Assembly (NCBI GenBank): GCA_003138795.1
Contig: PLHC01000164.1
Location: 1,018 to 41,302 of the forward strand
Direction: 5' to 3'
DNA from: Granulicella sp.
GTDB lineage: Bacteria; Acidobacteriota; Terriglobia; Terriglobales; Acidobacteriaceae
DNA: 40,285 nt
The position numbers were made by a program, and so were the translations under genes. The notes under the pieces were generated by a model. It was not told where the DNA came from, ran no database searches, and worked only from the letters and a program-made list of their open reading frames with translations. Positions 1 to 40,285 of the stretch are shown one piece after another. The stretch's first letter is position 1. Each line of letters opens with the position of its first letter.

Positions 1-1403
1 AACCAGCCGCAGCTGGTGTACATGAGCTGGGCGTGGCGTTGGAGCTCGAGGAGTTCGAAGACGGTGATGCGCTCGGCTGGGGTCAGGGTATGGGTTGCGT
101 GGACAGCGAAGAAGCGGTCGAGGTTGTCGGAGCTGCGGTCGAGGATGACGTGGATGTAGGCGTCGCGGGCCGCCCAGAGGTCTTTGAGGAGCGGAGCGGC
201 GACGGCTTCGGCGAGGGGTGCGGTGCGGTCGCGCAGAAGGTCGAGGGCTTCGCGCAGAGGTGCACGCCAGCGCTGGTTGCCATCGGGCTTGCCACTGTTG
301 CAGCCGCAGTCGGAGCGCCAGCGCTCGACGCCGTGGGAGCAGCTCCAGGAGGTGTTGTCGACGACCTCGGCCTCCCATTGCGGAGGAAACTTTTCGAGGA
401 ATTCGCCGTAGTTGGTGAGCCGCGCAAGATTGTTCTCTTTGATCGAGTTGAGGGCGTAGCTGAGGGCCATCTCGCCGTGCTTGTGGTGGTGGCCGTAGCT
501 CTCGCCGTCGGTGGCGACGTGGGCGAGTTGGGGCTCGGTGGCGGGCTTGCCGGCGCGGAAGCCCGAGACGAGGCGGCGAGCGAAGGTATCGCCGTCGTTG
601 AGTAGACCCTCGAAGGCGATCGAGCGAGAGGCGGGGCCGTCGTAGAAGAAGACGGCGATGGAACGGCCTTCGTCGAGCTGGACGATGTAGGGCTGTGTGG
701 TGTCGACGCTGGCGTCGGGAGTTTCGGCCCAGGGGGCAGCTGTTGCCTCCGGGGCTATAGCCCCTTCAACGCTGACGCCCGCACGCTTCAAGGCGACGGC
801 ACCTGGCAGCTTGCGGACGCGGGCGCACTGGTGGGGCGCGAGGATGGTGAACTTGATGCGCTCCTGCGCGAGGAGGTCGAGGATGGAGCGGGAGACGGCG
901 GTCTCGGCGAGCCACATGCCCTCGGGCTTGCGTCCGAAGCGGTGCTCGAAGTCGGCGATGCCCCAGCGGATCTGGGTGCGGGCGTCGCGCTCGGAGGCGA
1001 GCGGCATGATGATGTGGTTGTAGACCTGGGCGAGGGCAGAGCCGTGGTTGGAATAAAGCGCCGCGCTGGTCTGGTCGGCGTCCTGAATCATCCGGTAAGT
1101 GCGCGGAGCGAAGTCTTGCAGCCAGCTGAGAAGCGTGGGGCCGAAATTGAAGCTCATGCGCGCGTAGTTGTTGACGATCCGGATGATCTGCCGCTGCTGG
1201 TTGACGATGCGCGAGGCGCCGTTGGGGGCGTAGCACTCGGAGGTGATGCGCTCGTTCCAGTCGTGATAGGGGGCGGCGGAGTCCTGCAGTTCGATGGTCT
1301 CGAGCCAGGGGTTCTCGCGGGGCGGCTGGTAGAAGTGGCCATGAACGCAGATATAGCGCAGCGGTTGGGCGGGTGCGGGGCCTGTTTTTCGTGTTGCTGG
1401 CAT
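1..1403 (-). CDS. GH57 / DUF3536 amylase-like glycoside hydrolase, C-terminus cut by window edge
   Basis: Family GH57 proteins hydrolyse or transfer alpha-glucans; the DUF3536-containing branch is common in Acidobacteriota, and its exact substrate is not established. About 467 residues are visible; the 3' end lies outside the window. The N-terminus carries the GH57 motif-1-like HGHFYQPPRENPW (residues 21-33). GMWLAET near residue 163 fits the nucleophile Glu motif, and TDGESYGHHHKHGE near residue 290 fits the general-acid Asp motif. The ATG at 1403 has no clear Shine-Dalgarno sequence but has TATTCT 9 bases upstream. It lies 74 bases downstream of the GT2 gene on the same strand. Family assignment is firm; activity on glycogen or maltodextrin is inference. 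Confidence 0.88.
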   Translation of the reverse strand, partial: MPATRKTGPAPAQPLRYICVHGHFYQPPRENPWLETIELQDSAAPYHDWNERITSECYAPNGASRIVNQQRQIIRIVNNYARMSFNFGPTLLSWLQDFAPRTYRMIQDADQTSAALYSNHGSALAQVYNHIIMPLASERDARTQIRWGIADFEHRFGRKPEGMWLAETAVSRSILDLLAQERIKFTILAPHQCARVRKLPGAVALKRAGVSVEGAIAPEATAAPWAETPDASVDTTQPYIVQLDEGRSIAVFFYDGPASRSIAFEGLLNDGDTFARRLVSGFRAGKPATEPQLAHVATDGESYGHHHKHGEMALSYALNSIKENNLARLTNYGEFLEKFPPQWEAEVVDNTSWSCSHGVERWRSDCGCNSGKPDGNQRWRAPLREALDLLRDRTAPLAEAVAAPLLKDLWAARDAYIHVILDRSSDNLDRFFAVHATHTLTPAERITVFELLELQRHAQLMYTSCGW

Positions 1404-1412
1404 CGTGCTTTC

Positions 1413-1418
1413 AGAATA
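1413..1418 (-). promoter_or_regulatory. Candidate -10 box (TATTCT) close to the GH57 start
   Basis: TATTCT on the minus strand ends 9 bases before the ATG at 1403. A transcript from it would have a leader of only about 2-3 bases. No convincing -35 is visible. One of ten such cases in this window. Confidence 0.35.
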
Positions 1419-1477
1419 ACAATTGTGCGGAAACCTTACGGCTTCGATGGGCGGTGTGCGCTGCATTGAGGTCAAGT

Positions 1478-2461
1478 TTATGCGCTCTCACGAAACTTGC
1501 GACCGAAGAGGAGTTTGCGGCCAGCCAGGTAGGGCCGGAAGTCCACGAGGGGGATGAACAGCCGTTGCACTCGATTGTTGAGCAGCACCAGGATAGAGGA
1601 GATCGTCGTGAGGAGCACCTGCACCAGAATGATGATCATGCTAAAGGCCACCGTGGTAGCCCAGTCGAGCATTGCGTGCGTTGGAGAGAAGATGCGGACA
1701 GCGAAGATGGAGAGGATCAGGATCACGCAAAAGCCGAACAGGCCGCTCGATAGCAGGAGCAGACGGACAAAGATGGTGTCGGCGTAGACCGACATGCTGC
1801 TGAAGCCGTGCACGATGAGGGAGGAGAAGTTCATCTTCGACTTGCCTGCGTAGCGGCGGCCGCGGCGGATAGGGACGAGTGTCATTGGAAGCTGCGAGCG
1901 CATGATGGCTGCGGGCAGGTTGTTCCAGAGGTCGGAGACCATGACGAGGCGGTCGACGTAGCTGCGGGAGAGGATGCAAAAGTTGCCGAAGCTGATGGCT
2001 TGTCCGGTGACCAGCTCGAAGAACCATTTGTAGAGCATGTAGAAGCCCTTGAAGGAGATGGTCTCCACGCGCTTTTTGCTGTGAGCGATAAAGCAGAAGT
2101 CGTCGCGGCCGTCGATGTTGCGGGTGAGCGCCTGGATGGAGTGCGGAGGGTCTTCGCCATCGGCGTCCATGATGAGGACCGCGTCGAAGTCATGGTCCTC
2201 AGCGGCGACGCAGAGTCCGATGGCGATGGCGCGCTGGTGGCCTACGTTCACCGATACGGTGATGATCTCGACTCCAACAAGATGCTGCAGGCCGGACAAA
2301 TCATTGAAGTTGGGCGGGGCAGCTTCGGTTGAGCCATCGTCGATGATGCTGACAAAGATCTGGAATGGAAGAGTCGATGCCGCACTGTCCAGTTCGCGCA
2401 GAAGCATGCCAAGCGATATCCAGTCGTTGTAGACGGGGATGACCAGACGCAGCTTGTTCAC
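1478..2461 (-). CDS. GT2 family glycosyltransferase with two C-terminal membrane helices (GtrB / DPM1-like)
   Basis: Probably transfers a sugar from a nucleotide-sugar to a polyprenyl-phosphate carrier on the inner face of the cytoplasmic membrane. The 327-residue protein begins with the GT-A nucleotide-binding region (LRLVIPVYNDW, then IIDDGS at about 40-45). It has the DxD-type metal motif DADGEDPP near residue 98 and two hydrophobic helices at about 233-257 and 268-296, the GtrB/ArnC arrangement. The start is a GTG at 2461, chosen because AGGAG lies 6 bases upstream. It lies between the AlkA-like gene (160-base gap) and the GH57 gene, all on the minus strand. The donor sugar and acceptor cannot be read from the sequence. 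Confidence 0.88.
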   Translation of the reverse strand: MNKLRLVIPVYNDWISLGMLLRELDSAASTLPFQIFVSIIDDGSTEAAPPNFNDLSGLQHLVGVEIITVSVNVGHQRAIAIGLCVAAEDHDFDAVLIMDADGEDPPHSIQALTRNIDGRDDFCFIAHSKKRVETISFKGFYMLYKWFFELVTGQAISFGNFCILSRSYVDRLVMVSDLWNNLPAAIMRSQLPMTLVPIRRGRRYAGKSKMNFSSLIVHGFSSMSVYADTIFVRLLLLSSGLFGFCVILILSIFAVRIFSPTHAMLDWATTVAFSMIIILVQVLLTTISSILVLLNNRVQRLFIPLVDFRPYLAGRKLLFGRKFRESA

Positions 2462-2621
2462 GACGATCTCCTGTAGTTTGGACGGGCTGATGCGGACGCT
2501 GTTCCTTACCCTGGATTCTGCTCATCATCATACAGTTGGGGGTATCCGCGGTCGCTCTGAAAGATGGCCAGCCAGGCGAGACGAGCGTCGGACCCGGATC
2601 GTCACACTGTGGTGCTTCCGG

Positions 2622-3323
2622 CTATGGAAGCTTGGCGGCGGCGAGGTCGCAGGCGCGCCAGAGATACCAGCTGGCGACCGAGCGCCAGGGCGCCCACTTC
2701 TTCGCGCGGCGCTCCATGTCGGCGGGCCTGGCGAGCAGATCGGGCGTGACCTTGACGCCGGGCTTGAGGCCCTGGAAGGTGAGGGCGAAGCCTTTGCGGA
2801 CGCCGTAGTCGCTGGTGGGGAAAACGTCCGCGCGGCCGAGGCGGAAGATGAGCATCATCTCGACGGTCCACTTGCCGATGCCCCGGACTTGCGTGAGGTG
2901 CTCGATGATGGCCGCATCCTCCATCCGACGGATCTTCGCCAGGGAAGGGACGGTGCCGTCGAGAGTCCTGGCGGCGAGGTCGCGGAGGGCGAGGGTCTTG
3001 TTGTGGGAGAGGCCGGCGGCGCGGAGTTGCTCGGTGGGGCAGTCGAGGAGGTGCTCGGGTGAAGGATGTTGGCCGATGCCGCAAAGGGGCTCGAAGCTCG
3101 AGATCATGCGGGCGTGAATGGTGGCGGCGGCTTTGCCGTGGAGTTGCTGATAGATGATGGATTCGGTGAGGGCTTCGAAGGGGGATTGGCTGGAGGCGAG
3201 GCGCAGGGTGAGGGGGCCGGCGCGGGAGATGAGCTGGGCAAGCTTCGGGTCAGCGGCGGAGAGCGCGGCGATGGCCTCGGCGGAGTCGTAGGGGAGCTTG
3301 CGGGTGGGGCCGGTGCGGGGCAT
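2622..3323 (-). CDS. alkA: DNA-3-methyladenine glycosylase II (AlkA-like HhH-GPD)
   Basis: Monofunctional base-excision glycosylase expected to remove alkylated purines such as 3-methyladenine from DNA. The 233-residue protein has the helix-hairpin-helix VRGIGKWTVEMM (residues 146-157) followed by the GPD segment. The catalytic Asp is D172 in FPTSDYGVRKG, aligning with the Asp of the E. coli AlkA DDY motif. It lacks the four-cysteine Fe-S loop of EndoIII/MutY, which separates it from those HhH enzymes. It has no N-terminal Ada regulatory domain. The ATG at 3323 has no Shine-Dalgarno sequence but has TATCAT exactly 6 bases upstream, consistent with a leaderless mRNA. It is divergent from the act operon. 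Symbol by similarity only. Confidence 0.88.
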   Translation of the reverse strand: MPRTGPTRKLPYDSAEAIAALSAADPKLAQLISRAGPLTLRLASSQSPFEALTESIIYQQLHGKAAATIHARMISSFEPLCGIGQHPSPEHLLDCPTEQLRAAGLSHNKTLALRDLAARTLDGTVPSLAKIRRMEDAAIIEHLTQVRGIGKWTVEMMLIFRLGRADVFPTSDYGVRKGFALTFQGLKPGVKVTPDLLARPADMERRAKKWAPWRSVASWYLWRACDLAAAKLP

Positions 3324-3329
3324 ATGGGG

Positions 3330-3335
3330 ATGATA
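3330..3335 (-). promoter_or_regulatory. Candidate -10 box (TATCAT) for leaderless alkA
   Basis: TATCAT matches the -10 consensus at 5 of 6 positions and ends exactly 6 bases before the ATG at 3323. Transcription would therefore start at or next to the A of the start codon. No strong -35 is seen. Confidence 0.45.
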
Positions 3336-3506
3336 GGCGGTACCGCTGCGGCGGAGAAATCTTCATCCGGACTCGATCATGAAGGCGCAATTTCCAAGGA
3401 TGGTGGCAGGAGTTAGGCATTTGGAGCGGGTCTAAGTCGCGAAATGGGTAATAACGCCATTTGTGACCGATAAGCGACCAGATTTTTCGCGTATCCACGC
3501 AACATA

Positions 3507-3522
3507 AGTGACCGCTATCACA
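3507..3522. promoter_or_regulatory. CRP/FNR-family-like palindrome upstream of actA
   Basis: AGTGA-N6-TCACA closely matches the TGTGA-N6-TCACA operator of the CRP/FNR family. It ends 17 bases before the candidate -10 at 3540 and so overlaps the -35 position, as in class II activation. A second GTGACCG box with a degraded right half lies 45 bases upstream at 3463. The identity of the regulator is unknown. Confidence 0.45.
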
Positions 3523-3539
3523 TCTTTCTTTTTCACTGC

Positions 3540-3545
3540 TATACT
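3540..3545 (+). promoter_or_regulatory. Candidate -10 box (TATACT) of the act-cox operon
   Basis: TATACT matches the -10 consensus at 5 of 6 positions in an AT-rich stretch. The -35 position at 17-base spacing reads ATCACA (4 of 6) and is part of the CRP/FNR-like palindrome. The predicted leader is about 120 bases. Confidence 0.4.
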
Positions 3546-3674
3546 CATTTTCTCAAAAATGGTGGCTACGGATGCGATGTCTGGGCCGATGGCAAGCTGA
3601 AGCGGTATATCGACAAGCTAGAAGGATTCGACCTCCAGAGTGGTTTTTGACGTGGAGCAAGCAGGAGCGCATTC

Positions 3675-4574
3675 ATGGCGCAAGTATTTGACCGCAGTTC
3701 GAATGCCCTGGCGCGCGCGAGCCTCGCGCTGACGGGCTTGATCGTCATCGCACTTGGCGTGGCGCTGAACTCGTTGCAGCGGTCGCCATGGGTGACCCGG
3801 CAGGGACAGCGGCCGGACCAGCCTGTGCCGTTCAGCCACAAACATCACGTCGAGGGCCTTGGGCTGCAGTGTCAGTACTGTCATACGTCGGTGGAGAGGA
3901 GCTCGTACGCTGGCATTCCACCGACGAAGACGTGTATGAACTGCCACTCGCAGATCTGGACGGACGCGCAGCTGCTGGAGCCGGTGCGGCACAGCTGGGC
4001 GACGGGTCAGTCGATCCGATGGATCAAGGTGCATGACCTTCCGGACTACGTGTACTTCAATCATGCGATTCATGTGAACAAGGGCATTGGGTGCGCGAGC
4101 TGTCATGGACGCGTGGATGAGATGCCGCTGATGTATGCGCAGAACACGCTGCAGATGGAGTGGTGCCTGAACTGCCACCGCGATGCTGGAGTGAATCTGC
4201 GGCCGACCTCGGAGGTCTACAACATGGCGTGGGCTGGGCCTTCGACGGATAAGCCGGTGTGGTGCGCGACGACGGGCAAGGCGGGACCGACGGCGCAGCA
4301 GGTCTCGTGCGTAACGACCGATCCGGCCAATGGGAATCCGGAGCTGGCGCAGTTGGACAAGCCTGCCGGAATGAGCAAGGAACAGTCGGGAACGGACCTG
4401 CAGCCGCATCCGGGGGCGGGTGAGGGGCAGACGGTATCGGATGCTCCGATGATTGCGATGCCCGCGAGCTATGTGAAGTTCACCGGCCAGATGGAGCTGG
4501 GTCATTATCTGACGCAGCAGTACCACATCCGCACAGCCAATGAGCTGTCCAGCTGCGAGGTGTGCCACCGATGA
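3675..4574 (+). CDS. actA: Alternative complex III subunit ActA, pentaheme cytochrome c
   Basis: Electron-transfer subunit of alternative complex III (menaquinol:cytochrome c oxidoreductase), facing the periplasm. The 299-residue protein has one N-terminal membrane anchor (about 15-34) and five CxxCH heme sites at C66, C87, C140, C164 and C294, the number known for ActA. The fifth site is unusually terminal: CEVCHR are the last six residues. Between hemes four and five lies an insertion (about 190-265) with two extra Cys, WCATT and SCVTT, which could form a disulfide. AGGAG precedes the ATG. It is first in the operon, and its TGA overlaps the actB ATG (ATGA), indicating translational coupling. 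Confidence 0.95.
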   Translation: MAQVFDRSSNALARASLALTGLIVIALGVALNSLQRSPWVTRQGQRPDQPVPFSHKHHVEGLGLQCQYCHTSVERSSYAGIPPTKTCMNCHSQIWTDAQLLEPVRHSWATGQSIRWIKVHDLPDYVYFNHAIHVNKGIGCASCHGRVDEMPLMYAQNTLQMEWCLNCHRDAGVNLRPTSEVYNMAWAGPSTDKPVWCATTGKAGPTAQQVSCVTTDPANGNPELAQLDKPAGMSKEQSGTDLQPHPGAGEGQTVSDAPMIAMPASYVKFTGQMELGHYLTQQYHIRTANELSSCEVCHR

Positions 4575-7500
4575 ACGAGACCCGAATGAATATCGAACAG
4601 CCGATGGCAGCAGAGAGTCAGGCGCAGGCAGTCGTGACGCCCGCTGTGCAGGTGGTGAAGACGATTGCGCCGGCGAAGATGACGCTGGCCGAGGTGCGGG
4701 CGAAGCTCGACGGCAAGAGCGGCAAGCGCTATTGGAAGAGCCTGGACGAGCTGGCGGATACGCCGGCGTTTCAGGAGCTGATGATGGAGGAGTTCCCGCG
4801 CCAGGCTGGATCCTCTATCGGTGCGGGTGAGTGGGTGGATGCGGTCAGCCGTCGTGGCTTCCTGAAGGTGATGGGCGCGAGCTTTGCGCTGGCTGGATTG
4901 GCCGGATGCACCAAGCAGCCCGATGAGCCGATCTATCCGTATGTGAAGCAGCCGGAGGACCTGGTGCTCGGCAGGCCGATGTACTTTGCGACGGCGCATC
5001 CTTTCCCGACGGGCGCGATTCCGGTGCTGGTGAAGTCGGATGCGTTCCGTCCGATCAAGCTCGAGGGCAACCCGGAGCACCCGATGTCGAAGGGCAAGTC
5101 GGATGCGTTTACGCAGGCTTCGCTGCTTGACCTGTACGATCCAGACCGCTCGCAGTTCCCGCGCTTCCGTGGGGAGCAGGCGGACTTTGGGGCGTTCCAG
5201 AGAGACTTTGCGCAGGCCGTTGCGGCGACCAGGACCGGCGCGGGCGTCGCGTTGCTGTCGGAGACGATTACGTCGCCGACGCTGGCGGCACAGTGGAAGC
5301 AGGTGCAGACGAAGTACCCGCAGGCCAGGCTGGTGCAGTATGAGCCGGTGAATCAGGATGCGGGGCGCGCTGCGTCGAAGGCTGCGTTCGGGGATTACTA
5401 CGACACGCAGTACAGGCTCGCGGATGCGGATGTCATCCTCGCGCTGGATGCAGACTTTCTCGGTGGGATCGGGTTCCCGGGGTTCCTGCCGCTGTCGGCG
5501 GCGTGGGCGGAGCGGCATCGGTTTGATAAGGACAAGCCGATGAACCGGCTGTACGTCGTCGAGACAATGCCCACGGTGACGGGCTTCAAGGCCGAGCATA
5601 GGCTGGCGTTGAAGCCGAGTGAGATTGACGCGTTTGCGAATGCGCTGGCTGGTGGGAACGGCCCGGCGCTGACGAATCCTGAGGCGCAGAAGTTCCTGAC
5701 GGCGGTGCTGGACGATATCCGGAAGTCGGGCGGACGGTTTGCGGTGGTGGTTGGGCCGGGCAGCTCGCTGGCCGCGCATACGGCGGCGCTGGCGGTGAAT
5801 GCGGCCCAGGGTGCGGTCGGAAAGACGGTGATCTACACGGAGACGGTTGCGCCGATTCCGACGGAGCAGGCGGCGGAGCTGAAGGCGCTGGTCGCGGACA
5901 TGAACGCGGGCAGGGTGCAGTGGCTGGTGATGCTGGGCGTCAATCCGCTGTACAACGCGCCGGCGGATCTGGAGTTTGAGGGTGCGTTCAACAAGGTCCC
6001 GTATAGCGTGCATCTGGGCTCGCATGTGGATGAGACGGGCTTCTACTCGACGTGGCACATCAACAAGGCGCATTACCTGGAGATCTGGACGGATGCGCGG
6101 GCGTATGACGGAACGATCTCGGTGGTGCAGCCGATGATCGATCCGCTCTACGGCGGCAAGAACGCGCACGATGTGCTGCAGACGCTGCTCGATCCTGCGG
6201 TGAGTTCGTATGACGCGGTGTTGGCGAATGCGAAGACGTACATCAAGGTGGCGAGTGGTGGCGCGGCCAAGAGTACCGTTGCGAGCACTGCCGCGCCAGC
6301 GGCCAGCGCCGCAGCGAATGGCGCGGCAGCAACTGCTGCGGAAAAGGCTGCGAATGGCGGTGCGGTACCCGTCGTCAGTGCGTTCGAGCTGGCGTGGCGC
6401 AAGGCGCTGCATGATGGCTGGTTTGCGAATACGGCGTTTACGCCGAAGACGCTGGGTGCGCCGAAGAGTGTTGCGGCGAGCGCGGGTGCTGCTGGCGGCG
6501 GAGCTGCGGTGAGCGGGATCGAGATCAGCTTCAAGCCGGATGCGTCGCTGTATGACGGGCGTTATGGCAACAACGGCTGGCTGCAGGAGCTGCCCAAGCA
6601 GGTGACGAACATGAGCTGGGACAATGCTGCGCTCATGAATATGGACCTGATGGGCAAGCTGGGCATCGAGGAGAATGAGGCGATCGAGCTGACGCTCAAC
6701 GGCCGCAAGATCATTACTCCGGTGCTGATGTCGCCGGGACATCCGAACGATGCGGTGACGGTGCATCTGGGACTGGGGCGGCGCGCTGAGGCTGGACGTG
6801 TAGGTGCAGGCGTCGGGTTCAATGCATATGCGCTGCGGACGGTAGACCAGCCGCTCTCGGCCAGTGGGCTGACGATTGCGCGGGGCAAGGGATCGTATGA
6901 TCTGTGCGTCACGAAGGTGCACAACATCGAGCACCGCGGGCAGTACGCGCAGCACGATCTGGAGCGGCCGCTGTCGGATAAGGAGGGCGTGTACTCGCTG
7001 GCCGGGCATGAGGCGATGGAGCGGTCGATCATCCGCTATGCGACCTACGAAGAGGCGATGAAGAATCCGGACTTCGCGCATCTGGGCACGAAGGATTCCG
7101 ATGGAACGCTGGTCAACAAGGTTGGGTATAACCCGCAGGGCGAGTCGGTTCCGCACGAGGAGAGCTTCTATCCGGACAATTGGCGGTACGACCACGCAGA
7201 GGTTGTTGGCGTTAATGCGAAGGTGCTCCAGAACAAGTGGGGAATGTCGATCGATCTGAACTCCTGCGTGGGCTGCAATGCGTGCGTCATGAGCTGCTAC
7301 GCGGAGAACAATATTGCGGTGGTGGGGCGCGAGCAGGTGAAGATTGGCCGCATCATGCAGTGGCTGCGCATCGACACGTATTTCGAAGGCGACCTGCATG
7401 CGCCGAAGGCACACTTCCAGCCGATGCTCTGCCAGCACTGCGAGAGCGCGGGCTGCGAGCAGGTTTGCCCGGTGGGCGCGACGGTGCATACGCCCGAAGG

Positions 7501-7939
7501 CATCAACACGATGGTCTACAACCGTTGCGTTGGTACTCGCTATTGCTCAAACAACTGCCCGTACAAAGTGCGGCGCTTCAACTTCCTGCTGTACTCGGAT
7601 TACGACACCGAGAGCTTGAAGTTCATGCGCAACCCGGATGTGACGGTCCGTTCGCGCGGTGTGATGGAGAAGTGCAGCTACTGCATCCAGCGCATCGAGG
7701 CCGTGAAGATCGAGGCGGACAAGAACAATCGCGCGATCGAGGATGGAGAAATCCAGACGGCGTGCCAGCAGGCGTGCCCGACCGATGCGATCGTCTTCGG
7801 CAATCTCAACGATCCGAAGGCGCGCGTGACGAGGCGGAAGGCTGAAGAGCGCGACTACCAGGTGCTCGCCGATCTGAACTACCGCCCGCGCACGAGTTAT
7901 ACCGCTGGCGTCATCAATCCGAACGCGGAGCTTGTCTAA
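4571..7939 (+). CDS. actB: Alternative complex III subunit ActB, Mo-enzyme-like / Fe-S fusion, Tat substrate
   Basis: Large peripheral subunit that relays electrons within alternative complex III. The 1122-residue protein starts at the ATG overlapping the actA stop. A Tat motif SRRGFLKV (93-100) is followed by a hydrophobic stretch and lipobox-like LAGC113, suggesting Tat export with lipid anchoring. A molybdopterin-oxidoreductase-like region follows; in characterised ActB it holds no cofactor. The C-terminal ferredoxin domain (from about 899) has four cysteine sets: CVGCNACVMSC, CQHCESAGCEQVC, CVGTRYCSNNC, and CSYC paired with CQQAC, fitting three [4Fe-4S] and one [3Fe-4S] cluster as in known ActB. 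An Ala/Gly-rich linker at about 562-598 interrupts the Mo-like part. Its TAA overlaps the actC ATG. Confidence 0.95.
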   Translation: MNETRMNIEQPMAAESQAQAVVTPAVQVVKTIAPAKMTLAEVRAKLDGKSGKRYWKSLDELADTPAFQELMMEEFPRQAGSSIGAGEWVDAVSRRGFLKVMGASFALAGLAGCTKQPDEPIYPYVKQPEDLVLGRPMYFATAHPFPTGAIPVLVKSDAFRPIKLEGNPEHPMSKGKSDAFTQASLLDLYDPDRSQFPRFRGEQADFGAFQRDFAQAVAATRTGAGVALLSETITSPTLAAQWKQVQTKYPQARLVQYEPVNQDAGRAASKAAFGDYYDTQYRLADADVILALDADFLGGIGFPGFLPLSAAWAERHRFDKDKPMNRLYVVETMPTVTGFKAEHRLALKPSEIDAFANALAGGNGPALTNPEAQKFLTAVLDDIRKSGGRFAVVVGPGSSLAAHTAALAVNAAQGAVGKTVIYTETVAPIPTEQAAELKALVADMNAGRVQWLVMLGVNPLYNAPADLEFEGAFNKVPYSVHLGSHVDETGFYSTWHINKAHYLEIWTDARAYDGTISVVQPMIDPLYGGKNAHDVLQTLLDPAVSSYDAVLANAKTYIKVASGGAAKSTVASTAAPAASAAANGAAATAAEKAANGGAVPVVSAFELAWRKALHDGWFANTAFTPKTLGAPKSVAASAGAAGGGAAVSGIEISFKPDASLYDGRYGNNGWLQELPKQVTNMSWDNAALMNMDLMGKLGIEENEAIELTLNGRKIITPVLMSPGHPNDAVTVHLGLGRRAEAGRVGAGVGFNAYALRTVDQPLSASGLTIARGKGSYDLCVTKVHNIEHRGQYAQHDLERPLSDKEGVYSLAGHEAMERSIIRYATYEEAMKNPDFAHLGTKDSDGTLVNKVGYNPQGESVPHEESFYPDNWRYDHAEVVGVNAKVLQNKWGMSIDLNSCVGCNACVMSCYAENNIAVVGREQVKIGRIMQWLRIDTYFEGDLHAPKAHFQPMLCQHCESAGCEQVCPVGATVHTPEGINTMVYNRCVGTRYCSNNCPYKVRRFNFLLYSDYDTESLKFMRNPDVTVRSRGVMEKCSYCIQRIEAVKIEADKNNRAIEDGEIQTACQQACPTDAIVFGNLNDPKARVTRRKAEERDYQVLADLNYRPRTSYTAGVINPNAELV

Positions 7940-9378
7940 TGGCTACCAAAGGACCCATACCGGAGATCGTCGATCCGATGATTGACCCGCGCACCGGCGA
8001 GTATGCGGTGATTGCGCCGGGACACACGTTCAAGAGCGTGACGCAGAAGATCGCCGGCATCGTTCTGACGGCCAACACGCCGTGGGCGTGGATGGGCGGC
8101 CTGTTCCTGGCGGCGACCATCGCGATGGGCGTGGTGATTACGGTCACCTGGCTGCTGCTGAAGGGCGTGGGCATCTGGGGGATTACGATTCCCGGCGCAT
8201 GGGGCTTCGCCATCATCAACTTCGTGTGGTGGATCGGTATCGGCCATGCTGGCACGTTGATCTCGGCGATCCTGCTGCTGTTCAAGCAGACGTGGCGCAA
8301 CTCGATCAACCGGTTCGCAGAGGCGATGACGATCTTCGCGGTGGTGTGCGCGGGCATGTTCCCGCTGCTGCACATCGGACGTCCGTGGCTGGGATACTGG
8401 CTGCTGCCGTATCCGAACACGATGAACGTGTGGCCGCAGTTCCGCAGCCCTCTGGCGTGGGACGTGTTCGCGGTGTCGACCTACGCGACGATCTCGGTGG
8501 TGTTCTGGTACATCGGCATGATTCCGGACTTCGGCACGCTGCGCGACCGCGCAAAGCTGCCGCTGGCGAAGTACTGCTATGGCATGTTGTCGCTGGGATG
8601 GAGAGGTTCGACGCGGCACTGGATCCGGTATGAGTCGGCATCGTTGCTGCTGGCGGGTTTGTCGACTCCGCTGGTGCTCTCGGTGCATACGACGATCAGC
8701 TTCGACTTTGCAGTGGCTGCGATGGCTGGCTGGCACACGACGATCTTTCCACCGTACTTCGTTGCGGGCGCCGTTTACTCGGGCTTCGCGATGGTGCTGA
8801 CGCTGGCGATTCCGATCCGCAAGTTCTACCACCTGGAAGACCTGGTGACGCTGCGGCATCTGGACAACATGGCGAAGGTCATGCTGGCGACGGGGTCGAT
8901 CGTGGCGTATGGGTACGGCATGGAGATCTTCATGAGCTGGTACTCGGCCAGCCACTGGGAGTTCTTCATGATGTGGAACCGCATGTTCGGGCCGATGGGC
9001 TGGGCGTACTGGGTCCTGATTCTGACCAACCTCGCGATTCCGCTGACCACGCTGTGGAGCCGCAAGCTGCGTGTGAATGTCGTCTACCTGTTCTGCCTGT
9101 CGTTTGTGGTGAATATCGGCATGTGGTTCGAGCGCTTCGTGATCGTTGTGACCAGCCTGTATCGTGACTACCTGCCGTCGAGCTGGGGCACGTACCGAGC
9201 GACCAAGTGGGACTACATGCTGTTTATCGGGACGTGGGGATTGTTTACAACGCTGTTCCTGCTGTTTGCGCGGCTGGCTCCAATGGTTCCGATGTCGGAG
9301 ATACGGATGATGCTGCCGGAGACGAAGGTGCGTCCGGGCGGCGCAGATGCCGAAGTGGTTGTTCAGGAGGCGCTCTAA
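7939..9378 (+). CDS. actC: Alternative complex III subunit ActC, NrfD-like quinol-binding membrane protein
   Basis: NrfD/PsrC-family integral membrane subunit expected to bind and oxidise menaquinol. The 479-residue protein begins with a polar tail containing DPMIDPRTGEYAVIAPGHT and continues with about ten hydrophobic helices. One helix region contains the conserved WWIGIGHAGTLISAIL stretch (about 96-111) typical of ActC. The family size is usually 450-490 residues. Start and stop both overlap neighbours by one base (TAATG), so translation is probably coupled to actB and actD. ActC and ActF are paralogous; the longer polar N-terminus and position after actB identify this one as ActC. Confidence 0.94.
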   Translation: MATKGPIPEIVDPMIDPRTGEYAVIAPGHTFKSVTQKIAGIVLTANTPWAWMGGLFLAATIAMGVVITVTWLLLKGVGIWGITIPGAWGFAIINFVWWIGIGHAGTLISAILLLFKQTWRNSINRFAEAMTIFAVVCAGMFPLLHIGRPWLGYWLLPYPNTMNVWPQFRSPLAWDVFAVSTYATISVVFWYIGMIPDFGTLRDRAKLPLAKYCYGMLSLGWRGSTRHWIRYESASLLLAGLSTPLVLSVHTTISFDFAVAAMAGWHTTIFPPYFVAGAVYSGFAMVLTLAIPIRKFYHLEDLVTLRHLDNMAKVMLATGSIVAYGYGMEIFMSWYSASHWEFFMMWNRMFGPMGWAYWVLILTNLAIPLTTLWSRKLRVNVVYLFCLSFVVNIGMWFERFVIVVTSLYRDYLPSSWGTYRATKWDYMLFIGTWGLFTTLFLLFARLAPMVPMSEIRMMLPETKVRPGGADAEVVVQEAL

Positions 9379-9920
9379 TGCCACCGCGTGAAGGGATTTA
9401 CGGTCTGTTGGCCGAGTTCGATACGCCGAGTGAGTTGGTGCATGCCACCGAGATGGCGCACCGGGCCGGATATCGCCGCATGGAGTGCTATACGCCGTAT
9501 CCCGTCGAAGAGGCGGCGGAGGCATTACGCTTCCACAAGACTCGCGTTCCACTGCTGTGTTTGCTGGGTGGGCTGGCTGGATTGATCACGGGATTCCTGC
9601 TGCAGACGTGGATCAATGTGTGGGGGTATCCTCTGAATATTCGCGCGATGCCGCTGTTCAGCTGGCCAGCGTTCGTGATTCCAGAGTACGAGTTGACCAT
9701 TCTATTTGCGGGTCTGTCGACGGCATTCGGGATGATCGCGCTGAACGGATTGCCGCAGTTGTATCACCCGCTTTTCAACGCGCCCAACTTCGCACGTGGC
9801 GCGACTACGGATAAGTTCTTCCTCTGCCTCGAGGCGAACGATCCAAGGTTTGAGCCGGTTAAGACGCGCGAGTTTCTGGAGCAGTTTTCGCCAGCCTCCA
9901 TTGTGGAGGTGGACCACTAA
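9378..9920 (+). CDS. actD: Alternative complex III subunit ActD (DUF3341)
   Basis: Membrane subunit of alternative complex III with no cofactor of its own; its precise role is not settled. The 180-residue protein begins MPPREGIYGLLAEF at the ATG overlapping the actC stop. A longer in-frame reading upstream would run through actC and is rejected. It has a soluble N-terminal domain (about 1-55) and two helices at about 58-80 and 107-128, separated by a loop that should lie outside the membrane, as in the DUF3341 family. Its TAA overlaps the following ATG by one base. Confidence 0.92.
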   Translation: MPPREGIYGLLAEFDTPSELVHATEMAHRAGYRRMECYTPYPVEEAAEALRFHKTRVPLLCLLGGLAGLITGFLLQTWINVWGYPLNIRAMPLFSWPAFVIPEYELTILFAGLSTAFGMIALNGLPQLYHPLFNAPNFARGATTDKFFLCLEANDPRFEPVKTREFLEQFSPASIVEVDH

Positions 9921-10786
9921 TGCAGAGACAGGAAGCTGGAAACAAGAAACAGGAAGCGGCAGGGACGATGCGGATGACACGCAAACTCGTGGGCCTCTCG
10001 GCGATGACGGCGACGCTGGCGCTCGCCGGCTGCCGGCAGGACATGCAGGACCAGCCGAAGTTCGTTCCGCAGCGCGGGACAACGTTTTTCGCGGATGGCC
10101 GCTCGGTGCGCCCGCAGGTGGAGAACACCGTTGCCCGCAATCAGCTGAACGAGGATTCTTACTTCTATACCGGCATTCAGAACGGCAAGGAGGGTGATGG
10201 CCTGCCGATTCCTCTGACCGAAGCGACGATGGAGCGCGGGCAGGAGCGGTTCAATATTTACTGCGCGCCGTGTCACTCGCGTGTGGGCAATGGCGTGGGC
10301 ATGATCGTGCAGCGCGGGTACCGTCCTGCGGGCAACTACCAGACCGACCGTCTTCGCAACGCGCCGCTGGGACATTTCTTTGCGGTCATGACCAACGGGT
10401 ATGGGCCGATGCCGGATTACTCTGCGCAGTTGACGCCGGCGGATCGCTGGGCCGTCGCGGCCTACATCCGGGCGCTGCAGTTGAGCCAGAATGCGAAGCC
10501 GAGCGATGTGGCTCCGGGCGGCCACGTTCAGGATCTGCATGCAATCGCCAAGGATGCAGGCATGCCTCCCGGCTTTGCTGACCCGTGGGCGCTGCCTGGG
10601 ACCGCGGTCTACGGCACGCCCAACGGAGAGGACAACGGGATTCCGGGACAGCCGATGGGTACACCTGCAGCGGGAGTTGGGGCGCACTATGGGCAGGCCG
10701 CAACGCAGAACTCCGGCCAGCACGACTCGGGCGGAGAACCAATGGCTCCGGTTTCAAACGGTACGCCGTATGGCAAACCGTACTGA
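9920..10786 (+). CDS. actE: Alternative complex III subunit ActE, monoheme cytochrome c lipoprotein
   Basis: Carries electrons from ActA to the oxidase on the periplasmic side. The 288-residue reading has one heme site, CAPCH (115-119), in a class I cytochrome c fold. It has a lipoprotein signal ending LALAGC38 and a Pro/Gly-rich tail after about 215. The ATG at 9920 overlaps the actD stop like the upstream junctions. Its first 16 residues are, however, encoded largely by a 7-bp repeat array, and the signal peptide begins properly at the ATG at 9968 (MRMTRKLVGL). Translation may start at either; 9968 makes the better signal peptide. A 62-base gap follows before actF. Confidence 0.9.
   Translation: MQRQEAGNKKQEAAGTMRMTRKLVGLSAMTATLALAGCRQDMQDQPKFVPQRGTTFFADGRSVRPQVENTVARNQLNEDSYFYTGIQNGKEGDGLPIPLTEATMERGQERFNIYCAPCHSRVGNGVGMIVQRGYRPAGNYQTDRLRNAPLGHFFAVMTNGYGPMPDYSAQLTPADRWAVAAYIRALQLSQNAKPSDVAPGGHVQDLHAIAKDAGMPPGFADPWALPGTAVYGTPNGEDNGIPGQPMGTPAAGVGAHYGQAATQNSGQHDSGGEPMAPVSNGTPYGKPY
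9930..9957 (+). repeat. Four-unit 7-bp repeat array at the 5' end of actE
   Basis: Four consecutive heptamers of the form (A/T)(A/G)GAA(A/G)C: AGGAAGC, TGGAAAC, AAGAAAC, AGGAAGC. ACAGGAAGC recurs 21 bases apart (9928 and 9949). The same 7-bp periodicity and GGAA core occur at 34542-34612 beside the four-helix-bundle gene. Confidence 0.7.
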
Positions 10787-10848
10787 GGACTTTTGAAATT
10801 TTGGATTCGGCAGAACATTTGGTTACGGACTTTGAAGGCGATTGACCC

Positions 10849-12207
10849 ATGGAAATGGCAGACAAACATCACGGAGCGGCCCTTACGCACGGACATGTTG
10901 CGCAGCATGATGCCCACAGCGTTCCGCGCACGCTGCCCGCAGTGCTGGCAGCACCCGGCGTCGTCTCGACGTGGCGCATGCGCGCGGGGATTGTGGCGAT
11001 CGTCTTCGCAATTATTTCGGTGCTGTGTTTCGCCTGGACGCACGAGGGCCGCAACCACCTGCTGCGCGCGTACCTGATGGGCTACATGACGTGCTTCAAC
11101 TTTTGCGGCGGAGCGCTGGCGTTCCTGATGGTGCAGTACGTGTCGGGCGGCAAGTGGGGGCAGATCCTGCGGCGGCCGCTGGAGGCGATGACGCGGACGA
11201 TCTGGGTGGTGATCCTGATGCTGCTGCCGGTGCTGTTTTTGATGAAGCACCTGTACCAGTGGGCGGCGTTCCCGAACGCGGCTGCGACGCTGCAGGCGTA
11301 CAGGCAGGGGTTGATGACGCAGGAGCAGCAGCTCACGGCCAACGCGAAGCACGCCATGCTGAATCCGGCGGCGGCAATGGTTGCGGCGGCGATTGTGCTG
11401 GGCTGGATGGCGCTGGTGATTACGCTGCTGAACTACTGGTCGGTGCAGCGTGACAACGATCCGGAGGCGGGCACGCAGGCGAGCTTCGACAAGTGGCGGG
11501 TGCGCTTCGAGAACCTCTCGGGACCGTCGATCCTGCTGTACGTCCTCTTGATGACGGCGTTCGTGATCGTGTTTGTGAAGTCGCTGGATGTGACGTGGTA
11601 CTCGTCGGTGTATGGGCTGCAGTTCCTTGTGGCGCAGGGATATGCGGTGCTGGCGCTGGGTATTCTTTCGCTGATTCTGCTCTCGCGCTATGAGCCGATG
11701 AAGACGATGTTTCGCATTACCGAGCAGCACGACATGGGCAAGCTGGCGTTTGCGTTTGTGATGCTGAACATCTATCTGTGCTTTGCAGAGTTCCTGATCA
11801 TCTGGTCGGGCAATGTGCCGGACGAGATTCCGTGGTATCTGCATCGCATTCATGGCGGCTGGTGGACGATCTGCTCGCTGGACGTGATCTGCCACTGGGT
11901 GATTCCGTTCTGCCTTCTGTTGTCGCGCGACCTCAAGCGGTCGAAACGCAAGATGATCTGGCTGTGTGTCTTTATGCTGGTGGCGCGGTTGATCGATATG
12001 TTCTGGCTGATCGAGCCGAACTTCAAGGATGCGGCCGGCAATCTGCACATCGCAGGCAATATCGGAATTCTGGCGTATGTCACGGTGCCGATCTCGGTGA
12101 TCGCGTTCTGGATGGTGTTTTACCTGAACGAGTTGATGAAGCGACCGCTGATCAACGTGAACGATCCGCATACGGAAGAGCTACTGGAGCCTGAACATGC
12201 ACACTGA
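10849..12207 (+). CDS. actF: Alternative complex III subunit ActF, second NrfD-like quinol subunit
   Basis: Second NrfD-fold integral membrane subunit of alternative complex III. The 452-residue protein has about ten hydrophobic helices. Conserved polar positions include RNHLLRAYLMGYMTCFNF near residues 65-82 and IWSGNVPDEIPWYLHR near 318-333, typical of ActF. The N-terminal tail is rich in histidine (H7, H8, H14, H16, H20, H23), which is not part of the NrfD fold. The next gene begins 11 bases before its stop, so the two are probably translationally coupled. The alternative assignment, ActC, is excluded by the presence of ActC earlier in the operon. Confidence 0.93.
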   Translation: MEMADKHHGAALTHGHVAQHDAHSVPRTLPAVLAAPGVVSTWRMRAGIVAIVFAIISVLCFAWTHEGRNHLLRAYLMGYMTCFNFCGGALAFLMVQYVSGGKWGQILRRPLEAMTRTIWVVILMLLPVLFLMKHLYQWAAFPNAAATLQAYRQGLMTQEQQLTANAKHAMLNPAAAMVAAAIVLGWMALVITLLNYWSVQRDNDPEAGTQASFDKWRVRFENLSGPSILLYVLLMTAFVIVFVKSLDVTWYSSVYGLQFLVAQGYAVLALGILSLILLSRYEPMKTMFRITEQHDMGKLAFAFVMLNIYLCFAEFLIIWSGNVPDEIPWYLHRIHGGWWTICSLDVICHWVIPFCLLLSRDLKRSKRKMIWLCVFMLVARLIDMFWLIEPNFKDAAGNLHIAGNIGILAYVTVPISVIAFWMVFYLNELMKRPLINVNDPHTEELLEPEHAH

Positions 12208-12880
12208 GGGAAACGAGCCCGGTAAAGATCCAATGCGGCACGAAGGAGTTACGCCGCAACCGTCGCCCAGGCGCGATAGCGAACACCCTGGCTATGAGAC
12301 GCAGGATGTCAGCGTCAGTGGCATCGTTACGTTTCTTGCGGGCCTGTCGGGCTTCCTGCTCATCTTCTTCTTTTTCTGCTTCGCGATGGGAAAGGCGATC
12401 AACCATGCGCTCGTGAAGCATGATGGAGAGCCGGACAAGTGGCACTCCAGGCGGGTGACGATGGGAGCGACACCGCGGGGCGAGAAGCGCGAGAATTTGA
12501 TCTCGAACGCAACGCTGGAGCAGCGTGAGTTGCAGCAGATGACGCAGGCGTTTCCGACGCCGCGGCTGGAGGCCGACGACGGCAACCAGGATCTCGCCGA
12601 CCTGCATGCACGAGAGGACTTGCTGCTCAACTACTACAGCAGCTCGCCGAATCTGCCAGACGGTACGATCCGCATTCCGATCGAGCGAGCAATGCAGCTC
12701 ATCGTCCAGCGTGGTCTGGCGCCGGCACCGCAGCCGCCGGCAGCACTGATGGCTGGCGAGAGCGCGCCGACGGTGACAGCTCCGCTGACAAACGGGTTTG
12801 CACGAACAGGATATGAGCTCGGGACGATAGAAACACGGGAGCAGCAGAATGAATTCAACCGCGCGGAAGGCAAGCATTAG
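12197..12880 (+). CDS. Unknown single-pass membrane protein between actF and sco
   Basis: I do not recognise a characterised function. The 227-residue protein has a polar N-terminus (1-40), one strong Phe-rich helix (about 41-65) and a long Pro/Ala-rich soluble part. That part contains TIRIPIERAMQLIVQRGL near residues 152-169, a motif I associate with small proteins encoded in alternative complex III / caa3 clusters. The soluble part has no cysteine or heme motif. It overlaps actF by 11 bases and precedes sco, so it is part of the operon. An assembly factor, or a small subunit bridging complex III and the oxidase, is plausible but inferred from position only. Confidence 0.85.
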   Translation: MHTEGNEPGKDPMRHEGVTPQPSPRRDSEHPGYETQDVSVSGIVTFLAGLSGFLLIFFFFCFAMGKAINHALVKHDGEPDKWHSRRVTMGATPRGEKRENLISNATLEQRELQQMTQAFPTPRLEADDGNQDLADLHAREDLLLNYYSSSPNLPDGTIRIPIERAMQLIVQRGLAPAPQPPAALMAGESAPTVTAPLTNGFARTGYELGTIETREQQNEFNRAEGKH

Positions 12881-12972
12881 CGCGTGCAACAGGGAGCAGG
12901 CGGGACGGCTCCATGGGCCACTCGTGACGGCGCCGGGCCGGATGCAACAGCAGGATTGAGAGCAGGAAAAGC

Positions 12973-13914
12973 GTGATCGCAGTGAATACAACTCGTAGCA
13001 CCGCAGCAGTCTTCGCAGGGTTAGCGCTGGCGCTCGGCCTGATCGCCGCGCCGCTGCGGTGTGGTGCGCAGGTGTCCAGCTACGGGGATAAGATCGCGGG
13101 CGAGAACACGGGTGACCAGCTGCCGACCGTGCTGCAGAAGGTGCAGGTAACGCAGCAGCTGAATGCGCAGCTGCCACTCGATGCGGCATTCGTTGACGAT
13201 ACGGGGATACCGATCAAACTTGGTAAGTACTTCGACGGCAAGCACCCGGCAGTGGTGACGACGGTGTACTACAACTGCCCAATGCTGTGCTCGGAGGAGA
13301 TGGATGGACTGACAAGCGCGCTGGAGATGGTGCATCTGGTTCCGGGCAAGGATTTTCAAATCGTCATCATCAGCATTGACCCCAGCGAAACGCCGCAGCT
13401 GGCTGCGCAAAAGAAGGAGTTTTACCTGAAGCGCTACGGACATCCTGAGACGGCCGGTGGATGGCACTACCTGACCGGGAAACAGCCCGCAATCGACGCG
13501 GTGACCAAGGCTGTGGGCTTTGGCTATGTGCGGGTGCCGGGGCCGGATGGCCGGTTGACGCAGTTTGCCCATGCGAGCTCGATTGAGCTGGCTACACCGC
13601 AGGGCAAGCTGGCGCAGTATTACCTGGGCGTGGAGTACTCGCCGAAGGATCTGCTTCTAGGGCTGATCGACGCCTCCGGAAACAAGATCGGATCGCCGGT
13701 GGCAAACATTCTGACGTACTGCTACCACTACGATCCGCAGACCAACAAGCATTCGCTGATCGTGGTGCGTGCCGTGCAGCTGGGCGGCATGGTTACAGTC
13801 GCTTCGCTGGGCAGCTTTATGTTTTTGATGTTTCGGCGCGATGTCCAGCTCGGGCGCAAACAAGATACATCTCAGCCGAGCAAAAAAAAGACCGGCGAAA
13901 TGGATAAGGGCTAA
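12973..13914 (+). CDS. SCO1/SenC-family copper chaperone with C-terminal membrane anchor
   Basis: SCO proteins deliver copper to, or reduce the cysteines of, the CuA site of oxidase subunit II. The 313-residue protein has an N-terminal signal segment (about 10-32), a thioredoxin-like domain with the CPMLC copper motif (C102, C106), and a candidate His ligand in GGWHYLTG near 176. A hydrophobic helix GGMVTVASLGSFMFLMF near residues 275-292 is followed by a positively charged tail. Classic SCO1 is anchored at the N-terminus, so the C-terminal anchor is notable. The start is GTG at 12973 with AGGA upstream. It lies 3 bases before coxB, which fits a role in CuA assembly. Confidence 0.9.
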   Translation: MIAVNTTRSTAAVFAGLALALGLIAAPLRCGAQVSSYGDKIAGENTGDQLPTVLQKVQVTQQLNAQLPLDAAFVDDTGIPIKLGKYFDGKHPAVVTTVYYNCPMLCSEEMDGLTSALEMVHLVPGKDFQIVIISIDPSETPQLAAQKKEFYLKRYGHPETAGGWHYLTGKQPAIDAVTKAVGFGYVRVPGPDGRLTQFAHASSIELATPQGKLAQYYLGVEYSPKDLLLGLIDASGNKIGSPVANILTYCYHYDPQTNKHSLIVVRAVQLGGMVTVASLGSFMFLMFRRDVQLGRKQDTSQPSKKKTGEMDKG

Positions 13915-13917
13915 ACG

Positions 13918-14976
13918 ATGGGACTGAGTCCAGTACTGTGGCAATTTTTGGTGAAGTGGCTGCACTCTTCGTCGCTGTTCCCGACGGAGGCGAGCGGCAT
14001 CTCGCCCTACGTCGACGCGCTGTACTTCTTTCTGGTGGCGATGACGGTCTTCGGAACGGCGCTGGTGGCGGCGCTTTTGTTAGCGTTCTCGATCCGCTAC
14101 CGGCGCGAGAAGAGTCCAGTGGCGACGCATGTCGAGGGGTCGACGCTGCTCGAGGCGACGTGGACGATCATTCCTTTGGCGATCTTCCTGGTAGCGTTTG
14201 TGTGGGGCGCACTGCTGTACTTCCGCATCTACAATCCGCCGGCCAACGCGATGAACATCTATGTCGTCGGTAAGCAGTGGATGTGGAAGGCCGAACATCC
14301 GGGCGGGCAGCACGAGATCAATGCGCTGCATGTCCCGATGGGACAGCCTGTCCAGCTGACCATGATCTCGCAGGATGTGTTCCACAGCCTTTCGATTCCA
14401 GATTTCCGCATCAAGCGCGAAGTGATTCCCGGACGCTACTCGACGGTGTGGTTCGAGGCTACACAGCCGGGCACCTATCACCTGTTTTGCACGCAGTATT
14501 GCGGCACGCAGCACTCGGGCATGGTGGGCGAGGTTACGGTGCTGACGCCGGAAGACTATGAAAAGTGGTTGCAGCAGTCGACCTCCGGCATGAGCCTGGC
14601 GCAGAACGGAGAGCGCTTGTTTTCAAGCATGGGATGCAACTCCTGCCACAACGGCACCGCAGCGGCGCGGGGGCCGAGCCTTGCGGGTGTGTATGGCTCG
14701 AAGCTGACGTTGACCGATGGGAGTCAGATCCTGGTGGACGATGCTTATCTGCGCGATACAATTTTGAACCCATCAAAGCATGTGACCGCTGGCTTTGCGC
14801 CCATCATGCCGACGTACCAAGGGCAGATGAGCGAAGACGGCCTGATCGACCTGGTCGAATTTATCAAGAACATGCAGTCGAACTACCGCGTGCAGCAGAC
14901 GCTGGTAACGGCTGAATCCGGCGAGGCAGCTCCAACAACGCCTCCACCGGGCACAACTGAAACGGGGAAGCCATGA
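13918..14976 (+). CDS. coxB: caa3 cytochrome oxidase subunit II with fused cytochrome c domain
   Basis: Accepts electrons at its own heme c and passes them to CuA, then to subunit I. The 352-residue protein has two N-terminal helices (about 32-60 and 81-103). A cupredoxin domain carries complete CuA ligands (H156, C191, C195, H199, M202). A C-terminal cytochrome c domain has CNSCH (240-244) and an axial-Met candidate in [11 protein letters not shown] near 292-302. The fused c domain defines the caa3 type and explains the absence of a separate cytochrome c gene. No lipobox is evident. It starts at ATG 13918, three bases after sco, and its end overlaps the coxA ATG by four bases. Confidence 0.95.
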
Positions 14977-16649
14977 GTGCTGCGATCGGAAATACCATTG
15001 TCTCTCTGCCTGACCAGAGCACGGCGCAGATACCAAGGCACAACTACATCAACAATGAGCACGGCTTGTTGAGCTGGTTGCTGACCAGTGACCACAAACG
15101 CATCGCGATTTTGTATCTGATCTCGATCACGTTCTTCTTCTTTATTGGTGGAGCTTTCGCTGGCCTGATTCGGTTGGAGCTGCTGACGCCGCAGCCGGAT
15201 CTGGTCTCGTCGGACACGTACAACAAATTCTTCACGATGCACGGCATCATCATGATTTTTCTCTTCCTGGTGCCTTCGGTGCCGGCGACGCTGGGGAATT
15301 TCCTAATTCCGATTATGCTCGGCGCGAAGGATCTTGCGTTCCCGAAGATCAACCTGCTGAGCTGGTATTTGTACATGATTGGCGGAACGCTGACGCTGAC
15401 TGCGCTGGTGCTGGGTGGAGTCGATACGGGCTGGACGTTTACGACGCCGCTCTCGACGCATTACCTGAACACGCATGTGATTACGGCAGCGACTGCGATC
15501 TTCGTGGCGGGGTTCAGTTCGATCTTCACCGGATTGAATTTCATTGTGACCATCCACCGGATGCGTTGCCCGGGCATGACGTGGTTCCGCATGCCGCTGT
15601 TTGTGTGGGCGCATTATGCGGCTTCGCTGCTGATGGTGCTGGGAACGCCGGTGCTGGCGATTGCCCTGACGCTGGTCGCGCTGGAGCGGCTGTTCGGTAT
15701 AGGCGTCTTCGATCCGACCAAGGGTGGCGATCCACTGCTGTTCCAGCATCTGTTCTGGTTCTACTCGCATCCGGCCGTGTACATCATGATCCTGCCGGGC
15801 ATGGGTGTGATCTCCGAGGTGATCTCGACGTTCAGCCGCAAGCGTATCTTCGGGTACACAGCGGTTGCCTTCAGCTCGGTGGCGATTGCGCTCTTCGGCT
15901 TCTTTGTGTGGGAGCACCACATGTTCATCATGGGTGTCTCGAGCTACTCGGCGTTGGTGTTCTCGCTGCTGACGATGCTGGTGGCCGTGCCATCCGCGAT
16001 CAAGATATTCAACTGGACGTTCACACTGCAGAAGGGGTCGATCACGTTTGAGACTCCCATGCTCTACGCGTTCGGCTTCATGGGATTGTTCACGATCGGT
16101 GGCCTGACGGGCATCTTCCTTGGTTCGCTGGGCATGGACATTCACCTCACCGAGACGTACTTCATTGTGGCGCACTTCCACTTTGTGATGGTGGGCGGCA
16201 TGTTGATGGCGTTTCTTGCAGGCATCCATTTCTGGTGGCCGAAGATGACGGGACGCATGTACCCAGAGTCGCTCTCAAAGCTGGCAGCGGTGACGACGTT
16301 CATCGGATTTAATCTCACGTTCCTGCCACAGTTTATTTTGGGATATCTCGGGATGCCGCGCCGCTACCATGCGTATCCGCCGGAGTTCCAGGTGCTGAAC
16401 GTTTTGTCGACAGCAGGCGCAACGGTGCTTGGTTTCGGCTACATGCTTCCGATGCTGTACCTTGCATGGTCACTGAAGTACGGTGCGATCGCGGGAAACA
16501 ATCCGTGGCAGGCTACAGGACTCGAGTGGCAGATTCAGTCGCCGCCCCTGATGGAAAACTTTATCGAGACGCCGGTCATGGACCACGAGGCCTATGACTA
16601 TGAGTGGCTCGCGAACAAGACCAGGAACGAGGTGACGACGGTTGGATAA
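14973..16649 (+). CDS. coxA: caa3 cytochrome oxidase subunit I, A2-type heme-copper oxidase
   Basis: Catalytic oxygen-reducing, proton-pumping subunit. The 558-residue protein has about twelve helices. The low-spin heme ligand is H90 and the CuB ligands are H266, H315 and H316. H266 and Y270 in YSHPAVY form the expected His-Tyr pair, and H401 and H403 in HFHFVMVGG bind hemes. The motif reads YSHPAVY rather than GHPEVY, so the D-channel Glu is replaced by the Tyr-Ser pair that defines A2-type oxidases such as that of Rhodothermus marinus. The length is normal for the family. It overlaps coxB by four bases and coxC by eight. Confidence 0.96.
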
Positions 16650-17430
16650 CGCACTCGCATCTACAGGCCTGACGACGCAGCCGGCACCGGATCCACACCC
16701 GCACGAGACTGCGGTCCACGCGGAGCATGAGCACGTGGCGCTGCCGCAGCATCGGCATCACTTTGAGACCGAGGAGCAGCAGCGCGAGGCGGGCAGCTTC
16801 GGCATGTGGCTGTTCCTGGTGACCGAGATCATGTTCTTCGGCGGTATGTTCTTTGCGTATCTGCTGTACCGCAACTGGTATTACCCGGCATTTGCAGCCG
16901 CGTCGAGCCAGCTGAGCGTGCCGTTGGGAGGGACGAATACGGCGATCCTTATTACCTCTGGCTTCTGCATGGCGCTGGGCGTGTGGGCTGCCGAGGTGCG
17001 CAGGCGGAAGATGCTGGTCGTGACGCTGATTTTGACCACGCTGTTCGGCCTGGCCTTCCTCGGCATCAAGTACGACGAGTACCACGAGAAGTATGAACTG
17101 CATCACATCCCCGGCAACAATTTCAACGTGTCGCAGTTTGTGAATCCTGCTGCCTATGGCATCAAGGAAGAGCCGCTGGCTCCGGACATGGCGCAGAAGA
17201 CGCAGATATTTTTCTTCCTGTACTTTGCGATGACCGGAATGCATGCGGTGCACCTGATCATCGGCATTGGACTCTTGTTCTGGCTGACGTGGCGAGCTCA
17301 TCGCGGAGACTTCAGCTCAGGCTATGTCGCCCCCATAGAGAACTTTGGGCTCTACTGGCACTTCATCGATATTGTGTGGCTGTTCCTGTTCCCACTGCTG
17401 TATCTGATCAACCGGCATCCGCTGCACTAG
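16642..17430 (+). CDS. coxC: Cytochrome oxidase subunit III with His-rich N-terminal tail
   Basis: Structural subunit of the caa3 oxidase, in related enzymes needed for stability during turnover. The 262-residue protein has about five helices, including [20 protein letters not shown] (near 54-73) and the conserved [20 protein letters not shown]-like stretch near 195-215. The start is a TTG at 16642, chosen because GAGGTG lies 7 bases upstream and no ATG gives a better frame start. The N-terminus carries eight histidines between residues 19 and 40, which is not part of the family core. It overlaps the coxA stop by eight bases. Confidence 0.93.
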
Positions 17431-17462
17431 AACGTTCTGAAGCTGACAACGAAGGAAATGCG

Positions 17463-17819
17463 ATGGCTCACGAGACAATCCACACCGACGGCACGCAGGA
17501 CCCGATGAATGTTACCAACCCGGAGCATGCGCAGCGTCACATTGTTAGGCCGCTGCAGTATACGTACGTCTTTGGGACGCTGTTGCTGTTTACCGGCATT
17601 ACGATAGGCGTGGCCTACATCGATTTGAAGTGGGCCAATCCAGTGATTGCTCTTGGGATTGCGTGCTTCCAGGCGACGATCGGGATTCTGTTCTTCATGC
17701 ACGTGGCGTATCAGTCGCGGCTGATCAAGATTACCATTGGCGTCGGCTTCTTCCTGTTCCTGGTGCTGGTCACGATGACGATGGGCGACTACGTCAGCCG
17801 CGCCTGGGGCATGTGGTAA
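17463..17819 (+). CDS. coxD: Cytochrome oxidase subunit IV
   Basis: Small membrane subunit of the caa3 oxidase. The 118-residue protein begins MAHETIHTDG at the ATG at 17463, preceded by AAGGA; an earlier in-frame start inside coxC is rejected. It has three hydrophobic helices (about 35-53, 58-77, 83-105), the usual pattern of the prokaryotic subunit IV family (COX4/CtaF-type). Four histidines lie before the first helix. It is the last gene of the operon, and a strong terminator starts 31 bases after its stop. Confidence 0.92.
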   Translation: MAHETIHTDGTQDPMNVTNPEHAQRHIVRPLQYTYVFGTLLLFTGITIGVAYIDLKWANPVIALGIACFQATIGILFFMHVAYQSRLIKITIGVGFFLFLVLVTMTMGDYVSRAWGMW

Positions 17820-17849
17820 AGGTCGGTCCAGCGGTTTGTGCAAAGGTAG

Positions 17850-17880
17850 CGGCTTCGCCTTCGGGCGAGGCCGTTCTTCT
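17850..17880 (+). terminator. Rho-independent terminator of the act-cox operon
   Basis: A ten-pair stem CGGCTTCGCC / GGCGAGGCCG (17850-17859 with 17864-17873, one G-T pair) closes a TTCG tetraloop and is followed by a pyrimidine run TTCTTCT. It sits directly after coxD and before the divergently promoted LOG gene. Confidence 0.85.
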
Positions 17881-17899
17881 GTGCGTAAACGCCCACCTG

Positions 17900-17905
17900 T
17901 AAGCT
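17900..17905 (+). promoter_or_regulatory. Candidate -10 box (TAAGCT) for leaderless LOG gene
   Basis: TAAGCT keeps the three most conserved -10 positions (T1, A2, T6) and ends exactly 6 bases before the ATG at 17912, downstream of a strong terminator. Weak by itself. Confidence 0.3.
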
Positions 17906-17911
17906 AAGGTC

Positions 17912-18466
17912 ATGGAGAGTTCAACGACAAGAAAGAGCGTGGCGGTGTATTGCGCCTCGGCGGAGGGTGCACGGCCGGAGTACCGCGCGGCGGCGGAGGA
18001 GCTGGGACGCACGCTGGCTGAGCGTGGGCTGGGGCTGATCTATGGTGGCGGGAAGGCCGGTCTGATGGGTGCCGTAGCCGATGGTGCGCTGGCCGCGGGC
18101 GGGCATGTCGTGGGCGTGATTCCGCATGTGCTGGTCGATCTCGAGGTTGCCCATGAGGGTGTGTCGGAGTTGCACGTGACCAGCACCATGCATACGCGCA
18201 AGGCGCTGATGGCGGAGAAGGCCGATGCGTTCTTTATTCTGCCGGGAGGGTATGGCACGTTTGAGGAGATGTTCGAGGTGTTGGCGTGGCAGACGCTGAA
18301 GATCCATTCGAAGCCTGTCGTGCTGTTGAACATCGCGGGATTCTACGACACGATGCTGGAGTTTCTCGATGTATGCGATCGCCAGGGAATGCTGCGCGGA
18401 AATCGTGGAATTTTGCTGGTGGCGCAGACGGCGGATGAGGCGCTGCGGCTTGCGGGGCTCGGCTGA
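17912..18466 (+). CDS. LOG-family nucleotide 5'-monophosphate phosphoribohydrolase (TIGR00730)
   Basis: LOG/YgdH-type proteins cleave nucleoside monophosphates, such as AMP or cytokinin ribotides, to base and ribose 5-phosphate. The 184-residue protein has a Rossmann fold beginning SVAVYCAS and GGGKAGLMG near residues 46-54. The family signature PGGYGTFEE near 110-118 carries the catalytic Glu, with a paired Arg in MHTRKALM. The length is typical of the short LOG type. The ATG at 17912 has little Shine-Dalgarno signal. Older databases label such proteins lysine decarboxylase, which is not supported. It appears monocistronic after the act-cox terminator. Confidence 0.9.
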   Translation: MESSTTRKSVAVYCASAEGARPEYRAAAEELGRTLAERGLGLIYGGGKAGLMGAVADGALAAGGHVVGVIPHVLVDLEVAHEGVSELHVTSTMHTRKALMAEKADAFFILPGGYGTFEEMFEVLAWQTLKIHSKPVVLLNIAGFYDTMLEFLDVCDRQGMLRGNRGILLVAQTADEALRLAGLG

Positions 18467-18504
18467 CCGGAGATGCGGTCGCAGCGATGAAGACAGCCTC
18501 GAAC

Positions 18505-18510
18505 TACAAT
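18505..18510 (+). promoter_or_regulatory. Candidate -10 box (TACAAT) close to the TauE/SafE start
   Basis: TACAAT (5 of 6 consensus) ends 8 bases before the ATG at 18519, giving a predicted leader of 1-2 bases. A GAGAG in the gap could still act as a weak ribosome site. Confidence 0.45.
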
Positions 18511-18518
18511 GAGAGAGA

Positions 18519-19304
18519 ATGTTTTTCGAGCACATCCCACATCTGCACTACATCTGGCTAGTCGCTGCATCAACCATTGCGGGCGTTATGAACGCGATGG
18601 CCGGTGGCGGATCGTTCCTCTCGTTTCCGGCGATGCTGGGGATGGGGGTTCTTCCGGTCCAGGCCAATGCGACGAATACGGTCGCGCTCTGGCCGGGGCA
18701 GTTGACGTCATTGGCTACGCTGCGCGGGGATATTCGCAAAGACCTGCTGCCGACCGTCGCTGTGACGTCCGTGCTGGGCGGCGTGCTCGGCGGGGAGGTG
18801 CTGCTGCACACGGCGCAGCGGACGTTTATGCACATGATTCCGTGGCTGATGCTGGTCGGCACGGTAATCTTCGCTATCAGCGGGCCGGTCTCGAAGTGGA
18901 TTCGCAGGCGAGCGAAGCATGAGGATGTCGAGCCTTATATTCCCCGGGTTCCGCTGGCGTGCGCGTTGTTTCCGGTGTGCTTCTACATCGGCTATTTTGG
19001 TGCGGGTAGCGGGTTTATGGTGATGACCATCTTCGCGCTGTTTGGAATGGAGAGAATGCATACGCTGAATGCGCTGAAGGTCGTTGCGACGTTGCTCGCG
19101 AACCTGTGCGCGATCATTACGTTTATCTTTCAGGGCGCAATCGTATGGCACTACTGCGTGGTGTCGATGGTCTTTGCAGGGTTGGGGGGATGGGTGGGTG
19201 CGCGATTCGCACGGCGCGTGAACGGCGACGTGCTGCGGGCCATCGTGGTTGTGACCGGATGCGTGATTGCTGCGTACTTCTTCTGGAGGCAGACGCAGGG
19301 ATGA
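18519..19304 (+). CDS. TauE/SafE family membrane transporter
   Basis: Members of this family export sulfite, sulfoacetate or related organosulfur anions; the substrate here is unknown. The 261-residue protein has about eight hydrophobic helices in two half repeats, each with a Gly-rich loop. The first reads MNAMAGGGSFLSFPAML (near 23-39) and the second IGYFGAGSGFMVMTIF (near 157-172), the family hallmark. The ATG at 18519 lies just after a TACAAT box. The DUF971 gene begins 46 bases after its stop and may be cotranscribed. No sulfur-oxidation gene is nearby, so a sulfite-export role is not supported by context. Confidence 0.88.
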   Translation: MFFEHIPHLHYIWLVAASTIAGVMNAMAGGGSFLSFPAMLGMGVLPVQANATNTVALWPGQLTSLATLRGDIRKDLLPTVAVTSVLGGVLGGEVLLHTAQRTFMHMIPWLMLVGTVIFAISGPVSKWIRRRAKHEDVEPYIPRVPLACALFPVCFYIGYFGAGSGFMVMTIFALFGMERMHTLNALKVVATLLANLCAIITFIFQGAIVWHYCVVSMVFAGLGGWVGARFARRVNGDVLRAIVVVTGCVIAAYFFWRQTQG

Positions 19305-19350
19305 GCGTTTCGCGCGCTTAGATCGATTGCTTGATGAAGAAGGAGACACG

Positions 19351-19785
19351 ATGAGCCACGAGGGAATTCGATTGGTCAGTGCGGACGAGGCCGGGCGCGG
19401 GGAGCAGCCGAAGCTCACGGGCGATGCGATTCGTCCGGCCAAGGTGCGAGTGGACAAGAGCGGCGGCACGGGCGTGGTGATCGAGTGGAAGGACGGTCAC
19501 AAGAGTTCGTGGAACTTTGCGTGGCTGCGTGCGGCTTGCCCTTGCGCGACGTGTCATGAGGAGCGCGACAAGGATGGCCGCGCTCCGGGTATTGCCCCAC
19601 CAAAGCCTGCGTCGCTGCTGCCGATGTACGAAGCGCCGCCGCGGCCGGTGGAGGTGACGCCGGTGGGCAACTACGCCGTGCGCTTCAAGTGGAATGACGG
19701 CCACGAGGCGGGCTTGTACTCGTGGGACTATCTGCGCAATGTATGCGATGTTGAGGCGAAGAAGCAGGGCGTCTCAGCAGCTTAG
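19351..19785 (+). CDS. DUF971 (GBBH-like N-terminal) domain protein
   Basis: Small protein of the DUF971 family, related to the N-terminal domain of gamma-butyrobetaine hydroxylase and to proteins linked with Fe-S or Mo cofactor handling. Its biochemical role is unknown. The 144-residue protein begins MSHEGIRLVS at the ATG at 19351, chosen for the AAGGAG 7 bases upstream over an earlier in-frame GTG. The motif CPCATCHEE (near 67-75) could bind a metal. The paired WKDGH and WNDGH motifs (near 48 and 114) are typical of the fold. Its last 12 bases overlap the end of the convergent ABC ATPase gene. Confidence 0.85.
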   Translation: MSHEGIRLVSADEAGRGEQPKLTGDAIRPAKVRVDKSGGTGVVIEWKDGHKSSWNFAWLRAACPCATCHEERDKDGRAPGIAPPKPASLLPMYEAPPRPVEVTPVGNYAVRFKWNDGHEAGLYSWDYLRNVCDVEAKKQGVSAA

Positions 19786-20577
19786 TTCGAGCGGGGGCAG
19801 CTCGGGCGTGGCGGCGAGGAGCTGCTGGGTATAGGCCTCGCGGGGCGAATCGCAGACCTCGCTCCATGTGCCCGTCTCGACGATGCGGCCGCGCTGCATG
19901 ACGGCGACGCGATGGCAGAGATATCGCACCAGAGGCATCGAGTGCGAGATAAAGAGACATGTTAGGCCGTAGCGCTGCTGAAGGTCGCGCAGCAGATTGA
20001 TGACCTGCGCGCCAACTGAGACGTCGAGCGCGCTGACGGGTTCGTCGAGGACGAGGAGTTCCGGGCGCAGGGCGATGGCGCGTGCGATGTTGATGCGCTG
20101 GCGCTGGCCACCGGAGAACTCGTGTGGATAGCGGCGGAGCGCGGAGGGCTCGAGGCCGACCTCGGCGAGGAGTTCGTGCAGGCGCGCATCCAGGCCTTGA
20201 GGCGGGAGTTCTCTGTGGATTGCGAAGGGCTCTGCCAGTATCTGGCGGACGGACATGCGCGGGTTGAGCGCGGCGTAAGGGTCCTGGAAGACGATGGCCA
20301 GCTTGCGGCGCAGGCGACGCATCTCTCGCGGTGTGACGCGCATGAGATCGTAGCTGCGGGTGCTGGTTTCGCCGGAGTCGCGGTAGACGATGCGGCCGCT
20401 GGTGGGTTCGATGAGGCGAAGCAGGAGGCGTGCAACGGTGCTCTTGCCGGAGCCGGACTCGCCCACCAGACCGAGGGTCTCACCGCGCATCAGGTCGAGC
20501 GAGACGCCGTCGATCACGCGCGTAGAACCGTAATCTTTGATGAGGTCGCGGGCTTCGAGCAGCGGCTCGGTGGTCAT
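19774..20577 (-). CDS. Oligopeptide/dipeptide-type ABC transporter ATPase, orphan
   Basis: Hydrolyses ATP to drive peptide-type (Dpp/Opp/nickel) uptake transporters at the inner face of the membrane. The 267-residue protein has Walker [10 protein letters not shown] (39-47), a Q-loop in [15 protein letters not shown], the signature FSGGQRQRI, and Walker [24 protein letters not shown] and the [14 protein letters not shown] region are typical of the DppF/OppF subgroup. The start at 20577 has AGGAG 7 bases upstream. No permease, binding protein or DppD partner is adjacent, so it must pair with a transporter elsewhere or be a remnant. It converges on and overlaps the DUF971 gene by 12 bases. Confidence 0.9.
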
Positions 20578-20637
20578 GCAGTCTCCTGAAGAGAGCGTAC
20601 CCCAGGAGTTGAAGATGCGCCTTCAGTAAAGGCTGTG

Positions 20638-20675
20638 ACGCAAAGGGAACTAAGGTTCGCAAAGGGAGACAAGGC
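20638..20675. repeat. Two imperfect 19-bp tandem units (CGCAAAGGGA)
   Basis: Two units of 19 bases each contain CGCAAAGGGA (20639-20648 and 20658-20667) followed by a partly conserved AAGG. They agree at about 14 of 19 positions. They lie between the ABC ATPase start and the molybdopterin gene. Confidence 0.5.
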
Positions 20676-20690
20676 CAACCGGCTGACGCC

Positions 20691-20696
20691 TACAAT
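20691..20696 (+). promoter_or_regulatory. Candidate -10 box (TACAAT) for leaderless molybdopterin oxidoreductase gene
   Basis: TACAAT (5 of 6 consensus) ends exactly 6 bases before the ATG at 20703, so the transcript should begin at the start codon. No Shine-Dalgarno sequence fits between. A weak -35 candidate GAGACA sits at 19-base spacing. Confidence 0.5.
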
Positions 20697-20702
20697 ATAG
20701 CG

Positions 20703-22892
20703 ATGACGAAGCTCCGAGCCAAGGTGGTGCCTTCCGCAGGCACGAAGACGGTTCACGCCGTGTGCACGCATGACTGCCCGGATTCGTGCGGCGTGCTGGT
20801 GACGGTCGATACGCTGACCGGGCGTGCGACGAAGGTGCAGGGCGATCCGTCGCATCCGGTGACGCGCGGGTTTCTGTGTGGCAAGGTGGCGCGATATCTG
20901 GACCGCGTGTACTCGCCGGAGCGGCTGCTGTATCCGATGCGGCGTAAGGCGGGTGTGCCAAAGGGGCCGCTGTCCAAGGGGCGTGAGGCGGAGGCGTTCG
21001 AGCGGATTAGCTGGGATACGGCTTTGGAGATCGTCGCTGCAAGGCTGAAGGAGACCGCGACGGAGTTTGGGCCGGAGAGCGTTCTGCCATACAGCTATGC
21101 GGGGACGATCGGGCAGCTGGGGTTTGGGTCGATGGACCGGCGTTTTTTTTATCGGATGGGGGCGTCGCGACTGGATCGCACGATCTGCTCGACTGCCGGT
21201 GGTGAGGCGCTGCACCGGGTCTACGGGGTGAAGCTCGGGACGGTGCCGCAGGATTTCGCGCATGCGGGTGTGATTATCGCGTGGGGCGCGAATGTTCACG
21301 GCAACAACATCCATCTGTGGCCATTCATTGAAGAAGCCCGGCGCAAGGGTGCGTGGTTTGTCGTGATCGATCCATACCGGACGCGCACCGCGGCGCTGGC
21401 GGATGAGCACCTGGCGATACGGCCGGGGACGGATGTGTTGCTGGCTTTGGCGATCATGCATGTGCTCTTTCGTGATGGCGATGAAGACCGTACGTATCTC
21501 GAAGAATGCACGTTCGGTTGGGAAGAACTGCGCGAGCATGCACTCAAACCAGAGCATTCGCCGGTGCGTGCGGCGGAGGTGACGGGGATTGCTGCCGAGA
21601 CGATCGAGCGGCTGGCCCGGGCGTACGGCAGCGCGGGGCGCGATGGGCGCGGGGCGGCTGCGATCCGGCTGAATTATGGCGTGCAGCGCAGCGAAAATGG
21701 CGGAACGGCAGCGCGTGCTGTGGCGATGCTGCCGCTGATTACGGGCAGTTGGAAGCAGCGCGGGGGTGGGCTGCAGCTATCCACAAGTGGGGCGTTTCCG
21801 TTCAATTCAGCGCGTCTTCAACTGCCCGGGATGATGCAAAAGAGTGCTTTGAAGCGGGTTTCGCGCGTCGTGAATATGAATCAGCTGGGTGCGGCGCTGA
21901 CGGAGCTTGGGCAGGGCCCGGCAGTTCCGGCTTCATCGGATGGGCCGCCGGTGAAGGCGCTGTTTGTCTACAACTGCAATGCGGCGGCGGTGGCTCCGGA
22001 CTCGGAACGGGTGCTGACCGGATTGCGGCGCGAGGACCTGTTCACGGTCGTCCATGAGCAGTTCTTCACCGACACGACGGACTATGCGGATGTGGTGCTG
22101 CCGGCGACGACGTTCCTCGAGCACAAGGATGTGATGGGAGCGTATGGGCATCTGTTCGCGCAGATCTCGCAGCCGGCGATTGCGCCGCTGGGTGAGGCGC
22201 GGTCGAATGTGTGGCTGTTCGGGGAACTCGGGCGGCGGATGTTTGGCGATGTTGAGTTTGAGGACGGCGAAGAGGAGTTGATCGCGCAGGCGCTCGAGAC
22301 GGACCACCCGTTCTTTGCGGGCGTGACGAAGGAGCGGCTGGAGCGCGAGGGGCATGTGCCGCTGTCGCTGCCGAAGGATGAGCGCGGCGAGTCCTTGCCG
22401 TTCAGCACGCGGGAGTGGTTCAGGACGGCGAGCGGGCGCGGCGAGCTGACGCCGGTTCCGGAGTGGGTGGCGCCGCGCGAGTCGCGCAGTGAGGCAGAGG
22501 GCGGCGGTGAGTATCCGCTGGAGTTTCTGCCGCGCAAGGCCGACAACTACATGAATTCGACGTTTGCGAATCTGCCGGGACATCGGCAAATGGAGCGAAA
22601 GACCGCTGGCGTGCTGGAGATGCATCCGTTGGATGCGACGGTGCGCGGCGTGGCGACGGGGGACAGCGTTTCGGTGTGGAATGGACGCGGAAGAATTACG
22701 CTGACGGCGCGGCTGGGAGAGACGGTTCCGGCGGGCGTGGTTGCGGCGCGGCTGGATTGGCAGAAGCTGAGCCAGGATGGCGCGAATGTGAACGCGCTGA
22801 CGAGCGAGCGGCTCACGGATATCGGGGGTGGGGCGACGTTTTACTCGACGCTGGTCGAGGTGGCGAAGGTGGAGCGGATGGCCGCGGACTAG
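20703..22892 (+). CDS. Molybdopterin oxidoreductase with N-terminal [4Fe-4S] cluster, substrate unknown
   Basis: DMSO-reductase-superfamily enzyme using a bis-MGD cofactor. The 729-residue protein has a single Fe-S cluster motif C21-x3-C25-x3-C29-x29-C59, then MGD-binding regions. One includes the loop RTICSTAGGEAL near residue 160, where a Mo ligand would be expected. A C-terminal MGD-binding domain contains NYMNSTFANLPGH. DYADVVLPATTFLEHKD near 460-476 is a common signature of the family. There is no Tat signal, so the enzyme is probably cytoplasmic. No electron-transfer, membrane or cofactor-insertion partner is adjacent. Assimilatory nitrate reductase or formate dehydrogenase cannot be claimed. 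Confidence 0.88.
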   Translation: MTKLRAKVVPSAGTKTVHAVCTHDCPDSCGVLVTVDTLTGRATKVQGDPSHPVTRGFLCGKVARYLDRVYSPERLLYPMRRKAGVPKGPLSKGREAEAFERISWDTALEIVAARLKETATEFGPESVLPYSYAGTIGQLGFGSMDRRFFYRMGASRLDRTICSTAGGEALHRVYGVKLGTVPQDFAHAGVIIAWGANVHGNNIHLWPFIEEARRKGAWFVVIDPYRTRTAALADEHLAIRPGTDVLLALAIMHVLFRDGDEDRTYLEECTFGWEELREHALKPEHSPVRAAEVTGIAAETIERLARAYGSAGRDGRGAAAIRLNYGVQRSENGGTAARAVAMLPLITGSWKQRGGGLQLSTSGAFPFNSARLQLPGMMQKSALKRVSRVVNMNQLGAALTELGQGPAVPASSDGPPVKALFVYNCNAAAVAPDSERVLTGLRREDLFTVVHEQFFTDTTDYADVVLPATTFLEHKDVMGAYGHLFAQISQPAIAPLGEARSNVWLFGELGRRMFGDVEFEDGEEELIAQALETDHPFFAGVTKERLEREGHVPLSLPKDERGESLPFSTREWFRTASGRGELTPVPEWVAPRESRSEAEGGGEYPLEFLPRKADNYMNSTFANLPGHRQMERKTAGVLEMHPLDATVRGVATGDSVSVWNGRGRITLTARLGETVPAGVVAARLDWQKLSQDGANVNALTSERLTDIGGGATFYSTLVEVAKVERMAAD

Positions 22893-22896
22893 CCAG

Positions 22897-22938
22897 CGCT
22901 CCGCAAGCCCTATGAACCGCTCCGCAAGCCCTGTGAAC
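22897..22938. repeat. Tandem duplication of a 21-bp unit between convergent genes
   Basis: CGCTCCGCAAGCCCTATGAAC (22897-22917, in two parts CGCTCCGCAAGCC and CTATGAAC) is followed at once by a copy differing at one base (22918-22938). The second copy ends at the lipA stop codon. Confidence 0.8.
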
Positions 22939-23870
22939 TATGCGAGGCCGGTGGATTGGGCCTGTTCGTGGGCGTGATAGCTGGAGCGGACCAGGGGGCC
23001 GGACTCGACGTGGCGGAATCCCATGGCGAGGGCTTCGTGCTTGAGGAAGGCGAACTCGTCGGGGGTGTAGAAGCGGGACATCGGGAGATGGTCGCGGCTC
23101 GGACGCAGATATTGGCCAATCGTCAGGATGTCGACCTTGCGGTCGGCGAGGTCGCGGAAGACGCCGAGGAGCTCGTGCATCTCTTCGCCCATGCCGACGA
23201 TGATGCCGGTCTTGGTGACGATGGGGCCGAGTTCGTGAGCGGCCGACTCGCGTTTTGCCGCAGCTAAAAATTCCAGGCTGCGCTCGTAGCGGCCGCCGGA
23301 TTTGGCGACGCGGTAGAGGCGGGGGACGGTCTCGATGTTGTGGTTGAGGATCTCGGGGCGCGCGGCGACGACCAGTTGGCGGGCTTCGGGGACGCCCTGG
23401 AAGTCGGGGGTGAGGACTTCGACGCGGCAGCCGGGGGCCAGGCGGCGGATCTCGGCGATGACGTTGACGAAGGCCTGCGCGGCGCCGAGGTTGTCGTCGT
23501 CGCGGTTCACGCTGGTGATGACGGCGTGCTGGAGGCCGAGCTGCGCGATGGCGTAGGCGACGCGGCTGGGCTCCGCATGGTCGATGGGTTCGGGCTTGCC
23601 CTTGGGCACGGCGCAGAAGCCGCAGCGGCGCGTGCAGAGGTTGCCGAGCATCATGAAGGTGGCCGTCTTCTGATTCCAGCACTCGCCGATGTTGGGGCAG
23701 TGGGCGCTCTCGCAGACGGTGTGGAGGTTGAGCTCGCGGGCCAGCTTCTTGAGGTCGTGGAAGGTCTCGCCCATGGGCGCGCGCGCCTTGAGCCACTCGG
23801 GCTTGGCGACGGGCTTGCGCGGGCTGAGGTCAATCTGGATCAGCGCGTCGGATTGAACGAGGGGTGCCAT
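22938..23870 (-). CDS. lipA: Lipoyl synthase
   Basis: Radical-SAM enzyme that inserts two sulfurs into protein-bound octanoyl groups to make lipoyl cofactor. The 310-residue protein carries the auxiliary cluster motif C53-x4-C58-x5-C64 in CESAHCPNIGEC and the radical-SAM motif C79-x3-C83-x2-C86 in CTRRCGFC. It also has the conserved C-terminal RSSYHA, whose Ser ligates the auxiliary cluster. Length is typical. The ATG at 23870 has no Shine-Dalgarno sequence but a TACAAT box 11 bases upstream. No lipB lies in the window. The gene converges with the molybdopterin oxidoreductase gene. Confidence 0.96.
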   Translation of the reverse strand: MAPLVQSDALIQIDLSPRKPVAKPEWLKARAPMGETFHDLKKLARELNLHTVCESAHCPNIGECWNQKTATFMMLGNLCTRRCGFCAVPKGKPEPIDHAEPSRVAYAIAQLGLQHAVITSVNRDDDNLGAAQAFVNVIAEIRRLAPGCRVEVLTPDFQGVPEARQLVVAARPEILNHNIETVPRLYRVAKSGGRYERSLEFLAAAKRESAAHELGPIVTKTGIIVGMGEEMHELLGVFRDLADRKVDILTIGQYLRPSRDHLPMSRFYTPDEFAFLKHEALAMGFRHVESGPLVRSSYHAHEQAQSTGLA

Positions 23871-23881
23871 CGGCTACATCG

Positions 23882-23887
23882 ATTGTA
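23882..23887 (-). promoter_or_regulatory. Candidate -10 box (TACAAT) for lipA
   Basis: TACAAT on the minus strand ends 11 bases before the lipA ATG, giving a predicted leader of about 4-5 bases, too short for a normal ribosome binding site. Confidence 0.45.
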
Positions 23888-24020
23888 GACGGTTTGGATG
23901 GAGGCGGTGGGTGCTGCCGGGCCCGACGATTCGTCCGGAGCCTCACGGCACACTTCCGGCCCGTGACCTCCTGGGCCCAGACCAGTTCCCGGCGGCGAAC
24001 CCGACCTGCCGCACCAGGAG

Positions 24021-24176
24021 CTAGCGGAAACCCCCCAGCAAATAGGCGATAAGCAAAATCACCAGCACGGTGCCAAGCCCAATGCCTGCACCTCCGCCTC
24101 TGCCCCAGCGGCCGTACCCGTAGTATCCGCCGCCCATGCCGAAGACCAACACCAAAACGATAATGAGTACGAGCAT
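24021..24176 (-). CDS. Small DUF3309-like membrane protein
   Basis: A 51-residue protein with a hydrophobic helix at about 2-14, a central Gly/Tyr/Arg-rich stretch GGGYYGYGRWGRGGGAG and a second helix at about 33-46, ending GGFR. This two-helix glycine-rich pattern fits the DUF3309 family of tiny membrane proteins, whose function is unknown. The ATG at 24176 was chosen over an earlier GTG/ATG because AAAGGGGA lies just upstream of it. It follows the next listed gene by 36 bases on the minus strand and could be cotranscribed with it. Confidence 0.72.
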   Translation of the reverse strand: MLVLIIVLVLVFGMGGGYYGYGRWGRGGGAGIGLGTVLVILLIAYLLGGFR

Positions 24177-24212
24177 TTCAGTCCCCTTTACTCCGAGTCG
24201 CAAACCCCGGGG

Positions 24213-24788
24213 TTATGCCACAGCTTTGATTTCGCCCGGTGACCGCACCTGGAGGAGTTCATCAAAAAGAGTGCGGTATTGGATCATCGCGTTCCGCAGG
24301 TCTTCCGTGGTTGCTTCGTCCCTGCCCAGCCGTACCGCGACCGCGTGTGCAGAGCGGTAGGACTCCACCACGCGGGGATAGTTGACGGAGATATCCGCGG
24401 CACGCTGTTCGAAATCGGCTACAGGATAGCCACGTGCCTGCATGAGTGAAGCGACCAGCTCGTCCGCTTCCGTGACCGAACCCTTCGGATGATCGACAAA
24501 GCGGGATTGCACCGCGTTCCAGTCGGCTAGAAAGCGTTCCCGCTCCGTGGCGCCAAGCTCGCGGATCTTCAGGCTTTCCACCCGCGTCTCACGATCCGCC
24601 AGTTTTGCTTCGGCCTTGTGTTCGGATCCGTGCTCGAGAACAGCCCGGTCGTACTCTGACCCAAAGCGCTGGCGCAGTCCTGCGGTCTTCCTGCGATTGC
24701 GCACGTACAGTGCAATGCCAATAATAATGATGAGAAGGATTACAACTGCGCCAACGATCAGTCTCGGGTCCGTCAGGTTAAGATTCAT
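24213..24788 (-). CDS. Unknown membrane-anchored protein with charged helical C-terminus
   Basis: I do not recognise a named family. The 191-residue protein has an N-terminal helix LIVGAVVILLIIIIGIALYV (near 10-29), a basic stop-transfer segment RNRRK, then about 150 charged, probably alpha-helical residues. The start at 24788 is supported by AGGAGGGTGAG directly upstream; a longer start at 24815 lacks this. The topology predicts a cytoplasmic soluble domain with the N-terminus outside. It is probably cotranscribed with the DUF3309-like gene. Proteins of this shape recur in Acidobacteriota, often described as secreted or hypothetical; I can give no function. Confidence 0.78.
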   Translation of the reverse strand: MNLNLTDPRLIVGAVVILLIIIIGIALYVRNRRKTAGLRQRFGSEYDRAVLEHGSEHKAEAKLADRETRVESLKIRELGATERERFLADWNAVQSRFVDHPKGSVTEADELVASLMQARGYPVADFEQRAADISVNYPRVVESYRSAHAVAVRLGRDEATTEDLRNAMIQYRTLFDELLQVRSPGEIKAVA

Positions 24789-24980
24789 CTCACCCTCCTG
24801 TCTCATAGGATGCATTTCGCGCGCGTGTGCATTGCGTGTGCATTGAATGTCCGCAACGGCGAAGGTCTGGATGGGGGACTTCTCTGCCTGGGGCAGGCAT
24901 ACGATCGCAATGAATATGGAACGGGCAGGCTTCCGAAAGCTGGTCAGAACCTCATCTGGAAGCGGGTGCGGTGAGGGGGT

Positions 24981-25424
24981 TCAGCGGAGGCGGTCGCGGA
25001 CCTCGGTGCGGCTGAGGTAGAGGAAGAAGACCAGGGCGAAGAGGCCGTTGAGGATGTAGGGCGGAATGTGGGTGCGATGGAAGCCGTAGAAGTAACCGGC
25101 GGCCATCAGCAGGCAGCCCGCGGTGACCAGCGACCATCCCCAGCGGCGCAGGCGCAACATGCCGAAGATGCCGATGACCAGCAGCGTGCAGACGCCAAGG
25201 ATGCTGTATTTGGCTGCGCCTTGCCCGAATGTCCCGCGCACCGCGGCAAAGGCGTTGAGCATCGCCAGCACCAGCAGATACACGCCGATCAGCGCCATCC
25301 CGGGGAGCATGCCCTTGCTTTCGCCGGCGGGAATGCCGGGCAGGTGCCGCGATCCGAAGCCGGTGTCCTGCGCCGGACGAGGCGCGGATGGCGTTGCCGG
25401 AGTGTGAGGATCTTCGGTGTTCAT
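24981..25424 (-). CDS. Unknown four-helix membrane protein
   Basis: A 147-residue protein with a Pro-rich polar N-terminus (1-38) and four hydrophobic helices at about 40-62, 72-89, 94-110 and 118-138, ending in a charged tail. No catalytic motif is visible. It starts 9 bases after the cytochrome c gene stop and lies last in a minus-strand series serA - ppiC-like - cytochrome c - this gene. Cotranscription suggests an envelope role near the cytochrome, but nothing in the protein shows binding of a cofactor. Confidence 0.75.
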   Translation of the reverse strand: MNTEDPHTPATPSAPRPAQDTGFGSRHLPGIPAGESKGMLPGMALIGVYLLVLAMLNAFAAVRGTFGQGAAKYSILGVCTLLVIGIFGMLRLRRWGWSLVTAGCLLMAAGYFYGFHRTHIPPYILNGLFALVFFLYLSRTEVRDRLR

Positions 25425-25433
25425 GGACTCTGT

Positions 25434-25799
25434 CTAGAGCGTGTGGAGGTAGGCGAGCAGGTCGCTGAGGTCCTGCTGATCCAGGTTGGGCGTTCCCGGC
25501 ATGAGACCGTGGCCTTGCAGGATGGTTACCGTCATGCGCTCGTCGTTGGCCGGGGCTCCGCTGGGCAGGTATGGCTGCTTGAAGACGCCCAGCAGGGGGG
25601 GACCGTGCAGCGAATCGGAGGAGCGATCGTAGTGGCACTGCCCACAGGCCGCCTCGAAGACAACATGGCCGTGCGCCTGCTGCGCGTTGAGCTGATCGAG
25701 CGGCAGGGGCGGCGGCGCGGAGTGGCAGCCGAGAAATAAAGGGAAGAGGGCTGGGAGGAGACAGTAGAGGGGAAGCCGCGTTCTCATTGCCGTTTTCAC
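25434..25799 (-). CDS. Monoheme cytochrome c, probable lipoprotein
   Basis: Small periplasmic electron carrier. The 121-residue protein has a hydrophobic N-terminus ending FLGC25 (a weak lipobox), one heme site C52-GQ-CH56, and an axial Met candidate in GHGLMPGTPNLDQQ near 99. The C-terminal helix LSDLLAYLHTL is typical of class I cytochromes. The start is a GTG at 25799 with GGAGG 10 bases upstream; an ATG four codons later is possible. It follows the ppiC-like gene by 25 bases. Its redox partner is unknown; the caa3 oxidase already has its own heme c domain. Confidence 0.85.
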   Translation of the reverse strand: MKTAMRTRLPLYCLLPALFPLFLGCHSAPPPLPLDQLNAQQAHGHVVFEAACGQCHYDRSSDSLHGPPLLGVFKQPYLPSGAPANDERMTVTILQGHGLMPGTPNLDQQDLSDLLAYLHTL

Positions 25800-25824
25800 T
25801 ACTGTCTATCCTCCCCTGCCTGCT

Positions 25825-26877
25825 TTACTGCGCGTCGTTCTTGAAGACCTGCTCGGCGAGGAAGTTCTGGACCTTGGCCTGGTCGCTCAGCATCTCGTAG
25901 TAGGCCGTCTTGAGCAACTGCGAACGGCTGTCATGGAGCTGCTGGCGGATGCTCTGCTGCACGCGCGGATCGCTGAGGTCGCGCTGGCCGGCTGCGTCCC
26001 TGCTGAGGAGCTTGAAGATGTAGTAGCCCGCGGGCTTATGCGTGGCGGGGTCGAGCTGAGGAATGATGTCGGTGGCTTGGCCGGCCTTCAGCTTCGTGAT
26101 GGCCGCATAAATTGCAGGATCGGTCTTCAGCTGCGACTCGGTGACGAAGCCCATGTCGCCGCCATTGGAAGCGGTGTCGGCGCGCTCGGAGAAGTTCGCT
26201 GCCAGTTCGCCGAAGTCCTCGCCGGAGTCGATGCGGTTCTTGATGGCCTGGATCTTCTTGCGGGCATCCTCATCGCCGGTGGCCTTGTTGTTCTGCAGGT
26301 TGCCGGGCTGCGCGGAACCCTGGTCGGTGACCTGAATCTGGGCCAGGTGATAGGCCGGCTCGATGAGGTCGAAGTCGGCCTTGTGGGCGTTGTAGTAGTT
26401 GGACACATCGGCGTCGGTGACGGTGATGCGGGAGTTGATCTCCTTGTTGATGAGCTTGTCCTGGGTGAGGCTGCGGCGCACATCCCGCTTCAACTCGTCG
26501 ATGGTGAGATTGGAGGCCTTGAGCTTTGCCTGGAACTGATCCTCAGTGTAGGGAGCCTTCATCTCGGCGAGCTTGGCGTCGACCTCGGCGTCGGTGGCGG
26601 TGAGGTTCTGCCGGGCGGAGCGCTGCTCAACGATGGCCTCGACGATGAGGCTGTGGAGGATGTTGAGCTTCAGCGAGTCGGCCTGATCGGGCGAGGGCAC
26701 TTGCTGCTGGGGATTGCTGGCCAACTGCGCGTTGTAGGCCTTGTCGACATCGGTCTGGAAGATGGGATGACCGTTGACGGTGGCTACGACTCCCTGTTGC
26801 GGCCCTCTGTGGCAGCCGGCGATGAGGATAAGCGTGGAGGCGAGGATGAGGCTGATCGTGCGAAATGTCTTAGGCAT
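25825..26877 (-). CDS. SurA/PpiC-type peptidyl-prolyl isomerase lipoprotein
   Basis: Expected periplasmic folding factor with a SurA-like N-terminal chaperone region and a parvulin domain. The 350-residue protein has a lipoprotein signal ending LILIAGC22. A helical SurA-N region contains VNGHPIFQTDVDKAYN and a run of helices to about 155. The rotamase domain spans about 170-300 and contains AYHLAQIQV, FGELAANFSE and GGDMGFVTESQL, the usual parvulin landmarks. It lies 49 bases after serA with a GC-rich hairpin in between. Its possible clients include outer-membrane proteins such as LptD, encoded 3 kb away, but that link is inference. Confidence 0.88.
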   Translation of the reverse strand: MPKTFRTISLILASTLILIAGCHRGPQQGVVATVNGHPIFQTDVDKAYNAQLASNPQQQVPSPDQADSLKLNILHSLIVEAIVEQRSARQNLTATDAEVDAKLAEMKAPYTEDQFQAKLKASNLTIDELKRDVRRSLTQDKLINKEINSRITVTDADVSNYYNAHKADFDLIEPAYHLAQIQVTDQGSAQPGNLQNNKATGDEDARKKIQAIKNRIDSGEDFGELAANFSERADTASNGGDMGFVTESQLKTDPAIYAAITKLKAGQATDIIPQLDPATHKPAGYYIFKLLSRDAAGQRDLSDPRVQQSIRQQLHDSRSQLLKTAYYEMLSDQAKVQNFLAEQVFKNDAQ

Positions 26878-26895
26878 CGGGGGAGGATTCCTGAC

Positions 26896-26916
26896 GCCGC
26901 GGGGATTGGCCGCGGC
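26896..26916. other. GC-rich hairpin between serA and the ppiC-like gene
   Basis: GCCGCGG (26896-26902) pairs perfectly with CCGCGGC (26910-26916) across a 7-base loop. On the minus strand it follows the serA stop and precedes ppiC, without a T-run on that side. It could attenuate readthrough or stabilise processed mRNA ends. Confidence 0.4.
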
Positions 26917-26926
26917 CTTATTAAGT

Positions 26927-28564
26927 TTATAGCTTTGCGAGTTCTACGACGTGGACGCTGGTGATGGCTTCGACCTGGCTCAGGGCGCTGAGCGCCTGTT
27001 CGAGCTCGGGCTTAGTGGAGGTTGAGACGTCAAGTTGAACGACGGCGAGGGCTTGGCCTTCGGTAGCGCGCGAGGGTTTGGCACTCACTATCTGGGATGG
27101 CTTGGCGCGGCCGAGGGCGAAGGTGGCGATGTTGAGTTTGGCTTCGCCGAGGATGGTGCCGATGCGGCCGATGACGCCTGGGACGTCACGGTTGCGGATG
27201 ACAACGAGGGTTCCGGAGAGCTCGACTTCGATATCGATGCCGTCGAAGCGGAGCAGGCGCGGCGAGTGGCCGTGGAGTACGGTGGCGACGGCGGTGGATT
27301 CTCCCTGCGAAGAATGCAGTGCGAGGCGCAGGACGGCTCCGGTGCCGCCGGTGACGTGCTCGCGCTTGTCCTCCTGCAGGCGGATGCCGCGATCGGCTGC
27401 GGCGGCTGCGGCGTTGATGCGGTTAATGCCGTCGGTGCCGTGCAGTACGCCGGCGATGGCGGCGTTGCGGATGAGGTCGGTCTTGAGCTGCGCGAGGCGG
27501 CCGTTGTAGGTGAGGGTGATGTCCTCGATGTTGCCCTCCACGGCGTGGGCGAGGAACTGGCCGAGGCGCTCGGCCATTTCGATGTAGGGCGAGACCTCGG
27601 CGTACTCCTCTTCGGAGAGCGAGGCGACGTTGATGGCGTTCTGGACGACGCCGAGCTTCAGGTAATCGCGGACCTGGTTGGCGAGCTGGATGCCGATGGC
27701 CTCCTGGGCCTCGTCTGTGGAGCCGGCGATGTGGGGCGAGAGAAGGATGTTGTCGAGGGCGAAGTAGGGCGAGTCCTTGAGTGGCTCGTGGCGGAATACG
27801 TCGAGGGCAGCGCCGGCAACGTGGCCCGACTTAAGCGCCTCGGCCAGGGCTTCGTCGACGATGAGCTCGCCGCGCGCGCAGTTCACGATGCGAATGCCCT
27901 TCTTCATCATGGCGATGGTGTTCTTGTTGATCATGCCTTCGGTCTGCGGGGTGAGGCCGAGGTGCAGCGAGAGGAAGTCCGAGCTGGAGAATATCTCGTT
28001 GAGGGGGACAAGGATGACGCCGTTCTCACGCGCGATGACGGGAGCGATGAAGGGGTCGTAGCCAATGACCTCCATGCCGAAGGCCTTGGCGCGGCGGGCG
28101 ACCTCGAGGCCAACGCGGCCGAGGCCGATGATGCCGAGTGTCTTGCAGCGGAGCTCGGTGCCCTGGAGGGATTTCTTCTCCCATTTGCCGGCGTGCAGCG
28201 CGGCGTTGGCGCGAGGAATGGAGCGGACCATGGAGAGCATGAGGCCGAGGGTAAGCTCGGCGACAGCGACGGCGTTGGCGCCGGGGGTGTTCATGACAAC
28301 GATGCCGCGGCGCGTTGCCTCGTCGGCGTCGATGTTGTCGACGCCCACGCCGGCGCGGCCGATGATACGGAGCTTAGGAGCAGCCGCGAGCAAAGCTGCA
28401 TCGGCCTGAACAGCCGAGCGGACGATGAGGGCATCGGCGTCGGCGAGTTCGGCGGGAAGACCGCCGGGGGCAATCTTGTCGGCAGTGACGACGTTCCAGC
28501 CAGGTTCCTTCTGGAGGATGGCGAGAGTAGCTGGCGAGACCTTTTCGGCGAGAACGATCTTCAA
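26927..28564 (-). CDS. serA: D-3-phosphoglycerate dehydrogenase (long form with ASB and ACT domains)
   Basis: Oxidises 3-phosphoglycerate to phosphohydroxypyruvate, the first step of serine synthesis. The 545-residue protein has the NAD-binding GxGxxG in GIIGLGRVG (144-152) and the catalytic triad R231, E260 and H278 in ARGELI, FRHEP and SPHIAGS. An allosteric-substrate-binding region follows to about 455, then a C-terminal ACT domain near 460-535 with RDVPGVIGRIGTILGEAKLN. The start is a TTG at 28564, decided by AAGGAG five bases upstream, whereas no ATG is suitably placed. The ACT domain suggests serine feedback, as in the family. It leads the minus-strand series with ppiC and cytochrome c. 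Confidence 0.95.
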   Translation of the reverse strand: MKIVLAEKVSPATLAILQKEPGWNVVTADKIAPGGLPAELADADALIVRSAVQADAALLAAAPKLRIIGRAGVGVDNIDADEATRRGIVVMNTPGANAVAVAELTLGLMLSMVRSIPRANAALHAGKWEKKSLQGTELRCKTLGIIGLGRVGLEVARRAKAFGMEVIGYDPFIAPVIARENGVILVPLNEIFSSSDFLSLHLGLTPQTEGMINKNTIAMMKKGIRIVNCARGELIVDEALAEALKSGHVAGAALDVFRHEPLKDSPYFALDNILLSPHIAGSTDEAQEAIGIQLANQVRDYLKLGVVQNAINVASLSEEEYAEVSPYIEMAERLGQFLAHAVEGNIEDITLTYNGRLAQLKTDLIRNAAIAGVLHGTDGINRINAAAAAADRGIRLQEDKREHVTGGTGAVLRLALHSSQGESTAVATVLHGHSPRLLRFDGIDIEVELSGTLVVIRNRDVPGVIGRIGTILGEAKLNIATFALGRAKPSQIVSAKPSRATEGQALAVVQLDVSTSTKPELEQALSALSQVEAITSVHVVELAKL

Positions 28565-28802
28565 AGAGGCTCCTTATCGTTAGGATTTCGATTGGCGACG
28601 ATCGACGCAACTCCTCTAGTGTACTTCGAGTGTCCCCCAGCAGTGCGAGATAAGTGCTCTGCAGTGATCTTCGCGAGGCTTCGCGGAGGTGTCGGACAGC
28701 GAGCACGGCGGGTTCTGGCGGCGCGGATTGTCCGCAGGATTGCGATGAGTCCGGATTAGCTTTCGAGCTTGGCGACGCATTCCTTGTCGAGTTCCCTGGC
28801 GC

Positions 28803-28843
28803 AGCGATGCCCGCCCGAGGGTGGACCGGAGGCGGGCATCGCT
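28803..28843. terminator. 13-bp perfect inverted repeat between the DsbA-like gene and serA
   Basis: AGCGATGCCCGCC (28803-28815) pairs perfectly with GGCGGGCATCGCT (28831-28843) around a 15-base loop. It starts 14 bases after the DsbA-like stop on the minus strand. There is no T-run on the minus side, so termination without Rho is uncertain; mRNA end stabilisation is also possible. Confidence 0.55.
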
Positions 28844-28856
28844 TGTTGCGAGCGGG

Positions 28857-29897
28857 CTATTTGCTGGGCGCAGGTTGGGCTGCTGGGGCCGGCTTGGACG
28901 TGGGTTCGGCGGCCGGTGCGACGTAGGCTGGGGGTGGGGTGATGTTTTCGGCGCGGAGAGCTTCGTCGATCCTGGCGAAGACGAACTCGATGGGGACGGC
29001 GCCGTCCACCTTGGCGCCGTTGATGAAGAGCGAGGGCGTGGAGTCGACGCTGAGCGCGACGCCGACCTTCCTGGATGCCTCAATCGCGGAGGTGTCCTGT
29101 TTGGCGATGCAGGCGTCGAGCCGGGTGGCGTCGACCTTCCGGAAGGCTCCCTGTTCGCGGGTGAGCTTGTCGAGTTGAGCGTTGGCGTGATCGACCGTCT
29201 TGTCCGGCTGGTCGGATTTGGGTTCGCCGGTCCTGGCGGGGGCGGAATCGGCGCCGGCGTCCTGGGCTCCGATCTCAGCAGCGTGGGCGTGGATGTAGTC
29301 GACGAGGTTCCAGTAGCCAGCAGGGGATTGGTCGGCGAGGCAGTTGATATCAACGGCAGCGCGCATGGCCCAGGGGTGCTGATCGAGCGGGAAGTCTCTG
29401 TAGACGATGCGGACCTTGTCGCCGTAGCGCTCGGTGATGGCGGGGAAGATCGTGGCGTGGAGCCGCGCGCAGAAGGGGCACTCGAGGTCGTCGAAGTTGA
29501 CGATGATGACGGGTGCGGAGGGCGGTCCGCCGCGAGCCGGCCGGCCCGCGGCAGAGACGAGCGTGCGGGGATCGGCGGAGATGTCGTATTTGATGAACTG
29601 CGCGACGGTCTTGCCGTCGGCGGAGACAAGGAAATCGACCGGGTTCGAGGTCTTGCCCTCGTTGGTGAAGGTGACGGTTACGGTGTTGTAGCCGCTGACT
29701 TCGGAGGGCTGCGCCGGGCCGATATTAATCGTCGAGCCGGGAGGGAGTTGCGCCTTCTCGCGGAGCAGAACCTCGATGCGATGCGTCACGGACTGAGGCA
29801 GTGGTGTGCCGGCTGTGACCTTCGACTGGGCGTGGCAGCCGAGAGCGGTCAGGATTGCGGTGAAGACGAAGAGTGGGAGGCGGCGAAGGGTCGGCAC
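28857..29897 (-). CDS. DsbA-like thioredoxin-fold protein, periplasmic
   Basis: Thiol-disulfide oxidoreductase of the DsbA / thioredoxin_4 type acting in the periplasm. The 346-residue protein has an N-terminal signal ending near ALGC21, an N-terminal domain of about 90 residues without known motifs, then the catalytic CPFC (C140, C143) in NFDDLECPFCARLH. A DsbA-like helical insertion includes a long linker with GAQDAGADSAPART, and the cis-Pro region SVDSTPSLFINGAKVDG lies near 275. A Pro/Ala-rich tail ends the protein. CPFC favours an oxidase or isomerase like DsbA/ScoA relatives. The start is GTG at 29897 with GATAAT nine bases upstream. Confidence 0.88.
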   Translation of the reverse strand: MPTLRRLPLFVFTAILTALGCHAQSKVTAGTPLPQSVTHRIEVLLREKAQLPPGSTINIGPAQPSEVSGYNTVTVTFTNEGKTSNPVDFLVSADGKTVAQFIKYDISADPRTLVSAAGRPARGGPPSAPVIIVNFDDLECPFCARLHATIFPAITERYGDKVRIVYRDFPLDQHPWAMRAAVDINCLADQSPAGYWNLVDYIHAHAAEIGAQDAGADSAPARTGEPKSDQPDKTVDHANAQLDKLTREQGAFRKVDATRLDACIAKQDTSAIEASRKVGVALSVDSTPSLFINGAKVDGAVPIEFVFARIDEALRAENITPPPAYVAPAAEPTSKPAPAAQPAPSK

Positions 29898-29906
29898 AAT
29901 ATTTTG

Positions 29907-29912
29907 ATTATC
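29907..29912 (-). promoter_or_regulatory. Candidate -10 box (GATAAT) for the DsbA-like gene
   Basis: GATAAT (5 of 6 consensus) on the minus strand ends 9 bases before the GTG at 29897, giving a leader of only 2-3 bases. Confidence 0.35.
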
Positions 29913-29995
29913 GCAGTTCCCCGGTACAGAAACCCGCCGGTCAGGGCCCCCTCACGCTGGCTAGAGCAGTTCTGCTGTGGGCGTACACCGAAACC

Positions 29996-30028
29996 ACAGC
30001 GCTCAACGCTGTTTTCCCCAAAGAAAAC
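29996..30028. terminator. Two overlapping hairpins downstream of lptD
   Basis: ACAGCG / CGCTGT (29996-30001 with 30007-30012, 5-base loop) overlaps by two bases with GTTTTC / GAAAAC (30011-30016 with 30023-30028, 6-base loop), so only one can fully form at a time. They lie 46-78 bases after the lptD stop and are the only terminator-like structures there. Confidence 0.35.
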
Positions 30029-30073
30029 GGCACCCTCATGCCTCGTCCAGCTCACAATAAGAGGAGAAATTCT

Positions 30074-32941
30074 TTAGAAGATCGACTCGGCGCGGCGGAG
30101 GTTGCCGGCGGTGCCGATGTTGGCGAGGGTGAAGTTGAAGCTGTAGGCGCCTTCATCGCGAATGGTGCCGAGATCGTACTTGCGGTACTCGACCGAGAGG
30201 CCGCAGCAGTTCCAGTTGTAGCTGCTCTGGACGGTGATGTACTGTGCGCTGCCGAGTCTGAGGTCGATGCCCGTAGAGACTGCCGCCGAGAGGCCGGGTT
30301 GGCTGGGCGTGCCGTAGCCCAGCAGGAAGCGCATCTGCGAGAAGTTGGAGATCGCCGAAGAGGTTAGGCCGGTTACCGTGTTGGTGGTGGTGTTGATGAC
30401 CTCGGTATAGGTGCGGCCCGGGGCGTTGAGGAGCGCGTAGGAGAAGCCGCCGAAGAAGTGGCCCTCGTGTACATCGAGGAAGGTGTTGGAGCTGGTGAAC
30501 TTCTTGGCTCCAGTGTCGTAGTCGAAGTCCCAGGCGACGTCCGTATGGCTGGAGGTGCGGAAGCGCATATGCGATTTGAGCGGCGAGATGCTGCGCGGCT
30601 GGGTGAGGAAGGCGATGCCGGAGAAGTCCAGCGTGGTGTCGAAGATGTTGCGACGCTCATTGATGACGGCGCCGCCGAAGGACGGCTCAAAGAAATGCTT
30701 CTGGGCGAGCTGCCAGGTGAACCACTCCTGCTGCGCAGGGATGGTGGGGGCTGGAGCGCAGGGATCAGCCTTGCGCGCGTGGGTGCGGGTGGGCTGATCG
30801 GGCGCTGTGGCCGCTGCGTTGGGGATGCCGTTAGCATCCATGGTGGCGCGCTCGTCGGGGCTGAGGACGTCGACCGCCGGCGTTGGCGTGACGCCAGGCG
30901 CAGCGCTGGAAGGCACGGGTTTGGCGGGCGTCGCGGGGCAGCCGCGCTTCGGCCTGGGGGCCTTCGCCGGGCGCGGGCGGAAGTACAGGTGCTGGGTTAC
31001 GCCGTACTCGAGCTCGTCGGTGTCGCTGGCCAGGTCGACGTCGTCGAAGCGCAGAACACTGAGGAAGTTGTCGATGCCGCGGACGTTGCGATAGGTGATG
31101 TCGGGCTCAATGGTGTGGCGGACCTGATCGCCGAGGAGCCAGTGCCAGCGCTCAGGAACGGTGAAAGTGCGCTCGATGACGGGAGGGCGGATATCGATGT
31201 TTAGATCGAAATCCGCGCGGTTGAGCGGACTGTTGAGTTCGATGGGAGTTGCATTGTTGCCGTAGGGCACCTGGCGGGAGCGGGAGTAGGCGGTCTCGCG
31301 GACGGCGACGCTGGAGAGGCTGTGCCAGCCGGCGAAGCCGAGCGGAAGAGCGATCTCGGGGCGGAGATCGATGCGTGCGGTAATGCCTCCGGTGCTGAAG
31401 TTCGGTTGCGCGCGCTTGAGGCCGGCCGCGGAGGCGGTGATGCTCCAGAGGAGCGGCGTTCCGGGGATCGGGTGGTCGAGGCCGGTGAAGTCGATGGAAG
31501 GAGTGTGGTAGATCTTGACTTCTTCACTGGGGTTGACCGCGGTCTGCACGACCTTGAGGCCCTCGTAGCGGTCGACGCGACCGTCCACTGAGAAGCCGTT
31601 CTTCTGATCGGTGAGATAGACGATGGAGGTGATATCGGTGCTGACAGCCTGGTTGAAGTTCTCGGTGAAGGCCTCGCGGTAGATGTAGGAGCTGAGGTAC
31701 TCGGCGTCGCCGACGGCGCGGACGTGGGTGGTGAGCTTGCGGCGGAAGCTGGAGGTAATGTCCACGCCACCCTGGTTGGTGTAGATTCCGGTGCTGGTGG
31801 TGAAGCCGCGGTCCTGCAGGGCGGAGAAATGAGCGTTGAAGAAGTCATCGCCGACGCCGTGGTAGCGGAAGGTGCCGTTCTCGGAGAAGCCGCGCAGGGA
31901 GTAATACAGGCTTCCCACCGTGAGGTCGGCGGAGCGGCCCAGGACCAGGTAGAACTGCTCGCCGATGGTGAATCCTTTCGAACCGGTGTCCTTGCTGGCG
32001 CTGGAGTAGCCGAGGACGGGGATCAGGAGCCCGGATTGGCGCTGCTGGTTGTCTACCGGATGGGTGACGTAGGGGAAGAAGAGCAGGGGCAGGCCAAGCA
32101 GCTTGAAGGTGGAGTTCGCGGCTTTCGCCTGGCCGCTGTCGAGGCTGATCTTGCGGGCATAGAGCTGCCAGTCCGGGTGCGGCAGAAGACACGACGTTAC
32201 CGAGCCGTTATAGACGGTGTAGTCTGTCGGGCCGGTCTTGACCACGATGCGGCCTTCAAAGAGGAAGGGATTGGAGGTCTGGTAGCCAGGCAGGTGAGCG
32301 GTGTTGGCCGCCGCGATGCCGGAGTTGGTCGTTGTGATTGCCGGCGCAGTGGAGGCTCTGGACATCTCGACGGAGCCGTGGACATCGTAGAAGCGGCCGG
32401 TCTGGGTGCGGAGGTTGTAGGTGCCGTGGGTGGCTTCGATGTGCTCGTCGTTATCGCCGCCGGTGAGGACCACGTGGCCCTCGGCCGTGACGTCGTCGGT
32501 GGCGTTGTTGTAGGTGAGGGCGTCGGCGCGCAGGATGTGGTCGCCGTAGGTGAGCACAACGTTGCCGGAGGCGGAGTAGACGTCGTCGTGTTTGGACTGC
32601 GGCAGATCGCTTTCGAGCACGGCGGCCTCGGTGGGCCTCGCTGGCGGCAGCAGGAACGCGTGGGGGATGGTGGAGAGATCGACCATCGGTTGTTGCGAGG
32701 TGGTTTGCGGGCCCTGCGGCGCGGGTTCTGTGGTCAGCGTCGAGTTCTGATTTGGGGCGTGAGCGTCAGGGGGTTCCTCTATCGTTACGCCCTGTGCGTG
32801 CAGATGTGGATGACCCACGGCAAGGAGGATGGTACTTATGAACAGAGCGACGAGACGAAGCGCTCTTCCGGATGACCGGAAGCGACGCCTGGCGCGATTG
32901 CCGGGAGGGTTGGCTCCGAGCGCTTGGATGAGACAGTCCAC
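30074..32941 (-). CDS. lptD: LPS-assembly outer membrane protein LptD
   Basis: Outer-membrane translocon that inserts lipopolysaccharide into the outer leaflet together with LptE. The 955-residue protein has a signal peptide (about 28-50). An OstA/LptA-like jellyroll domain (about 120-230) contains ASGNVVLTYGDHILRADAL. A large beta-barrel follows, with YYSLRGFSENGTFRYHG and aromatic strand repeats. Cys in VTSCLLPHPDW near 250 and the pair NCCGLSVEYR near 910 match the E. coli positions that form the essential disulfides. A Pro/Ala-rich insertion of about 85 residues (roughly 650-740, two Cys) lies in a barrel loop. The start is GTG at 32941 with TCTAAT nine bases upstream. Confidence 0.93.
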   Translation of the reverse strand: MDCLIQALGANPPGNRARRRFRSSGRALRLVALFISTILLAVGHPHLHAQGVTIEEPPDAHAPNQNSTLTTEPAPQGPQTTSQQPMVDLSTIPHAFLLPPARPTEAAVLESDLPQSKHDDVYSASGNVVLTYGDHILRADALTYNNATDDVTAEGHVVLTGGDNDEHIEATHGTYNLRTQTGRFYDVHGSVEMSRASTAPAITTTNSGIAAANTAHLPGYQTSNPFLFEGRIVVKTGPTDYTVYNGSVTSCLLPHPDWQLYARKISLDSGQAKAANSTFKLLGLPLLFFPYVTHPVDNQQRQSGLLIPVLGYSSASKDTGSKGFTIGEQFYLVLGRSADLTVGSLYYSLRGFSENGTFRYHGVGDDFFNAHFSALQDRGFTTSTGIYTNQGGVDITSSFRRKLTTHVRAVGDAEYLSSYIYREAFTENFNQAVSTDITSIVYLTDQKNGFSVDGRVDRYEGLKVVQTAVNPSEEVKIYHTPSIDFTGLDHPIPGTPLLWSITASAAGLKRAQPNFSTGGITARIDLRPEIALPLGFAGWHSLSSVAVRETAYSRSRQVPYGNNATPIELNSPLNRADFDLNIDIRPPVIERTFTVPERWHWLLGDQVRHTIEPDITYRNVRGIDNFLSVLRFDDVDLASDTDELEYGVTQHLYFRPRPAKAPRPKRGCPATPAKPVPSSAAPGVTPTPAVDVLSPDERATMDANGIPNAAATAPDQPTRTHARKADPCAPAPTIPAQQEWFTWQLAQKHFFEPSFGGAVINERRNIFDTTLDFSGIAFLTQPRSISPLKSHMRFRTSSHTDVAWDFDYDTGAKKFTSSNTFLDVHEGHFFGGFSYALLNAPGRTYTEVINTTTNTVTGLTSSAISNFSQMRFLLGYGTPSQPGLSAAVSTGIDLRLGSAQYITVQSSYNWNCCGLSVEYRKYDLGTIRDEGAYSFNFTLANIGTAGNLRRAESIF

Positions 32942-32950
32942 TGATGTGAG

Positions 32951-32956
32951 ATTAGA
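32951..32956 (-). promoter_or_regulatory. Candidate -10 box (TCTAAT) for lptD
   Basis: TCTAAT (5 of 6 consensus) on the minus strand ends 9 bases before the GTG start at 32941. The same hexamer precedes the unknown lipoprotein gene at 39102. Confidence 0.35.
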
Positions 32957-33020
32957 CGATTCCGGAGCACCGCTGGTTTAGATTCGGTAATTAGGTCTAC
33001 AGGAGCAAGGACAAACAATC

Positions 33021-34547
33021 ATGAGCAGTGCGGCGCAATGCGACGAAACACCCGAAAGCTACCTTTCCACGGGCACGGAGGGCGGCGCTGGGGTGAGGCA
33101 GCTTGCAGCAGAGCGGCTGGCGGCGCATCGCAGCCGGCGGGCGGTGGTCGAAGGCCGCGATGCACAGGAGCGGCGGGAGCAGACTGAGGCGCAGGCAGCG
33201 ATACGGCTGCAGGCACGTCGCGATGCGGCCCGCGCAGATGTGCATCCAGACGCATCGCGGGTGAGGGAGGCGGTTGCTGCGCGGTATCAGCAGAGCGTGA
33301 GCTATCGCGAGTTTCTCGCCGCCGAGGCGCAGCGGGCGCTGGAACGGGCGCAGGCCAAGGCAGAGGTCGCGGTGCGCAGTGCAAAGGCTGTGGCTGCAGC
33401 GCAACGACAGCTTCTGGAGGAGATCGAGCAGTGGAACCAGCCTGAGATGGCTGCAAGCGCAGACGCGGGCGAGTCGTTCAGCGAGCCGCCGCTGCTGGAG
33501 ATCGTTGAGCCGCGCGCTGTTCGTTCCGTTGCGAGTGCAGCAGCAAGCGCGGGGGATCAACGCGCACAGGCAAAAGCGCATGAAGAGGCGAGCGTTGAGT
33601 TGCCGTGCAAAGCCGTTGAGTTGCCGCGCAAAGCATTGCCACCTGCAGCGCTGCCACCCGCAGCGCTGCCACCCGCACGATTGCAGGTGCGGCTGCATGA
33701 GGAGATGGAGCTGGCTTCGGAAGCGAGCACGTTTTATGTGCCCGCGACGACGGCTCGGGTAGCTGCCGAAGAACTCGCCGAGCTGGATGAGGAGATTGAG
33801 TTTCGCCGGGCTCCGGAGTTTGAAGACCTGATGCTGGAGACACAGCCGATCCAGGCCAACATTATCGAGTTTCCACGGCAGCTGGTTGCCTCGCGCAGGG
33901 CGCGACCACGGCTGGCGGAGGGACCTCTGCGCGAGGATGGCACACCGCCGCCGCAGTTGCGCATCTTCGAGGTTGAGCCGGAGCAGATCTCGATAGAGCC
34001 GGAGCTGGCTGCGCCGGCTGAAGCGCCGGAGTGGCAGGGATTGCTGCTGGGGGATGGGATGTCGGTGAAGATCGACGCAGACGTCAGCATGTCTCCGCAG
34101 CTCGAGGCGCAGCTTGAGCTCGACCAGCAGCTGTATGTGGCACCAATGCGGCGGCGGATGCTGTCGGTGGCGGTAGACGCGCTCTGCGTCGGAGCCGGGT
34201 TTGCAGGATTTGCGGCGGCGGCTTTGAAGATTGCCGGACAAGCCCTGCGCGAGACTCCGCTGCCCCTGCTGGGCGGAGCGGCTGCGGGCACGATCATGGT
34301 GTTTGCTGTGCTGTACCAGCTGCTGTTCTTCACGCTGAATGAGGCGACACCGGGGATGCGCGCTACGCGCCTCGCCTTCTGCACGTTCAATGAGAAGAAC
34401 CCGACGCGCAAGGCGCTGCGGCGGCGGCTGGTGTCGACGGCGCTGGCGGCCTGCCCGCTGGGATTGGGACTGGTGTGGACGGTGCTGGATAGCGATCGGC
34501 TGGGGTGGCATGACCGCATGTCGCGCATGTATCCGCGGGCGTACTAG
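33021..34547 (+). CDS. RDD-family membrane protein with long charged N-terminal region
   Basis: The RDD domain is a small membrane domain of largely unknown, possibly transport, function. The 508-residue protein devotes about residues 1-370 to a Glu/Arg/Ala-rich, probably disordered or coiled-coil region; residues 20-140 have coiled-coil character. Short degenerate repeats LPPAALPPAALPPA occur near 208-222. The RDD domain follows (about 374-508) with APMRRRMLSVAVDALCVG, a NEATPGMRATRL loop and RLGWHDRMSRMYPRAY at the end. AAGGA lies 9 bases before the ATG. The stop codon TAG falls inside the first unit of the downstream heptamer repeat. Confidence 0.88.
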   Translation: MSSAAQCDETPESYLSTGTEGGAGVRQLAAERLAAHRSRRAVVEGRDAQERREQTEAQAAIRLQARRDAARADVHPDASRVREAVAARYQQSVSYREFLAAEAQRALERAQAKAEVAVRSAKAVAAAQRQLLEEIEQWNQPEMAASADAGESFSEPPLLEIVEPRAVRSVASAAASAGDQRAQAKAHEEASVELPCKAVELPRKALPPAALPPAALPPARLQVRLHEEMELASEASTFYVPATTARVAAEELAELDEEIEFRRAPEFEDLMLETQPIQANIIEFPRQLVASRRARPRLAEGPLREDGTPPPQLRIFEVEPEQISIEPELAAPAEAPEWQGLLLGDGMSVKIDADVSMSPQLEAQLELDQQLYVAPMRRRMLSVAVDALCVGAGFAGFAAAALKIAGQALRETPLPLLGGAAAGTIMVFAVLYQLLFFTLNEATPGMRATRLAFCTFNEKNPTRKALRRRLVSTALAACPLGLGLVWTVLDSDRLGWHDRMSRMYPRAY

Positions 34548-34612
34548 GTACTAGATACTAGGAAGTAGGAAATAGGAAATAGGAAGTAGGAAGTAGGAAA
34601 TAGGAAGTGAGG
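34542..34612 (+). repeat. Heptamer repeat array, left arm of the four-helix-bundle cassette
   Basis: Ten consecutive 7-bp units (the last imperfect) of consensus (T/A)A(C/G/A)TAGG run from the RDD stop codon to five bases before the next gene. Early units read TACTAGG, later ones AAGTAGG or AAATAGG. The segment 34581-34600 is the exact reverse complement of 34975-34994. Confidence 0.9.
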
Positions 34613-34616
34613 TCTT

Positions 34617-34967
34617 GTGGCGGAGGGATATCGGGACCTGATTGTGTGGCAGCGCGCTGTGCAGATGAGTGTCGCGCTATATCGGCTGACAAGCGACTTT
34701 CCGCGCGAAGAACTGTATGGGCTGAGCAGTCAGCTGCGCCGGGCGGGAGTGTCTGTGGCAAGCAATATCGCCGAGGGATGGGGTCGGCAGTCAGACGGGG
34801 AGTACAAACAGTTTCTCGGAATGGCACGTGGCTCAAATCTCGAAGTCCAGACCCAAATGGTGATCGCATCTGAGCCGGGCTTCGGTGATCCTGTAAGAGG
34901 CAAGCTATGCAATGGCCTCTCGGAGGAGGTCAGCAAGATGCTGGTTGCACTCATGCGCTCCATCTAA
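34617..34967 (+). CDS. Four-helix-bundle protein (TIGR02436, 23S rRNA intervening-sequence protein family)
   Basis: Family of small alpha-helical proteins first found in intervening sequences of 23S rRNA and related to Avd, the accessory protein of diversity-generating retroelements; their function is not established. The 116-residue protein has the family landmarks DLIVWQRAVQMSVALY (near 7-22), FPREELYGLSSQLRR (28-42), VSVASNIAEGWGR (45-57) and GEYKQFLGMARGSNLEVQTQ (61-80). The last helix is SEEVSKMLVALMRSI. The start is GTG at 34617 with GAGG four bases upstream. The gene is bracketed by inverted heptamer repeats and fills almost the whole space between two unrelated convergent genes, suggesting an inserted cassette. 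Confidence 0.92.
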   Translation: MAEGYRDLIVWQRAVQMSVALYRLTSDFPREELYGLSSQLRRAGVSVASNIAEGWGRQSDGEYKQFLGMARGSNLEVQTQMVIASEPGFGDPVRGKLCNGLSEEVSKMLVALMRSI

Positions 34968-34974
34968 AACGGTC

Positions 34975-34997
34975 TTTCCTACTTCCTACTTCCTGCC
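34975..34997 (-). repeat. Inverted heptamer repeat, right arm of the four-helix-bundle cassette
   Basis: CTTTCCT-ACTTCCT-ACTTCCT-type units, i.e. the left-arm heptamers on the opposite strand. 34975-34994 pairs perfectly over 20 bp with 34581-34600. The array stops exactly at the stop codon of the convergent cytochrome gene. Confidence 0.9.
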
Positions 34998-35474
34998 TTA
35001 TGGCTGATCGGGAGGCATGACCGCACCCGCCTGAATCCACTGTGTAATGGTGGCGATATCGGCGTCGGAGAGCTTACTCTTGGGCGGCATCGGCATGGGG
35101 TGGTCGACGGGGCCTTCGTGGCGGATCAACTGGAGGAGCAGAGATTGTTGAGGATTCCCGGGTACGATGGCGGCGCCGGTGTGGCCGCCTCGCAGCAGGC
35201 CAGTCCTGGTGGACATGATGAGGCCGCCGCGGTGGATGAAGCCGCCGTGGCAGCGATAGCAGTTGGCCTGAAAGATGGGCCGCACGCACTGGGTGTAGAA
35301 CTCCACCGAGTTGGATGCTGGAGTGGCCTTTGTGTCGCGGCCGTGTGACCGCCAGACGATCGCGGCGGCTGCCAGCAACGCGACTGTCAATGAGAGCGAG
35401 AGAGCGGCGGTCTTGCGGTTGAATATCGAGCGGAAGTTTGAGCATGGGACAGCGGCAGGCTGATTGCGGGACAT
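34998..35474 (-). CDS. PSCyt1-type monoheme cytochrome c, membrane-anchored
   Basis: Periplasmic c-type cytochrome of the type common in Planctomycetes and Acidobacteriota (PSCyt1 / cytochrome C domain). The 158-residue protein has an N-terminal anchor (about 23-42). The heme motif CYRCH lies in VRPIFQANCYRCHGG near 66-80, followed by RGGLIMSTRTGLLRGG and the axial-Met candidates in HPMPMPPKSKLSDADI. The ATG at 35474 was chosen because GGAG lies 9 bases upstream; a TTG 18 codons earlier lacks one. It usually occurs fused to larger DUF1549-type proteins, but here stands alone. The gene ends exactly at the inverted repeat. Confidence 0.87.
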   Translation of the reverse strand: MSRNQPAAVPCSNFRSIFNRKTAALSLSLTVALLAAAAIVWRSHGRDTKATPASNSVEFYTQCVRPIFQANCYRCHGGFIHRGGLIMSTRTGLLRGGHTGAAIVPGNPQQSLLLQLIRHEGPVDHPMPMPPKSKLSDADIATITQWIQAGAVMPPDQP

Positions 35475-35653
35475 CAAGCGAATCTCCGTAATCAACCCAC
35501 TGTAGCGCGAAAGGCGCGCATGGCCCAAAAGCGCGTTTGCGAGGCCAACGCGCAGGGTGCTGTTGCGGACAATGCCACGAATCCGAATTGGTACTATCGC
35601 GGCGATGCTGGTGGAGATAGCCTAATGAAGCTCGGCGGCTTTCGCGGCCACCT

Positions 35654-35659
35654 TAAAAT
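35654..35659 (+). promoter_or_regulatory. Candidate -10 box (TAAAAT) for the DUF5715 gene
   Basis: TAAAAT (5 of 6 consensus) ends 5 bases before the first of four consecutive ATG codons (35665-35676). No Shine-Dalgarno sequence is present. Confidence 0.4.
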
Positions 35660-35664
35660 TTGTG

Positions 35665-37254
35665 ATGATGATGATGACGCAGTGGAGGCTCGCCCGAGGG
35701 GAGCACAGCGCACGCGCGAGGATGGTGTCTCGCGCAGCAGCGGTCGTGATGGCACTGGGGGTTGCTCTGTTCTGTGCTGGGGGTTCGGCAAAGGCGGAGC
35801 CGCATCCGGTGCGCATTCGCCATGCAGCCGCAGCGCGCCAGACAGATATCGTGCAGACAGGCCGCACGAAGTTTCGCAGCGGCGGGGAAGGCCCCCGTGC
35901 GGGCAAGGGAACAGCCAGGGACACTTCATCCAAAGGTGTAGCGCAGAAGGGAAATCAAGCCAGAGGGTCGGCGAAGCGTGCTCAGAGCAAGGCCGACGCG
36001 ACGACCAGCAACGCTGGAGCGCGCGCGAAGACGCGGCGTCACGAGAAGCCCTCACGGGCTGACGGGAATGACCCGCCGCCATTCTATCGGGCGAGCGCCA
36101 CAGGCAGACGTGGCGAGCGCCAGGGCCGGCGCGTTGCGTACGAGATCGCGGCGCCTGCGCCCAGCAGGTACGAGGCAGTGCCTGCTGCGGCCGAGGTCAA
36201 GCCGCTGACGGTCAACGACTTCGTGCGTGCGGCCAGCGCTCCTCCCGCGCCTGCGAGTGAGATCTATGCGAGCGGCGAATCGCATCCCGATGAGGACGAC
36301 AGCGTGGATCTACCGCGTGCAGCACTATCGCGTGCAGCAACGCCTGCGCCGAAGCCGCTGCCGGCAAAGCGGCCAGTCGTGATGGCGAGGGTCGAGGCAG
36401 CGCCAGCGGAGAGTGCGCCGGAGCCGAATGAGCGCACAGCACCTTCGGACCTGGTGGGCGCGCCTGACGCTGCACCTGAGCGATCGACCCGGATCGCAGA
36501 GACGCGAGATGAAACGCTCGCTGCGGGGTTGCGGGCTCCGACGCGGCAGGAGCTAACCGAAGAGGTGGAGCAACCGGTGGTGTTGCCCGGGCTCTATCGG
36601 AACGGACGGTTGGTTATGCCGGCGCCGCTGAAGGGTACACGCGAGATTCTCGTCCACCAGAACCTGATGGCCGACGATGAAGGACTGCAGCGCATTCAAG
36701 ATGATTACGATCTTCGCCGGATGCGCGCCATGCGCCAACTGGTGGACTTTCCCGAGAGCGCGAGCCTGCATGTGAACCCAGAACTCGCGGGCGATCGCCG
36801 CTGCGCGCGGCCGTGGACGGTGCGCTTCGCGTCCGACACGGCGCGGGCCTTCTATGCGCGCTTTCATCAGCCGCTGCAGGTGAACTCTGCGGTGCGCACG
36901 GTGGCGTATCAGGTGCGGCTGCAACGCGTGAACGGCAATGCTGCAGGAATTGATGGCGACATGGCGTCGCCGCACCTTACGGGGCAGGCGCTGGACTTCG
37001 GCAAGCGTGGCATGAGCACGGAGCAGATTGCGTGGATGCGCATGTATCTGCTGCCGCTGATGCAGGCTGGCAAGCTCGACGTGGAAGAGGAGTTTCAGCA
37101 GTCGTGCTTCCACATCAGCGTGTATCGCACGTATTTCCCGAATTTGACGAATTTGCCTGCGACGAGGCGGCGTTCGGCCGCGCGGAGTGAGGTCGCGCAA
37201 CTGCATGAGCCGCGAGTGCCGAAGGTTTCGTCGCGTGCGGATCTGGATCAGTAG
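35665..37254 (+). CDS. DUF5715-family, M15-peptidase-like secreted protein
   Basis: Likely acts on, or binds, cell-wall peptides; activity is inferred from fold resemblance only. The 529-residue reading starts at a run of four ATG codons (MMMMTQW); an ATG at 35722 before VSRAAAVVMALGVALFCAGG would give a cleaner signal peptide. After the signal comes about 250 residues of basic then Pro/Ala-rich disordered sequence. The C-terminal domain (about 310-500) carries the M15/VanY-like metal motif SPHLTGQALDFGKR (His and Asp six residues apart) near 436 and a second His in CFHISVY near 483. The long linker would let the domain reach the wall. A clear terminator follows. Confidence 0.8.
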   Translation: MMMMTQWRLARGEHSARARMVSRAAAVVMALGVALFCAGGSAKAEPHPVRIRHAAAARQTDIVQTGRTKFRSGGEGPRAGKGTARDTSSKGVAQKGNQARGSAKRAQSKADATTSNAGARAKTRRHEKPSRADGNDPPPFYRASATGRRGERQGRRVAYEIAAPAPSRYEAVPAAAEVKPLTVNDFVRAASAPPAPASEIYASGESHPDEDDSVDLPRAALSRAATPAPKPLPAKRPVVMARVEAAPAESAPEPNERTAPSDLVGAPDAAPERSTRIAETRDETLAAGLRAPTRQELTEEVEQPVVLPGLYRNGRLVMPAPLKGTREILVHQNLMADDEGLQRIQDDYDLRRMRAMRQLVDFPESASLHVNPELAGDRRCARPWTVRFASDTARAFYARFHQPLQVNSAVRTVAYQVRLQRVNGNAAGIDGDMASPHLTGQALDFGKRGMSTEQIAWMRMYLLPLMQAGKLDVEEEFQQSCFHISVYRTYFPNLTNLPATRRRSAARSEVAQLHEPRVPKVSSRADLDQ

Positions 37255-37269
37255 CCAAGTGTCCCAGGA

Positions 37270-37305
37270 GGGCGGCCGCAGAGATGCAGTCGCCCTATTT
37301 TTTTT
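37270..37305 (+). terminator. Rho-independent terminator after the DUF5715 gene
   Basis: GGGCG (37270-37274) pairs with CGCCC (37291-37295), with a smaller inner GCA/TGC pairing, and is followed by TA and eight T. It lies 15 bases after the stop, between convergent genes. Confidence 0.75.
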
Positions 37306-37309
37306 GCAA

Positions 37310-37501
37310 CTACGGATTCGGATTCGGTGGGACCTTCGCGCCCATCCTGCGGGCTTTGGAGAGGCCGATGGCGATGGCCTGTTTCGGGTTGGTCACCGTC
37401 TTGCCGCTGCGACCGCTCTTGAGCGTACCCTGATGCATCTCGTGCAACTCGATCTCAACCTGCTTGCCGGAGGATGGGCTGTACTTGCGCGTGGAGTTCA
37501 T
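37310..37501 (-). CDS. DUF6496 small basic protein
   Basis: Short basic protein of unknown function, of a type often seen near stress genes. The 63-residue protein has the family pattern HEMHQGTLKSGRSGKTVTN followed by PKQAIAIGLSKARRMGAKVP, ending NPNP. The ATG at 37501 was chosen because AGGAGG lies 9 bases upstream; upstream in-frame ATGs would read through that site. The conserved KSGRSG and KQAIAIGLS motifs make the family clear. Nucleic-acid binding is possible from the charge but unproven. Confidence 0.82.
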   Translation of the reverse strand: MNSTRKYSPSSGKQVEIELHEMHQGTLKSGRSGKTVTNPKQAIAIGLSKARRMGAKVPPNPNP

Positions 37502-37577
37502 TGCGGTGAACCTCCTGGTTGCCATGGGGGTGGAATCTCCACTGAAGTTGGAGCACAAGCACACAAACTTCGTTGCA

Positions 37578-39095
37578 TCAGGGGGTGTGGGGTTTGCGGC
37601 GAAGGATGAAGAACCCGATCAACAGCCCGACGCCGAGGGCGATGTAGAACAGCCTGCTGTGGTTATGGTTGAGATTGCCGTCCTTCCATGCAGCGTAGGT
37701 TGCGTTGAGGTCGGCGGCAAGGCCGGGGATGGTAACCGCGTTGAACGGCCCGCTCCCATTGGCTGCGGGAGCGATGGGTAACGACCCGAAGATGCGTGCA
37801 GGCTCGGGCTTGAGGCCGTCGCGGTCCTTGGGGATGGCGGCGATGAGGGCGTTGATCTCAGCGTCGCGGGGGTCGTCGAAGAGCGCCGTATCGGCGGTGT
37901 TGGGGAAGAGAGTGACCTTGCTGGTCAGCTTTTGCTCGATGGCAGAGACGCCGTCCTGGCAGACGCCGAGCGCGTAGTAGCCACCGAAAGGAAGCGTCGG
38001 ATGCGCGGCGTGCAAGTGAACGTAGGCGACGGTCATGAGGCCGGCGAGTCGCGTGACCTCGAGAGCGTCGGAGCCGCGGTACTCGTGGGCGTTGCGCTCG
38101 AGCACCCAGGGCTGATCGAGGGTATCCATGGTGCGCCACTCGCTCTTGCCGTCGATGCCGAAGTAGTAGCTGATGTCGGCGTTGAAGGTGGCGGAATGGA
38201 TGTGCCACTCGTACTCGGCATGCGCGGCGGGGACGAGAAGATGGCGGCCGCCGCTGTGCGGGATGATGAGCCGCGAGTCGATCCAGAAGGGCATCATCAC
38301 GTCTTGCGCTGGCCCGGAAGGGCCGCGGGTGCTGAAGTGGAAGTGACCGAAGTTGGCGAAGTAGCGCGCGTCATCGACGGTGATGGTGTCGCCGGAGGCG
38401 GCGAGCGCGGCGATGAGTTGCTCGGGCGTCGTCGCCTGATGTTCATGCGTGGTGACGACGAAGGCCTGCGCGCCATCGAGCGCGTTGGCGGCGAGACGGT
38501 TGAGAGCGTCGGCGAGGCGCTGGCTCTCGGCGTGCTCCGGCGCTAGGTCGTTGGGCCCATCGCCGCGGGTTACGCCGGAGCCGAGGTCTGTGACGATGCC
38601 TTCGGTGGTGAAGCCGGGGAGCGTAGAGGGCTGGTCGAGGGAGATGGTCTCGGCCTTGTTGAGCGCGTACGGGCCAAGGTCGAGATACTCGAGGGCCTGG
38701 GCTTCGGTCGCTGGTGCACCGGGGTGAACGGCTGAGGTTTGTTCGAGGTTCTGGTTCTTGCCCGCGATATGGCCGGCGACGCGGATGGTGGGATTGATTG
38801 CGCGCATGGTCCAGCCGGGGAAGCGGTCGAGGCCCTGCCAGTCGCTGCCGAGGATGCGCTTGCGGAGCTCGTTGAGCAGCGCGGGCGTGAGCAGCGCCGG
38901 GCCTATTTTGCCGCCCTTGTCGATCTGGTCGAGCAGCTTGTCAGTGAAGCCGGGCTGCGCGGAGAGCTGCCGCATCATCTGCGAGAGCAGGATGGTGTTC
39001 GGCGGCATTGGCGTCTCTGGGACGACGTAGGTCTTGCGGCAGCCGGAGACTGCGAGCAGCGTGCAGACCAGTGCGAGCTTGGGGGCGAGGCGCAT
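37578..39095 (-). CDS. Unknown lipoprotein with C-terminal transmembrane helix
   Basis: I do not recognise a characterised family. The 505-residue protein has a lipoprotein signal ending LLAVSGC19, a large soluble region and a C-terminal helix LFYIALGVGLLIGFFIL (near 482-498) followed by a basic tail RRKPHTP. It would therefore be held at both ends, with the bulk outside the cytoplasm. The soluble part has several His/aromatic clusters, YFANFGHFHFSTRG near 248, EYEWHIHSATFNADISYYFG near 297 and VAYVHLHAAH near 357, which could bind a metal. The ATG at 39095 has TCTAAT exactly 6 bases upstream and no Shine-Dalgarno sequence. It lies 27 bases after gatB on the same strand. Confidence 0.82.
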   Translation of the reverse strand: MRLAPKLALVCTLLAVSGCRKTYVVPETPMPPNTILLSQMMRQLSAQPGFTDKLLDQIDKGGKIGPALLTPALLNELRKRILGSDWQGLDRFPGWTMRAINPTIRVAGHIAGKNQNLEQTSAVHPGAPATEAQALEYLDLGPYALNKAETISLDQPSTLPGFTTEGIVTDLGSGVTRGDGPNDLAPEHAESQRLADALNRLAANALDGAQAFVVTTHEHQATTPEQLIAALAASGDTITVDDARYFANFGHFHFSTRGPSGPAQDVMMPFWIDSRLIIPHSGGRHLLVPAAHAEYEWHIHSATFNADISYYFGIDGKSEWRTMDTLDQPWVLERNAHEYRGSDALEVTRLAGLMTVAYVHLHAAHPTLPFGGYYALGVCQDGVSAIEQKLTSKVTLFPNTADTALFDDPRDAEINALIAAIPKDRDGLKPEPARIFGSLPIAPAANGSGPFNAVTIPGLAADLNATYAAWKDGNLNHNHSRLFYIALGVGLLIGFFILRRKPHTP

Positions 39096-39101
39096 GACGG
39101 G

Positions 39102-39107
39102 ATTAGA
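39102..39107 (-). promoter_or_regulatory. Candidate -10 box (TCTAAT) for the unknown lipoprotein gene
   Basis: TCTAAT (5 of 6 consensus) on the minus strand ends exactly 6 bases before the ATG at 39095, within the 27-base gap after gatB. No clear -35 is seen. Confidence 0.4.
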
Positions 39108-39122
39108 CGCTGATTGCGTTTT

Positions 39123-40285
39123 CTATGCGTCGAGTTTCTTCACCACGAGTTCGTTGAGGATGGCGGGGTTGGCCTGGCCTTTGCTCAGGCGCATGACCTG
39201 GCCGACGAAGAAGGCCGCGACCGTGCGCTTGCCGCCTTTGAACTGCGCGACCTGCGCGGGGTTGGCACCGATGGCTTCGTCGATCATGGCTTCGATGGCC
39301 GAGGTGTCGGAGATCTGCTGCGGCTTGTCGCGGTCGTAGACGAAAACGAAGTCGCGGCCTTCGGTGAAGCAGGTGTCGAGCAGCTGCTTGAGTTGCTTGG
39401 AGCTGATCTCGCCGGCTTCCGCGAGGTCGGCCGCGGCTACGACGCCGTCGAGTGTGACAGGGGATTGCTCGAACTCGATCCCGGCGGCGCGCAGGCGCAT
39501 GGTGATCTCGCTGAGCAGGATGGCGGCGACGCGCCGGGGCGACTTCGCAGCCTTTGCGGCGAGCTCGAAGCGGTCGGCGAAGGCGCGGGTTGCGGTAAGC
39601 GTTGCGGCGTCCTGCGTGGAGAGGCCGTAGTCGGCGATCAGGCGCGCGCGGCGTGCTTCCGGCAGCTCGGGCATCGCAGCGAGAATCTGCTTCTGCCACT
39701 CGGCGCCGACGACCAGCGGCGGGAGATCGGGCTCGGGGAAGTAGCGGTAGTCGTGCGCCTGCTCTTTGCTGCGCATGGAGAAGGTGCGGCCTTCGGCGTT
39801 GTTCCACAGGCGCGACTCCTGTACGACGCGGCCTCCGTCTTCGATTACGCCGATCTGGCGCTCGATCTCGTACTCCAGCGCAGCGCGGATGTAGCGGAAG
39901 CTGTTGACGTTTTTGACCTCGGCCTTGGTGCCGTAGGCAGCGGCGCCGCGTGCGGCGAAATCCGACTTGAGCATGACGCTTACATTCGCGTCACAGCGCA
40001 GGCTCCCCTCTTCCATGTTGCAGTCCGAGACGCCGGTGTAGAGGAGGATCTCTTTCAATAGCGTGAGGTACTCGAAGGCCTCATCGGGAGTGCGGAGGTC
40101 GGGCTCGGAGACGATCTCGATCAGCGGCGTGCCGCAGCGGTTGAGGTCGATGTAGGTGCGCGTCGCGGAGTCGGCGAAGCCGTCGTGGAGGCTCTTTCCG
40201 GCATCCTCTTCCATGTGCAGGCGCGTGATGCCGATGCGCTTTTTGCCGCCGCCGGGCGTGGGTACCTCGATCCAGCCATGCTCGG
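39123..40285 (-). CDS. gatB: Aspartyl/glutamyl-tRNA amidotransferase subunit B, N-terminus outside window
   Basis: Subunit of GatCAB, which converts Glu-tRNA(Gln) and Asp-tRNA(Asn) to the amidated forms. About 387 C-terminal residues are visible. They include the conserved catalytic-domain stretch RLHMEEDAGKSLHD, followed by DLNRCGTPLIEIVSEPD. KAEVKNVNSFRYIRAALEYE and DYRYFPEPDLPP come next, then the helical and YqeY-like tail domains (GEISSKQLKQLL, ANPAQVAQFKGGKRTVAAFFVGQVM) that bind tRNA. The reading frame is open to the window edge. gatA and gatC are not in the window. The following gene begins 27 bases downstream. Confidence 0.96.
   Translation of the reverse strand, partial: EHGWIEVPTPGGGKKRIGITRLHMEEDAGKSLHDGFADSATRTYIDLNRCGTPLIEIVSEPDLRTPDEAFEYLTLLKEILLYTGVSDCNMEEGSLRCDANVSVMLKSDFAARGAAAYGTKAEVKNVNSFRYIRAALEYEIERQIGVIEDGGRVVQESRLWNNAEGRTFSMRSKEQAHDYRYFPEPDLPPLVVGAEWQKQILAAMPELPEARRARLIADYGLSTQDAATLTATRAFADRFELAAKAAKSPRRVAAILLSEITMRLRAAGIEFEQSPVTLDGVVAAADLAEAGEISSKQLKQLLDTCFTEGRDFVFVYDRDKPQQISDTSAIEAMIDEAIGANPAQVAQFKGGKRTVAAFFVGQVMRLSKGQANPAILNELVVKKLDA

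Follow-up and report, generated by a model that had tools for sequence, protein, structure and literature searches.

Between two convergent protein genes of a Granulicella genome lies a small gene with short tandem repeats in opposite orientation on either side. What is this block, how did it come to lie there, and how is it related to the intervening sequences (IVSs) of 23S rRNA genes, in which the same protein family is found? We followed these questions in the window, the whole stretch of 40,285 nucleotides from contig PLHC01000164.1 that was analysed, and in loci of the same gene family in other genomes. The features of the locus are the following (window positions).

33021-34547, forward strand: left host gene, an RDD-family membrane protein (PF06271)
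34541-34608, forward strand: left (upstream) array, roughly nine units of 7 bp (sequence, inverted-repeat list, period-7 scan)
34548-34997, no strand: whole cassette from stop codon to stop codon, 450 bp (near-empty junction in G012, G001, G019 and G017)
34617-34967, forward strand: four-helix-bundle gene (TIGR02436/PF05635), GTG start, 116 aa (profiles, AlphaFold2, Foldseek)
34975-34994, reverse strand: right (downstream) array in inverted orientation, over 20 bp the perfect complement of 34581-34600
34998-35528, reverse strand: right host gene, convergent, a PSCyt1 cytochrome (PF07635)

The initial annotation had placed a four-helix-bundle gene between opposite arrays of 7-bp units, the left of which was to start within the RDD stop codon. 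Both profiles and array coordinates bear this out, and the TAG is contained in the first unit, GTACTAG (34541-34547), followed by GTACTAG, ATACTAG and then GAAGTAG/GAAATAG units up to 34608. The right array adjoins the cytochrome gene, as had been stated; its last base (34994) lies 3 nt before the stop codon TTA (34998-35000). The 20-bp perfect inverted match of 34581-34600 with 34975-34994, also noted earlier, is the top inverted repeat of the 901-bp region, and none of 2000 mononucleotide shuffles of the flanks equalled its score of 20 (best 13). These shuffles, together with the placement controls given below, reject a chance repeat. Folded as RNA, the cassette pairs both arms at -171.5 kcal/mol (z -2.4; 1/100 shuffles as good). 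It is situated between protein genes and not within an rRNA gene, and no rRNA family of Rfam was matched in positions 34000-35600; a known RNA family for the cassette was rejected, as the sole Rfam match was below threshold (E 0.77). The pattern TAGGAAGTAGGAAGTAGGAA (at most 2 mismatches) occurs at five places in the window's own genome, with 22 overlapping matches, and its reversed control has zero matches there.

The protein scores 109.6 bits against TIGR02436 (cut-off 24) and 114.8 bits against PF05635, "23S rRNA-intervening sequence protein" (cut-off 33.8). Its AlphaFold2 model has four helices (pLDDT 96.9) and matches 2gsc in Foldseek with a TM of 0.94. In the available text of PMC4990558, 2gsc is a pentamer, and the S23/IVP protein of rRNA IVSs is described without a known function. 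The Pfam scan of the cassette gene gave PF05635 alone, with no Y1 (HUH) transposase domain, and that of six window neighbours gave RDD, PSCyt1, LptD, DUF5715, GatB and one without a family; no nuclease, recombinase or reverse transcriptase was found in the cassette or in these scanned genes. With a pI of 6.5 the window protein is not basic, the family median being 8.3 (186 cores). Purifying selection is indicated by a dN/dS of 0.05-0.13 in eight of eleven pairs, several of which have members in common; dS is at least 0.8 in five of these eight, and the other three, including the window protein's own pair (L013/L056), gave no ratio. One protein clade (L079, L081, L092, L101) lacks arrays and has, in one pair, a dN/dS as low as the others; the function of the protein may thus not depend on arrays.

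The block looks inserted between its two neighbours, as had been suspected. The distance from the RDD stop codon to the cytochrome match is 12-36 bp in four of the twelve genus genomes that have both genes convergent, and 454 bp here. In one of the four, G017, the near-empty junction may, by eye, hold an eroded array. Elsewhere the gene at the junction is intact or decayed, or only a piece of its 3' end survives alongside the arms, and some junctions carry arms of other units. The first refuting condition of the initial annotation does not hold: the gene is patchy among relatives, some of which lack it, and its flanks at other loci are arrays of the same design. Two side observations concern this junction and similar sites. 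A Y1 transposase is present at the RDD junction of G021, and in L009 and L202 gene-less arms surround what by eye is a terminator-like hairpin.

The same architecture recurs throughout the gene family. A search for other TIGR02436 genes with inverted heptamer flanks, proposed at the outset, found a matching inverted pair at 147 of 186 distinct loci (39 were below threshold), usually with units other than the window's; this set omits duplicates (same protein and same upstream 60 nt) and matches covering fewer than 80 profile columns. A motif private to the window's genome is rejected, as such arrays occur in Acidobacteria, in about ten other phyla including archaea, and on cyanobacterial plasmids. 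With a score of at least 14, inverted flanks were present at 73 of 97 gene matches, which come from 91 loci and include fragments and one overlapping locus pair, and at 2 of 290 control placements at other positions of these loci, which fall mostly in coding DNA. The first family search had listed 126 gene matches, those outside the scored set being mostly weaker or partial. In a second set, 22 of 26 loci from Acidobacteria had such flanks, as did 40 of 54 from other groups, compared with 3 of 320 similarly placed controls. The contigs of relatives were the best 80 of the 588 relatives listed by a scan seeded with one motif, RAAVS[VI]PSN. Inverted flanks were also found at 9 of 15 plasmid loci (15 of 29 records sampled, all cyanobacterial) and on 10 of 11 viral contigs, which are partly non-independent (L317/L318, L320/L321). 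Elements have a median length of 492 bp, with about 430-720 bp between the 5th and 95th percentiles (n = 131). At L027, arrays are present on both sides in the same orientation instead of inverted.

The two arms of a locus match each other but not those of other loci. In 131 of the 133 strongest loci the unit has 7 or 8 bp, the period being chosen as the best among 5 to 10, which gives a value even to hardly periodic arms; among elements scoring below 12, just 9 of 29 have period 7. Unit sequences, of the type NAGNNNN, vary among loci yet agree within a locus, hence both arms change together. The median score was 23 for own arms (133 loci selected at a score of at least 16) and 9 for swapped arms, 11 of 400 swaps between loci reaching at least 16. 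AG is present in 115 and CT in 34 of 131 units, and similarity of protein and of unit are correlated (r 0.15, 0/999 permutations). A single invariant terminal repeat, of the kind found in an IS, is rejected by the variation of units among loci. Of the IS/MITE features, inverted ends are present but locus-specific; by eye, an 18-bp direct duplication flanks the gene-less array L275 and none is evident at the RDD site. Period-8 units do not form a single protein clade, the nearest neighbour having period 8 in only 6 of 21 cases. Avoidance of identical units within a genome is a weakened idea, since the 0 of 58 same-genome pairs with a common unit is uninformative where identical units are rare overall.

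The IVS-like shape claimed by the initial annotation holds for protein family, size and stem. According to the available text of PMC4990558, 23S rRNA IVSs with an S23p ORF occur in Leptospira, Coxiella and Brucella, and the Coxiella IVS has two to three strain-variable GACAGAT heptamers before the ORF, of which that text mentions the upstream side only. Rotated, GACAGAT becomes CAGATGA, an NAGNNNN unit like those of the elements here. Both kinds of element hold the ORF within a stem loop and are of similar length (428 nt for the IVS against our median). They differ in that the elements here are outside rRNA genes, have tandem 7/8-mer arrays as both arms, and are accompanied by gene-less arrays that disperse. 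Furthermore, that paper describes a decaying ORF in Coxiella and concludes that the ORF is expendable and its S23p probably not made, whereas the protein here is intact and under purifying selection.

These likenesses raise the question of whether the element acts at the RNA level exactly like a 23S IVS, with arms selected as a stem cut by RNase III and kept alike by pairing in the transcript. The RNase III excision described for IVSs (PMC4990558, available text) and the paired arms of the window transcript would fit, as would the position of the cassettes: 69 of 131 have co-directional open frames on either side and 98 come after a frame's 3' end, host gene ends being called from open frames, with a bias in stop-codon distance from TAG within the arrays. 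Selection for sense-strand pairing predicts, however, an excess of G-U-compatible arm mismatches, and was rejected on finding no bias (120 against 132 of the mirror class, in 41 and 42 elements). Single gene-less arrays, moreover, have no pairing partner. We consider this explanation possible, though rather unlikely.

Gene-less arrays are often found in genomes that have a gene with the same unit. For an 8-mer unit, three genus genomes with the matching gene had 39, 39 and 17 matches and 22 of 25 others had none, where matches are overlapping registers rather than sites and the three counts include the gene arms. In a second unit-matched test, two matching genomes had 146 and 236 such matches and five others 0-6. 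All three unpaired array sites tested (of six) were without the array in a sister genome; some gene-less arrays are recent. Where the L275 array is inserted, the sister genome is not empty but carries roughly one and a half units, as slippage would give. Arrays for which no intact matching gene was found are present in G006 (12 matches), G025 (6), G014 (5), G027 (10) and G019 (74, in a genome 59% complete). In a Lysobacteraceae genome, the gene's unit has only one location besides that of the gene itself. The arrays thus exist without the gene, but they are not equally common there: period-7 arrays reach 2.04/kb beside the gene and 0.10/kb elsewhere, mostly in coding DNA, a twentyfold difference. 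Period-8 arrays are concentrated fivefold, and periods 6, 9, 10 and 11 near the gene amount to 1, 1, 0 and 0 arrays.

This preference for two periods bears on a second explanation, in which the arrays arise by ordinary polymerase slippage and hairpin template switching at gene ends, mutation alone keeps the arms in step, and the protein belongs to a host gene that has a role of its own and tolerates them. Slippage has been proposed for bacterial heptamers, as cited in the available text of PMC4692102, and is consistent with L275, with the arrays lacking a detected matching gene, and with the array-less protein clade. The twentyfold and fivefold concentration of period-7 and period-8 arrays at the gene, with near absence of period 6 and of periods 9-11 there, speaks against it, as does the unit-matched dispersal of gene-less arrays, and inverted pairing around the gene is unexpected from slippage alone. 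We judge it unlikely.

The suggestion that the element is mobile needs qualifying. Most copies that carry the gene have long been at their sites, which are orthologous in up to eight genomes. Among 120 same-genome pairs of such copies, none exceeds 66% protein identity; this gives no sign that the gene has jumped recently, and recent within-genome transposition of whole cassettes is rejected. Any movement of the gene would therefore be infrequent or ancient, and that of the arrays of later date. A domesticated role for the cassettes, as bidirectional terminators or as stabilisers of 3' ends, in which the protein would regulate host genes by binding the stem, is improbable: long residence, purifying selection, positions just after open-frame ends and the hairpins of L009 and L202 would suit this role, but presence is patchy with near-empty or decayed sites, the host genes differ from site to site, arrays also occur within long open frames, and copies are found on plasmids and viral contigs.

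REP/RAYT (TnpA-REP) systems consist of a small single protein gene with inverted repeats on both sides and many gene-less matching repeats per genome. The elements here are alike in having matching repeats both around the gene and scattered without it, weakly so in the Lysobacteraceae genome. They differ in the protein, a four-helix bundle without a Y1/HUH domain, and in the repeats, which are short tandem units and not one palindrome. By analogy with RAYT and REP, the protein and the arms may form one system. A further comparison is with Avd of diversity-generating retroelements, which is a pentamer. In Foldseek, the window protein matches Avd (4dwl) and the DGR RNP entries 8ubb/8ub7 with a TM of 0.75-0.78 (E 0.03-0.3). 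The same fold points to a possible pentameric nucleic-acid scaffold, although identity is 12-14%, the Foldseek E is above 0.001 and no reverse transcriptase lies beside the window gene.

Taken together, the block in the window is probably one copy of a widespread, ancient element, IVS-like and RAYT/REP-like, that also seeds dispersed arrays. It consists of the four-helix-bundle gene between inverted 7/8-bp arrays, placed amid host genes and often directly after a stop codon. The protein, as a pentamer, would bind the stem made by the two arms and help to copy array sequence to new sites offering a few matching bases; by eye, the TAG stop codon of the host gene looks like the seed of the window array. 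Mutual correction of inverted tandem repeats, by slippage and template switching, may keep the arms alike. In a transcript, the cassette stem would separate the insert from the host message, and in 23S rRNA such an insert is the familiar IVS, which RNase III cleaves. A more far-reaching proposal, which we make tentatively and with considerable doubt, is a new self-spreading element, combining a small RNA-scaffold protein with inverted arrays of almost any NAGNNNN(N) word, as the source of most bacterial heptamers and rRNA IVSs. Here, an Avd-like pentamer would hold the folded transcript, a host polymerase or reverse transcriptase would copy units, realigning on the AG core in a telomerase-like manner, and the product would patch into the chromosome where a few bases match (TAG stops, other AG sites).

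Published heptamers are similar to these arrays in their 7-bp units and mostly intergenic position. Those in the available text of PMC4692102 are GGGAATC of Xanthomonas, often in inverted pairs (70 and 75 cases), and GGGGA(C/T)T of Nostoc, with few inverted pairs; PMC4679880, in its available part, gives TAACTGA for Beggiatoaceae, Cyanobacteria and Bacteroidetes. On the other strand TAACTGA is TCAGTTA, a CAGTTNT unit resembling several found here. Both papers, in these parts, leave the origin of heptamers open and mention neither S23 nor four helix, and we found no paper linking an S23/IVP gene with heptamer arrays. Genes named 23S_rRNA_IVP, of the same family, are noted in cas loci by PMC3936711, the available text of which lacks the word heptamer. 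Our loci include the contexts cas6-gene-cas4 and cas10-gene-cmr3 (L231, L232, L239), and the arrays at such genes suggest insertion and not a Cas function.

The S23/IVP protein, previously without a known function, and the heptamer arrays, previously without an agreed origin, are joined here in one testable unit. This also offers an explanation for the gene's presence in CRISPR operons, and identifies genomes in which the gain of arrays looks recent enough for direct observation. A little-known genetic element may thus be a source of unexplained bacterial repeats.

In the window, a cassette fills the 450 bp between the stop codons of an RDD gene and a convergent PSCyt1 cytochrome gene. From left to right it holds about nine units of 7 bp, a plus-strand gene encoding 116 aa and an inverted array.

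34545-34547: stop codon of the RDD gene, left border of the cassette
34617-34967, plus strand: TIGR02436/PF05635 four-helix-bundle gene
34998-35000: stop codon of the convergent PSCyt1 cytochrome gene, right border of the cassette

The first left units are copies of the RDD gene's own last seven bases, GTACTAG (stop TAG included), changing to GAAGTAG/GAAATAG further in, and the right array begins as the cytochrome stop codon plus GGCAGGAAGTAGG. The 20-bp perfect inverted match between the arms described in the initial annotation is genuine and beyond chance, as indicated by inverted-repeat listing and shuffles. The long stem with the coding sequence in its loop, also proposed there, agrees with a predicted RNA fold that pairs both arms around the gene.

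The architecture is widespread. Of 61 genomes (the window's own plus 60 relatives at levels from genus to class), 42 carry the family, with 126 matches and at most ten per genome; none of 14 control genomes does. Flanks of 300 bp on each side of the gene were scored by their best ungapped inverted match: 73 of 97 gene hits reached at least 14, versus 2 of 290 control placements in other parts of these loci, and 65 of 97 reached at least 16, versus 0 of 290. In a public-genome scan, covering loci from the best 80 of 588 relatives (54 loci outside Acidobacteria by record title, including ANME-1 and Methanomicrobiales), a score of at least 14 was found at 22/26 acidobacterial and 40/54 other loci, versus 3/320 controls. 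Among these best 80, loci from Chloroflexi, Nitrospirales and Tenebribacter fell below 14, as did the sole chromosomal cyanobacterial locus, whose upstream flank is truncated at 40 nt. Inverted flanks were found at 9/15 cyanobacterial plasmid loci, on 10/11 viral contigs and, after duplicate removal, at 147/186 loci. The best period among the 133 loci scoring at least 16 was 7 in 110, 8 in 21 and 6 in two. The design of inverted heptamers around TIGR02436 genes recurs in many genomes, but TAGGAAG itself is not constant and the units vary by locus. Heptamers without the gene do occur as scattered arrays, yet far less densely: in 56 six-kb loci, period-7 arrays numbered 2.04/kb up to 250 bp from the gene versus 0.10/kb elsewhere, and period-8 arrays 0.25/kb versus 0.05/kb, while periods 6, 9, 10 and 11 gave 1, 1, 0 and 0 arrays near the gene.

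The two arms of one locus belong together. With arms swapped between loci, the median score was 9 instead of 23, and 11 of 400 swaps reached 16. At one locus (L017) the arms mirror each other even in the order of their unit variants. Read towards the gene, units contain AG in 115/131 loci and CT in only 34/131. Protein similarity tracks unit similarity (Mantel r 0.15; 0.10 for protein pairs below 65% identity; 0/999 permutations each), a real but weak correlation, which indicates that the units drift fast. Selection on an RNA stem, such as the predicted fold would form, could keep the arms matched. However, mismatches between them have no sense-strand wobble excess (120 versus 132), a pattern that points to a DNA-level or copying process and leaves RNA-stem selection a rather doubtful explanation.

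The protein matters, as shown by dN/dS values of 0.05-0.13 in eight measurable pairs out of eleven (the window protein's own pair is saturated). Structure prediction gives a four-helix bundle with high confidence; its nearest match is Xcc0516 (2gsc), described in an excerpt of PMC4990558 as a ring of five. The fold is also close to that of Avd from diversity-generating retroelements, the DGR ribonucleoprotein among them (TM 0.75-0.78, weak E-values of 0.03-0.3). A very near known relative of the cassette is the 23S rRNA intervening sequence. In Coxiella, according to the same paper, GACAGAT heptamers, two or three by strain, precede the ORF of S23p, a protein of this family argued to be probably not made in that organism. 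Beyond that paper we found no literature tie of the gene to arrays, in a search with subscription journals mostly outside its coverage. For heptamer repeats elsewhere, excerpts of PMC4692102 and PMC4679880 give no agreed cause. Slippage of the units beside a bystander protein is, in our estimate, unlikely.

At the RDD junction, the RDD C-terminus was located in 26 of 28 genus genomes, 12 of which have the convergent cytochrome gene within reach. Two junctions carry the intact gene (the window's own and G009), one a decayed gene (G011), three gene-less inverted arrays (G013, G025, G016) and two other hairpins (G002, G022). The remaining four (G012, G001, G019, G017) have merely 12-36 bp ahead of the cytochrome match, counting G017, which may contain an eroded array; such near-empty sites bear out the proposed insertion of the cassette between the two genes. 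In G027 the gene follows RDD, with no cytochrome match there. The G013 junction keeps both arms and, between them, the remnant GKMLVALMRTI-stop, by eye this protein's end, a direct view of a route by which gene-less hairpins can originate. The units at this junction are TAGGAAG, CAGGAAA, the 8-mer CAGCGGAA, TAGAGGA and TAGGGAT, each in both arms of its own copy. The hairpin-like repeats of G002 and G022 (L197 and L198, around GTGCCCCAT...CGACGCGCG) occupy 301 and 407 bp. The same junction in G021 holds a different gene with GTGCCCCACATC repeats adjoining, RAYT-like, so repeat-linked genes of at least two kinds occur at this site.

L188:861-1337, minus strand: Y1 (IS200-like, PF01797) transposase, 159 aa, genome G021

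Many cassettes recur at a corresponding site in several genomes, eight at most, with flanking frames mostly 74-95% identical and, at the best-sampled site, element proteins 53-92% identical. Since, in addition, none of 120 same-genome pairs of gene copies exceeds 66% identity, the gene is mostly inherited in place. In the protein tree the window protein is sister to its G009 site-mate; the G027 site-mate is not clearly grouped with them, and the RDD site may therefore have been filled twice. Two cassettes occupying one site in different genera (L063, L059) both have the unit TAGCTTC, although protein identity between them is only 54% and the tree places them in separate groups. Arrays are absent from a well-supported clade of the protein (L079, L081, L092, L101), which occupies one conserved site in four genomes and is perhaps a domesticated copy.

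Cassettes follow an open frame's 3' end in 98/131 cases and lie between co-directional frames in 69/131, counts that derive from open frames rather than annotation and are biased by TAG in the units. That cassettes are domesticated terminators strikes us as improbable. On annotated plasmids, they sit between cas6 and cas4, between cas10 and cmr3, and within runs of transfer genes. Eighteen family members in cas loci are mentioned in an excerpt of PMC3936711. Three cyanobacterial plasmid copies (L231, L232, L239; cas6/cas4 twice, cas10/cmr3 once) have their own arrays, which suggests that the gene came to lie in CRISPR loci through insertion between cas genes.

Gene-less arrays are livelier than gene-bearing copies. 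In the window's genome the cassette's unit recurs at four other places, twice as an inverted pair. Hits of the 8-mer CAGCGAGT, counted with overlapping registers and the gene's own arms, number 39, 39 and 17 in precisely those three genus genomes that carry a gene with this unit; three further genomes have 1-7 hits and the other 22 have none. Counted likewise, repeated NAGTWSYCAG is found 146 and 236 times in those two of seven named genomes that have a gene with a unit of this type, against 0, 0, 0, 1 and 6 times in the remaining five. G002 and G022 each have CAGCGAGT at 14 places, the gene's own included; of the fetched sites, 11 are common and three unpaired on each side. Three of these six were tested, and the sister genome lacked the array in all three. 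One unpaired array lies within a long open frame (L270). Another (L275), an insertion of 48 nt, also lies in a long open frame and is flanked, by eye, by an 18-bp direct duplication; the sister genome contains roughly one and a half units at that point. At L272 the array, by eye, replaces a gene's last codons and stop. Among the 8-mer arrays listed (L261-L293, gene arms included), 21/36 lie in a same-strand open frame of 700 nt or longer and three in an opposite-strand one; selection or detection bias may explain this, because the other direction puts stop codons in frame. Against unit-matched dispersal count TAGGAAR arrays in G006, G014 and G025 and TAGCTTC arrays in G019 and G027, where no matching intact gene was found, and a Lysobacteraceae genome with its cassette's unit at only two places. 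G019 has 74 TAGCTTC array hits in a genome 59% complete; either the gene belongs to the portion not assembled, or the arrays persisted after its loss.

The likelihoods we attach to the three alternatives and to our preferred reading overlap. The observed unit structure, breadth, arm matching, selection on the protein, loss series and array dispersal are what this reading, which we hold to be somewhat probable, brings together: the cassette is a protein-plus-arms element, whose protein would act on the arms, whose inverted tandem arms would correct one another, and whose arrays may spread via copying at short matches.
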